Source: an uncultured Gammaproteobacteria bacterium
GTDB lineage: Bacteria; Pseudomonadota; Gammaproteobacteria; GCA-001735895
Direction: 5' to 3'
Assembly (NCBI GenBank): GCA_937894085.1
Contig: CALCSG010000396.1
Location: forward strand, 1 to 52,763
DNA: 52,763 nt
This document shows, in pieces, positions 1 to 52,763 of this stretch (positions are counted from its first letter, which is position 1; every line of letters begins with the position of its first letter). Position numbers and translations under genes: made by a program. The notes under the pieces were generated by a model. The model ran no database searches. It was not told the origin of the DNA and was given only the letters and a program-made list of their open reading frames with translations.

Positions 1-1180
1 CCTGTTAAAAGCTGTCGAAGAAGCGAATAAAATTAATCAGGATAATACGACTATTATTGTCGTTGACGTTAAGGAAAAGGCTAAGAAACCCCAGGAAGCC
101 CCTGTTTCTTCGAAAGAATCGTTATCGAAAGCAGTAGCAACAGAACCAGTTTCTTACCAGCAACCCCGCGATAATAAATCTCTAGCGGGCTTTTTCAGGG
201 CAATCATAATACTGTTATTGCTCGGGGCTGGTTACTATGTCTGGCAACAGGGCATGCTGGATGGATTTATTTCTGACGCCACTAATCTTGTTAAGCAACA
301 GATGAAACCTGATGAACCAGTCATTGCCAGCAAATCCGAACAGAAAATAGTTATACCCGCGGCCGCTGAGCCGAGCAAACCCAGAGAGCTGGTTAAGCAA
401 CCGCAACAGGCCGCGTCGGAACCTCTCGTACAGGAAAAGTATGTGGATAAAGCGGATCCTTTCACTGATCGACTTAAGGTGGGTGGGCGTTCGCCGATGA
501 TGATCAAAATTACCGGTGGAAAATTCAGAATGGGCAATTCATCCGGGTTGATTTCGGCTGATGAAACGCCGCGACACGAAGTGACAGTAAAACCCTTCGC
601 CATGTCAGTGAATGAAGTGACTTTTGCTGAATACGATGTATTTGCCAAAGCAAACGGACGTAAACAACCGGATAGCCAGGGGCAGGACAGAAAAACTCAC
701 CCGGTTAGTAATGTGTCGTGGGATGATGCGCTGGCTTATAGTCGCTGGTTGAGTAAACAGACCGGTAACAAATACAGGTTGCCATCGGAAGCAGAGTGGG
801 AGTATGCGGCCCGAGGTGGAACACGCTCAACTTACTGGTGGGGTACAACTAAAGGTTCTGGTAAGGCGCATTGCTTTGACTGTGGGTCAGATTTGAATAC
901 AGGAAAACCGGCAAAGGTCGGGTCTTATCCATCAAACCCATTTGGCCTGAATGATACTGCCGGTAACTTATACGAATGGGTTCATGATTGCTATCACCGG
1001 AATTACAATGATGCTCCAGAGGACGGCTCGGTATGGGATGGTGGTGATTGCTCTGTTCGAATCGTGCGTGGTGGAGCTTTTCGCAGTCCGGCATCTTCAA
1101 TGCGTGTAGAAAATAGAGAAGTGTTTCCCAGTAATAAAGGTCAGTATAACGTCGGTATTCGTATTGCGAGAGATATATAG
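1..1180 (+). CDS. Partial (5' truncated by window): PP2C-type phosphatase C-terminal tail, TM segment, periplasmic formylglycine-generating-enzyme (FGE/SUMF1)-sulfatase domain
   Basis: Frame 2 is open from base 2. It reads LLKAVEEANKINQDNTTIIVVDV (PP2C-tail-like DNxTxIVV), then AIIILLLLGAGYYVW (TM), then ITGGKFRMGN...ETPRHEVTVKPFAMSVNEVT...RLPSEAEWEYAARGG...GLNDTAGNLYEWV...RVVRGGAF-like FGE signatures. Confidence 0.8.
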   Translation, partial: LLKAVEEANKINQDNTTIIVVDVKEKAKKPQEAPVSSKESLSKAVATEPVSYQQPRDNKSLAGFFRAIIILLLLGAGYYVWQQGMLDGFISDATNLVKQQMKPDEPVIASKSEQKIVIPAAAEPSKPRELVKQPQQAASEPLVQEKYVDKADPFTDRLKVGGRSPMMIKITGGKFRMGNSSGLISADETPRHEVTVKPFAMSVNEVTFAEYDVFAKANGRKQPDSQGQDRKTHPVSNVSWDDALAYSRWLSKQTGNKYRLPSEAEWEYAARGGTRSTYWWGTTKGSGKAHCFDCGSDLNTGKPAKVGSYPSNPFGLNDTAGNLYEWVHDCYHRNYNDAPEDGSVWDGGDCSVRIVRGGAFRSPASSMRVENREVFPSNKGQYNVGIRIARDI

Positions 1181-1213
1181 TCTGTGGCAGATTTTAAAGT
1201 TAAACTAAACTGT

Positions 1214-1486
1214 ATGATAAAAACGCTACTATTAAGTGTGTCTCTGGTCAGCATCCTGACTCCATCCATAGCTTTCAGCTTTAGCTTGCCTGAAATTGAT
1301 TTCTGCCCGCTGGGCGGGCCACCGGGCTGGTTTAATCGTATGACCGGTCAGCATAATCAGCGTTATTACAGGCCTCCACCAGCCATGTTTCGACCTCAAT
1401 ATCCAGCTGTTGCTCCAAATGTCTGGCAAACTCCTGTTAGGCCGTATCCACCGGGCTACTTTCAGCAATATCCTGCTGTTAACTAG
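1214..1486 (+). CDS. Small secreted Pro/Tyr-rich protein
   Basis: ATG at 1214 gives [22 protein letters not shown] signal peptide, then a PPGW/RPPP/YPPGYF-rich mature part. Confidence 0.5.
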
Positions 1487-3548
1487 CCTGACTTTTCCAG
1501 CTAGTGATTATCCGCTGGAATTCACTCAGGTCAGTTACTGGATTTTGACAGCTTAAACCCTGGCAAATATAGGCGCAAACTCCATCATCAAACGCGATTT
1601 TATCTTTCATTTCAGCTGGCAGGTCGATATCCTTAGCGATAGCAAAACACAATACATCCGGCAGGTAATGTTGAAAAACACATCGCTGCCAGAGTTGCAT
1701 CTGTTCCGGGTCACCGCGCAAAATAATAATTGTCGCCGGATTTAAATAACTGTCCAGAGCATTCAGTAGTGAACAGTATAGTATTGGATGTTTGTTAAGG
1801 TCAGTGGATGCCGCCAGTAGTGTTTTTTCTGCACTTTGAAGATAATTAACCTTAGCGGATATCAGGCCAAGATATTGTAACGCCTGTGCCGCAATACCAT
1901 TGCCTGACGGTATTGCGTCATCACTGAAAGATTTACTACGGACCAGTAATTGTTCATGATCAAAGCTGGTAAAATAAAAACCACCCTGCGATTTATCTTC
2001 AAATAATTCCAGCATGCTGTCTGCTATTTGTATCGTCCACCGGTACAAATCATTATCCCAGTTATTTTGTAACGCATCGGTTGTCGCCAGTGTAAGATAA
2101 GCATAGTCATCCAGGTAAGCATTGAGATGCGCTTTTCCATTTTTACTGGTTGCCAGTAAGCGCTTATTCTTCCAGTGATGCTGTTTAATAAAGTTAAGAG
2201 CCCTGGTTGCCGATTGCGCATAATCAGGTCGTTCGAAGGTTCTGGCAGCCGTATTCATGCCTCGTATCATCAGCGCATTCCAGGAAGTGAGAATTTTATC
2301 ATCGGTACCCGGGTAGACTCTCTGTTGACGTTGTTGATACAGTTTTTGTTTACAGTTGTGTAAAATTGATTCTATTTCTGAAACTGGCCGCTTGTCCTGT
2401 ATAGCCAGCTGATTAATGTCTACATAGGTGTGTGGATACCATTTTCCTTCGAAGTTGGCTTTACGATTTAAGCCGAAGCTGCGGGAAAATAACGCATACT
2501 CTTCGTTATCTAGCAGACTTTTGATTTGTTCAATTGTCCAGCTATAAAACTTGCCTTCTTCACCTTCGGAATCAGCGTCCTGTGCTGAATAATAACCACC
2601 CTCAGCTGCCTGCATTTCCTGTATTAACCACAGAGCCGATTGATTGACGGCCTGTTCGAAATAGTAGTCCGGTTGAACTTGCTGGGCCCAGCAATACAAC
2701 GCCATTAACTGCCCGTTGTCATATAGCATTTTTTCAAAATGTGGAATCATCCATAACTCATCGGTCGAGTAACGGCAAAAACCACCGCCAAGGTGATCGA
2801 ATAAGCCACCTCCTGACATTTTCCGGGCGCTGTAAAGACCTGCGGCCCTTAACTCATCAAACCGGGTGCCGTAAAAAAAATACTGGCGAAATGTTCTTTC
2901 AATTGAGTAAGGGTGGGGAAATTTGGGGGCAGGAGTGAAGCCTCCATGAGTTGAATCAAATTGCGACATCAACTGTTTGTTGAGGGTGTCAAATATTGAA
3001 GAGTCAAGCTTACCCGGTAGTTGTACAGAAACGCTTATTTGTTGTAAATGCGATTTTATAGAGGCATTTTGCTTTTGTATATCCTGCCTTTTCTCGACCC
3101 AGGCATGTTGTACGGCCAATAATATTTCACTGAATGAGCGCATACCGTGACGTTGAGTAGAGGGAAAATAAGTACCGGCAAAAAATGGTGTTTGATCTGA
3201 CGGTGATAACACCAGAGTTAACGGCCAGCCACCACCTCGACCGGTCATTATCTGATGCGACAGTTGATAAATCTTGTCCAGATCGGGGCGCTCTTCACGG
3301 TCAACTTTGATATTAATGAAATACTGATTCATGATGGCAGCTGTTTTGTCGTCTTCGAATGACTCGTGAGCCATCACATGACACCAGTGGCAGGCCGAAT
3401 AGCCGATGGATAACAGGATCGGTTTTTTCTGTTCACTGGCGAGCGCCAGAGCCTCTGCTCCCCACGGGTACCAGTTGACGGGGTTGTCGGCATGTTGTAA
3501 TAAGTAAGGGCTTGTTTCCTGCCCTAGTTTGTTTTGCGGATTAGCCAT
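1479..3548 (-). CDS. Thioredoxin-domain (DUF255/YyaL, spermatogenesis-associated protein 20-like) protein
   Basis: N-terminus [25 protein letters not shown]...[20 protein letters not shown] is diagnostic of the family. Confidence 0.93.
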
Positions 3549-3609
3549 GTTTAGTCAATGCGTTAGTCAGGCTTTAATTATGACATAGCTGGAAATTTTA
3601 TAGGCATGA

Positions 3610-3667
3610 TAGTGTAGTGTCCTGTACTGAGCGCATAACTATGCGGGCAGTACAGGACACTACACTA
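3610..3667. repeat. Long perfect inverted repeat (19-bp arms) with nested small hairpin
   Basis: TAGTGTAGTGTCCTGTACT (3610-3628) and AGTACAGGACACTACACTA (3649-3667) are exact reverse complements; the loop contains GCATA-AC-TATGC. Confidence 0.9.
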
Positions 3668-3708
3668 GTTAAGGTGGAATTGAGGAATGCCGGATAGAGT
3701 CAATTTTG

Positions 3709-4865
3709 CTAAAACATTTTAATCTCACCAACATCATCAGAAACGACCGCTGTTCTTGCTGAAATTTCATTTTGAACAAGTTGAATATAGTCTGCAGTCA
3801 GCTCATCAAGTAGCTGAAGTACCTGCCGACTGGCATGTTCCATGTTAAAAAGCGCTAGAATACAGTCTTCATGACGACGTTCGTTTTTCGCTGTGAGAGC
3901 TTTTATACCCTGTTGATGAACTTCAGCATGCGGCTTTTCCAGTAAGCGGTAAGCATTTAGAGATGCTAATTCTTTGCCTTTACCTTCGTAATACCATTTA
4001 CCCAGCCTGCATTCGTGATGATTTGAAAAGCTGTCGAGCGGTTTTTGACCCATACCAAATATGTGCTGATAGACGTCCACTTTATACATTACATGATCCA
4101 GTTTTACGGTTTCAATAAATGCCGAGGTTGAGGATGTGCTGATTACCCAGGTCATGTTACTGGCAAGAGCTACCACTTCATCGATAACATTTCCCACTGT
4201 TTTTACCGAGTCGTTCATGCTGTTGCCCGATTCAACAATTTGCTGAAAATCGGATTGAGTTGTACTGGAAAGCTGGTTAATGATCTGTACAAGTTCCTTG
4301 ATCTGTCGGGTTGCATCGGCGGTTTTACCTGCCAGTTTACGAACTTCATCGGCGACTACTGCAAATCCTCTTCCCTGTTCGCCTGCTCGTGCGGCTTCGA
4401 TTGCCGCATTCAGTGCAAGCAAATTGGTCTGGTTCGAGATATCTGAAATGATCTGGGTAAACTGTTCAATGTCCTGAGAGGCTGCATCCAGTTTATTAAC
4501 TGTCTGTACGCTTTGTGAAGTGGTATCTGTTAATGTTTGAATGTTTGAGGAAATTTGTGACAGGATCATCGTACTTTGCTGAAACAGGCTGGAAGTTTCG
4601 CGTAGTTTGGACTGTTCTGCATCCAGAGTTATCGCCGTCTCTGCTGATTTATGACGAATCATATCCAGTGACTCACCTAAATCTGAGAAATGTGTAATCT
4701 CCGAGGTTTTATGTGCAAACTGCTGTAATAAATAATTCAGGTTTTTATTGTTGTAGTCGTTTTTTTTGTCAGGGATGAAATTAACTCATCTTTTTCTGCA
4801 AGCTGATTTTCCAGCTGTTCGACTTTTAGTTGCAGGGTTCTGTTTTTGTCTTTATAACCAAACAT
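3709..4865 (-). pseudogene. Methyl-accepting chemotaxis protein with C-terminal CZB zinc-sensing domain; apparent frameshift at an A8 run (T8 on + strand, 4760-4767)
   Basis: MCP hairpin ([40 protein letters not shown]) and CZB-type His-rich tail. The N-terminal coiled coil [35 protein letters not shown] is in another frame and joins at the homopolymer. Confidence 0.75.
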
Positions 4866-5146
4866 TGAAGAAGGCACCGTGGGGAAAATATTTCACTGAA
4901 TTTATCGGTAATTATAGTGAAATATTTGGGGTTAATTGCTCAAATAGATCACTTATTTGGTGTATAAAGAATCCAGAGACTATTCAGTGTTACCTGAAGT
5001 AAGGGACGACAAGGGCCTGACAGTAAAGCCCATGACTGGATAATAACTAATGAGGATGCTGCTTGATGACTACAACACCGCAACCCTGGCAGTAATATTA
5101 AGTGAGCTCAGAAATCAGGAGTAATATCTTTCTGTTCTGAATAAAT

Positions 5147-5554
5147 TCAAACCAGTCTGTCTCTGATGCCTCGCAACACTATATCGGTATAGCCGACTAT
5201 TCCCAGAATCTTGCGATGCTCTACTACCGGAGCTCGACCCAACCCGAAATTTTCAAATAAGCGGCTACAATAACGAATATCCATATCAGGGCCGACACTG
5301 ATGACCGGTTTTGACATGATTTCATAAATATTGACGCGTTCCGGCGATTTGTCGCGCGCCAGTACTTTTTTTGCAATATCGGATAACATCACCAGGCCGT
5401 ATTCATCATTTTCATGTCGCTTATCGACAATGATGCACTTGGTTGCGGTAAACTCGGAGTTTTTTAGAACATCGGCTACGGTTGACATGCCGTTGACCAG
5501 ATCATAATCCGTACTCATTACGTCTCTTACACGTATCAGGGTTTTTTGGCTCAT
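5147..5554 (-). CDS. CBS-domain protein
   Basis: RVRDVMSTDYDLV...YEIMSKPVISVGPDMDIRYCSRLFENFGLGRAPVVEHRKILGIVGYTDIV: paired CBS motifs. Confidence 0.85.
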   Translation of the reverse strand: MSQKTLIRVRDVMSTDYDLVNGMSTVADVLKNSEFTATKCIIVDKRHENDEYGLVMLSDIAKKVLARDKSPERVNIYEIMSKPVISVGPDMDIRYCSRLFENFGLGRAPVVEHRKILGIVGYTDIVLRGIRDRLV

Positions 5555-5901
5555 ATTTCTTCCTCTACAATTTCAGTTAATTCACTAACCTGATGGGATA
5601 CACCAACCGCATCATCGACGTCGATGCTGAAGGCAATACCACTGCCCGGACTGGCGTCAAATTCACCTACTTCAGCGATAACTTCCAGTACGTCTCTGCT
5701 TAAATGTTCTTCGACAAGCAGTAATACTACATCTCTTTGTGTTTCCAGGCTTAGACCAAAAAAGGTTTTTGAAGCGTTAATGCCTTCCCCTTTGGCGCTG
5801 GTAATTACAGTTGATCCGGTGGCACCTTTTTGTTTCGCCGCATCAACAATTTTATCAGTAATCGTATCTTCGGTCAGAGCAATTATCAGTTTAAAGTGCA
5901 T
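5551..5901 (-). CDS. P-II family-like regulatory protein (start assigned to ATG at 5901)
   Basis: MHFKLIIALTEDTITDKIVDAAKQKGATGSTVITSAKGEG...: PII-like beta-alpha-beta start and GATGSTVI; 4-nt overlap with the downstream CBS gene. Confidence 0.75.
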   Translation of the reverse strand: MHFKLIIALTEDTITDKIVDAAKQKGATGSTVITSAKGEGINASKTFFGLSLETQRDVVLLLVEEHLSRDVLEVIAEVGEFDASPGSGIAFSIDVDDAVGVSHQVSELTEIVEEEI

Positions 5902-5914
5902 GGTGTTTCTCTCA

Positions 5915-6691
5915 TCAGGTTGATTTTCTTTTTTCACGCCTGGCAATCCACTCAGAAAGTTGAGCGTAAACCATAACGGACATAATTGGGAACAGGCTGG
6001 CAAATGCGATCAGGCCAAAACCATCGAGTAGTGGGCTCCGCCCCGGTACCGTGCTGGAGAGTCCAATACCCAGGGCCGCTACTAAAGGAACGGTCACTGT
6101 AGATGTTGTGACACCACCTGAATCATACGCAAGAGCGATAATTAGACGTGGTGCAAATAGCGTCTGTATGACGACGAATACATAGCCGGTGATAATGTAC
6201 CAATACAGCGGTGTGCCTGTCACGATACGGAAAACTCCCAGCGAGATACCAATTGCGACTCCAATAGCCACTGCAATGCGCAGCCCCCAGATTCCGATGC
6301 TACCCGCTGATACCTGATTGGCCTTAATGGCAACTGCCAGTAATGAGGGTTCTGCTATGGTAGTAGCAAAACCAATTGCAAAGGCAAACAGGTAAACCCA
6401 TTTGTAATGCATCCAGTTAAGCGAGGATTTCGGCTCACCCTGTAAGATGAAGTCGAGATCAGTTAACTGAGTTGCCATTAGCTTACCGAGTGGAAATAAT
6501 GCGGCTTCCAGTCCCTCCAGAAAAAAAGCCAGACCCAGTAACACAAACAGGAAACCCATCAGGATTTTTTTCAGGTTAGGCATGGCTTTTCTTAAAACAA
6601 ATAACTGAAAGCCGAAAATAATGGCCGCAATGGGTAAGACATCCCATATAGTCGCCAGAATGGTTAGCAACAGGTCATAGAAAATATGCAT
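5915..6691 (-). CDS. DUF1538 integral membrane protein (copy 2)
   Basis: Multi-[28 protein letters not shown] shared with the neighbouring paralogue. Confidence 0.85.
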   Translation of the reverse strand: MHIFYDLLLTILATIWDVLPIAAIIFGFQLFVLRKAMPNLKKILMGFLFVLLGLAFFLEGLEAALFPLGKLMATQLTDLDFILQGEPKSSLNWMHYKWVYLFAFAIGFATTIAEPSLLAVAIKANQVSAGSIGIWGLRIAVAIGVAIGISLGVFRIVTGTPLYWYIITGYVFVVIQTLFAPRLIIALAYDSGGVTTSTVTVPLVAALGIGLSSTVPGRSPLLDGFGLIAFASLFPIMSVMVYAQLSEWIARREKRKST

Positions 6692-7422
6692 CAGACCACC
6701 ATGCCATAGGCCATGACAAAAATCATTGGCGTTAAAGAAGCAAATGCAATCAGTCCGAAACCATCTATCATGGGGTTACGCCCCTTAATAGAGCTCGCAA
6801 GACCAACACCCAGGGCGGTCACCAGCGGAACGGTTATAGTCGAGGTGGTTACTCCGCCCGAGTCATAAGCAATACCGATTATTTCCTTAGGGGCAAAAAA
6901 TGTCATGATGACCACGCCGATATAACCACCGATGATTAGATACTGTATTGGCCAGCCACGAATAATTCTTAAAACGCCGACCAGAATAGCGAATCCCACC
7001 GATACGGCGACTGTAATGCGCAGACCAAATGCATAGGATAGTCTGGATTGCTCGCTATCAATAATCATACCGCCAACAGCAGCAACATGTGCCGCTTCTT
7101 TGGCGACGGCAATTAACGCGGGCTCCGCGACTGTGGTACCAAAACCGAGCGAAAAGGCAAACACCAGTAGCCAGAATAAACTGCCTTTTTTGGCGAACTC
7201 GTATGCCATGCTTTCACCGACAGGGAAAAGCCCCATGTTCAAACCTTGCACAAACAGAGTTAAGCCGATGACAACAAACAGAATGCCGGTAGCAATTTCA
7301 CCAAAGTTAGGAATCGGCTGCTGTAAAACAACCAGTTGGAAAAAACCAATCACGCCAATAATTGGTAACAGGTCACGCAGGCTATCCAGTAATGATTTTA
7401 GAATGGCCCTGATTGATTTCAT
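6691..7422 (-). CDS. DUF1538 integral membrane protein (copy 1)
   Basis: Multi-[48 protein letters not shown]; 1-nt overlap with copy 2. Confidence 0.85.
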
Positions 7423-7551
7423 AAAATAGAGGTTAGTTTTTTATTATTAATTTAGAGTTTATAGCAGCTTTAAATATTAAAATACATAATAGTCGATATT
7501 AACAGAGGGTAACAGTGCTGTCTTGATCTGTACAGGTTATGGTTTTTTTGC

Positions 7552-7971
7552 TTAAGTAAATTCCACTGAGATATCCATCTTAATATTGGCTGGCAGATTA
7601 GTCGATACCGGGCAATGTGTCATGCGCTCCATTATGTAATCAATATGACTCTGAGTCACTACACCTGATTTTATTTTAGCCTTAAAAGAGACGGAAATGT
7701 TATTTAAATCCCACAACTCGCCCGCTTCAACCTGCATCTTACCGCTAGCTGATTCCAGTATCAGGTTGCATTCGGCACTATTGGCTCTCATATACAGGTG
7801 CTGGCAGGAGAACAGGGCATTGATAAATAGTATAAAACCCGGTGAACGAATGTTTAAATCAAGCGACTCCCATTGGTTGTCATGCAGAATTTCAACTCGT
7901 AAATCTTTTATTTCATTTTCCTTGTTCTGGTAACTGCTGTTTAACTTCAGGTGAAAATGTCTGTTACTCAT
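7552..7971 (-). CDS. OsmC/Ohr-family-like protein
   Basis: Size, fold-like pattern and CPVSTNL near the C-terminus resemble OsmC (CPxxxx) proteins. Confidence 0.6.
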   Translation of the reverse strand: MSNRHFHLKLNSSYQNKENEIKDLRVEILHDNQWESLDLNIRSPGFILFINALFSCQHLYMRANSAECNLILESASGKMQVEAGELWDLNNISVSFKAKIKSGVVTQSHIDYIMERMTHCPVSTNLPANIKMDISVEFT

Positions 7972-8004
7972 AATATTGTCATTGTTAATGAAAACTGGAA
8001 GTGA

Positions 8005-9075
8005 CTACATGATAATGATTTTATCATTATTTATTGTTAAGCCTACCGTAGATCCAGTTTCTGCTGGAACATTATCAAAACTGTACATCTCATCAACAAT
8101 CAACTGTTGCCGGCCTACCTGAATTTCGTAGCGAACAATATTCCCCAGAAATTCACGAATTTTAACCTGGCCCTGTAAATCGGCAGTGTTGCTTTCAGCT
8201 TCGCACAAAGCCAGGTTTTGCGGGCGAAGCACTATCGATTTACTACCTTCAATATCGCTGGACTGTAATGATATCTGCATGCCCTTTCCATCGTCAAACA
8301 GAGTGTAATTAGACTGTTTGCTGAGAGTTCCCTGTATCACATTCGCACTGCCAAGAAATTGAGCGACGAAAAGGTTATCGGGATGGTCATACAATTCCAT
8401 CGGTGCTCCGATCTGTTGTACGATGCCGTCTTTAAGAACCGCAATGCGGTCAGCAGTGGTATTGGCCTCTTCCTGGTCGTGCGTTACAAAAATAGTGGTG
8501 AGAGAAAGTTTGCGCTGCAATTCAAGTAGCTCCTGGCGCATATGAACACGTAATGTTGCATCCAGGTTGGATAAAGGTTCATCCAGTAATAATACCTTGG
8601 GCTCAATCACCAGCGTACGCGCCAGTGCTACGCGTTGCTGCTGTCCGCCGGATAACTGATTTGGACGACGTTCTGCATAGTCCTGCAGACCAACCAGTTC
8701 CAGTACGTCCTTTACACGTTGGTTAATTTCATTTTTAGGTAGCTTACGTTCTTCCAGACCGAAAGCTACATTTTTATAAATAGTCATATGGGGCCAAAGT
8801 GCATAATTCTGAAATACCATGCCTACCTGACGTTTCCAGGGTGGTAGTGCAGACACTTCTTCATCGCCGAGGAAAACCTGTCCTTTCTGGCAATGCTCGA
8901 ACCCGGCAATCAATCTCAGTAGAGTCGATTTACCACAACCGGATGGTCCAAGGAAGGCAAAAAATTCTCCCTGTTTGATGCTCAGACTGACATCCTTGAT
9001 GACTCGCGTATTGCCATAGGATAAATCGATATTTTTTAATTCGATGCCGACGGAATGTGTCTGTAGTGGTGGCAT
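8005..9075 (-). CDS. ABC transporter ATP-binding protein (FbpC/PotA-like)
   Basis: Walker A GPSGCGKST, LSGGQQQRVALART signature, Walker B VLLLDEPLSNLD, H-loop THDQEEA. Confidence 0.95.
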   Translation of the reverse strand: MPPLQTHSVGIELKNIDLSYGNTRVIKDVSLSIKQGEFFAFLGPSGCGKSTLLRLIAGFEHCQKGQVFLGDEEVSALPPWKRQVGMVFQNYALWPHMTIYKNVAFGLEERKLPKNEINQRVKDVLELVGLQDYAERRPNQLSGGQQQRVALARTLVIEPKVLLLDEPLSNLDATLRVHMRQELLELQRKLSLTTIFVTHDQEEANTTADRIAVLKDGIVQQIGAPMELYDHPDNLFVAQFLGSANVIQGTLSKQSNYTLFDDGKGMQISLQSSDIEGSKSIVLRPQNLALCEAESNTADLQGQVKIREFLGNIVRYEIQVGRQQLIVDEMYSFDNVPAETGSTVGLTINNDKIIIM

Positions 9076-9087
9076 GATAACTCCTGA

Positions 9088-10785
9088 TTAACTATTATTT
9101 TCAAGGCTGCGCTCACGCCGGCCTTTTTCGATAATTCTATGCGAAAAATAAGTGCCTGTTGCAACGATGACAACAGCGACCATGCCGAGTGCTGCACCAG
9201 CCCCCCTGCCGGCTGCCGATTGCATATACACATAGATGCCATAAGACAGAGGCGCATCTGATTCGCTAGAAACCAGCATGATGGTGGCTGAAAGCTCAAC
9301 TGCTGCAGTGGCAAAACTGGTCACAAAACCGGCCAGTATGCCGCCGGACATCAGCGGCACCACGATGCGATAAATGGTTTTTGTTTTGTTGGCCCCCAGG
9401 TTTTCTGCGGCTTCTTCCAGAGAGCGACTGACCTGATGTAACGCAGAAGTACAGGCTCTGAGAGCATACGGTAGGCGACGTATGGATAAGGCTATTACCA
9501 GCATGACCCACCAGGTCGCCAGTGGCATGTCACCAAATGGTATACTCATGCCAAGAAATGTTCTTAGATAACCTATGCCTAACACCAGGCCGGGAACAGC
9601 CAGGGCAGCCATAGCCGTATAATCCAGCCAGTGTCTGAAACGGATTTTACTGCGTAGCACAAGATAGGCTATCGCTGTACCGAGGATGATATCGATAGTG
9701 GCCGCCATGGAAGCATAGATCAGGGTATTTACCATGAATTCGGGGGTTTCCTCAAAAATGGACACGTAATGCTCAGGCGTAAAGCCGTCTGGCAATACGC
9801 TGTAAGACCAGATGGAGCCAAATGATAGTAGCGTCAGCCCCAGGTGAGGTGATAACACTGCCAGTAAAATGATAATGACAATGGTATAGGCGATAACTTT
9901 TTCCCAGAAACGCATTTTTCGTTTAGCCAGGCCACCGCCGCCTTTTTGTACGGTGGAGTAATCCTTTCCTTTGAGTGCCAGTGAGGCAACCCACATCGCA
10001 AATAATGAAAACACAACCAGGATAACGGCGATGACATAACCCATAGGGTCGTCGATACCAATGGATGAAATACGCAGATAGGCCTGCGGTGCAAGCATGT
10101 TATTGACGTTCAGTAACAGAGGGGTGCCGAGATCATCAAAAACTTTTAGAAAAACCAGCGAAGCACCGGCCACATAACCCGGCATGGCCAGCGGGAAAAC
10201 AATACGCCGGAATAAACGCATGCCATGGCTGCCGAGATTTTGTGCGGATTCCTCCATCGAGCGGTCAATATTATTAAGCGATGTTGACAGGTTAATTAAT
10301 ATAAATGGAAAGTAATGGATGCTCTGTACAAAAATAACGCCGTTCAGCCCCTCCATAAAAGGTATTGTGAAGCCAAAGTATTCATCCATTAATAAATTAA
10401 CGCTGCCATTTGAGCCAAACAGCAGTTGCATAGCTACTGCGCCCACAAAAGGAGGCATTATTAAAGGGACAAAGCCGAGGCTTTGAATGATCACTGAACC
10501 CTTAAATTCAAAGCGGGTTGTGAAATACGCCAGGGGCAGCGAAATAATGGTAGCGACAATAACCGACATCCCTGCCACGTAAAACGAATTAAAAAATGAC
10601 TCCTGAAAAAGCGAGGTGTTAAAAAAATCGAGAAAATTTACCAGGGTCAGGTTGCCGGTATTAACATCGATAAAAGCGACATAGAATACTTTTACAACAG
10701 GAATCACCAGAAATGACAGCATGAAAAGGGCTATTAGAATGAATAAAAGAGTTTGTCCCGGGTTCTTATATGCTTTAGATGTCAT
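9088..10785 (-). CDS. Fused two-module ABC transporter permease (AfuB/FbpB-like)
   Basis: About 12 TM helices with two EAA-like loops (MEESAQNLGSHGMRLFRRIVFPLAMPG and LEEAAENLGANKTKTIYRIVVPLMSGG). Confidence 0.93.
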   Translation of the reverse strand: MTSKAYKNPGQTLLFILIALFMLSFLVIPVVKVFYVAFIDVNTGNLTLVNFLDFFNTSLFQESFFNSFYVAGMSVIVATIISLPLAYFTTRFEFKGSVIIQSLGFVPLIMPPFVGAVAMQLLFGSNGSVNLLMDEYFGFTIPFMEGLNGVIFVQSIHYFPFILINLSTSLNNIDRSMEESAQNLGSHGMRLFRRIVFPLAMPGYVAGASLVFLKVFDDLGTPLLLNVNNMLAPQAYLRISSIGIDDPMGYVIAVILVVFSLFAMWVASLALKGKDYSTVQKGGGGLAKRKMRFWEKVIAYTIVIIILLAVLSPHLGLTLLSFGSIWSYSVLPDGFTPEHYVSIFEETPEFMVNTLIYASMAATIDIILGTAIAYLVLRSKIRFRHWLDYTAMAALAVPGLVLGIGYLRTFLGMSIPFGDMPLATWWVMLVIALSIRRLPYALRACTSALHQVSRSLEEAAENLGANKTKTIYRIVVPLMSGGILAGFVTSFATAAVELSATIMLVSSESDAPLSYGIYVYMQSAAGRGAGAALGMVAVVIVATGTYFSHRIIEKGRRERSLENNS

Positions 10786-10940
10786 AGTGAATTTATTTTT
10801 TTATCGAAACTATAGCGGAAGTGCGCAATGGAATATCGTGCGGGTATAAATGTTTAAAAATCTGAGGTTGATAAATTATTAGCAACTTTTTCTGATAGGC
10901 AGATTCTCATTTCTCTCTGCACTTTATGCAGTTATGTTGA

Positions 10941-10964
10941 AAATCCCGGGTAACCCCGGGATTT
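10941..10964 (-). terminator. Intercistronic GC-rich hairpin between binding-protein gene and permease (partial terminator/attenuator)
   Basis: AAATCCCGGG-TAAC-CCCGGGATTT: perfect 10-bp arms; T-tract (TTTT) at the 3' side on the minus strand. Confidence 0.8.
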
Positions 10965-10981
10965 AAACAGGTTGAGATCGT

Positions 10982-12286
10982 TTAATGCGATTTATTCGCT
11001 AACTCTAAAGCTTTTGCGTAGTTGGCTTTAACGATGGTGTCCCATTGCTGCTCTACTTCCGCCTGGCGTCCGGTCACTTTATCGGTCGCCTTCTTACGCT
11101 TTTTCTTGAAAATCTTAGCAAATTCCGGATCCGCAGCCTCGGCTTCTGTGATAGGCATTGCTGCAATCAGTGCTTTCGCTTGCGTAATCATTTTACTATC
11201 GCCATTTGCGGCTTCGGCATCCTGGATCGCTTTGGTGGCTTCCCGTAAATCATCCATGCGATAAGTGATCATGACATCGAATAGCGAGTTAACCAGGTTG
11301 TAACGGGACTTGGATAGTATTACATCAAAGTTTACCGCGGCACCAATAGAGCTATCCTTGAATGGATTAGGAAAGCCTGCTGGAGCTTTTGCGTAGGTTT
11401 CAGGGTTAACGGGTAAGCGACGTATTTTCTTGTCTAGCAGGATAGATTGTCCTTCATCAGACAATAAAAAGTCGATGAATGCTTTTGCTGCCTGGGGGTG
11501 GGGTGCGTTGTTCAATAATCCAATATTGGCAGGAACCAGTGCTGTTGTTTTCGGATAAGTGAAGTCGACCGGAAATCCACTGCCTTTAGAAGATAACCCG
11601 AAAAAGTCAATAACAATACCGACACCGAAAGAACCACTGTTAACACCATCGGGAACTCCGAAACTACGAGCGGTAACCGTGTTGAAGTTACCTGCAATTT
11701 CCTTCCATTTGGCCCAGCCCTTATCCCAGCCATCGCCTTGTAACAAAGCTTCAACGGTCAGGTGAGTAGTGCCAGATCGGGACGGAGCTGACATGCCCAC
11801 ATGGTTATGATACACAGCTTTGGTCAGGTCTTCCCATTGGGCAGGAACCGGTATATTTTTGGCTTTCAGGTACCTGGTATTCCACATGATGCCGTATCCT
11901 GCTGCTGCAAATCCGGTGTAATAGCCATCCGGGTCGTTAATCGGATAAGATCCCACTTTTTCAGGTATACCTTTAGCGGATGAAGTGTATTTGGCCAGTA
12001 ATTTATCACCTTTTAAAACTTCGAAAGCATCCGGAGCGGAAGCCCAGAATAAATCGGAAGTATTATTACTGGCGGTCTCCTGAATGTATTTAATACCGGC
12101 GGTGGTTTTCTTTTTCAGCATTTCAATTTGAAGCCCGGGATTCTTCTTTTCAAAAGCGGACTTGAACTCTTTGGTTAAATCTTTGGGGAAAGACGTAACG
12201 ACAATCAGTTTATTTTCCATCGCGTGCAGTGACAGGCTTGCAGTCATGATGGAAATAGCCAACAGCGATTTGAAGGTTATTTTCAT
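10982..12286 (-). CDS. Extracellular solute-binding protein, Fe3+/AEP/thiamine-type family
   Basis: Signal peptide then NKLIVVTSFPKDLTKEFKSAFEKKNPGLQIEML...; followed by the permease and ATPase genes. Confidence 0.9.
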   Translation of the reverse strand: MKITFKSLLAISIMTASLSLHAMENKLIVVTSFPKDLTKEFKSAFEKKNPGLQIEMLKKKTTAGIKYIQETASNNTSDLFWASAPDAFEVLKGDKLLAKYTSSAKGIPEKVGSYPINDPDGYYTGFAAAGYGIMWNTRYLKAKNIPVPAQWEDLTKAVYHNHVGMSAPSRSGTTHLTVEALLQGDGWDKGWAKWKEIAGNFNTVTARSFGVPDGVNSGSFGVGIVIDFFGLSSKGSGFPVDFTYPKTTALVPANIGLLNNAPHPQAAKAFIDFLLSDEGQSILLDKKIRRLPVNPETYAKAPAGFPNPFKDSSIGAAVNFDVILSKSRYNLVNSLFDVMITYRMDDLREATKAIQDAEAANGDSKMITQAKALIAAMPITEAEAADPEFAKIFKKKRKKATDKVTGRQAEVEQQWDTIVKANYAKALELANKSH

Positions 12287-12426
12287 AGATACTCTCCTTT
12301 AAAGTGTGGGAATTATTTTTATATTTTGTTGTAGTGACAGAATAGTCGCAGATTACAGCTCATGGTTCAACGACTATCAATTTCTATTGATATTGTAATT
12401 CTCAATATATGCATTTCAGGAAATAA

Positions 12427-12444
12427 TGTTTCCAATTAGAAACA
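12427..12444. promoter_or_regulatory. Operator-like palindrome 1 (TGTTTC-CAATTA-GAAACA) in the divergent intergenic region
   Basis: Perfect 6-bp arms; 15 of 18 positions identical to the palindrome upstream of gcvT. Confidence 0.75.
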
Positions 12445-12512
12445 AATGGTTTAAAATGCGTCATTTAATGCTGCCTTTGAAAGGCGATAGACAGGAAATT
12501 ACATAAAAGTTG

Positions 12513-13106
12513 ATGAAAACAGAAGCCGTATTTCAACCCCTGAAGCTGGGTGAAAAGGTTCGTGAAATCAGACTGCAACGCAGGTGGACGCTGGAAGAGG
12601 CCGGAAAACGCACCGGTCTGGCGAAGTCAACGTTGTCGAAGATAGAAAATGAACAGGTTTCTCCCAGTTTTGATGTAGTGCAAAAGCTTGCAGCAGGTCT
12701 GGGAATCGATGTGCCTCAATTATTTGTAGCCAGTGCCGAACCTCTCGTGTCGGGTCGACGATCCTTCACTGCCAGCGGTCAGGGGCGAATGCATCCAACT
12801 CAAACCTATAATCATGAGTTATTGGCGACTGATTTAATGCATAAAAAAATGGTACCATTCAAGACGGTGGTTCATGCTCGTGAATTTGAAGAGTTTAATG
12901 ACTGGGTCAGGCATTCCGGCGAAGAGTTTCTACTGGTTTTATCGGGAGAAATTACTTTTTTTAGTGAATTTTATGAGCCGGTAAGTCTGTCCGAAGGTGA
13001 TTCAATGTATTACGATGCGGGTATGGGACATGTGTGTATTTCGCAAAGTGAGCAGGATGCACAGATTCTGTGGGTGTGTACGCCTTCGGATGATCTATCA
13101 ATATAA
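12513..13106 (+). CDS. XRE-family HTH regulator with C-terminal cupin sensor domain
   Basis: GEKVREIRLQRRWTLEEAGKRTGLAKSTLSKIENEQVSPSFDVVQKLAAGLGIDV plus cupin-like GEEFLLVLSGEITFFSEFYEPVSLSEGDSMYYDAGMGH. Confidence 0.93.
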   Translation: MKTEAVFQPLKLGEKVREIRLQRRWTLEEAGKRTGLAKSTLSKIENEQVSPSFDVVQKLAAGLGIDVPQLFVASAEPLVSGRRSFTASGQGRMHPTQTYNHELLATDLMHKKMVPFKTVVHAREFEEFNDWVRHSGEEFLLVLSGEITFFSEFYEPVSLSEGDSMYYDAGMGHVCISQSEQDAQILWVCTPSDDLSI

Positions 13107-13166
13107 TCATAGAGCAATGCATCTATAAAATGGTTTGACTGACTACACTTTAATGCTAAATTATAA

Positions 13167-13186
13167 ATGTTTCCGATAGGAAACAT
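13167..13186. promoter_or_regulatory. Operator-like palindrome 2 (ATGTTTCC-GATA-GGAAACAT) upstream of gcvT
   Basis: Perfect 8-bp arms, lying just downstream of a plausible TTGACT -35 (about 13135) and an AT-rich -10. Confidence 0.75.
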
Positions 13187-13211
13187 GGCGATTTGAATCT
13201 GAGGATTTGTT

Positions 13212-14336
13212 ATGACTGATATCAACGAAAATATTCAACACACAGCCTTATATGACCTGCATATAGAGCTGGGAGCAAAAATGGTACCTTTTGCAGGCTA
13301 TTCGATGCCGGTTCAGTTCCCCATGGGTCTGGCTAAAGAGCATTTGCATACTCGTAGCCTGGCAGGGTTGTTTGATGTGTCCCACATGGGGCAGTTAAGA
13401 CTGAAAGGAGAGAATGTTGCTGCTGCGCTGGAAACATTGGTGCCGGTTGATATAGTCGATCTGCAACCGATGAAGCAACGTTATGCATTATTCACCAATG
13501 ATAATGGTGGTGTGATGGATGACTTAATGGTGACTAACGCCGGTGACCACCTGTTTGTTGTCGTGAATGCGGCCTGTAAAGAGCAGGATATCAACCATCT
13601 TCGTCAGCACATTGGTAATGATTGCGAAATTGAAGTTCTGGAAGATTATGCCTTGCTTGCATTGCAGGGGCCTCAGGCTGCTGCAGTCATGTCACGCCTG
13701 GCTACAGGTAGTGAAGAGCTGGTATTTATGACTGCTGCAAAGCTGGAAATTGATGGTATGGAATGCTTTGTCACCCGCTCGGGCTATTCAGGTGAAGATG
13801 GATTTGAAATATCGGTACGAAATGATAAAGCGAAGCAACTGGCTAGAACTTTACTGGCTCAGCCGGAAGTAGAAGCGATCGGGTTGGGTGCACGTGACTC
13901 TTTAAGACTGGAGTGTGGTCTGTGTCTGTATGGCCATGATCTGGATGCGCAAACAACTCCCGTTGAGTCCAGCCTGTTATGGGCTCTGACAAAATCAAGA
14001 CGTGCTGATGGCGAAAGACCGGGTGGCTATCCGGGGGCCGATATTATCATGGCGCAGATTGCTAATGGCGTAGAAAAGAAACGTGTAGGTATTAAGGCCG
14101 AAGGCCGCATGCCGGTGCGTGATGGTGCGGTTTTAGTCGATGCTGATGATAATGAAATAGGCGTTGTCACCAGTGGCGGCTTTGGTCCTACAGTAGACGG
14201 GCCTGTAGCAATGGGTTATGTGAAGACCCAGTTTGCAGCACCTGATACCGAATTATTTGCGCTGGTGCGTGACAAAAAAGTACCTGTATCGGTTGTAAAG
14301 CTACCTTTTGTTAAGCAGAATTATTATCGCGGGTAA
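13212..14336 (+). CDS. gcvT: Glycine cleavage system aminomethyltransferase (T protein)
   Basis: TALYDLHIELGAKMVPFAGYSMPVQFP...LFDVSHMGQ; upstream of gcvH and gcvP. Confidence 0.97.
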   Translation: MTDINENIQHTALYDLHIELGAKMVPFAGYSMPVQFPMGLAKEHLHTRSLAGLFDVSHMGQLRLKGENVAAALETLVPVDIVDLQPMKQRYALFTNDNGGVMDDLMVTNAGDHLFVVVNAACKEQDINHLRQHIGNDCEIEVLEDYALLALQGPQAAAVMSRLATGSEELVFMTAAKLEIDGMECFVTRSGYSGEDGFEISVRNDKAKQLARTLLAQPEVEAIGLGARDSLRLECGLCLYGHDLDAQTTPVESSLLWALTKSRRADGERPGGYPGADIIMAQIANGVEKKRVGIKAEGRMPVRDGAVLVDADDNEIGVVTSGGFGPTVDGPVAMGYVKTQFAAPDTELFALVRDKKVPVSVVKLPFVKQNYYRG

Positions 14337-14341
14337 TGTAG

Positions 14342-14388
14342 GGTGCGCAGCCCGCATAGCTCAAATTATCGGCTATGTTGAACGCACC
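14342..14388. repeat. Intercistronic imperfect hairpin (GGTGCG...CATAGC...GCTATG...CGCACC)
   Basis: Two nested complementary arm pairs between gcvT and gcvH; resembles the GTAGGGTG...GCGCACC repeats at 19.7 kb. Confidence 0.6.
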
Positions 14389-14417
14389 GGGCTATTTAAA
14401 ATTTAGAGGAAAGAAAA

Positions 14418-14795
14418 GTGAGTACATTAAAATTTACTGAAGATCACGAATGGGTTTTAACTGCCGATGATGGCACAGCCCTGATCGGCATTACCGATTA
14501 TGCACAGGAACAACTTGGTGAACTTGTATTTATTGAGTTACCGGCTGTGGGCGACATAGTTATAAAAGAAGATGCTGTTGCCGTTATTGAATCGGTTAAA
14601 TCCGCCAGTGATTTATTAATGCCGGTATCCGGCGAAATACTGGAAGTCAATGAAGAACTGGATTCTGATCCCGGAATCGTGAATGAAGATGCAATGGGAG
14701 CCGGCTGGTTTATTAAGGTCAGACTATCCGATGAATCAGAACTCGATGAATTGATGGATGAAGATAAGTATCTTGATGGACTGGATCTGGATTAA
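14418..14795 (+). CDS. gcvH: Glycine cleavage system H protein
   Basis: FTEDHEWV...GITDYAQEQLGELVFIELP...IESVKSASDL lipoyl-lysine motif. Confidence 0.98.
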   Translation: MSTLKFTEDHEWVLTADDGTALIGITDYAQEQLGELVFIELPAVGDIVIKEDAVAVIESVKSASDLLMPVSGEILEVNEELDSDPGIVNEDAMGAGWFIKVRLSDESELDELMDEDKYLDGLDLD

Positions 14796-14816
14796 AAGAA
14801 TTTAAGAGTATAAGTT

Positions 14817-17711
14817 ATGAGTGATACCCCTTTATCGATTGATAAACAGTCTATCGATCAACTGCAGCAGAATGACGATTTTAAAAGTCGTCATATTGGG
14901 CCGGATAGTTTTGAACAAAATGCAATGCTGGAGTTACTCGGTTTACAATCTCTGGATGCGTTAATTGATAAAATAGTGCCAGAGTCTATCCGTCGTCATG
15001 ACGATATGACTATTCAGCCAGGATTGACTGAGCAGCAATCGTTAGCGGCATTGAAAAGCATGGCCGCTAAAAACAAAATGTTGAAAACCTGCATTGGTAT
15101 GGGTTATTACAATACTTTTACTCCGCCGACTATTCAGAGAAATATTCTGGAAAATCCGGCATGGTATACGGCTTATACGCCGTATCAGGCTGAAATTTCT
15201 CAGGGCCGCATGGAAGCGATGTTTAACTTCCAGACTATGGTTGGGGATTTATCCGGTCTTGAACTGGCGAATGCCTCTATGCTGGATGAGGCTACCGCCT
15301 GCGCCGAAGCCATGACGTTGTGTCAACGCATGAGTAAAAGTAAGGGTAAGATATTTTTTGTTGCGCAAGACTGTCATCCGCAAAATATTGATGTGGTTAA
15401 AACCAGGGCTGAAACTCTGGATATTGAACTGGTTATTGGCGATCCACTGCAGGGCTTCGAGGGGCTGGATATATTTGGCGTATTGCTGCAATACCCGGGT
15501 ACTACAGGAGAGGTAAAAGATTATCGAAAAATATGTGATCAGGCGCATGAGCAAAAAGCGCTGGTTGCGGTAGCGGCGGATTTATTGAGTCTGACCCTGT
15601 TAACGCCGCCGGGTGATTTTGGAGCCGATGTGGCTGTAGGAAATACTCAGCGTTTTGGTGTGCCGTTAGGTTATGGTGGTCCGCATGCGGCTTACATGGC
15701 AACACGTGATGCCTTTAAGCGCTCGATGCCGGGCAGGCTAATCGGGCTGTCTATCGATAGTCATGGGAATCCAGCATATCGTCTGGCTTTACAGACTCGT
15801 GAACAGCATATCCGTCGTGAAAAAGCGACCAGTAATATCTGTACCGCGCAGGCACTGCTGGCAGTGATGGCCAGTATGTATGCGGTTTATCATGGCCCTG
15901 CAGGCCTGAAGCAAATTGCGCGCCGCGTACAGCGCTTAACAGCCATACTGGCAACTGGTCTGGAGCAGTCAGGTTTTAGAATTCAAACTAAAAATTACTT
16001 TGATACAATTACGATTGAAACTGCTGGAAAAGTTGACGGATTGATGCAACATGCGGTAGAAAATGGTTATAACCTACGCAAGCTGGATGATGATTTATTA
16101 TCCATAGCGCTGGATGAAACAACTACAGCTGCCGATGTTGAAGCAATATGGAAGGTTTTTGCCGGTGAAGATTGTTCGCTCACTGTCAATGACCTGGATA
16201 AAACTGTTGTTGTTCAATTAGCCAATGAATTAATTCGAACCAGTGAATACCTGACCAATCCGGTTTTCAACGCCTATCATTCAGAAACTGAAATGATGCG
16301 TTATATGCGTCATCTGGCGGATAAGGACCTGGCACTGGACCGGGCAATGATTCCCCTGGGATCCTGTACCATGAAATTGAATGCAGTTGCCGAGCTAATG
16401 CCGATAAGCTGGCCGGAATTTGCGGGTCTGCATCCATATGTACCATTAGATCAGGCACAGGGTTATCAGCAGTTAACTCAGGAACTGGAACAAATGTTAT
16501 GCACTGCGACAGGTTATGCGGCGGTTTCCCTGCAACCGAATTCAGGTGCGCAGGGCGAATACGCCGGATTGCTGGCTATACGTGCCTATCATGACAGCCG
16601 CGATGAAGGTTATAGAAATATATGCCTGATACCTGCTTCGGCGCATGGTACCAATCCAGCTTCTGCTCATATGGCTGGTATGAAGGTTGTGGTAGTTGCT
16701 ACCGATGACCATGGCAATATCAGCCTGCCAGACTTAAAAGCCAAGCTTGAAAAGCATGGTGAAAACCTGGCCGCTATTATGATTACCTATCCTTCGACTC
16801 ATGGTGTATTTGAAGCCAGCGTGGTTGAAGTATGTGAACTGGTGCATCAGCAGGGTGGTCAGGTTTATATCGATGGTGCCAATATGAATGCAATGGTCGG
16901 GGTTTGTTCGCCAGGTAAGTTTGGAGGCGATGTTTCGCATCTGAATTTACATAAAACTTTCGCGATTCCTCACGGTGGCGGTGGCCCCGGTGTCGGTCCT
17001 ATCGGTGTTGTTGAACACCTTAAGCCTTTTCTACCCGGTTATTCGGTCTTTAAAAACGGGCCGGAGCATGTCGGGCCAGTGTCAGGAGCCCCCTGGGGTA
17101 GTGCTGGAATTCTCCCGATAAGCTGGGCATATATTGCCATGATGGGTAGAGAAGGTTTGTTGCAGGCAACACAGGTGGCAATCCTCAATGCTAACTACCT
17201 GGCACAGCGTCTGAAACAATATTACCCGATTCTTTATACCGACCCGAATGGTATGGTGGCGCATGAATGTATTCTGGATGTGCGTCCGATTAAGGATAAA
17301 ACCGGCATTACCGTAGATGATATTGCCAAACGTCTGATCGATTATGGTTTTCATGCGCCGACAATGTCATTTCCTGTCCCCGGTACATTAATGATTGAAC
17401 CTACAGAGAGTGAATCTAAATTCGAAATTGACCGTTTCTGTGATGCTATGATTGCCATCAGAAAAGAAATTGATGATGTGGAATCAGGTGCTCTGGATAA
17501 AGATGACAATCCTTTGAAGCATGCGCCACATACTGTGGTGTCTGTATCAGCCAATGAATGGGGCCATAGTTATACTCGCGAGATGGCCGGTTATCCGGTA
17601 GATTCACTGAAGACTGCTAAATACTGGCCACCGGTTGGTCGGGTAGACAATGTTTACGGTGATAAAAACCTTGTTTGCTCATGTCCAGCAATCAGTGAAT
17701 ACGAGGAGTAG
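14817..17711 (+). CDS. gcvP: Glycine dehydrogenase (aminomethyl-transferring), single-chain P protein
   Basis: 964 aa; FKSRHIGP start, [33 protein letters not shown] region. Confidence 0.98.
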
Positions 17712-17715
17712 TGAA

Positions 17716-18231
17716 ATGACAAAATCGTTAGTAATTACATTTGTGGGTGATGACCGCCCCGGAATTGTTGAATCAATTTCAAAAATCATCATGCAGTACG
17801 AAGGAGAGTGGGTGGAAAGCCGGATGGCTAACTTATCGGGTAAGTTTGCCGGAGTACTTCGTACAAATATTCCAGAAGATAAATGTGAAAGTTTTACTAC
17901 ACAGCTGAAGTCAGGCGTTAAGGGTATAACTATTAATGTAGAACAGGTCGATAAATCTGAAGAATCGACTGCTAAACAGCAATGTTACAAACTGGAACTG
18001 GTTGGACAGGATAGACCGGGTATTATCCACCGGATTTCATCGGTGCTGGTTAATAACGGCGCGACAGTTGAAGATATGGAGAGCGAAGTAACTGAAGCGT
18101 CCATGTCGGGTGAGAAACTTTTCAAGGCCAGTATCACTTTGTGCCTGGCAGAAGGTTATAGTGTCGATAAATTAAGCGATGTACTAGAAGATCTGGCGAA
18201 TGAGTTGATAGTCGATATCGAGCTGGGATAA
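17716..18231 (+). CDS. ACT-domain protein, GcvR-like
   Basis: Two ACT repeats, each with DRPGI (VITFVGDDRPGIVESIS; LELVGQDRPGIIHRIS); ATG at 17716, 4 nt after the gcvP stop. Confidence 0.85.
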   Translation: MTKSLVITFVGDDRPGIVESISKIIMQYEGEWVESRMANLSGKFAGVLRTNIPEDKCESFTTQLKSGVKGITINVEQVDKSEESTAKQQCYKLELVGQDRPGIIHRISSVLVNNGATVEDMESEVTEASMSGEKLFKASITLCLAEGYSVDKLSDVLEDLANELIVDIELG

Positions 18232-18254
18232 TACCCGTAAAATTTTAGAGATTT

Positions 18255-18393
18255 TTCACCACGAAGGCACGAAGAACACGAAGAAAATTGTTATTGTATT
18301 TTGCTGACCACTTTTTTAAGTAGTCGTTAATAGATTTTCTAATTTTTTTGATTTAGATACAACCTTCGTGCTCTTCGTGTCTTCGTGGTGAAT
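18255..18393. repeat. Inverted-repeat element, ACCACGAAG...CTTCGTGGT family
   Basis: TTCACCACGAAGGCACGAAGAACACGAAG ... CTTCGTGCTCTTCGTGTCTTCGTGGTGAA. Confidence 0.85.
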
Positions 18394-18430
18394 GCTTTTA
18401 CAATACAGAATTATATTTAGGTGATAAAAC

Positions 18431-19687
18431 ATGTTTAGTAAAAATGATCGAATTAAAGGTTACGATGATGAACTTTGGGCTGCCATTGAGTCTGAAAACA
18501 GGCGTCAGGAAGAGCATATAGAGTTAATCGCTTCAGAGAATTATACCAGTCCTCGTGTGATGGAAGCTCAGGGGTCACAGCTGACTAACAAGTATGCTGA
18601 AGGCTACCCTTCCAAACGTTATTATGGTGGTTGTGAATTTGTCGATAAAGCGGAGACTCTGGCGATCAATCGTGCAAAAGAATTATTCGGTGCCGATTAT
18701 GCTAACGTACAGCCTCATTCAGGTTCTCAGGCCAATACAGCCGTTTACATGGCCCTGGTACAACCTGGCGATACCATTCTAGGTATGAGTCTGGCGCATG
18801 GCGGGCATTTAACGCATGGCGCCAAACCCAACTTCTCCGGCAAGATTTACAATGCTATTCAGTATGGTTTAGTCGAAGCAACCGGTGAAATTGATTATGA
18901 TCAGGTAGCAGCTCTGGCCAAAGAGCATAAACCGAAAATGATTGTGGCAGGTTTCTCTGCTTATTCCCGTATTGTAGACTGGCAGCGGTTTCGTGATATT
19001 GCGGATTCAGTGGGTGCTTACCTGTTTGTCGATATGGCGCACGTAGCGGGTTTGATTGCGGCCGGTGTTTATCCGAATCCTGTACCCATTGCTGACGTGG
19101 TTACCACCACAACTCATAAAACTCTAAGGGGTCCACGCGGTGGACTGATTCTTTGTAAGGCTAATGAAGAACTGCAAAAGAAATTTAACTCTGTGGTGTT
19201 CCCCGGTATTCAGGGTGGCCCGCTGATGCATGTTATTGCCGCTAAAGCGGTGGCTTTTAAAGAAGCCTTAGAACCCGCATTTAAAGTTTACCAGCAGCAG
19301 GTTGTCGATAATGCCCGTGCCATGGTCAAAGTGTTTATCGATCGTGGATTTGATGTGGTTTCCGGTGGCACCGATGATCACCTGTTTCTGGTTAGTTTCA
19401 TCAAGCAGGGGTTAACCGGAAAGGCAGCAGATGCAGCTTTAGGTGCAGCGAATATTACGGTCAATATGAATGCAGTACCGAATGATCCTAAATCTCCATT
19501 TGTAACCAGTGGTATTCGGGTGGGTACACCAGCCATTACAACTCGCGGTATGGGTGTAGCTGAATCACAGCAACTGGCAGGCTGGATGTGCGATATTCTG
19601 GATGACCTGGAAAACCAGCAAACAATTGATGAAGTAAAAGTGAAAGTGCTGGAAATTTGCAAGCGCTTTCCTGTTTATGAAGCCTAG
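18431..19687 (+). CDS. glyA: Serine hydroxymethyltransferase
   Basis: [66 protein letters not shown]-lysine motif. Confidence 0.98.
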
Positions 19688-19724
19688 TTTGACAGCCGGG
19701 TACGTTTAAAGCGTAGCCCGGTCT

Positions 19725-19795
19725 AATTCTGCGGTAAGGTGTGCCATGCGCACCAATTTGAATCTGCAGTAGGGTGTGCCATGCGCACCAATTTG
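19725..19795. repeat. Two-copy tandem repeat of about 35 bp containing GTGTGCCATGCGCACCAATTTG
   Basis: AATTCTGCGGTAAGGTGTGCCATGCGCACCAATTTG followed directly by AATCTGCAGTAGGGTGTGCCATGCGCACCAATTTG. Confidence 0.9.
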
Positions 19796-19812
19796 ACAGG
19801 TAAAGGTACAAA

Positions 19813-21195
19813 ATGGCTATCAGCGTCTTTGATCTTTTCAAAATTGGTATCGGGCCTTCCAGTTCGCATACGGTAGGGCCGATGCGTGCAGCAGGTAAGT
19901 TTGTTCATGCACTGCAGCAACAGGGCAAATTGCAACAGGTTCGCTCTATAAAGGTTGAATTATTTGGTTCTCTCGGCGCTACCGGGCTAGGACATGGGAC
20001 AGATAAAGCGATTCTACTCGGTCTCGAAGGTGAAATACCTGAACTGGTCGATACCACTCTAATTGACCAGCGTCTTGCGTCAATCAGGTCTTCAAAAACT
20101 CTCAATTTATTACAACAGCATAGTATTCACTTCAGCGAGCCTGAAGACTTTATTTTGCACCGTAAAAAATGCCTGGCCTATCACTCTAATGGCATGCAGA
20201 TAAATGCATTTGATGAGAATGGGATCGAGTTATACGGTAATACTTATTATTCTGTCGGTGGTGGTTTTGTAGTCGAAGAGCAGGATGCTAAAAAGGATGT
20301 TATTCATGCAAGTGATGATACTGTGCTACCTTTTTCTTTCAAAAGCATGGCCGAGCTTCTTAAGTTTTGTCAGCTCAGTAAAATGTCGATCAGCCAGATA
20401 ATGATGGAAAATGAAAAATGCTGGCGCAGCGAGGGTGAAATACGGGAAGGGTTGTTAAAAATCTGGCAGGTCATGCAGGACTGTATTCAGGCCGGATTTA
20501 AAAACGATGGTATTCTACCCGGTGGATTAAATGTTAAACGTCGAGCACCCACGTTGTATAAAAAACTGTGTAATCAACAGGAAGAAGCTCTGCGCGATCC
20601 ATTAACAACAATGGATTGGGTTAATTTATATGCGATTGCGGTTAATGAAGAAAATGCGGCCGGTGGACGTGTGGTGACTGCACCCACTAACGGGGCGGCT
20701 GGAATTATTCCTGCAGTACTTAAATATTATGACCGGTTTGCAAGCCACTCTAACGAAGAAGGTATTATTCGCTTCCTGTTAACAGCCGGAGCTATTGGTA
20801 TTTTATACAAGGAAAATGCATCAATTTCCGGTGCCGAAGTCGGTTGTCAGGGTGAAGTGGGATCTGCCTGTTCGATGGCTGCAGCCGGACTTGCAGAAGT
20901 ATCGGGTGGCACTCCAGAGCAGGTCGAAAATGCAGCAGAAATCGCTATGGAGCATAACCTGGGGTTAACCTGTGATCCTATCAATGGGCTGGTTCAGGTC
21001 CCTTGCATAGAACGTAATGCTATGGCTGCAATAAAAGCCATTAATGCGAAACGGATGGCAATCAATGGTGATGGACAGCATTTCGTGTCTTTAGATAAAG
21101 TGATAGCGACCATGCGTGAAACCGGCAAAGACATGAAAAAGAAATATAAGGAAACCTCGCGTGGTGGCCTGGCAGTTAATGTGACTGAGTGTTAA
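19813..21195 (+). CDS. sdaA: L-serine ammonia-lyase (single-chain, Fe-S)
   Basis: [24 protein letters not shown]; conserved Cys regions [21 protein letters not shown] and [17 protein letters not shown]. Confidence 0.97.
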
Positions 21196-21763
21196 ACCTG
21201 AAAAAGTTAGTAGAATCGCAATATTTGCACACTCAACAGCTATTTCCAGGGTTGCTGGTATTGTTTTAAGTTTTCTTAGTCTCGAAACTCAAAACTCCAG
21301 TTATTTTATTAAGGCAATTTAATTTACATAAAAAACAGGCGGCAAATGTTGCTTAAATTAATCACTGTCGGGATTTTTCCCATGGCGAAATAAGCAGATG
21401 ATCTGGATCAAGTTATCAGTCTTTAAAAAGGCTGGAAAGCATTTATGCGAAAATTCGGCTTTGACGTCGCTATCTTTGCGGATTTAAACTGATGTCTTAT
21501 TGATTCTGGTTGTATTAGGGTTATTAAACAAAGAGGTGGTGCCGATCTCTGGTAAACGCCATTTAAGCGGGCCAGTTCAGGCTGGCATTACTGCAGAACC
21601 GTGCAATCAAACGGTCACTCTCGAATAATTTAGACATTTATAACAAATTCACGATAAATTCCGTGTTGGTAGTAGGCACGGATCTTTTTGGTAAGGATTT
21701 TCAGTTCAGCTTAAATGCTGCGCCGAATTTTTGTAACCAGACTAAAACGTGGGGGGAATAAAG

Positions 21764-22369
21764 ATGTCACTGGGAATTATCAAGTTTCTAGTCAGGCCGA
21801 GTAAACTCGGATTTGGAGTGATACTCATCATTGGCATGCTGGTTGGAGCATCACTGCTAGCCTTTTTTAACTTTTATGTAGGCTATACCAATAATCTGGA
21901 ATTCTGCCTTTCCTGCCATGAGATGAGAGATAATATTTACCCGGAGTATAAGGAGACGATCCATTATAAAAACGCTGCGGGCGTACGAGCGGTCTGCGCC
22001 GATTGTCATGTTCCTCATACCCCATGGATCGAGTCTACGCTGCGTAAGGTTAAGGCTGTCAATGAACTTTATCACAAGGTGCTGGGTACGATCGACACGA
22101 AAGAAAAATTCGAAGAGCATCGTCTGGAACTTGCTCAGCATGTATGGACACTTATGAAGGAACGTAACTCTGTCGAATGCCGTAATTGTCATTCATATGA
22201 ATCTATGGATTTTGACGAGCAGGATGAGCACGCGGCCAAAAAAATGAAACAGGGATTAGAAGATGGCAAAACCTGTATCGACTGCCACAAAGGGATCGCG
22301 CACAATTTGCCGGAAGGGTATAAGAAAGACACCCCTTACCCACCAACAGTGAGTGGAGCCAATAATTAG
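21764..22369 (+). CDS. NapC/NirT-family tetraheme cytochrome c
   Basis: N-terminal TM anchor plus four CxxCH motifs: CLSCH, CADCH, CRNCH, CIDCH. Confidence 0.93.
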   Translation: MSLGIIKFLVRPSKLGFGVILIIGMLVGASLLAFFNFYVGYTNNLEFCLSCHEMRDNIYPEYKETIHYKNAAGVRAVCADCHVPHTPWIESTLRKVKAVNELYHKVLGTIDTKEKFEEHRLELAQHVWTLMKERNSVECRNCHSYESMDFDEQDEHAAKKMKQGLEDGKTCIDCHKGIAHNLPEGYKKDTPYPPTVSGANN

Positions 22370-22534
22370 GCAGCTCTGGTTGGATATTACTTCTGAAAGT
22401 GCAAATAGACTTGTTGGGTATACATGCTGGAATCGTTGTGACAGCGCTTCAATAATTTGTGAAGCAGTCTTAAAGTCCATGCCGGTATGACGTTATCTGT
22501 TTCACTTGCCGATATTGATCGATCCAGTTATTGA

Positions 22535-23275
22535 CTATCTTTTAAAGAGGCTAGCGCTAAACCAGCGGGGAACGTGCTCTCGACCTTTGGCCAGGTTCAG
22601 GTCATGCACTCTGTAATCAGGGCAGCAGCTTTGCACCAGAGCCCAGAAATTACGTGAGTGGTTCATAAAACGGGTATGACATAACTCGTGTATCATTAAA
22701 TAACGAACGGTATCTGCCGGCATAAATAATAACTGATCATTCAGGCTGATAGTGCCTGAGCTTGAACAACTGCCCCAACGACTCTTCTGGCTGCGAATGC
22801 TGACCTTTTTAAAATTAAAACCGAATTCAGTGGCAATTTGGGTCAGCATTGGCGGTAAAGTTTGCTTTGCCTTATATCTCAACCAGTTTCTTAATAGATC
22901 TATGACCTGTTGCTCAGACTGGTATCTTATTTCCAGACCATAATTGGTTTCAACGAGGCCGGGTTTGCCGGCTATTGTATAAATTATCGGTAAATTTTCC
23001 TGGCTAAGCGCTATCTGGATATTTTGCGGTAATTCAATCTGGCTCAGGCTATGCTGGTGTTTTTCCAGTTGTTTTATGATCCAGGCTTCATGTTGCTGTA
23101 GAATGCCAGCAATTTGCTTTTGCGGGAATCTTTTTGGTATGACCACTTCCAGACCCAGATAGGGTTTGACGGCAAGGCGCACGTTACGTGCCCTAGCTGA
23201 TACTCTTAGTGAGTAATTGAATGGTCGGGATGATTGATTCAAGGCTTCTTTTTTTTGCATGTTGGTTGGTCGCAT
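22535..23275 (-). CDS. YgjP-like (SprT/DUF45) metallopeptidase
   Basis: SRWGSCSSSGTISLNDQLLFMPADTVRYLMIHELCHTRFMNHSRNFWALV: HExxH-like HELCH motif. Confidence 0.9.
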   Translation of the reverse strand: MRPTNMQKKEALNQSSRPFNYSLRVSARARNVRLAVKPYLGLEVVIPKRFPQKQIAGILQQHEAWIIKQLEKHQHSLSQIELPQNIQIALSQENLPIIYTIAGKPGLVETNYGLEIRYQSEQQVIDLLRNWLRYKAKQTLPPMLTQIATEFGFNFKKVSIRSQKSRWGSCSSSGTISLNDQLLFMPADTVRYLMIHELCHTRFMNHSRNFWALVQSCCPDYRVHDLNLAKGREHVPRWFSASLFKR

Positions 23276-23365
23276 AGATTACATCCTTAGCACCCAAAAC
23301 GGTACCTTCTTGTATCACTTCTGCCGCGTAAACGACTTTACTAAAATAACTAAACGATAGTTTCA

Positions 23366-26300
23366 ATGAGTTCTAACAATTTCAACCAACAAATTTTTCA
23401 ACAGTGTGCCATAGCGGATCGAGTTCGACTGTTACGTTTACAGCGACAACTAAAAAACAAAAAGGTATCCACGAAGACTGAACAGCAATTGCAGGAAGCT
23501 ATAGATCACTCAATTCAGAAAGTTACTAAACGTAGCCAGAACCGTCCCACCATCTCGTTAAATAAAGAACTGCCTTTTTATGACAAGCGGGATGAGCTGA
23601 AAAAAGTGATCAGTGAAAATCAGGTAGTGATAGTTTGTGGAGAAACCGGTTCGGGTAAAACGACTCAATTACCACAAATCTGTATCGACCTCGGGCTGGC
23701 GGACAAAGGTAAAATCGGGCATACCCAGCCACGACGACTGGCGGCTCGTTCTGTGACCAGCCGTATCGCGCAGGAATTGAACACACAACCGGGTGAAGCG
23801 GTCGGCTATAAAGTCCGTTTTACCGATACCACCAGTGCCGATAGTTATATCAAATTAATGACTGATGGTATTTTACTGGCCGAAATAAATAATGATCGCT
23901 GGTTGAATGAATATCAGACCCTGATTATCGATGAAGCTCATGAACGCAGTTTAAATATTGATTTGATTCTGGGCTTTGTTAAAACACTATTACCCAGACG
24001 TCCGGACCTGAAACTGATTATCACCTCGGCTACCATAGACCCGGAACGATTTTCAAAATATTTTGATAATGCGCCGATGGTAATGGTTTCGGGACGAACT
24101 TACCCGGTGGAAATGCGTTATCGCCCAATTCTCGATGAAGAGCAGAAAGACAGGGACCGAAGTGAAGCAGTGCTGGATGCGCTGGAAGAATTGTTTAAAA
24201 TCAGTCCTGAAGATACATTAATATTTTTTTCCGGCGAACGTCAGATACGAGAAGCGGCGGATAAAATTTCAAAACGATTTCAGCAGTATGAAGTATTGCC
24301 ACTATATGCCCGTTTAACCAATGAGCAACAGCAACGGATTTTTAAAAAGAGTCGGCAACGAAAAATTATTCTATCCACCAACGTAGCGGAAACCTCACTC
24401 ACCGTGCCGGGCATTCGATATGTTATCGATACCGGGCTGGCGCGCATTTCGCGTTATTCCTGGCGTGCCAAAGTTCAGCGTCTACCGATCGAAAAAATTT
24501 CCCAGGCTTCGGCCAATCAACGGGCGGGGCGTTGCGGTCGTGTGGCTCCCGGTATCTGTATCCGGCTGTATGCCGAAGAAGATTTTAATAATCGGGACGA
24601 GTTTACCGAGCCGGAAATTTTACGCACCAACCTGGCATCAGTTATTTTACAGATGGATAGTCTGCGTGTCGGGCATATTAGTGATTTCGATTTTATAGAG
24701 CCACCAGACTCTCGCCTGATCAGTGATGGTTATAGACTGTTAAATGAATTGCAGGCCGTTAAAAAGGATGATGAAGTAACCCGTCTGGGTAAGGACATAA
24801 GCCGCTTATCAATAGATCCTCGCCTTGCGCGCATGTTAATCAGTGCCAAAGATAATGGTTGTGTCGCCGAAGTATTAATTATCGCGTCCGTATTATCGGT
24901 ACAGGACCCTCGGGACCAGTCACAGGAAAACCGCCAGGCATCGAATGAAAAATTCAAACTCTGGCAGGATGAAAAATCAGACTTTCTGGGCTGGATAAAG
25001 TTATGGGAAGAAATTAATCAGCAAAAAAAGAAACTGAGTCAAAATCTGTTTGCCAAATGGTGTAAGAAAAATTACCTGTCCTGGTTAAGAGTCAGGGAAT
25101 GGCAGGATATATATCGACAGATAAAAGAACAGTTGAAAGAACTGCAAATAACACTGAATACGACGCCCGCGAACAGTGAAAAAATTCATCGCAGTATATT
25201 AATGGGAATTCCGAGTCATATAGCAGCGTTTGATCAGGATCGTGAATACCAGACAACGAGAGGACGTAAGGTTGCTATTTTCCCTGCATCGGTACTGGCT
25301 AATAAAACACCTAAGTGGATCATGGCTTTTTCATTGCTGGATACCAGTAGATTGTACGCACATGTTGTTACCGGTATGGACCCGCAATGGGCTGTGGCCG
25401 ATTTACAGCACCTGCATCAATATGAATATTATGAACCACACTGGCAGCAAAAACAGGGCAGGGTAGCAGCCTTTAGAAATACGCGATTGTATGGCCTGTT
25501 AATTGAAGGTGCTAAACGCGTTAATTATGCCAGCGTCAACAAGAAAGAGTCGCGTGAGATATTTATTCGAGAAGCGCTGGTTGAAGATAATATTCAAACC
25601 AATGTTGAATTCATTAAAGCTAATCGAAAATTAATAAACTTTTACCGTGAACAGGAAGAGCGTGAGCGTCGTCGTGACCTGCTGATTGGTGACGAACAGA
25701 TTTATGCTTTTTATGACCGACTGATACCGGACACGGTTGTCGATGGTGTGAGTTTTGAATCGTGGGTTAAAAAGCTTGAATCAGATGCGCTGAAACAGCT
25801 AACGTTGTTTGATCAGGATGTGCTGAAGTCTGAGCATGTGAAAGATACACAGACTTATCCTGAAACCTTAAAAATAAAAAATCAGACTTTAAAACTAAGC
25901 TATGTGTTCGACCCATCCGATGAAGCAGATGGCGTCACTGTATGGATTCCGCTGGCTGTGTTAAACCAGTTTGAAGATGCCGATTTTCATTTCCTGGTAC
26001 CTGGCCTTCTGGAACAGAAAATTCAGGCGCTGATTAAAAGTTTACGAAAGGCATTACGTAAGAACTTTATACCCGTGCCTGATTTTACCCGCGCCTGTAT
26101 GGAAGTGATCAGTACCGATAAACCACTGTATGTTCAGTTATCTGAACAATTGCAAAGAATGACCGGGGTCAGAGTCGATATTGATCAATGGAAACCGGAG
26201 AATATCGAAAGTCATTTCCTGATGCGATATTGCCTGGTGGATAATGGCATCTGCAAGGTCAGTTCCCGCTCACTAGCCGAAATAAAAGCTGAGTATGCCA

Positions 26301-27199
26301 GTGTTGCTAATCAGCAGTTTGAAAAGCAGGTCCAGAAAAGTGATTCAATTACTCGTGAAGGATTGAAAAGCTGGGATTTTGATACGCTACCGAAACAGGT
26401 TCAACTGAATAGAAAAGGCAGTTTAATTAGCGCTTTCCCTGCATTGGTCGATTACTCGGATTATGTGGCGATAGAATTATTTGAAACAAGGCAGGATGCC
26501 GCTTTTTATCATGCAACAGGTATTTCTCGCCTGATTATGTTTGAGTTAAAAGACACCGTTACGAATTTGCAGAAAAACTTACCCGAGATCAATCAGTCGG
26601 CCTTAATGTATATATCAATTGCGCCGAAAAATGAGCTAATTGAAGATATTTTAATGTCGAGTGTTGAAGACTGTTTCCTGGCGAAAGGTTTACCGCAGAA
26701 AAGGCAGCAGTTTGAACAGCTGGTTGAAAAGTCGAAGCAGCATTTCATCAATGCGGCCAATGAAAAATCAGCAACAGTTTACCGGATACTTAAAAATTAT
26801 CGTGAAGCAAGGAACCAGCTACAGGACTCAAAATTGCCGAAGAGTCATCTGGATGATTGTTGGATGCAATGTGGCAACCTGGTCTACGAAGGATTTATTC
26901 GAGAAACTCCGACCCCTTATTTAAATCGTATACCGGTTTATTTTCAGGCACTGTTAAAGAGGCTGGAAAAAATGCAGCAGGATATAACTTCAGCCGATAG
27001 AAATTTGCCAGTAATCCAGGGTCTCTGGGGTGAATATCAAAGGCTGCTGGAAAATTCAAATACGAGTATGGCTGATAAGCTGGAACAATGTCGCTGGATG
27101 ATTGAAGAGTTTAGAATCAACTGTTTTGCACAGCCGATGAAAACCCGGGTGCCGGTATCAGAAAATAAAATCAGAAAATTAATGGCAGAGATAAAGTAA
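23366..27199 (+). CDS. hrpA: ATP-dependent RNA helicase HrpA
   Basis: 1277 aa; VVIVCGETGSGKTTQLPQI, DEAH, SATIDPERFSKYF, ANQRAGRCGR. Confidence 0.97.
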   Translation: MSSNNFNQQIFQQCAIADRVRLLRLQRQLKNKKVSTKTEQQLQEAIDHSIQKVTKRSQNRPTISLNKELPFYDKRDELKKVISENQVVIVCGETGSGKTTQLPQICIDLGLADKGKIGHTQPRRLAARSVTSRIAQELNTQPGEAVGYKVRFTDTTSADSYIKLMTDGILLAEINNDRWLNEYQTLIIDEAHERSLNIDLILGFVKTLLPRRPDLKLIITSATIDPERFSKYFDNAPMVMVSGRTYPVEMRYRPILDEEQKDRDRSEAVLDALEELFKISPEDTLIFFSGERQIREAADKISKRFQQYEVLPLYARLTNEQQQRIFKKSRQRKIILSTNVAETSLTVPGIRYVIDTGLARISRYSWRAKVQRLPIEKISQASANQRAGRCGRVAPGICIRLYAEEDFNNRDEFTEPEILRTNLASVILQMDSLRVGHISDFDFIEPPDSRLISDGYRLLNELQAVKKDDEVTRLGKDISRLSIDPRLARMLISAKDNGCVAEVLIIASVLSVQDPRDQSQENRQASNEKFKLWQDEKSDFLGWIKLWEEINQQKKKLSQNLFAKWCKKNYLSWLRVREWQDIYRQIKEQLKELQITLNTTPANSEKIHRSILMGIPSHIAAFDQDREYQTTRGRKVAIFPASVLANKTPKWIMAFSLLDTSRLYAHVVTGMDPQWAVADLQHLHQYEYYEPHWQQKQGRVAAFRNTRLYGLLIEGAKRVNYASVNKKESREIFIREALVEDNIQTNVEFIKANRKLINFYREQEERERRRDLLIGDEQIYAFYDRLIPDTVVDGVSFESWVKKLESDALKQLTLFDQDVLKSEHVKDTQTYPETLKIKNQTLKLSYVFDPSDEADGVTVWIPLAVLNQFEDADFHFLVPGLLEQKIQALIKSLRKALRKNFIPVPDFTRACMEVISTDKPLYVQLSEQLQRMTGVRVDIDQWKPENIESHFLMRYCLVDNGICKVSSRSLAEIKAEYASVANQQFEKQVQKSDSITREGLKSWDFDTLPKQVQLNRKGSLISAFPALVDYSDYVAIELFETRQDAAFYHATGISRLIMFELKDTVTNLQKNLPEINQSALMYISIAPKNELIEDILMSSVEDCFLAKGLPQKRQQFEQLVEKSKQHFINAANEKSATVYRILKNYREARNQLQDSKLPKSHLDDCWMQCGNLVYEGFIRETPTPYLNRIPVYFQALLKRLEKMQQDITSADRNLPVIQGLWGEYQRLLENSNTSMADKLEQCRWMIEEFRINCFAQPMKTRVPVSENKIRKLMAEIK

Positions 27200-27234
27200 C
27201 TACTCAGAGAGTTCCTGTATGTTAAAGATTTTTT

Positions 27235-27466
27235 TACCACGAAGCACACAGAGAACACGAAGGTAAAATATCGTATGCTAATAAGTTATTTAAAATACTT
27301 ACAATAACTAAATTATCCGACTTCCTTTAAGTTACTTGCCTTTCTTCGTGAGCTTCGTGTACTCGACAATAGCTCCTGCATTGTTCTCGGCTTTAACTCC
27401 TGTGTCGCCCTACCTCCTGCTTCCATGCAGTCGTACCTACGGGCATCCTGCCCTAGTTCGTGGTAA
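27235..27466. repeat. ACCACGAAG-family inverted repeat element with internal insertion
   Basis: TACCACGAAGCACACAGAGAACACGAAGG ... TTCTTCGTGAGCTTCGTG ... GTTCGTGGTAAA. Confidence 0.75.
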
Positions 27467-27519
27467 ATTATTTTATTATGCTGAATAGATAAGTTACGAC
27501 ATAAACTGATAAGAAAACT

Positions 27520-28065
27520 ATGAAGACTAAACCGGTTATAAAAAACATCAAACAAATAGGTGACTCCCGTTTATTTACCATACAGCAATTGAGTCTTGAA
27601 TTTTCCAATGGACAAACGGCTGAATATGAACGCATAAAAGCGAAAGCCGGAAAAGCCGTGATGATTGCTGCCGTAACACAACAGCAGGAAATACTACTGG
27701 TACGGGAATATGCAGCAGGCACAGAGCGCTACGAATTGCAGTTGCCGAAAGGTATCGTTGAACCCGGTGAAGAAACCCTGGTAGCGGCCAATAGAGAATT
27801 ATCAGAAGAGACCGGTTACGCGGCAGACTCGCTTAAAATATTACAAACGATGAGAGTGTCGCCGGGTTATTTTGATCACCAGACAGACCTGGTGTTAGCG
27901 ACCGGGCTGTATGAGAATAAATTAGAGACAGGCGATGAACCGGAAGCACTGGAAGTGGTGAAATATCCGCTGGCAGATATAGAGAGTTTGTTACAGCGAG
28001 AAGACTTTAGCGAATCACGCAGTATTGCCGGTGTATTACTGGTAATGCGTGAAATGGGAATTTAA
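27520..28065 (+). CDS. nudE: NUDIX hydrolase, NudE-type ADP compounds hydrolase
   Basis: Nudix box GIVEPGEETLVAANRELSEETGYAA; NudE-like N-terminus. Confidence 0.9.
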   Translation: MKTKPVIKNIKQIGDSRLFTIQQLSLEFSNGQTAEYERIKAKAGKAVMIAAVTQQQEILLVREYAAGTERYELQLPKGIVEPGEETLVAANRELSEETGYAADSLKILQTMRVSPGYFDHQTDLVLATGLYENKLETGDEPEALEVVKYPLADIESLLQREDFSESRSIAGVLLVMREMGI

Positions 28066-28072
28066 AAAACAT

Positions 28073-28463
28073 TTTCACCACGAAGAACACGGAGAGCACG
28101 AAGAAAGACAGGTAAAGTTAATCAGATAGCTAAGTTATAGCTGTCATTTTGAAAAGGTGAACCGTCATACCGGCATGCTCTTAGCCGGTATCCATTTAGA
28201 AAGTAGCACTTGTTGAGCAATTTACTCCATCCTCGGGCTCCTGGACGTTAGATCTCTGTACTGCTTCTCCGAGTCAAGCATGGTATGACAATATTCCGGC
28301 TAAAGGAGGAGGGTACTGATCCCCCATTGATGACTTTAAACTTATAGCCCCCAAATGCTTTACCTTCGTGCTCTCGGCAACTGCTCCTGCGTCGCCTAAA
28401 GCGCCTACTTTTGGTGCTCTACCTACCTACATCCGTGTAGGCGTTCGTGACTTCGTGGTGAAT
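28073..28463. repeat. ACCACGAAG-family inverted repeat element with internal nested repeats
   Basis: TTCACCACGAAGAACACGGAGAGCACGAAG ... CTTCGTGCTCTCGGCAACTGCTCCTG ... CCTACATCCGTGTAGGCGTTCGTGACTTCGTGGTGAA. Confidence 0.75.
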
Positions 28464-28484
28464 ATTTTTTTAAGCTTAAAAAAC

Positions 28485-29549
28485 TTACTTCAATAACCCG
28501 GCTTCTTTTTCAAACTTCTTCACCAGAATGCCTTCTGTTCCACAGCAACTGGCTGCACAGACATTTTTCTGTTTCACTTCATTTTCGGTTTTACCCAACC
28601 AGTCATCCACTGTTAAATTTTCTGATGCACAATCACAACTGATATCGGTATGTGCATAAACGTGTTTCAGGCCAATGGTTTTAGCCTGTTCGGCAGCCAG
28701 GTGAATAATTTCATGTGGTGTTTCTGGAACATGCGATAGTTGATAGGCCGGAAAAAACTTGGTCACATGCCACGGGCTATCTTCACCCAGGTTATCGCGA
28801 ATCCATTCGGCAATACGTTTAAGTTCTGCCGGATCATCATTTTTCCCCGGAATAACATTGGTGCGAGTCTCAACATGAATACCCAGTTCATGCGCCTTTT
28901 TGATAGATGCTAAAACCTGGTCAACCGTGCTGGTCGGGCAGATTTCCTTATAAAAATCATTCGACAGGCTCTTAACATCAGAACAAAGCACATCGATATA
29001 AGGAGCCACTTCTTCCAGTGCTTCATCGGTCACGTAACTATTGGAAACATACACCGTGTATAAGCCGGCCTCTTTCGCCAGTTTGCCCACATCGATGACA
29101 TACTCAAGCCACACGGCCGGTTCCGAGTAAGTAAACGCAATGCCTTCCACGCCATGTTTTTTCGCAAGAGCAATAACCTCTTCAGGTTTTACCCAGGCAT
29201 CGGTCGATTCACCGCGTGCCAGTTTATCCAGAGCTTTGACGCCCCAGGAAATTTCCAGGTTATGACAACCCTTGCAACGAAAATTACAGCCATAACTGCC
29301 AATCGACATCACTTTAGTACCGGGGCGATAGTGATAAACCGGTTTATTCTCAATCGCTTCCACGTCGATAGCAGAAATAATGCCGTAAGAAAGGTTATAA
29401 AGTACGCCATTACGATTTACATGTGCCTGGCAATAACCGCGCTGACCATGCCTTAATCGACAACGCCACAGACAGAGATTGCAGACCGTATCGCCATTGT
29501 CCATAGGTGTTTGCAGGCGAGTTTCGATGAGCTGATAATTATCTGGCAT
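28485..29549 (-). CDS. AmmeMemoRadiSam-type radical SAM protein (AmrS/PflA-like)
   Basis: CNLCLWRCRLRHGQRGYC N-terminal Cys cluster; radical SAM CNFRCKGC; SNSYVTDEALEEVAPYIDVLCSDVKSL. Confidence 0.9.
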   Translation of the reverse strand: MPDNYQLIETRLQTPMDNGDTVCNLCLWRCRLRHGQRGYCQAHVNRNGVLYNLSYGIISAIDVEAIENKPVYHYRPGTKVMSIGSYGCNFRCKGCHNLEISWGVKALDKLARGESTDAWVKPEEVIALAKKHGVEGIAFTYSEPAVWLEYVIDVGKLAKEAGLYTVYVSNSYVTDEALEEVAPYIDVLCSDVKSLSNDFYKEICPTSTVDQVLASIKKAHELGIHVETRTNVIPGKNDDPAELKRIAEWIRDNLGEDSPWHVTKFFPAYQLSHVPETPHEIIHLAAEQAKTIGLKHVYAHTDISCDCASENLTVDDWLGKTENEVKQKNVCAASCCGTEGILVKKFEKEAGLLK

Positions 29550-29687
29550 GGAATAAATTCCTGGTTAAGAAAGGCAATAGTGCAACTGAATCCAGTCAGA
29601 AAACAGTAAAACGTTTTGAAAGCTGTGTATTTTAGTCGATAATAGCGAGCGTTAACCATAAATTAAACATATTAAAAAAGAGGTCAT

Positions 29688-30194
29688 ATGAAAAAATTAC
29701 TGTTATCCGGTTTATTGTTACTGGGTTTTAGCCTGAATACTCAGGCTATGGAAATGTTTGATCTATCTGAGCAATGCTCCGAAGACGTCATGAATATGAT
29801 CAAATGTAAGGTAGCAGAAGGCGTGTCTGCAAATGACGCGATAGAATCAATGAAACTTCGTGCAAATTTCCTGAATTTTAAGTTAGTAGGACATATGCCG
29901 CTATCAGAACAGGTAAAGGCAAATGGTGGAGAATCAAACCGGATGGAAATCTTCCAGTTCTGTGATGCCAATATAGCCGCAAAAATGGTTAAACACAGCA
30001 TGGCATTCGCCGGATATCTGCCGTGCAGAATTTCACTGGTATTAGACGATGCTGGTCAGGCCTGGTTAATAACCCTGAACATGGATAGCACCATGGGTGA
30101 TGCTTCACTACCTAAGGCGTTACAGGGTTTAGGAATGACAGTTAGAAATAATATTTATTCCATCATGTCAGCTGGTGCTGAAGGCGATTTATAG
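29688..30194 (+). CDS. Secreted hypothetical protein
   Basis: MKKLLLSGLLLLGFSLNTQA signal peptide; no family recognised. Confidence 0.6.
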   Translation: MKKLLLSGLLLLGFSLNTQAMEMFDLSEQCSEDVMNMIKCKVAEGVSANDAIESMKLRANFLNFKLVGHMPLSEQVKANGGESNRMEIFQFCDANIAAKMVKHSMAFAGYLPCRISLVLDDAGQAWLITLNMDSTMGDASLPKALQGLGMTVRNNIYSIMSAGAEGDL

Positions 30195-30275
30195 ATTCAA
30201 TTGCTACCTCCCTATATTCCAGCTAACCGAATGCCGGAATATAGGGGAAGGGATATTGACAGGGTTTGTTAAATT

Positions 30276-32537
30276 TCATGCAGTGCTATTTTTCATTCTA
30301 CTTTTCTCGGCATGTTGTATAAAAGGTATTAATTCGTCGGCTGCTAAAGGTTTGCTATAAAAAAATCCCTGCAATTTCTCACAATGATGAGATATCAGGA
30401 AATCCTGTTGAGCTGATGTCTCTACACCTTCCGCGATCACACATAAACCAAGGTTATGAGCAAGAGCCAGAGTTGCGGAGCAGATCTTCGCATCATCATT
30501 GTTTACCTCCAGGTCACTTACAAATGTACGATCCAGTTTCAGAGTCTGTATCGGTAAAAGTTTTAAATAAGCCAGTGACGAGTAGCCGGTGCCAAAATCA
30601 TCGATGGCAAGGTCCACACCCATACTTCTTAATTCCTGCAAGCGTTTGATCGACTCCGCAGGATTTTCCATCATGCTCGATTCGGTTACTTCAATTTCAA
30701 GATCTCCCGGTTGCATATTGAATTTTACGATCAATGATTGTATTACACCCACAAGTTCAGCAGAACGTAACTGCTGTGTCGATATATTGACAGAGACGCC
30801 CGGCAGATCAGGGTAGCGCTGTTTCCATTCGTGGTTTTGGCGACAGGCTTCTTCCAGAACCCACTTTCCTAGTGGAATAATCAGGTTCGTTTCTTCAGCA
30901 ATCGGGATAAATTGACCCGGAGGGATAGACCCCAGCTTCGGGTCCGTCCATCTCAGCAACGCTTCCATGCCACATACGGTAAAGTCATCGGCACTGATCT
31001 GAGGTTGATAAACCAGTGTAAAGTCATTATTGCGAATGGCTTTACTCAACGCGTTTTCAATTTCAAGCCTTTGACTGGCTTCGGCATTTAATGATTCTGA
31101 AAAGAACTGATGGTTGTTTCTTCCTAATTCTTTGGCGTGATACATTGCACTGTCGGCATTAATAATCAGCGTTTCATAATCGTCGCCGTTATTGGGGTAA
31201 ATACTGATACCGATACTAGGGCTGGAATTAAGTTCTGTGTCATTGATCAGATAGGGTTGACCAAGGCTATGAGATATCAGGTGAACAGCAGGCATGGTGT
31301 CTATGTCCTTTCTGAGGCCGGTCAGGCAGACGACGAATTCATCTCCACCCAATCGACCGACTATATCACTGTCACGAATCGAAGCCTGGAGTCGACGGGC
31401 AACCTCTTTCAGCATCTGATCCCCTGCCTGGTGACCATAGTTGTCATTGATCATTTTGAAGCGGTCCATGTCGATAAAAAGGATAGCCAGTAAGGAGCCG
31501 TCACGTCTGGCGCTGTAAAGTGCCTGCCGAACCATTTCTTCAAAACTTAATCGATTTATCAGCCCGGTTAACGCATCGTGATGCGCCAGATAATGGATAC
31601 GTTCCTCTGACTCCTTGCGTTCGGATATATCCGAAAAGCTGGCGATAAAGTTGTTAATCTTATCGTTCTCGTCGTAAATCACGGTGATAGATATCCATAT
31701 CGGGTAGATTTCTCCACTTTTATATTGAATGCTGAGTTCTCCCTGCCAGAAGCCTTCTTTTACCATTTCAGCATTTATTTCAAGAAAATTACGTTTGGTG
31801 ATATCGCCAGAGGTCAATATATCGACCTTACCTTTATGAATTTCTTTTAGTGTGTAACCGGTGTTCCTGACAAATGTCTGGTTCACGGCGATAATGTGTT
31901 TTTGCCGGTTAAATATCATGATGGATTCACCACTGTTGCGAAACACATTGGCGTACAGGTTTAATTCATACTCGGAATTTTTCTGATCGGTTACATCCTG
32001 AATGACACTCTGGATGGAGCACGCAACACCTTTTGAATCGTGCACAACTTCCCGATGTTCATGGACAAATTTTATTTTTCCATGGCCAAAATCAAGCCGG
32101 TAAAAATCATCATAATATTGCTGTTCAAGGGTTTTCTTAAGTTCGATATCTGCCTTTGCAAGATCATCGTGATGGATCAGACTGTTGTAATATTCAGGGT
32201 TAACCTGCGGTGTAAGGTCAACCTGTTCAATGATGTGATAAAGCGCCTGCGACCACTCCAGCTGATGGGTCAACAAATTCATATGCCAGCTGCCTGTGCG
32301 AGAAAGTCGCTGAGCTTCCGACAGTAAGCCGAGTACTTTTCTCAGGCTGGCATTGGATTCATTCAACTCCTGAGAATTCAGGTCGATCGTGTGTTCGAAG
32401 TGACGTTGCTCCTTATCATGCTCTGTGTAGGTATCAGAAATATAATCAATAAGTTTTTGATCCACCAGCATGTTAGTGCTCAGATCAAGCTCCTTACCAT
32501 AAACCCATTTGAGTTGGCGTTTGAGTAAGCGGTGCAC
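30276..32537 (-). CDS. PAS-GGDEF-EAL c-di-GMP turnover protein
   Basis: PAS region, GRLGGDEFVVC (GGDEF), GMEALLRW and DDFGTGYSSLAYLKLLPIQTLKLDRTFV (EAL). Confidence 0.95.
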   Translation of the reverse strand: MHRLLKRQLKWVYGKELDLSTNMLVDQKLIDYISDTYTEHDKEQRHFEHTIDLNSQELNESNASLRKVLGLLSEAQRLSRTGSWHMNLLTHQLEWSQALYHIIEQVDLTPQVNPEYYNSLIHHDDLAKADIELKKTLEQQYYDDFYRLDFGHGKIKFVHEHREVVHDSKGVACSIQSVIQDVTDQKNSEYELNLYANVFRNSGESIMIFNRQKHIIAVNQTFVRNTGYTLKEIHKGKVDILTSGDITKRNFLEINAEMVKEGFWQGELSIQYKSGEIYPIWISITVIYDENDKINNFIASFSDISERKESEERIHYLAHHDALTGLINRLSFEEMVRQALYSARRDGSLLAILFIDMDRFKMINDNYGHQAGDQMLKEVARRLQASIRDSDIVGRLGGDEFVVCLTGLRKDIDTMPAVHLISHSLGQPYLINDTELNSSPSIGISIYPNNGDDYETLIINADSAMYHAKELGRNNHQFFSESLNAEASQRLEIENALSKAIRNNDFTLVYQPQISADDFTVCGMEALLRWTDPKLGSIPPGQFIPIAEETNLIIPLGKWVLEEACRQNHEWKQRYPDLPGVSVNISTQQLRSAELVGVIQSLIVKFNMQPGDLEIEVTESSMMENPAESIKRLQELRSMGVDLAIDDFGTGYSSLAYLKLLPIQTLKLDRTFVSDLEVNNDDAKICSATLALAHNLGLCVIAEGVETSAQQDFLISHHCEKLQGFFYSKPLAADELIPFIQHAEKSRMKNSTA

Positions 32538-32539
32538 GG

Positions 32540-33673
32540 TTATTTCTCGTAAATTGCGGTGAGAGTCACTGTTTGATTATGTAACTGGCAATGAAGTAAA
32601 TCGTCATGAAAGGGAGCTAACTCGCCATACGAATAAAAGCCGCATAACTGTACATTATGGCCTAGAGAACTGGCAATTTCCTCCAGTTCATCTTCAGTCA
32701 TCTGGTTCATCACGACGCGTCTTCCGACACAGCTGATAACAATTCCTAGCGCTGTTTTTGAGTTTTCCTTATTGATATTCTCTACGGCTCGCCCCGCCCC
32801 TGAAATCAATTCTTCCATATTGGGTTTCATCAGTCTAACGATAAAACCTTCGGGGACGTCTCCTGCGAAAGTAATGCTGTTTTCAGTTTCATCTATGGCC
32901 AGCAGGGTGCGGGTGACTTCATTGGAATGTTCGTCCGCCCTGATATTTAACGGAAAGCGCATCCCACTCAATGGCAAGTCTTTGGCATATTCACCCAGAT
33001 ACTCTTTATAAAGCTTTAAGGCGGGCTTATTATCAATCTCGTACAACACATTATCTTTTGATTTGGTGACAAGTCGCTCTGGTCCAAATGAGGACCAGCC
33101 ACTATTGAAACTGGTACTAATGGACAGGTCTTCTCCATAAAATCCGACCGCTACCACGCGAAACTGGCGGGCGGGTTCATCCCCAATAACCCATGTTTCC
33201 TGAAAGCGGTCACCGTCACCGGCCATACCTCCTGAAACCGGTACACCTTTTGATACTTTGTTTATACCGCGCACTAATGAAGGGCCATTGATATTCAAAC
33301 CATCTGAAAAAACAATCACATGTTTCAGGCCTGCGGCCGGTAACTGGTCGATTAACTGACTTGATATGGATTCAGCGTTTACATCATCCGAAAAATCAAC
33401 TTTGCTCATTTCCACATGACCTTTTTCCAGTTGAATGGCGGTGGCTGTGATAGCCTGATCAGAGATTTCAGCACCTGTAATATTACCTGACGAAGACGCG
33501 CCGGCAATATGTGCGTTGGAATACAGAGATTGAATCGAATTAAAAGCTCGATCTGATTTCAGGGTGTCTGAATGCCCAAATAGTAAAACCAGACAGGTTT
33601 TATCTTTTGATGTGATTTGAGAAGATTGTTCAATCCAGTCATTGCCATCGTAATATAAAGTATCTAGTTTCAT
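32540..33673 (-). CDS. FIST N/C-domain signal-sensing protein
   Basis: HIAGASSSGNITGAEISDQAITATAIQL; GFYSYGELAP near C-terminus; adjacent to the GGDEF-EAL gene. Confidence 0.85.
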   Translation of the reverse strand: MKLDTLYYDGNDWIEQSSQITSKDKTCLVLLFGHSDTLKSDRAFNSIQSLYSNAHIAGASSSGNITGAEISDQAITATAIQLEKGHVEMSKVDFSDDVNAESISSQLIDQLPAAGLKHVIVFSDGLNINGPSLVRGINKVSKGVPVSGGMAGDGDRFQETWVIGDEPARQFRVVAVGFYGEDLSISTSFNSGWSSFGPERLVTKSKDNVLYEIDNKPALKLYKEYLGEYAKDLPLSGMRFPLNIRADEHSNEVTRTLLAIDETENSITFAGDVPEGFIVRLMKPNMEELISGAGRAVENINKENSKTALGIVISCVGRRVVMNQMTEDELEEIASSLGHNVQLCGFYSYGELAPFHDDLLHCQLHNQTVTLTAIYEK

Positions 33674-34068
33674 TGTTTTTCTTCATTATTATGTAAACGC
33701 TGTCCCCAACCCGATAACTGAATGGAGTTGTCTGTATGAGTCTAGACCATAAAGAGCATATATTTTATAAGGAAAAGCTCCGGCAGGCTAATTGTTGCGA
33801 ATTTTTTAATTTTTTGTGTAAGGCTCCTGCCGAAATGACTTCAGACTGAATAATGCCCGAATGTTGAAAAAGCCAGCTGCGAAGTCTCGATTGAATAGCG
33901 CTATATAAAGCCTGGAAGCAATGTTGAATTACAGACATGGAAAATATCCCTTTAACCTGGATAAATCAGCAAAACAGTATACATTCCTCGCAAAACAGAC
34001 TTGACTAGAGCCGCGCAAATCTATTTAATACGCGTCTTCCAAACTGATCGTTCAGATCACACGGTAAT

Positions 34069-34127
<59 letters not shown>

Positions 34128-34144
<17 letters not shown>

Positions 34145-34173
34145 TTTATTACCTTCTAAATCAATGACTTACG
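34128..34173. repeat. att-like direct repeat copy 1 (tRNA-Phe 3' end plus flank)
   Basis: TCCGCCCCTGGGCACCATTTATTACCTTCTAAATCAATGACTTACG; 40/46 match with copy 2 at 39530. Confidence 0.75.
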
Positions 34174-34289
34174 CCAAATTTCGCCTTATGGGCTCGGTGA
34201 CTGTGCGTCCTTATGCCATTGGTCGTGGGTTCAAGTCCTATAACTTTGTCTATGTATAATGATGACCTGCTTTCCATTGGAAGGTAAAA

Positions 34290-34787
34290 TCAATTAGGCC
34301 TTCTATGCCTGATTCCTCCTCCTGAAGAAAAGTCGACCTCAAATGATTGGCCGAAACCAGCAACAAAATTGCCCTTCACTGGAGAAAGCTGAAACAGATG
34401 GAAATCATTTAAACCCCGAAGTGTGACAATCAGTTTGCCGAACTGTTCCTCCATCTGCTGCATTCTTGATTCAAATAGCGCATTGACCCTGTCAATTACA
34501 GCCACCTTGCAAAAGCAGTTCAACCGTTTTCGGGTATAAGCATGACCAGCAAACGGGTTCTCCAAAAATAATACGTTGGCTACACCGGACTGTTTCAGGT
34601 TTGTTGTATGTGAAGCCAATTCACTGATAAAGATGTAATAACAGCCATCATGTTCCACATAGGGTGTGTAACTTGCCTCTGGGTGTCCTTCACCATTGAC
34701 TGTTGCTAGCATAAGGGAGTCGATGTCGAGAAGGAATTCATCCAGTTGTAATTTAATATCGTTGTTATCCGAGGTATTGGAATTCAT
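34290..34787 (-). CDS. Pyridoxamine 5'-phosphate oxidase-like (HugZ-like) FMN-binding split-barrel protein
   Basis: LDIDSLMLATVNGEGHPEASYTPYVEHDGCYYIFISELASHTTNLKQSGVANVLFLE. Confidence 0.8.
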   Translation of the reverse strand: MNSNTSDNNDIKLQLDEFLLDIDSLMLATVNGEGHPEASYTPYVEHDGCYYIFISELASHTTNLKQSGVANVLFLENPFAGHAYTRKRLNCFCKVAVIDRVNALFESRMQQMEEQFGKLIVTLRGLNDFHLFQLSPVKGNFVAGFGQSFEVDFSSGGGIRHRRPN

Positions 34788-34939
34788 AATATTTGTTCAG
34801 TCTTTAAAAGTAATACTTTATCTATTCTACTGGAACAGCAAGAAAGAGTTTCAACAAGATATTTTCGGTGCTTATCTAGTTGGCTATTCATGGCCTCTCC
34901 GTTAACATGTCTGACATAATAATTAATTCTTTATTCTAA

Positions 34940-35691
34940 ATGAAAATAGTTACATGGAATTGTAATGGGGCACTTCGAAAAAAAGTTATAGAGATTGATT
35001 CTCTGGATGCTGATGTCTTAGTTATTCAAGAATGTGAAAATCCAGCTGAGTCCACCAAAAGCTACCGCTCCTGGGCAGGTAAATACTTGTGGGTCGGAAC
35101 ATCAAAAAACAAAGGGATTGGCGCTTTTCCAAAAAATGGAAATACTGTCGAAAAATTAGACTGGCAAGGCGACTTAAAATATCAGGGTTAAGCAGTCAAA
35201 GTTCATCTATTCATTGGGCGACGAATGATTTGAAACTATTCTTACCATTTGTTTTAAATCACACAACAAATATATTGGGAGTGTGGACAAAAGGCGTTGA
35301 TTCTGGGGCATTCGGCTACGTGGGCCAATTTTGGAAATACTTGCAAATTCACCGAAAAGATCTTTCTCAAAGCAATACCCTGATTCTGGGAGACTTTAAT
35401 AGCAATAGAATCTGGGATAAACCTGATAGATGGTGGAGCCATTCAGACGTGATTGAAGAGCTTAAGGGGATTGGCGTTGAGAGCAGATATCTCCATCAGT
35501 TTAACGAATCCCAAGGGGGGGAAACAAAGCCAACTTTTTATCTTCATAGAAGTACGGACAAGCCCTACCACATAGATTATGCTTTTGCTTCAAATGATCT
35601 GATCATTAAAAGTTCACTGGTCGTTGGTGCTAAAGAAGAATGGCTTTCTGTCAGTGACCATATGCCGTTATGCATAGAGTTAGACAGGTAA
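34940..35691 (+). pseudogene. Endonuclease/exonuclease/phosphatase-family protein, one frameshift near 35175
   Basis: MKIVTWNCNGALRKK...LDADVLVIQECE; continues in another frame [11 protein letters not shown]...ILGDFNSN...HIDYAFAS...[11 protein letters not shown]. Confidence 0.8.
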
Positions 35692-35712
35692 CTAAAATAT
35701 CAAGGAGTAAAG

Positions 35713-36559
35713 ATGTCAACAGCCACATTAAAAATCTTTCTTGCTTATGGTGATCCAAAGCGACTGCGTACAGCTGAGCTTTCTAACTGGACGGGAAAAG
35801 CTGTTGCAGGTCCAAGAAGTGAGTTCGATAAACTTCTATCCCGAGAGGAATCACAAAATCCGGGAGTTTATTTTCTGACAGGAATCGACCCCCGACACAA
35901 ATAAAAGCACCATTTATATTGGCGAAGCCGAATGCATTCGAGACAGGATTAAAAGTCATTTATCTAAAGACTTCTGGAACAACATAACATTCTTCATTAC
36001 TAAAGACGAAAACCTGACAAAAGCACATATCAGATATATTGAGGGACGACTCATTGATCTGGCCAGAACCTCAGGGCGCTCAGTGGTGACGAATAACCAA
36101 GGTAGTGGAGCAAAGTTACCAGAATCAGATCGAGAAGATATGGAGGTATTTCTAGAAAAGATGCAACAGGTATTACCTGTGCTTGGTGTTGAGGCTTTTG
36201 TTCAAACTTCAGTGGAGCCGCGTGCTGAAGAAAAGCGAGAGCTACTAACATGCAAAATTAGAAAAATTACTTCAACTGGTTACTTAACCCCAAATGGTAT
36301 TCTTGTATTGTCTGGCTCTGAGGCTGTTTTGAAGGAGCGTAGTTCAGCCCAAAAATGGCCAAGTGTTATGGTTCAAAGGAACAAGTTGATAGAAGATGTA
36401 GGACTTGTTAAAAAAGGTGAAAAATATGTTTTTACGAAGGATACTGAATTTTCCAGTCCAAGTTCTGCAGCTGCGGTAATTCATGGTGGAAGTGCAAATG
36501 GTCTTACAGCTTGGGTGAATGCTAATGGAAAATCTCTAAAAGAAATGCAAAACCAATAG
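35713..36559 (+). pseudogene. GIY-YIG nuclease-family / DUF4357 protein, frameshift at a C5 run near 35888
   Basis: PGVYFLTGID | PDTNKSTIYIGEAECIRDRIKSHL (GIY-YIG-like) with C-terminal GILVLSGSEAV...SPSSAAAVIHGGSANGLTAW (DUF4357-like). Confidence 0.7.
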
Positions 36560-36686
36560 CTTCGCCCCTTTTTTTGCAATATTTCTAAAGTGGCAATGAG
36601 TTAATGATCTCAAGATGGGTTCGAATTTTGTATGGTTACTAGAGTTAATTTTGGTAACGATTTCATATGATTATTAATCTATAAAA

Positions 36687-37092
36687 ATGGAAAAGATAAA
36701 ATTAAAAATGAGTAACTCAGATAATTTAAGATTAGCAGTTAAAACCTACTTGGAAAAAGAAAATACTCAGTACGCTATTATGATTAATGATTAATGATTA
36801 ATGATTAATGATTAATGATTAATGGTGACTGGGGAGCAGGTAAAACTTATTTTTTTAAAAATGTATACTTCCTGATATTGGAGAAAAAGAATCCCTTTAT
36901 ATTTCGTTATTTGGATTGCAGATAATAAATGATATTGAGAGTGAGATATTTAAGGAATTATCTATTATGGGTGTTGATGATCAGGGCGTGATAGCTAAGT
37001 TCCTTAATTCAAATTCTGAAATTGTTGATGATGTAAAGATTGGTGGAGTTGGCTATGCAGTTCAATTCGGGCTAAATAAATGGAAAGTATAA
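36687..37092 (+). pseudogene. Truncated KAP-like P-loop NTPase with heptanucleotide repeat expansion next to Walker A
   Basis: MEKIKLKMSNSDNLRLAVKTYLEKENTQYAIMIN-[repeat]-GDWGAGKTYFFKN then, in another frame, EKESLYISLFGLQIINDIESEIFKELS. Confidence 0.7.
36780..36821 (+). repeat. Heptanucleotide tandem repeat (ATGATTA)x6
   Basis: Read directly: ATGATTAATGATTAATGATTAATGATTAATGATTAATGATTA followed by ATGGTGACTGG. Confidence 0.97.
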
Positions 37093-37382
37093 AACCTCAG
37101 GTTAATAGAACTTGAAAATGTTAAGTTTTGCTATGGTTGAAATGCTAACTAATGCTAACCATGAGCCTTTGTTTAAATGTGAAAGCTGCAGAAGTTGCGG
37201 TAGTTGTGGACTACAGAATTAAAGTAGCGAAAGTAGCGATGAATTTTCCAAAGTCACGAAAGTCGCAGCTTTGATAAAAGTTGAAATGTGATTTACCGAC
37301 ATCTTAGATGCGTTAATTTGACTAATGATTTCGGTGAAAAATATTTCATGAAGTTTTTTCTTGTCACCATGAGAGGTCAAAC

Positions 37383-38003
37383 ATGGGTGGATATGGTAGT
37401 GGTAGTTATTGGCGGAATGGCAGTAGATCAACAACCGAATCAGCAAAAAAGATTGATATCAGGTGGTTGAAAAAACACGGCCATTTAAGGCCTGGTACTA
37501 CAGGTGCGCCGTCCTGGAATTGCAATGGTGAGCCAGTGGGTAATATTAGTTACAGCATGTTTCATGATCGGATGATATTAGATTATAAATATCGGGTTAA
37601 TGGTGGTGGCTGGCAGGAAGTAAAAGAAACCATCCGGTTTACTGAAACAGCCTGTAATTATGGTGGTATGCGGAAGTGGTTAACTTGTCCAGAATGCAAC
37701 CAGAGAGTAGCGGTGCTCTACAGCAACCAGAAGTTGTTTTTATGCCGGAAATGTTCAGGCGTGAAGCATGGAAGCAACCTGGAATCAGATCTTGACAGAT
37801 TAGCGAGGAAAGCCAGATCAATCAGGCGCAAACTGGATATTGGTAATGAGGCTATATTTGATCCTGACAACCTCTCTGACTGGGTTTGTTTTAAGCCGAA
37901 GCACATGCACCAGAAAACATTTGACCGGCTTAGGCGGGCTGAAAATAGAGCACAGCATGCTATGAATAATGAGTTTTTGGCTAGATTTGGGTATTACATG
38001 TAA
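37383..38003 (+). CDS. Hypothetical protein with zinc-ribbon-like CxxC...CxxC
   Basis: MGGYGSGSYWRNG...LTCPECNQRVAVLYSNQKLFLCRKCSGVKH. Confidence 0.7.
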   Translation: MGGYGSGSYWRNGSRSTTESAKKIDIRWLKKHGHLRPGTTGAPSWNCNGEPVGNISYSMFHDRMILDYKYRVNGGGWQEVKETIRFTETACNYGGMRKWLTCPECNQRVAVLYSNQKLFLCRKCSGVKHGSNLESDLDRLARKARSIRRKLDIGNEAIFDPDNLSDWVCFKPKHMHQKTFDRLRRAENRAQHAMNNEFLARFGYYM

Positions 38004-38211
38004 TGGATAAGCAAAAGATCAAACCGAATTTAAATCTTCAGTAAGTGCAAAAACCTCTGACACTATTCCCCTTTATTGTGTAAAAAAATTTGTAAATAAA
38101 ATATTATCTTTTTCAAGTTTATTATAAAGCATTGAATTTAAAGTATTAATTAAATATAGAATGATAATTGCTTGAAATAAGATTACTTATATTTAACATT
38201 GGGGCACAATA

Positions 38212-38853
38212 ATGATAAAAACCTTAATACCTGCTTTATTTCTTATAGCATCAACATTTTCTTCTATAGCTAATGCCTCCTTTATCGTGGAACAGTATGA
38301 TGATTTTTGGAGTTCTAGCCTGGCGAATCTTCAAACTTACGCGAATAATAATGCTGCTTCTACTATTGCATCTTTTGAGTATCTGGATTTCAGTGACACG
38401 AATAGTAATCTTGATTTCTCTGGATTTAACTTGTGGCCTTCTGACGCTCCCGTTTATTCTGGTGCTAACGCAGCCATAAATAGCACCTTCTTTGTTAAGG
38501 CTACTGGGTTGTTCGATATAGCCGCTGACGGTAACTATAATATTAGAACCTATAATGATGATGGTGTCTTTGTCTTCATTGATAATGTGCTACAAATTTC
38601 TGATCCAACTCTACACCCTCCTGTGCATTTTTATACTGGGCATGACTTCCTTAGCGCAGGAACTCACTCTATTGAGTTGTATTTTTTTGAAAATGCTGGC
38701 GGTGCAAACTTAGAGGTTGGCATCAGCGGTAACAATAATAGTTCTTACTCATTATTGAACTCAGCAGCAGTACCAGAACCATCCATCATTGCGCTTTTTG
38801 CTGCGGGATTAGTTGGTCTTGGTGTAGTTCGCCGTCGTAGAACTCAAAAGTAG
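38212..38853 (+). CDS. PEP-CTERM sorting-signal protein with PA14-like domain
   Basis: Signal peptide; AAVPEPSIIALFAAGLVGLGVVRRRRTQK C-terminus. Confidence 0.88.
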   Translation: MIKTLIPALFLIASTFSSIANASFIVEQYDDFWSSSLANLQTYANNNAASTIASFEYLDFSDTNSNLDFSGFNLWPSDAPVYSGANAAINSTFFVKATGLFDIAADGNYNIRTYNDDGVFVFIDNVLQISDPTLHPPVHFYTGHDFLSAGTHSIELYFFENAGGANLEVGISGNNNSSYSLLNSAAVPEPSIIALFAAGLVGLGVVRRRRTQK

Positions 38854-38902
38854 AATGGCATAATTTGGCAATTCAACGCTGTCAAAATTATTAGCAGAAA
38901 TC

Positions 38903-38930
38903 AAAAGCCATCTCATATGAGATGGCTTTT
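38903..38930 (+). terminator. Rho-independent terminator
   Basis: AAAAGCCATCTC-ATAT-GAGATGGCTTTT plus further T residues; 50 bp after the PEP-CTERM gene. Confidence 0.93.
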
Positions 38931-39448
38931 TTAGTTTATTTTATACGGTTGCACATATAGATTATTCAGTCCTCTAAAAGCTATCTAGGGTCAGACCAAC
39001 CGATCTTAGGAGTGACTCTAGCGGTTTAAGGTTCTGTCTGGCGATTAGGCGAAGATCTAACCCTGAATGACTGTAGATGACATACTTATTTCGATGCTTA
39101 AAAACATAAAATGAATTGTAGTGGTTGGTACTTTATATGGATTGAATATTGACTACCAGAATGGCTGGTCTTGCCGCAAGACTTTCAACGCCTTATAACC
39201 TGCAGGGAAATGGCAGAAACGGGTCGATAGCACTAGTTTAATATGAAAAGCTGAATAACAGCAATGGGGGTGGGTTAAAAGTCTACAGTCTGTTAATAGT
39301 GCTAGCGGGGCTATAATGAAATTTTTATATCCTCAAAATGGATGTTTTGATGCATCTATCTTTTAATAAATGTTAAGGATTTATAATATTTATTCTCCAC
39401 TATAAAAGAGGCTGATTGTTGCGTAAAAACCAGCCCAACAAAAACAGT

Positions 39449-39470
39449 TGGGGGTATTTATGGGGGTATA
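39449..39470. repeat. Short direct repeat TGGGGGTAT x2
   Basis: TGGGGGTATTTATGGGGGTATA, 60 bp from att-like copy 2. Confidence 0.7.
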
Positions 39471-39529
39471 TTCGATAAGCTTTCTATATAAAATATTTTT
39501 AAATCAAAAAGTTATCGTCTAAGTATGAC

Positions 39530-39575
39530 TCCGCCCCTGAGCACCATTTACTCCATTCCAGATCAATGACTTACG
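39530..39575. repeat. att-like direct repeat copy 2 (tRNA-Phe 3' end fragment)
   Basis: TCCGCCCCTGAGCACCATTTACTCCATTCCAGATCAATGACTTACG. Confidence 0.8.
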
Positions 39576-39692
39576 ATTAATCGTAAACCCTTGTTGCTTT
39601 CCGGTTGTGTCAAAATTGTGTCCTCAAGCCTCAAGCCTCGAAGCCGCCTCTTTCAGATGATCAGCCGCCGCAGGTGAGCATAACGAAACACC

Positions 39693-39980
39693 ATGTCGGA
39701 TGTCTTAACGGGAAGTATGGGGTCTGCAGCAGGGGAAATATTCGGATCATTAGTATTTGTCGCCAGTCTGCTAGGACCGGATGGTTCTCGTGATTGGGTG
39801 GAAAAGGTGTTTTTACCCGAGAAGATTGATGGCCAGAGTATTGAAACGGAAGAAGAAGCCAGGAATTGGTTATTTAAAGTTGTAGAATCTAAAGTTCATA
39901 AAGCCGCTGAAATAAATGGTTGGCTAGCAGATGTCTACAAAATTGTGGCGTCAATAATGCTACCTACGAACTCACTCTAA
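39693..39980 (+). CDS. Hypothetical protein
   Basis: 95-aa ORF just inside att-like copy 2; no family recognised. Confidence 0.4.
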   Translation: MSDVLTGSMGSAAGEIFGSLVFVASLLGPDGSRDWVEKVFLPEKIDGQSIETEEEARNWLFKVVESKVHKAAEINGWLADVYKIVASIMLPTNSL

Positions 39981-40055
39981 ATGCTTTTCCAGAAAATTCT
40001 TTGTATAAACCAGAAAAAATTATTGTCTATTCAACTGTTATACTTAGAAATATTG

Positions 40056-40075
40056 ACATACCAATTATGGTATGT
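40056..40075. promoter_or_regulatory. Inverted-repeat operator-like site of the TA module
   Basis: ACATACC-AATTAT-GGTATGT: perfect 7-bp arms, 14 bp upstream of the toxin ATG. Confidence 0.75.
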
Positions 40076-40089
40076 ATGCTATTTTAAGT

Positions 40090-40371
40090 ATGTGGAAAGT
40101 CTTTGAACATAAAAAAGCAGTAAAGCAACTTAATTCATTACCAGTTGAAATTATCAAGCGATATGAAAAATGGAAAGATATCGTAATAATATCGGGTCCG
40201 AACGGATTAAAAATGATTAAAGGATTTAACGATGAGCCACTTTTGGGTGAATGGAAAGGCTTTCAGTCTTCACACCTTAACCTTCAATTTAGAGTTATCT
40301 ATAAAATTGAAAATGAGCAGTTTTTTGTCCAGGTCGTTAAAGTAGCTGCCCATGACTATCGGAGAAAATAG
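40090..40371 (+). CDS. RelE/HigB-type toxin
   Basis: LKMIKGFNDEPLLGEWKGFQSSHLNLQFRVIYKIENEQFFVQVVKVAAHDYRR; directly precedes an XRE antitoxin. Confidence 0.85.
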   Translation: MWKVFEHKKAVKQLNSLPVEIIKRYEKWKDIVIISGPNGLKMIKGFNDEPLLGEWKGFQSSHLNLQFRVIYKIENEQFFVQVVKVAAHDYRRK

Positions 40372-40372
40372 T

Positions 40373-40633
40373 ATGAAAAATTATCAAGATTCTCCCGTCA
40401 GAGCAAAAATCTCCATTGGTGAGTCTGTACGTATTATTCGGGAATTACAGGAATTAAGTCAAAACCAGTTATCAGTTCTGACTGGTATACCTCAGTCAAC
40501 ACTCTCTTCAATAGAGCATGACAAAATAAATATTGGTGTAGAAAGAGCAAAAACTCTTGCCAGAGCATTAAAGGTTCACCCCGCAGTTTTGGTTTTCCCT
40601 GGTTGGAATGTAGAAGAAAATGAGGCGGCATAA
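40373..40633 (+). CDS. XRE-family antitoxin (HigA-like)
   Basis: IGESVRIIRELQELSQNQLSVLTGIPQSTLSSIEHDKINIGVERAKTLARALKVHP. Confidence 0.88.
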   Translation: MKNYQDSPVRAKISIGESVRIIRELQELSQNQLSVLTGIPQSTLSSIEHDKINIGVERAKTLARALKVHPAVLVFPGWNVEENEAA

Positions 40634-40784
40634 TAAGCATTTTTAGTCGGATATTTTGCTTTCCTTCGCTATGTAAAATCCTGCTGATATGCGACGTTGG
40701 GCCCCATTGGTAGAACGCTGAAACACCCGGAGAGCAACAAGATGTTCTCATCCAAATATTCGTCAAAAAGGAGAAGAAGTAGAC

Positions 40785-41065
40785 ATGAATGAAATCATCT
40801 GCCCGCACTGCCGGAAAGCATTCAAGATTGACGAAGCCGGGTATGCGGACATTCTGAAGCAGGTTCGCGAAAGCGAGTTCGATCAGCAGTTGCACATGAG
40901 GCTTGAGCTGGCCGAACAGGACTAGCGAACTGCCGTTGAACTAGCCAGGAATGAGGTAAGCAGCGAATTGTAGAAATCTGCCACAGCCAGGGACGCCGAA
41001 ATCCAGGGATTGAAGGCCAAACTTGATGCTGGTGAGGTCACGCTGAAACTTGCCGAGTTGATAGC
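40785..41065 (+). pseudogene. DUF2130-like protein remnant with two in-frame TAG codons
   Basis: MNEIICPHCRKAFKIDEAGYADILKQVRESEFDQQLHMRLELAEQD*RTAVELARNEVSSEL*KSATARDAEIQGLKAKL. Confidence 0.75.
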
Positions 41066-41125
41066 TTGTATATTGACAGGTAACAGGCGCTCCTATATTC
41101 CCTATTCTCAATTCGCGAATAAAGA

Positions 41126-41662
41126 ATACTGGTCAAAGGTATAAACTTAAAGCCTCAAGATATCCTCTTTTTACTGAAATTAGTGTCTAACGGAGACAAC
41201 CCCTGGACCTATAATGAGCTATCCGTTGAATTAAGCATGAGCCCATCAGAAGTGCATGCTTCAGCGAAAAGGGCTTTGGCAGCAAAGTTCGCCATAAAAG
41301 TTGATTCCGTTATTAAAGTTAATATTCGTAACCTGACAGAATTTCTAAGCTGTTGTATTCAATATGTCTTTATTCCTGAACGTGGCAGCTTAAGTAGAGG
41401 TATGCCGACGGCCTATGCCGCTTTTCCAATGAATAAAGAGTTTGTTATGGGTAATGAGCCTCCACCCGTTTGGCCTGATCCTGAAGGGGCAGTACGAGGT
41501 GAATCCTTCTCTCCATTGTATAAATCTGTTCCCAAAGCAGCAAAAAAGGATCCGGTACTTTATGAGTTGTTAACACTGGTGGATGCATTAAGAGGGGGCA
41601 AAGCGAGAGAGAAAGACTTTGCTAAAAAAGAAATTGTAAAAAGGTTGAAGTTGTATGGTTGA
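41126..41662 (+). CDS. Winged-helix-like protein partnered with a nucleotidyltransferase; start codon possibly lost
   Basis: (I)NLKPQDILFLLKLVSNGDNPWTYNELSVELSMSPSEVHASAKRALAAKF...; ATA at 41141 where an ATG would be expected. Confidence 0.6.
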   Translation: MLVKGINLKPQDILFLLKLVSNGDNPWTYNELSVELSMSPSEVHASAKRALAAKFAIKVDSVIKVNIRNLTEFLSCCIQYVFIPERGSLSRGMPTAYAAFPMNKEFVMGNEPPPVWPDPEGAVRGESFSPLYKSVPKAAKKDPVLYELLTLVDALRGGKAREKDFAKKEIVKRLKLYG

Positions 41663-41800
41663 TACTCAAAACCCCAATCTTGAAATTTTGATGCTTGCCG
41701 TTGATCAACTTGGTGATTTGAAGATGTGATGGTGTTTCGGGGTGGCTGTGCAACTGGCTTATTAATTTCAGACCCTGCTTCACCGCCTATTCGGTTTACT
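41655..41800 (+). pseudogene. Nucleotidyltransferase (AbiEii/MNT-like) N-terminal remnant, frameshifted
   Basis: MVDTQNPNLEILMLAVDQLGDL | EDVMVFRGGCATGLLISDPASPPIRFT resembles the nucleotidyltransferase GGxxxxLL region; coding ends soon after. Confidence 0.6.
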
Positions 41801-42078
41801 GCGGCGGTCTCAAGTCATAATCATCTCAAGTCGGTCATCATTCGTTTACTGTTGTATCAGCCCACTATACGGTGTGCTGGCTTTAAAAATTTACAGCTAG
41901 TAATGGCGTACCTGTTGAAAAGCCATTCGGTCGGATAATTTGGGACGACTGTAATGCGTCAGGCCAACTTCTTTTATACTGAATGATTAAACTTATTAAG
42001 GAACTCAGCCTCCTTTACTCCTGAATAAAATTTGATAGGTGCTACAATTTATCTATAAATTATAGAGGTGAAAATAAA

Positions 42079-42818
42079 ATGAAGTTTTTTTAATACGATC
42101 TTTTTTTGTAGCTTCGGTTTTGCTATTGAACGCCTGTGGTGGAAGCTCGAGTGATATCTCTCAAACAAATGATGACTATACTGCTGAAATGGTTTCTCAT
42201 GACGGCTTAACATACTCGACATTAAAGTCACCTTATACCGGGAAAATCTGGTTAGACCGGAATATGGGTGCGTCTATGGTATGTACTTCGTTTGACGATG
42301 CAGCCTGTTACGGGGATTATTATCAATGGGGAAGAAACCTGGATGGACATGAAAAGAGTACCAGCACCAGCACTACTGAAAAGGCGACCCAGATTGATCC
42401 AGTGCAGGCAGCTGTGGCCGGAGAATTCATAGTTACATCAATAACGCCTGATGACTGGACTGTAGCATCGTTAGATGATGATGGTTCTCTTAGATCTGTT
42501 AACTGGAACAAAATAGATGGTATGTCCATATGCCCAGCAGGATATCGTATGCCCACTATCACCGAATTAAAAGCGGAAACCACTGATAATGTTGTTGATA
42601 GTAACGTAGATGTTTTCAACGACTTCTTGAAATTGCCTTCTGCCGGTTATCGCGATGGTAACGGTGTCTTTTATAGTACGGGTCTGTTCACTTTTTTGTG
42701 GTCAAACAGTGTTAATACAGTCAGGTCAAGATACTTAGCGTTGTATGATACTTATGCTGATGACAGTAACAGTTCTGATCGTTCAAATGGAATGCCGGTG
42801 CGTTGCCTGAAAGATTAA
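42079..42818 (+). pseudogene. Lipoprotein with Fibrobacter succinogenes major paralogous (FISUMP) domain; 1-nt frameshift at a T7 run in the signal peptide
   Basis: ATG AAG TTT TTT TAA; one extra T gives MKFFLIRSFFVASVLLLNACGGSS (lipobox) leading into ...GKIWLDRNMGAS...CPAGYRMPTITEL...MPVRCLKD. Confidence 0.75.
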
Positions 42819-42942
42819 GTGTTGCCAGGATGCTCAGTTTTTCTCTGCCCTCGAGTGGTTTTTAAATTCAGGGGACACAATACTGAATTATGGTGGATAA
42901 ATGAAATGGCCGGTATCGCCACTTCTGAGATGATGCCTACAG

Positions 42943-43080
42943 ACTGTCAGTAAAGGCAGCTTTCTACTGACTTTTAATGGGTGAATTTTCTGGCACTCTC
43001 ACAAGGTTATGGGTGAAAATTGGAAAAGACAGGAGGTTCTTTACTAAATATTGAGTCGAAAAGAAGCCTTTACTGACAGT
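42943..43080. repeat. 138-bp MITE-like element with 15-bp perfect terminal inverted repeats
   Basis: ACTGTCAGTAAAGGC (42943-42957) and GCCTTTACTGACAGT (43066-43080). Confidence 0.75.
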
Positions 43081-43564
43081 TTATGGGTAAATTCCATGAC
43101 AGGTTCTGGGTGAATCCACACAACTATATATCGCTAAACTGAACTTGCTGTTTTTTTAAGGAATCGAACAGCATATTGTCGTTGGTTAGATTATTCGGCT
43201 CTTCCTTGAACCCCGCCCTCAAGGGTTTGTTGTGCCTAATGACCTGGAGCAGGGGATAGCCCGTAAATGAGTGGTGCTGGATTAAACGAAGCAACGCAAA
43301 ACCGACAGCGAAAATCGGGGTCAGCACACAGAATTCGAGAATATACTCATTGTGCTAAATGTCCAGCCAGTAAAGAATTTCGCGGCTTGATATTCTCGGA
43401 TAGGTCTTTTATGCTTCTTTTACTTACTTTGGGCTATTGAGCATCAGTTATTGAGAGCAGGTGAGTTATTATCAGTCAAACCAGTAAAAATCCTTCGAAT
43501 GTAATTTGTACCGGGTAAAAAAATAATTTTTCACCTAAATAAAAAGAATAATCAGACTAACTCA

Positions 43565-44683
43565 TTGCGCATAGCAACGAACATAGTGCCAGGCCTTTTC
43601 CTGTGGCCAATCAGGTTTCTTAAAAAAATTATAAGGCCCTTTGGCGTTGCTGAGGAAGCGTTGGCTGTTCTCCCACCGGAGGAGCCTGAAAAATCCCTGG
43701 CAACTGTGCCAGCGGAGGAGCCTGAAAGTCGTGCAGAGGAACCTGATTTCTCTACCTGCTGTATGGTGTTATCCGATACCGATAACGACGTGAAATCTGT
43801 TAACAATACGTTGCGTTTCGCCGGATTGCTTGATGAGCATGGTGAGTTCACAGACAATCTGCAGGGGATAACCATTTTTAATACCGGTGACCTGATAGAC
43901 AAGAAGAACCCCGATTTTTCTGTTGTGGAATATTGGCAACATCTTCAGAAAGAGGCCAGTGCAAAGGGAGGGCAGGTCAAGCTCATTGTGGGCAATCATG
44001 AGCAGGAAATCTGGCAAAAAATCAGGGAGGGTGAAAAATACTCAATGAAGACGAAACAGGTCCGTCGGCTTACCGGATTCATCGAGAGTCTGGACTTGTT
44101 CCACGTTGCCGACTCTGTACTTTTCATACATGGCTATCCGACACTCGAATTCTTGCAGACATTACTGCACTACAGGGAGGTGACGGGAAAAGACCTGAAT
44201 TCTTTCAATGCAGATCATTACAAAAAATCATTCATATCCGCTGACGCCCTGAGACAATACTCCTATGTTAGCGAAAGCCGGAAAAGAAATTACCTGCTTT
44301 ATGACGTGGCTAATGCAGGCCTCTACTATAAGAAGCAGGGAAGGGAAGTTGCCGCTATTCTTGCGAAGCTGAAGATCGATATTGTTATCCACGGACATAG
44401 GCCTCAGCGTTCCGGTGTACAGGTCGACTACGAATTTGGAAAATGGATTCCAGGGGTCAGGATGATAGGAAACGATACAATGGTGCGACGTAAAGGCCTA
44501 GGCGCAACGGTTATCAGGAAGACATCGAGTGGAGATTTAGATATAGCATTCATTAACAGGAAAACGGAATCGAATGAACTGCGTAAAAAGGTGCAGGGAG
44601 ACCTTGGAGAGACAGTGGTTTCTTCCTGCGCTTACCGCTTTATCGTGCCCGAAGCCACCGGCCTCGGGGCTGCCCGAGGATAG
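43565..44683 (+). CDS. Calcineurin-like metallophosphoesterase
   Basis: VLSDTDND, NTGDLIDKKNPD, LIVGNHEQEI, VIHGHRPQRSG motif set. Confidence 0.82.
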   Translation: MRIATNIVPGLFLWPIRFLKKIIRPFGVAEEALAVLPPEEPEKSLATVPAEEPESRAEEPDFSTCCMVLSDTDNDVKSVNNTLRFAGLLDEHGEFTDNLQGITIFNTGDLIDKKNPDFSVVEYWQHLQKEASAKGGQVKLIVGNHEQEIWQKIREGEKYSMKTKQVRRLTGFIESLDLFHVADSVLFIHGYPTLEFLQTLLHYREVTGKDLNSFNADHYKKSFISADALRQYSYVSESRKRNYLLYDVANAGLYYKKQGREVAAILAKLKIDIVIHGHRPQRSGVQVDYEFGKWIPGVRMIGNDTMVRRKGLGATVIRKTSSGDLDIAFINRKTESNELRKKVQGDLGETVVSSCAYRFIVPEATGLGAARG

Positions 44684-44792
44684 TGGAAAGCCTGTATACG
44701 GGCTGAAACCTCATTTTTGAAGGATAAAAACCACGCTTTAAGGAGAAAGCAATATGCCTTGTGTAAATCGTTACTTTTTACTCCGTGATATC

Positions 44793-44841
44793 GGGGTCAG
44801 AACACAGGGTTTTCTAATATTAGTGCTTATGTTCTGACCCC
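44793..44841. repeat. Inverted repeat GGGGTCAGAAC...GTTCTGACCCC (REP-like)
   Basis: Exact 11-bp arms separated by about 27 nt. Confidence 0.85.
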
Positions 44842-44992
44842 AATGCCGATAAGTTAAGGTTTTTTGTCGTCATGCCCGTGTACCACTACTCTGGCCTCCG
44901 CCGGAATGACGCGAATCGCTTAACTCACCGTCATTGAGCCTGAACCTTGATATCTTTGATACTCACTATTTCCACCTATACAGGAATTCAGA

Positions 44993-45577
44993 ATGAAAAG
45001 TCATTTTTTTGCCTACATTAGTAAAACCCGATGGTTACAGCGTTGGGGGTTAAAGAGAAATACGGTCAGCGAAAATGTCATGGAGCATAGCTGGGAAGTC
45101 TCGGTGATTGCGCATGCATTGGCGCTGATTAAAAACCGCTACTTTGATGGGGCACTGGATGTGAATGCTATCGTGGTTGCCGCTTTATATCATGACTGCA
45201 GTGAGGTGATAACCGGTGATATGCCTTCGCCCATCAAATATCATTCTGCCGCTATTACCCAGGCGTATAAATCCATAGAACGGCAGGCTGAGCACGAACT
45301 GTTAAACCTTCTTCCCGAAGAGTTGCAGCAGGATTACCGGGCAGCAATGATAGAAGCCGAGTTGCCGCAACAGCATAAAACCATTATTAAAGCGGCCGAT
45401 ACACTGTCGGCTTATGTGAAATGCAAAATGGAAATGGCTGCCGGTAATTTTGAATTCTCTACGGCGGAAAAAGAAATTGAGGAAAAATTACAGTCTTTTG
45501 ATCTCCCTGAAGTGCAGTATTTCCTGGATACTTTCGCTTCCAGCTATGAACTGACGCTGGATGAATTGTTTCAATAA
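44993..45577 (+). CDS. yfbR: 5'-deoxynucleotidase (YfbR-type HD domain)
   Basis: SHFFAYISKTRWLQRWGLKRNTVSENVMEHSWEVSVIAHALA...LYHDCSEVITGDMPSPIKY. Confidence 0.95.
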   Translation: MKSHFFAYISKTRWLQRWGLKRNTVSENVMEHSWEVSVIAHALALIKNRYFDGALDVNAIVVAALYHDCSEVITGDMPSPIKYHSAAITQAYKSIERQAEHELLNLLPEELQQDYRAAMIEAELPQQHKTIIKAADTLSAYVKCKMEMAAGNFEFSTAEKEIEEKLQSFDLPEVQYFLDTFASSYELTLDELFQ

Positions 45578-45693
45578 GATTCAGCTAAGGCTCATAAAAA
45601 TAGAAATAGGTATTATGCTGAATATTGATTGGTAATTGTCTTTCCTTTTATGATACCTTACTAAAAGTAAGGCAACCTGTAGACGGCTTAAAC

Positions 45694-45930
45694 ATGACCA
45701 CAGCAACCTTAACCAGTAAGGGGCGGATCACCATCCCTGCACCTGTCAGAACGGATCTCCATGTGGGTCCTGGTGATCGACTCGAATTTATAAAGCTCAC
45801 TGATGGTCGGTATGAAGTAGTGGCTGCCTCACAGGATATCTCCTGCTTAAAAGGAATAATAAGTTCAACCAGGGCTGTGAGCATTGAAGAAATGGATCAA
45901 GCTATCCGCAAAAAGGCGAGGGTATCATGA
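45694..45930 (+). CDS. AbrB/MazE-fold antitoxin
   Basis: MTTATLTSKGRITIPAPVRTDLHVGPGDRLEFI; overlaps the PIN toxin start. Confidence 0.9.
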   Translation: MTTATLTSKGRITIPAPVRTDLHVGPGDRLEFIKLTDGRYEVVAASQDISCLKGIISSTRAVSIEEMDQAIRKKARVS

Positions 45931-46328
45931 TCTGCCTGGATACGAATATCCTTATTCGATACCTGGCTCAGGATGATAAAAAACAGGCTAGCAGAGCGAA
46001 CAAACTCATCGACAATGAGTTTAACTCAGGTAATCCGGGTTTTATTACACTGATTAGCCTGGTCGAAATTGTATGGGTGCTTGAGTCCTGTTATTCGCAA
46101 ACCAGAAAAGAGGTCATAGAGGTGCTTCACTCTCTGTTAACCACTAAACAGTTAGTGATTGAAGGGGCTGACATGGCTGACATGGCTTACTTGGCTTTGA
46201 AACGCTATGCGGTTGGAAATGCAGATTATAGTGATGCCCTTATCACTGTTATTTCTGAGAATCAGGGTTGCAGTTCGATTGTGACGTTTGACAAAAAAGG
46301 AAACTCAATCGGCATGAAAGTGCTTTAA
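45927..46328 (+). CDS. PIN-domain toxin (VapC-like)
   Basis: MICLDTNILIRYLAQDD...NADYSDALITVISENQGCSSIVTFDKKG. Confidence 0.92.
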   Translation: MICLDTNILIRYLAQDDKKQASRANKLIDNEFNSGNPGFITLISLVEIVWVLESCYSQTRKEVIEVLHSLLTTKQLVIEGADMADMAYLALKRYAVGNADYSDALITVISENQGCSSIVTFDKKGNSIGMKVL

Positions 46329-46455
46329 CGCAAGGTATAAAACAAGTCCTTGCTAGCGGAAAGTGGCGTGACCAGCTTAAATATGAAATGACCAGAAATT
46401 ATTTCATATTACTACTTCTCTATGCCTTACTGTGGGACTCTACATAAATTCAAAT

Positions 46456-46636
46456 ATGGCTCTGTATGAAAATCATGTAATGTCGTCATTCCCGCATGCT
46501 TTAAGCGGGAATCCATTAGTAACGTAGTTAAAACTTTAAAAAGTGCCATATCTGTAATGGATTCCGGCTAAAAACATGCCGGAATGACAGTAGTTTCGGT
46601 ATAGAGTGGTTTTACATGATTTTCATACAGAGCCAT
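46456..46636. mobile_element. MITE with 25-bp perfect terminal inverted repeats and probable ~9-bp target duplication
   Basis: ATGGCTCTGTATGAAAATCATGTAA ... TTACATGATTTTCATACAGAGCCAT; AATTCAAAT on both flanks. Confidence 0.88.
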
Positions 46637-46902
46637 TAATTCAAATTGCAGAAGTTTTACCTATAAAAAACTGACATGCAATAGTGGAATAATTTGGAGT
46701 TGTATGCGATGTCGCAATGACTGGTTTCGCCCCGGAACCGTCGATCCCTATGGCATGTAGGGAATGGCTCAAATAGGTCGATAGGCTACTTTAGTTTACG
46801 GTGCCAGATTTGTGTCAAAATAACTAAAAATTACTGTCATTTACTGGCATAAATGAAAACGGACTACGTGTAAGTAACTGATTATAAAAATTAAAAACCA
46901 AA

Positions 46903-47085
46903 TGAAAATCCTCGTGTCGGTGGTTTGAGTATTCGGCTCATAAGCAATAAGGACATAGTGAATGCAGATATTGCAAGGAGTAATATATCTGCCCCTGAGC
47001 CTCACCCTGTGGGTTCGCTTTCGCTCATTCAAATCGCTCCCGACGATTTAGTCCGCCCCTGGCACCATTTAAATCAATTACTTAA
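46903..47085. repeat. tRNA-Phe 3'-half remnant interrupted by ~125 bp (att-like copy 3)
   Basis: TGAAAATCCTCGTGTCGGTGGTTT (46903-46926) and TCCGCCCCTGGCACCATTTAAATCAATTACTTA (47052-47084) match consecutive pieces of tRNA-Phe plus flank. Confidence 0.75.
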
Positions 47086-47111
47086 CTCCCTTTTTGTCCC
47101 CTTTTAACATA

Positions 47112-48007
47112 TCATAAACTCTGACGTAGTTCCTGAGCAATGAAATCGAAGACTCGTCGAACCCGAAGGCTGGTTCGCAATTCTTGATGACATACAAGCC
47201 AGACAGGTAGCTGCATTGCCGGGCCCATGTGTTCGAACGCACGAACCAGACCGGGGTAATTGTCACCCAGGTCTTCAGGAAAGAAAATTACACCCAGCCC
47301 TTCCTTGCAAAGTTCCAGTTGTAATGGCTGAAATGAAGTAATGAGTCTAAAATTTTGCTTCGACAGCTGCCAGCCCTTTTTATTGAGAACTTCCGATGCC
47401 GAATTACTTCGATCAAAACCGATGATCTGAATAGTAGAGAGTTCTGATATTTCCGAGAATTCAGGTAATTGCTCCAGGTAATCCTGAGTTGCATACAGCC
47501 TGATAACTTCTTCACCAAGTTTTTTGGCGATCAAATCATTTTGTGTCGGTCGAAAGTTCCGAATCGCAATATCTGCTTCTCGCCGTTTCAGATCGCTAGG
47601 CTCATTTGTTACAACCACTTCAATATCCATCCCCGGTTCTTTTTGTCGTAATTTAGCGATAATTTTTGGTAACCGAAACACAGCATCTAATTCTCCGGCA
47701 GAAATAACGACAGTACCTTCTATCTGTTGAGACTGCCCGGTAGCGGTTAATGAAAACTGCAATGCTGCTTTACCCATTGAACGGGCATGTTCTAATAATT
47801 GCATGCCACTTTCAGTAAAACCAGGCGCTGTCCAACCCGTTCAAATAAAGTGACACTCATCTCGGCTTCGAGTGCAGCAACTTGACGACTCAGTGTCGGT
47901 TGAGTTAACACCAATGCTTTAGCAGCAGCGGATAAGGTACCTTCTTCCGCTGTAACCAGGAATGCGCGAGTGTTGTTCCACTCGAATTTAATAGACTTCC
48001 AGTTCAT
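47112..48007 (-). pseudogene. LysR-family regulator, frameshifted between HTH and effector domains (~47810)
   Basis: HTH NNTRAFLVTAEEGTLSAAAKALVLTQPTLSRQVAALEAEMSVTLFERVGQRLVL, then (shifted) TESGMQLLEHARSMGKAALQFSLTATGQSQQIEGTVVISAGE. Confidence 0.85.
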
Positions 48008-48106
48008 GCAAATATGTATAATAATTATATTAATTTAGCCAATTTACCTTCTAATAATGCATAAGTATAGTGATCTCTATTGAAATGATATTTGGAGAAC
48101 AGAATT

Positions 48107-48832
48107 ATGACTACTCTCGTCGTTGGAGCAACTGGGGCAACCGGTCGTATATTGGTCGAACAATTACTTGATCAGGGAGAAAAAGTAAAAGTTATAGTTC
48201 GCTCAGTGGAAAGTTTGCCAGAGTTAGTAAAACAAAATGATCGACTAACGTTCACCGAAGCCAGCCTGCTGGATATGACAGATGCAGAACTGTCAAAGCA
48301 AGTTGAAGGGTGCCGCGCAGTCGCTTCCTGCCTTGGTCATAACTTAACTTTCCAGGGAATGTTTGGTCACCCCAGGCGTTTAGTGAGCGACGGGGTTCAG
48401 CGATTATGCCAAGCCATTGAGAAGACCAAAGCAGATATTCCGGTAAAATTTATTTTAATGAATACCACAGGAAATCAGAATACTAAAGCTGCAGAAAAGG
48501 TATCAATAGCTCAATCTGTTGTCGTTGGACTGATACGACATTTGATACCTCCACATGCTGACAATGAAGTAGCCGCCAGATATTTACAATCCAATTTTGC
48601 AGGAAATCAAAAAAAGATTGAATGGGTAGCAGTTCGTCCCGATAGTCTTATCAACCAAGAGTCAGTTACTGAATATGATGTCTACCCATCTCCAATTCGT
48701 AGCGCTATTTTTGATGCCGGTAAAACCAGTCGAATCAATGTGGCTCATTTCATGTCGCAGTTAATCATTAACGATGACACCTGGGATAAATGGAAAAGTC
48801 AAATGCCTGTTATTTATAATGCTTTGAACTAA
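48107..48832 (+). CDS. NAD(P)-binding (NmrA/SDR-like) oxidoreductase
   Basis: MTTLVVGATGATGRILVEQLLDQGEKVKVIVRS Rossmann motif; divergent from LysR. Confidence 0.9.
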   Translation: MTTLVVGATGATGRILVEQLLDQGEKVKVIVRSVESLPELVKQNDRLTFTEASLLDMTDAELSKQVEGCRAVASCLGHNLTFQGMFGHPRRLVSDGVQRLCQAIEKTKADIPVKFILMNTTGNQNTKAAEKVSIAQSVVVGLIRHLIPPHADNEVAARYLQSNFAGNQKKIEWVAVRPDSLINQESVTEYDVYPSPIRSAIFDAGKTSRINVAHFMSQLIINDDTWDKWKSQMPVIYNALN

Positions 48833-49025
48833 GGGTAGCCTCAAAAATAAAATCAATAACTCTGATCCCGGTTAATTTTCAAAATTGTTATGTGAGGTCG
48901 CTATCATAATTAACGAATTAATGTATTTAATCGATTATATCTGTCAGCTTTAAGTTTTGCTTAATGTTCAACCTCTAATCTTCACTGCTTTAATCTTAAT
49001 CACCCGACAAAACTGATAGATCACT

Positions 49026-50111
49026 ATGAAAACAATTTATAATTCTATTCTGTTCGCTCTTCTCTGTAATTATGGCGTAGCTCAGGCTGCCACCATAACT
49101 GTCATCTCTTCATCAGATGCCAGTTTAAGAGGAGCCATTACTCAGGCTAATGATGGCGATATTATTCAAATCCCTTCAGGCGTTATTTACTTAACCGCAC
49201 CACTCAATATCACTAAAAATCTGACGCTTAGCGGGACCGGTACATCTTTGGTGGCTCTCGATGGAAACTCGTCGCACCGGGTGATAGCTTTCTCCGGCAA
49301 CACTTTAGCCCTTAACAATCTACAAATTCAAAATGGATCGAATAATGACGGCCTGGGCGGTGCCGGTTTATTAATACAATCCGGTACAGTCACAATCAGT
49401 AACAGTACCTTCACTGGCAACAACGATGTTACCGGGGGTGGAGCTATCTATAACAATGGCAACCTCACCATCAATCGCTCTACTTTGTTTAACAACCAGT
49501 CACCAACAGGCGCTGCAATTTTAGTGGGTAGTGCGAGCAACTTAGCCATTTACTACAGTACCCTTGTCAACAATGTTGCTTCAGCCGGGGGGGCAATAAC
49601 GAATGATGGAATGCTCACTACCGAGGGTAGCATTTTTTACAATCCAACCGACTGTTCGGGCACTGGCATTATTAACTCAACAGGTTATAACCTTCAGTCA
49701 GGTCAAACTTGTACACTGCTTAATAACAGTCTGGCGCCTGATTATTTCAATATTCAAACTTCACCGGTAGCTTCTACATTATCTAATGCCGGCAAAACAC
49801 AAATTCTGGTTCCCGATTCAGCTCAATCCAGCATCATCGACAAGGCACCGAGCACCTGTAGTGGCGTTGATCAAATTGGCACCAGCGTCCCACAGAATAT
49901 CCGCTGCGACATCGGCGCTGTTGAAGTCATAGTTGCCTCAACCACCACTCCTACCAATAATGTCAATCAAGGAGATGATGACGAGCATGAAAATGAGGAT
50001 GACGATGATGGAGAAGGCTCTTCAGGTACAGGTAGTTTTAACCCGGTTTTTTTTACCCTGCTTTTGCTGTTGCAGTTAGCCCTAAAAAGAACAAAACAAT
50101 TTAAATTATAG
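49026..50111 (+). CDS. Secreted right-handed beta-helix protein with acidic linker and C-terminal TM/basic tail
   Basis: Signal peptide; repeats LTLSGTG, LALNNLQIQNG, VTISNSTFTGN, GGGAIYNNGNLTINRSTLFNN; tail DDDEHENEDDDDGEGSSGTGSFNPVFFTLLLLLQLALKRTKQFKL. Confidence 0.85.
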   Translation: MKTIYNSILFALLCNYGVAQAATITVISSSDASLRGAITQANDGDIIQIPSGVIYLTAPLNITKNLTLSGTGTSLVALDGNSSHRVIAFSGNTLALNNLQIQNGSNNDGLGGAGLLIQSGTVTISNSTFTGNNDVTGGGAIYNNGNLTINRSTLFNNQSPTGAAILVGSASNLAIYYSTLVNNVASAGGAITNDGMLTTEGSIFYNPTDCSGTGIINSTGYNLQSGQTCTLLNNSLAPDYFNIQTSPVASTLSNAGKTQILVPDSAQSSIIDKAPSTCSGVDQIGTSVPQNIRCDIGAVEVIVASTTTPTNNVNQGDDDEHENEDDDDGEGSSGTGSFNPVFFTLLLLLQLALKRTKQFKL

Positions 50112-50121
50112 AGATACCACG

Positions 50122-50601
50122 ATGAGTCTATTCACTAAAACACCCTTACTTATTTTAACCCTGTGTGTGCTCACACTATCACCGGCCATTCATGCTGAAA
50201 ATTTACCTTTATATGGTTTAAATGGGAAAACCATGTCTCTGGATCAATATAAGGGCAAAGTGGTCTGGTTAGATTTCTGGGCTTCATGGTGCGTACCCTG
50301 TAGAGCTTCATTTCCATGGATGAATGAAATGCAAAAAAAATATGAATCCAGCGGTTTTGAAGTGGTTGCTATCAATCTGGACAAAGAACGACCCGAAGTT
50401 GATCGTTTTTTGAAACACTACCCTGCCAGTTTTTCCATCCTGCTTGACCCTACTGGCAAAAGTGCCCTGCACTATAAAGTTAAAGGCATGCCATCAAGTT
50501 ACATCCTCGATAAAAACGGCGAGGTAGTGGAGCATCATCTGGGCTTTAAACAGGATGAACTCGCGCAATACGAAAGCAAAATTCAACAATATTTAAAATA
50601 A
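50122..50601 (+). CDS. TlpA/ResA-like periplasmic thiol-disulfide protein
   Basis: Signal peptide; WLDFWASWCVPCRASFPWMNEMQ; GMPSSYILDKNG. Confidence 0.93.
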   Translation: MSLFTKTPLLILTLCVLTLSPAIHAENLPLYGLNGKTMSLDQYKGKVVWLDFWASWCVPCRASFPWMNEMQKKYESSGFEVVAINLDKERPEVDRFLKHYPASFSILLDPTGKSALHYKVKGMPSSYILDKNGEVVEHHLGFKQDELAQYESKIQQYLK

Positions 50602-50605
50602 AACC

Positions 50606-50821
50606 ATGCACAATATTCTTATGATTTTATCATTGGCGATGCTCCAGTCTGCCTGTACTTTAGAGCCGGTGAATCCCTGGGACAGGAATATTTTATCCAA
50701 GCCTGATATGCAGCTTGATGCGAATGCGGTAAATGATGGTTTTGACGATCATATTTATTTTAGCAAGGAAGCCTCCACGGGTGGCTCCGGTATCGGAGGA
50801 GGCGGTTGCGGTTGCAACTGA
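50606..50821 (+). CDS. DUF4266-type small lipoprotein
   Basis: Lipobox LQSAC, then EPVNPWDRNILSKPDMQLD and C-terminal GGSGIGGGGCGCN. Confidence 0.8.
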   Translation: MHNILMILSLAMLQSACTLEPVNPWDRNILSKPDMQLDANAVNDGFDDHIYFSKEASTGGSGIGGGGCGCN

Positions 50822-50827
50822 TCATTC

Positions 50828-52081
50828 ATGAAGAAAAATATTAAACAACACCTTTCAGCGGCCACCTGCGCCCTGCTTTCCATGTCGGCCACGACTCATG
50901 CTGAGATTTACGACAGTGACAGCAAAATTAACGCCAGTTTACTGGTCTACGATGAAACGGATCGAATGTCCATTGTGGCATCGCAATTGAGTATCAATAA
51001 AACGATTGATGAATCCAATACTGTAAACGCCTCAATTATTATTGACTCGATCACCGGAGCCACTCCTACCGGTGAAGTACCTTTTGGCAGCGTACAGACC
51101 GTGACATCGGCTTCAGGAAATACTTCTACGGTATCCGCAACGTCATTCCCTTCTATAGAGGTAGAAGATACACGAACCGCCCTGTCCGGTAGCTGGATCA
51201 ATCAGGTTTCCCGACTTCTGGCACTCACAGGTTCTGCCAATTTATCCTCTGAAAACGATTATAAATCTACGGGTTTGAGTCTCAGTGCCTCACTTGACAC
51301 AGAAGATAAGCTCACAACTTATAGCCTGGCTGTCTCTACAACCGCCGATGATATATCTCGTAGCAGCCGGGTCGATAATGTCGCTGGTATTCCCACCGGC
51401 ATGACCAACAGCAGTTTGCTGCTACGTGAGGACACTTCGAGTGAGAGTAGAACCACTAACGATCTGGTCATAGGTTTTACCCAGGTTTTGACGCCCCGGA
51501 CCCTGTTTCAAATGAATTTTACCCGGAGTCAAAGTGATGGATATCATACCGACCCCTATAAGCTGATCAGTATTGTCGATGGCAATGGAGTTCAGGTCGC
51601 AAGTTATTACGAAAAGAGACCGGATAGTCGTGTCCGAAACTCTATTTATAGTCAATTAATCCATAACATCGACGGTGATGTGCTTAGACTCTCTTACCGC
51701 CGTTACCAGGATGACTGGAACCTGACGTCCGACACGCTGGACCTGAAATACCGTATTAAATTGAACAAATACTACGTCGAGCCGCATATTCGTTATTACC
51801 AGCAATCTGCTGCTGATTTCCATCGCTACTACCTGAACGCTGCTGATAGTCCACCAGATTACGCCAGTGCAGACTCTCGGTTAGCAGAGTTTACCAGTTA
51901 TACCCTTGGCGTCAGTAGTGGCTATGATTTCAAAAACTATCAATTCAGTGCCAGACTGGAATATATGTCGCAACAGGCCAGTCCTGATCGATCAAATGAT
52001 CCTGTAAACTTACAGGCGTTTAATTTATTCAACGGTGTGGAAGCCGTTATTGCGCAAGTTAATTTCTCTCTGTTTTTTTAA
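50828..52081 (+). CDS. DUF3570-type outer-membrane beta-barrel-like protein
   Basis: Signal peptide, KINASLLVYDETDRMSIV..., alternating amphipathic strands, C-terminal aromatic NFSLFF; follows TlpA and DUF4266. Confidence 0.85.
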   Translation: MKKNIKQHLSAATCALLSMSATTHAEIYDSDSKINASLLVYDETDRMSIVASQLSINKTIDESNTVNASIIIDSITGATPTGEVPFGSVQTVTSASGNTSTVSATSFPSIEVEDTRTALSGSWINQVSRLLALTGSANLSSENDYKSTGLSLSASLDTEDKLTTYSLAVSTTADDISRSSRVDNVAGIPTGMTNSSLLLREDTSSESRTTNDLVIGFTQVLTPRTLFQMNFTRSQSDGYHTDPYKLISIVDGNGVQVASYYEKRPDSRVRNSIYSQLIHNIDGDVLRLSYRRYQDDWNLTSDTLDLKYRIKLNKYYVEPHIRYYQQSAADFHRYYLNAADSPPDYASADSRLAEFTSYTLGVSSGYDFKNYQFSARLEYMSQQASPDRSNDPVNLQAFNLFNGVEAVIAQVNFSLFF

Positions 52082-52100
52082 TCCCGGCCTGTACTCAAAT

Positions 52101-52125
52101 GACTGGATTACCAGCTAATCCAGTC
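52101..52125 (+). terminator. Hairpin after the DUF3570 gene (possible terminator)
   Basis: GACTGGATTA-CCAGC-TAATCCAGTC: perfect 10-bp arms, but no T-tract. Confidence 0.5.
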
Positions 52126-52341
52126 GTCATAACCAGTTTGGGCTACAAAATTCTCGGCCGGGTCGCACTGCAAAAGAGCCAGAGTACTGAATAGTCCTGC
52201 CTGAACTCATATCTTAGCCTGTACCGTTACTAGCCCTGAATCAATAAGAGGGTACGAATGGTTTCATTACACTTTTATCATAAAGATCATTGATTACCCA
52301 GGAAACTCAGCCATGATCAAAAAAAACAGAAAATATATAGT

Positions 52342-52446
52342 TTCTCGCCAGGGCGCAAAGAGCGCAAAGGAAAAACCAGTCCTAATTTATAAGTCTTAAT
52401 CAACTTGAAGCAGACTTTCTTAGCGGTCTTTGCATCTTAGCGAGAG
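52342..52446. repeat. Imperfect inverted repeat CTCGCCAGGGCGCAAAGAGCGCAAAG...CTTTGCATCTTAGCGAG
   Basis: Read directly; same architecture as the ACCACGAAG elements but different sequence. Confidence 0.7.
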
Positions 52447-52496
52447 TAACGTTTTTCGTAACTATTTAGCGTAATTATAATACCAAAAGCATACCC

Positions 52497-52572
52497 CCAC
52501 GAAGCTCACGAACGCCTACATCTATGTAGGTAGAACAACTCTCAGGAGCGGTTGCCAAGAGCATGAAGAATG
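52497..52572. repeat. Fragment of the nested repeat seen at 28.37-28.46 kb, opposite orientation
   Basis: Reverse complement ...TTGGCAACCGCTCCTG...TCTACCTACATAGATGTAGGCGTTCGTGAGCTTCGTGG aligns with 28370-28460. Confidence 0.8.
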
Positions 52573-52609
52573 TAATTTTTAAGTCCATTACATTCATAAT
52601 AAATAAAAT

Positions 52610-52763
52610 AGCTCTATATGAAAATAATGTAAATCTTCCAAATACCGAAACTACTGTCAATGCATTCCATGTTTCCGTTAACGGTGCATGCACCACTTCT
52701 CCGGCATGTTTTTAGCCAGAACCCATTACAGATATGGCACTTTTTAAAGTTTAAACTTCGTTA
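52610..52763. mobile_element. Second, diverged copy of the 46.46-kb MITE (opposite orientation, cut by window end)
   Basis: AGCTCTATATGAAAATAATGTAA...ATACCGAAACTACTGTCA...GGCATGTTTTTAGCC...CCATTACAGATATGGCACTTTTTAAAGTTT matches the reverse complement of 46456-46636, plus a ~40-bp insert. Confidence 0.85.

Follow-up and report, generated by a model that had tools for sequence, protein, structure and literature searches.

A gene encoding a transcriptional regulator of the XRE-cupin class (hereafter REG) and the glycine cleavage operon that follows it carry two near-identical palindromes in a 52,763-nucleotide stretch of DNA from an uncultured gammaproteobacterium (contig CALCSG010000396.1, positions 1 to 52,763; referred to as the window). 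In sequence comparisons, these palindromes are conserved, co-occur with REG and concentrate at glycine and serine genes, and the combination of their conservation, of copies located in trans and of a control set of genomes lacking REG makes autoregulation and repression of a glycine/serine-catabolism regulon by REG the most likely reading. We assign a probability of roughly 0.8 to the complete model, in which REG would repress both its own gene and gcv through the palindrome until relieved by a glycine-related ligand.

Two near-identical palindromes at REG and gcvT

The first palindrome, operator 1 (TGTTTCCAATTAGAAACA, positions 12427..12444, unstranded), is located in the upstream spacer of REG, 68 bp from its ATG at 12513, and the second, operator 2 (TGTTTCCGATAGGAAACA, 13168..13185, unstranded), lies 26 bp before the start codon of gcvT (ATG at 13212). 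In agreement with the initial annotation, which had reported this pair, the two sites coincide at 15 of 18 bases (3 differ), with identical 6-bp arms and a 6-nt spacer in both. The window contains 22 perfect inverted repeats of this 6-6-6 layout, among which only the arm pair TGTTTC/GAAACA occurs twice, and a degenerate form of the motif, allowing up to three mismatches, generates four strand-matches in the window, all of them at operators 1 and 2, against 0.44 expected from shuffled sequences. Shuffling of the local spacers equaled the observed score in 2% of cases for the spacer of operator 1 and in 0 of 300 for that of operator 2.

The initial annotation had proposed a genome-wide scan for the motif. 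Across the whole genome (6.02 Mb, 567 contigs), TGTTTCCNATNRGAAACA is present at zero or one mismatch only at operators 1 and 2, with each remaining match showing at least two mismatches. The looser core TTTCCNAWNRGAAA yields 4 + 3 strand matches in the genome versus 1 + 3 for a reversed control, and its matches beyond the locus in the genome of the window (G000) fall inside predicted genes. Among 18 further motif matches examined, 16 are intragenic with respect to predicted genes and one is a REG site; the exception, on contig 156 of genome G001, is located 35 bp from a gene resembling those for peptide-binding proteins and does not match the motif at its outer G/C. A regulon scattered throughout the genome was hence rejected, because matches elsewhere lie nearly all within predicted genes.

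Both palindromes are close to predicted promoters, which are consensus matches only: operator 1 overlaps the -35 element predicted for REG (TTTCCA at 12429, with TAAAAT ending at 12457), and operator 2 begins 5 bp past the -10 element predicted for gcvT (TTGACT at 13135, TAAATT ending at 13162). The real proof that the pair did not arise by chance is its conservation across relatives, described below.

REG and the glycine/serine cluster

The REG gene (12513..13106, forward strand, with an alternative TTG start at 12510) encodes a 197-residue protein with an N-terminal XRE-type HTH domain (HTH_3, PF01381; 52.5 bits versus a cut-off of 23) and a C-terminal cupin domain (Cupin_2, PF07883; 41 bits versus 27.2). 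The cupin residues H134, E138 and H173 are invariant, and the HTH segment STLSKIENEQ is nearly so. An AlphaFold2 model (mean pLDDT of 82) shows HTH helices in the N-terminal part (12-70) and a beta domain at the C-terminus. The top Foldseek matches to this model are HppE and 1y9q, but the fit is poor over the whole chain (TM of about 0.4-0.5, large RMSD), so that the resemblance is confined to the domain level and offers no clue to the ligand. As in other XRE-cupin regulators, a palindromic site is found beside the gene of the regulator, on the evidence of sequence and conservation, and targets appear to be few and mostly local (two genomic sites at zero or one mismatch), with unlinked targets in some relatives.

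Three other identities were considered and rejected for REG. The match to PuuR (NCBIfam PRK09943) reaches 44.5 bits against an equivalog cut-off of 211 and involves only the HTH part; Pfam matches are limited to HTH and cupin, excluding both a GcsR/TyrR-like enhancer-binding AAA+ protein and a GcvA of the LysR type, with its LysR HTH and substrate domains.

REG is followed by a co-directional, forward-strand cluster in the order gcvT, gcvH, gcvP, double-ACT gene, glyA and sdaA. The aminomethyltransferase gene gcvT (13212..14336; PRK13579 type, 561 bits versus an NCBIfam cut-off of 459) is the predicted target, and gcvH (14418..14795) and gcvP (14817..17711), both assigned as open reading frames with adjacent counterparts in relatives, are predicted co-targets. 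The genes for serine hydroxymethyltransferase (glyA, 18431..19687) and L-serine ammonia-lyase (sdaA, 19813..21195; its homologue in locus L162 matches TIGR00720 at 707 bits) lie within the cluster and have no operator of their own here. The double-ACT gene (17719..18231; Pfam ACT_6 and ACT) encodes a weakly GcvR-like protein, scoring 30 bits with the GcvR model against a cut-off of 267. It is probably co-transcribed with gcvP (7-bp gap), its position directly after gcvP is kept in the clade of the window, and its product could be a glycine-sensing partner.

Conservation of the palindrome with REG

Phylogenetic footprinting had likewise been suggested in the initial annotation. A search of genome contigs identified 43 REG relatives with 39-85% identity, and in 37 of these loci REG adjoins gcv genes. 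Within the 250 bp upstream of REG, a palindrome scores 9/10 or 10/10 in 37 of the 42 usable loci and is perfect in 29. These counts are not independent, since the loci and genomes are related; L009, which begins inside REG, was left out. Only 0-7 of 300 shuffles score as well. The consensus of these palindromes is gTTTCCNATNGGAAAc, and the surrounding sequence has otherwise diverged. Across 42 sites drawn from about ten genera, the core is almost invariant; arm positions carry approximately 1.4-2.0 bits and flanks a mean of 0.14 bits per position, an information content that is inflated because the sites were chosen for matching. An upstream palindrome is missing from five loci: three are alphaproteobacterial (about 40% identity), and in the other two, L017 and L037, REG and gcv are unlinked. 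In an even draw of 369 gammaproteobacterial genomes, REG was detected in nine (E <= 1e-25).

A counterpart of operator 2 (9/10 or 10/10) occupies the REG-gcvT spacer in 11 relatives, including six of the nine members of the window's own clade; a good second site is missing from this spacer in the other three (L010, L012 and L013) and in many loci of Photobacterium and Psychromonas. For the Vibrionaceae, it may instead be the divergent glyA-gcvHP genes on which the upstream site acts.

Some distant relatives of REG present related palindromes in other contexts. A relative with 39% identity (L125, 1358-2119, in G348) has a perfect CGTTTCCGATCGGAAACG just upstream, and its neighbors resemble an FAD oxidoreductase, a thiamine-diphosphate enzyme and an aldehyde dehydrogenase, which indicates a shared DNA core with other targets; the core motif is therefore not exclusive to glycine genes. 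In alphaproteobacterial relatives (42%), TGTTTCGTYCRGTAAACG is found upstream of the regulator at about position 7877 of L044 and L045, with a urease-alpha-like gene nearby in L044.

Sites in genomes with unlinked REG, and gcvT without REG

The best evidence for a link between REG and the palindrome comes from copies in trans. In Marinomonas piezotolerans and Maribrevibacterium harenarium, REG is located beside a DAHP synthase gene and has no site of its own, yet both species carry two sites in the spacer between glyA-gcvHP and the divergent gcvT (L158, 7830 and 8014; L159, 7682 and 7842) and one just before sdaA (L162, 3344; L163, 4004), where purU and sarcosine-oxidase-like genes, the latter named by resemblance only, are adjacent. 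Two complete genomes with unlinked REG (G317 and G409) harbor one site between gcvHP and agcS-gcvT (L160, 7778; L161, 5150). In Pseudoalteromonas denitrificans, REG is next to agcS with one site on each side of REG, and the gcv cluster identified at another place in the genome (gcvT at 37%) has no site. From the positions of the sites in these genomes, the predicted targets are therefore the genes for glycine cleavage, serine hydroxymethyltransferase, serine deaminase and an amino-acid carrier.

A gcvT gene of the PRK13579 type occurs in 31 of the 369 gammaproteobacterial genomes (E <= 1e-80), and 30 gcvT loci were fetched. Of these loci, 24 come from genomes devoid of REG (at E <= 1e-15), and in none of them do the 1.5 kb preceding gcvT contain a 10/10 site; one of the 24 (G140) shows a 9/10 match at a distance of 100 bp. 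The control covers the upstream side of gcvT only and would miss sites as distant as those of G317 and G409 (1.6-1.8 kb). The 1.5-kb interval contains a 10/10 site in G000, G004 and G236. In G241, whose genome is 58% complete and where REG adjoins gcvT, the variant GTTTCGTATAAGAAAC lies between the two genes, and G348, with its 39%-identical REG relative, has no site at gcvT.

The divergent ABC importer

The initial annotation had proposed that REG controls itself, gcvTHP and the divergent ABC importer. Autoregulation and control of gcvT and the following genes are well supported by the three lines of sequence evidence above, and control of the importer is not. The importer genes, on the reverse strand, encode a periplasmic binding protein (10982..12286; SBP_bac_6, 102 bits), a permease of two fused units (9088..10785; two BPD_transp_1 stretches, with matches under the equivalog cut-offs) and an ATPase (8005..9075; ABC_tran, 138 bits). 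The best-matching importer models include 2-aminoethylphosphonate types, all below their equivalog cut-offs, and the best NCBIfam match of the binding protein, PhnS2, scores 134 bits versus a cut-off of 393, too little to assign a substrate. Beside the importer, positions 7552-7971 encode a 139-residue protein with no Pfam or NCBIfam match; in L011, where the importer is absent, its gene is directly divergent from REG.

We consider it doubtful that operator 1 also controls the importer, in which case REG would couple uptake of a glycine-related substrate to its breakdown. The palindrome does lie in the spacer common to importer and REG in G000, G005 and G006, the only sampled genomes in which importer and REG are directly divergent with the site between them (the G006 contig ends in REG), and REG sites at agcS transporters elsewhere indicate that transporter control occurs within the regulon. 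However, operator 1 is 140 bp from the start of the binding-protein gene, on the opposite strand, versus 68 bp from REG, whose predicted promoter it overlaps. Close homologues of the binding protein are encoded in G000, G001, G005, G006 and G008, with a fragment in G010. G001 encodes an 88%-identical importer on a separate contig, where it lies behind an NtrC-like regulator and has a sigma-54-like TGGCAC-N5-ATGCT; no palindrome there scores above 7/10. The arrangement suggests that control has switched. REG of G001 retains both sites and faces a different binding protein (41% identity). In G008, one gene and about 1.4 kb separate the importer from the site, and four congeners (G002, G003, G004 and G007, some of them incomplete) have REG and its site and lack the importer. 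The site thus tracks REG rather than the importer: since it is kept without the importer and is absent at the relocated 88%-identical copy, it appears to belong to REG and gcv, and importer control, possible but unsupported, is probably not part of the conserved function.

Two further features were noted around the importer. In G001, the region at about 1380-1500 of L088 (contig 191) carries the sigma-54-like TGGCACAGTAAATGCT, with the relocated importer behind the NtrC-like response regulator. In the window, a second palindrome, TATCAAT-TTCT-ATTGATA (12375-12392), lies in the importer spacer, nearer to the importer than operator 1, and could be the importer's own control site; the corresponding spacers of G005 and G006 contain similar, though not identical, inverted repeats.

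Proposed mechanism

In the proposed mechanism, a dimer of REG would bind TGTTTCC-N4-GGAAACA. At operator 1, the dimer would overlap the promoter of REG itself, leading to autoregulation, and at operator 2 it would cover the start region of the gcvT promoter, leading to control of gcvT-gcvH-gcvP-ACT and possibly of glyA and sdaA further downstream. The ligand, suggested by gene content only, would be glycine or a closely related compound such as serine or a one-carbon intermediate; its binding to the cupin domain would relieve repression, so that plentiful glycine would be catabolized to serine, pyruvate and one-carbon units. Repression by REG with release by a glycine-related ligand is the most likely mode by analogy with the XRE-cupin proteins studied in Pseudomonas aeruginosa, which are local repressors bound beside their own genes, at palindromic motifs where these have been determined (PMC7901475).

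It is unlikely that REG is instead an activator of gcv. The known regulators, GcvA in Escherichia coli and GcsR in P. aeruginosa, are activators of gcv (PMC4894688), and operator positions differ between genomes; on the other hand, the overlap of operator 1 with the predicted -35 element of REG and the position of operator 2 after the predicted -10 element of gcvT constitute a repressor geometry, albeit relative to consensus promoters, and every P. aeruginosa XRE-cupin protein whose regulon has been determined is a repressor (PMC7901475). Binding of the palindrome by some other regulator, with REG as a mere neighbor, is highly improbable: palindromes are used by many families, and the genome has 28 LysR-type matches, but the site follows the presence of REG across genomes, including those with unlinked REG, and in Pseudoalteromonas it precedes REG itself, next to agcS. 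Least credible of all is that the palindromes are RNA hairpins, either riboswitch or terminator, for although the minus strand of operator 2 scores as terminator-like, base identity in the arms is conserved beyond what pairing demands, position relative to genes and strand varies, and a glycine riboswitch at gcvT was rejected after Rfam searches returned no riboswitch above the gathering score in the window (tRNA only) or in eight relatives.

Discussion

The putative REG repressor belongs to a known kind of protein, the local XRE-cupin repressor, and its regulon is newly inferred from sequence. Like the Pseudomonas XRE-cupin repressors (PauR, PsdR, ErfA and others; PMC7901475), REG combines the same domain order with palindromic sites, a site at its own gene and one or a few metabolic targets; it differs from them in that its targets are unlinked in some relatives and in that its binding and repression are predicted. 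That source makes no mention of glycine or gcv. The nearest functional parallel is GcsR of P. aeruginosa, a TyrR-like enhancer-binding activator of gcvH2-P2-glyA2-sdaA-gcvT2, which controls the same catabolic set (gcvH-gcvP-glyA-sdaA-gcvT) but belongs to another protein family, binds TGTAACG-N4-CGTTCCG and activates with glycine (PMC4894688). The GcvA/GcvR system of E. coli also controls glycine cleavage, and the REG cluster encodes a GcvR-like ACT protein; GcvA, however, is of the LysR type, and this ACT protein scores far under the GcvR cut-off. In structural terms, 1y9q, an HTH_3 family regulator of Vibrio cholerae, shares an HTH plus cupin-like chain with REG (Foldseek E of 1.7e-12), at 17% identity and a whole-chain TM of 0.38-0.42. 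In other bacteria, gcv operons are controlled by the glycine riboswitch, which differs from the REG system in being an RNA element and was not found in the window or in eight relatives.

The open-licence literature searched contained no description of an XRE-cupin regulator of gcv or of this regulon. We lean slightly towards a reading in which REG founds a third class of proteins regulating glycine cleavage. It would be an XRE-cupin repressor that senses glycine and governs a gcv-glyA-sdaA-agcS regulon; its distribution would be patchy, in gammaproteobacteria that are mostly marine, where it would replace or accompany GcvA/GcvR and GcsR, and in the clade of the window it might cooperate with the GcvR-like ACT protein. 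The analysis also corrects a tempting over-reading, as a shared spacer does not make the importer a target.

Glycine and serine are important substrates for marine heterotrophs. These results provide a predicted binding motif and target set for a regulator that, in Vibrio, Photobacterium, Psychromonas and Marinomonas among others, is otherwise annotated only in generic terms as HTH/cupin, and they suggest that many marine bacteria share a conserved switch, apparently undescribed, for the use of glycine and serine.
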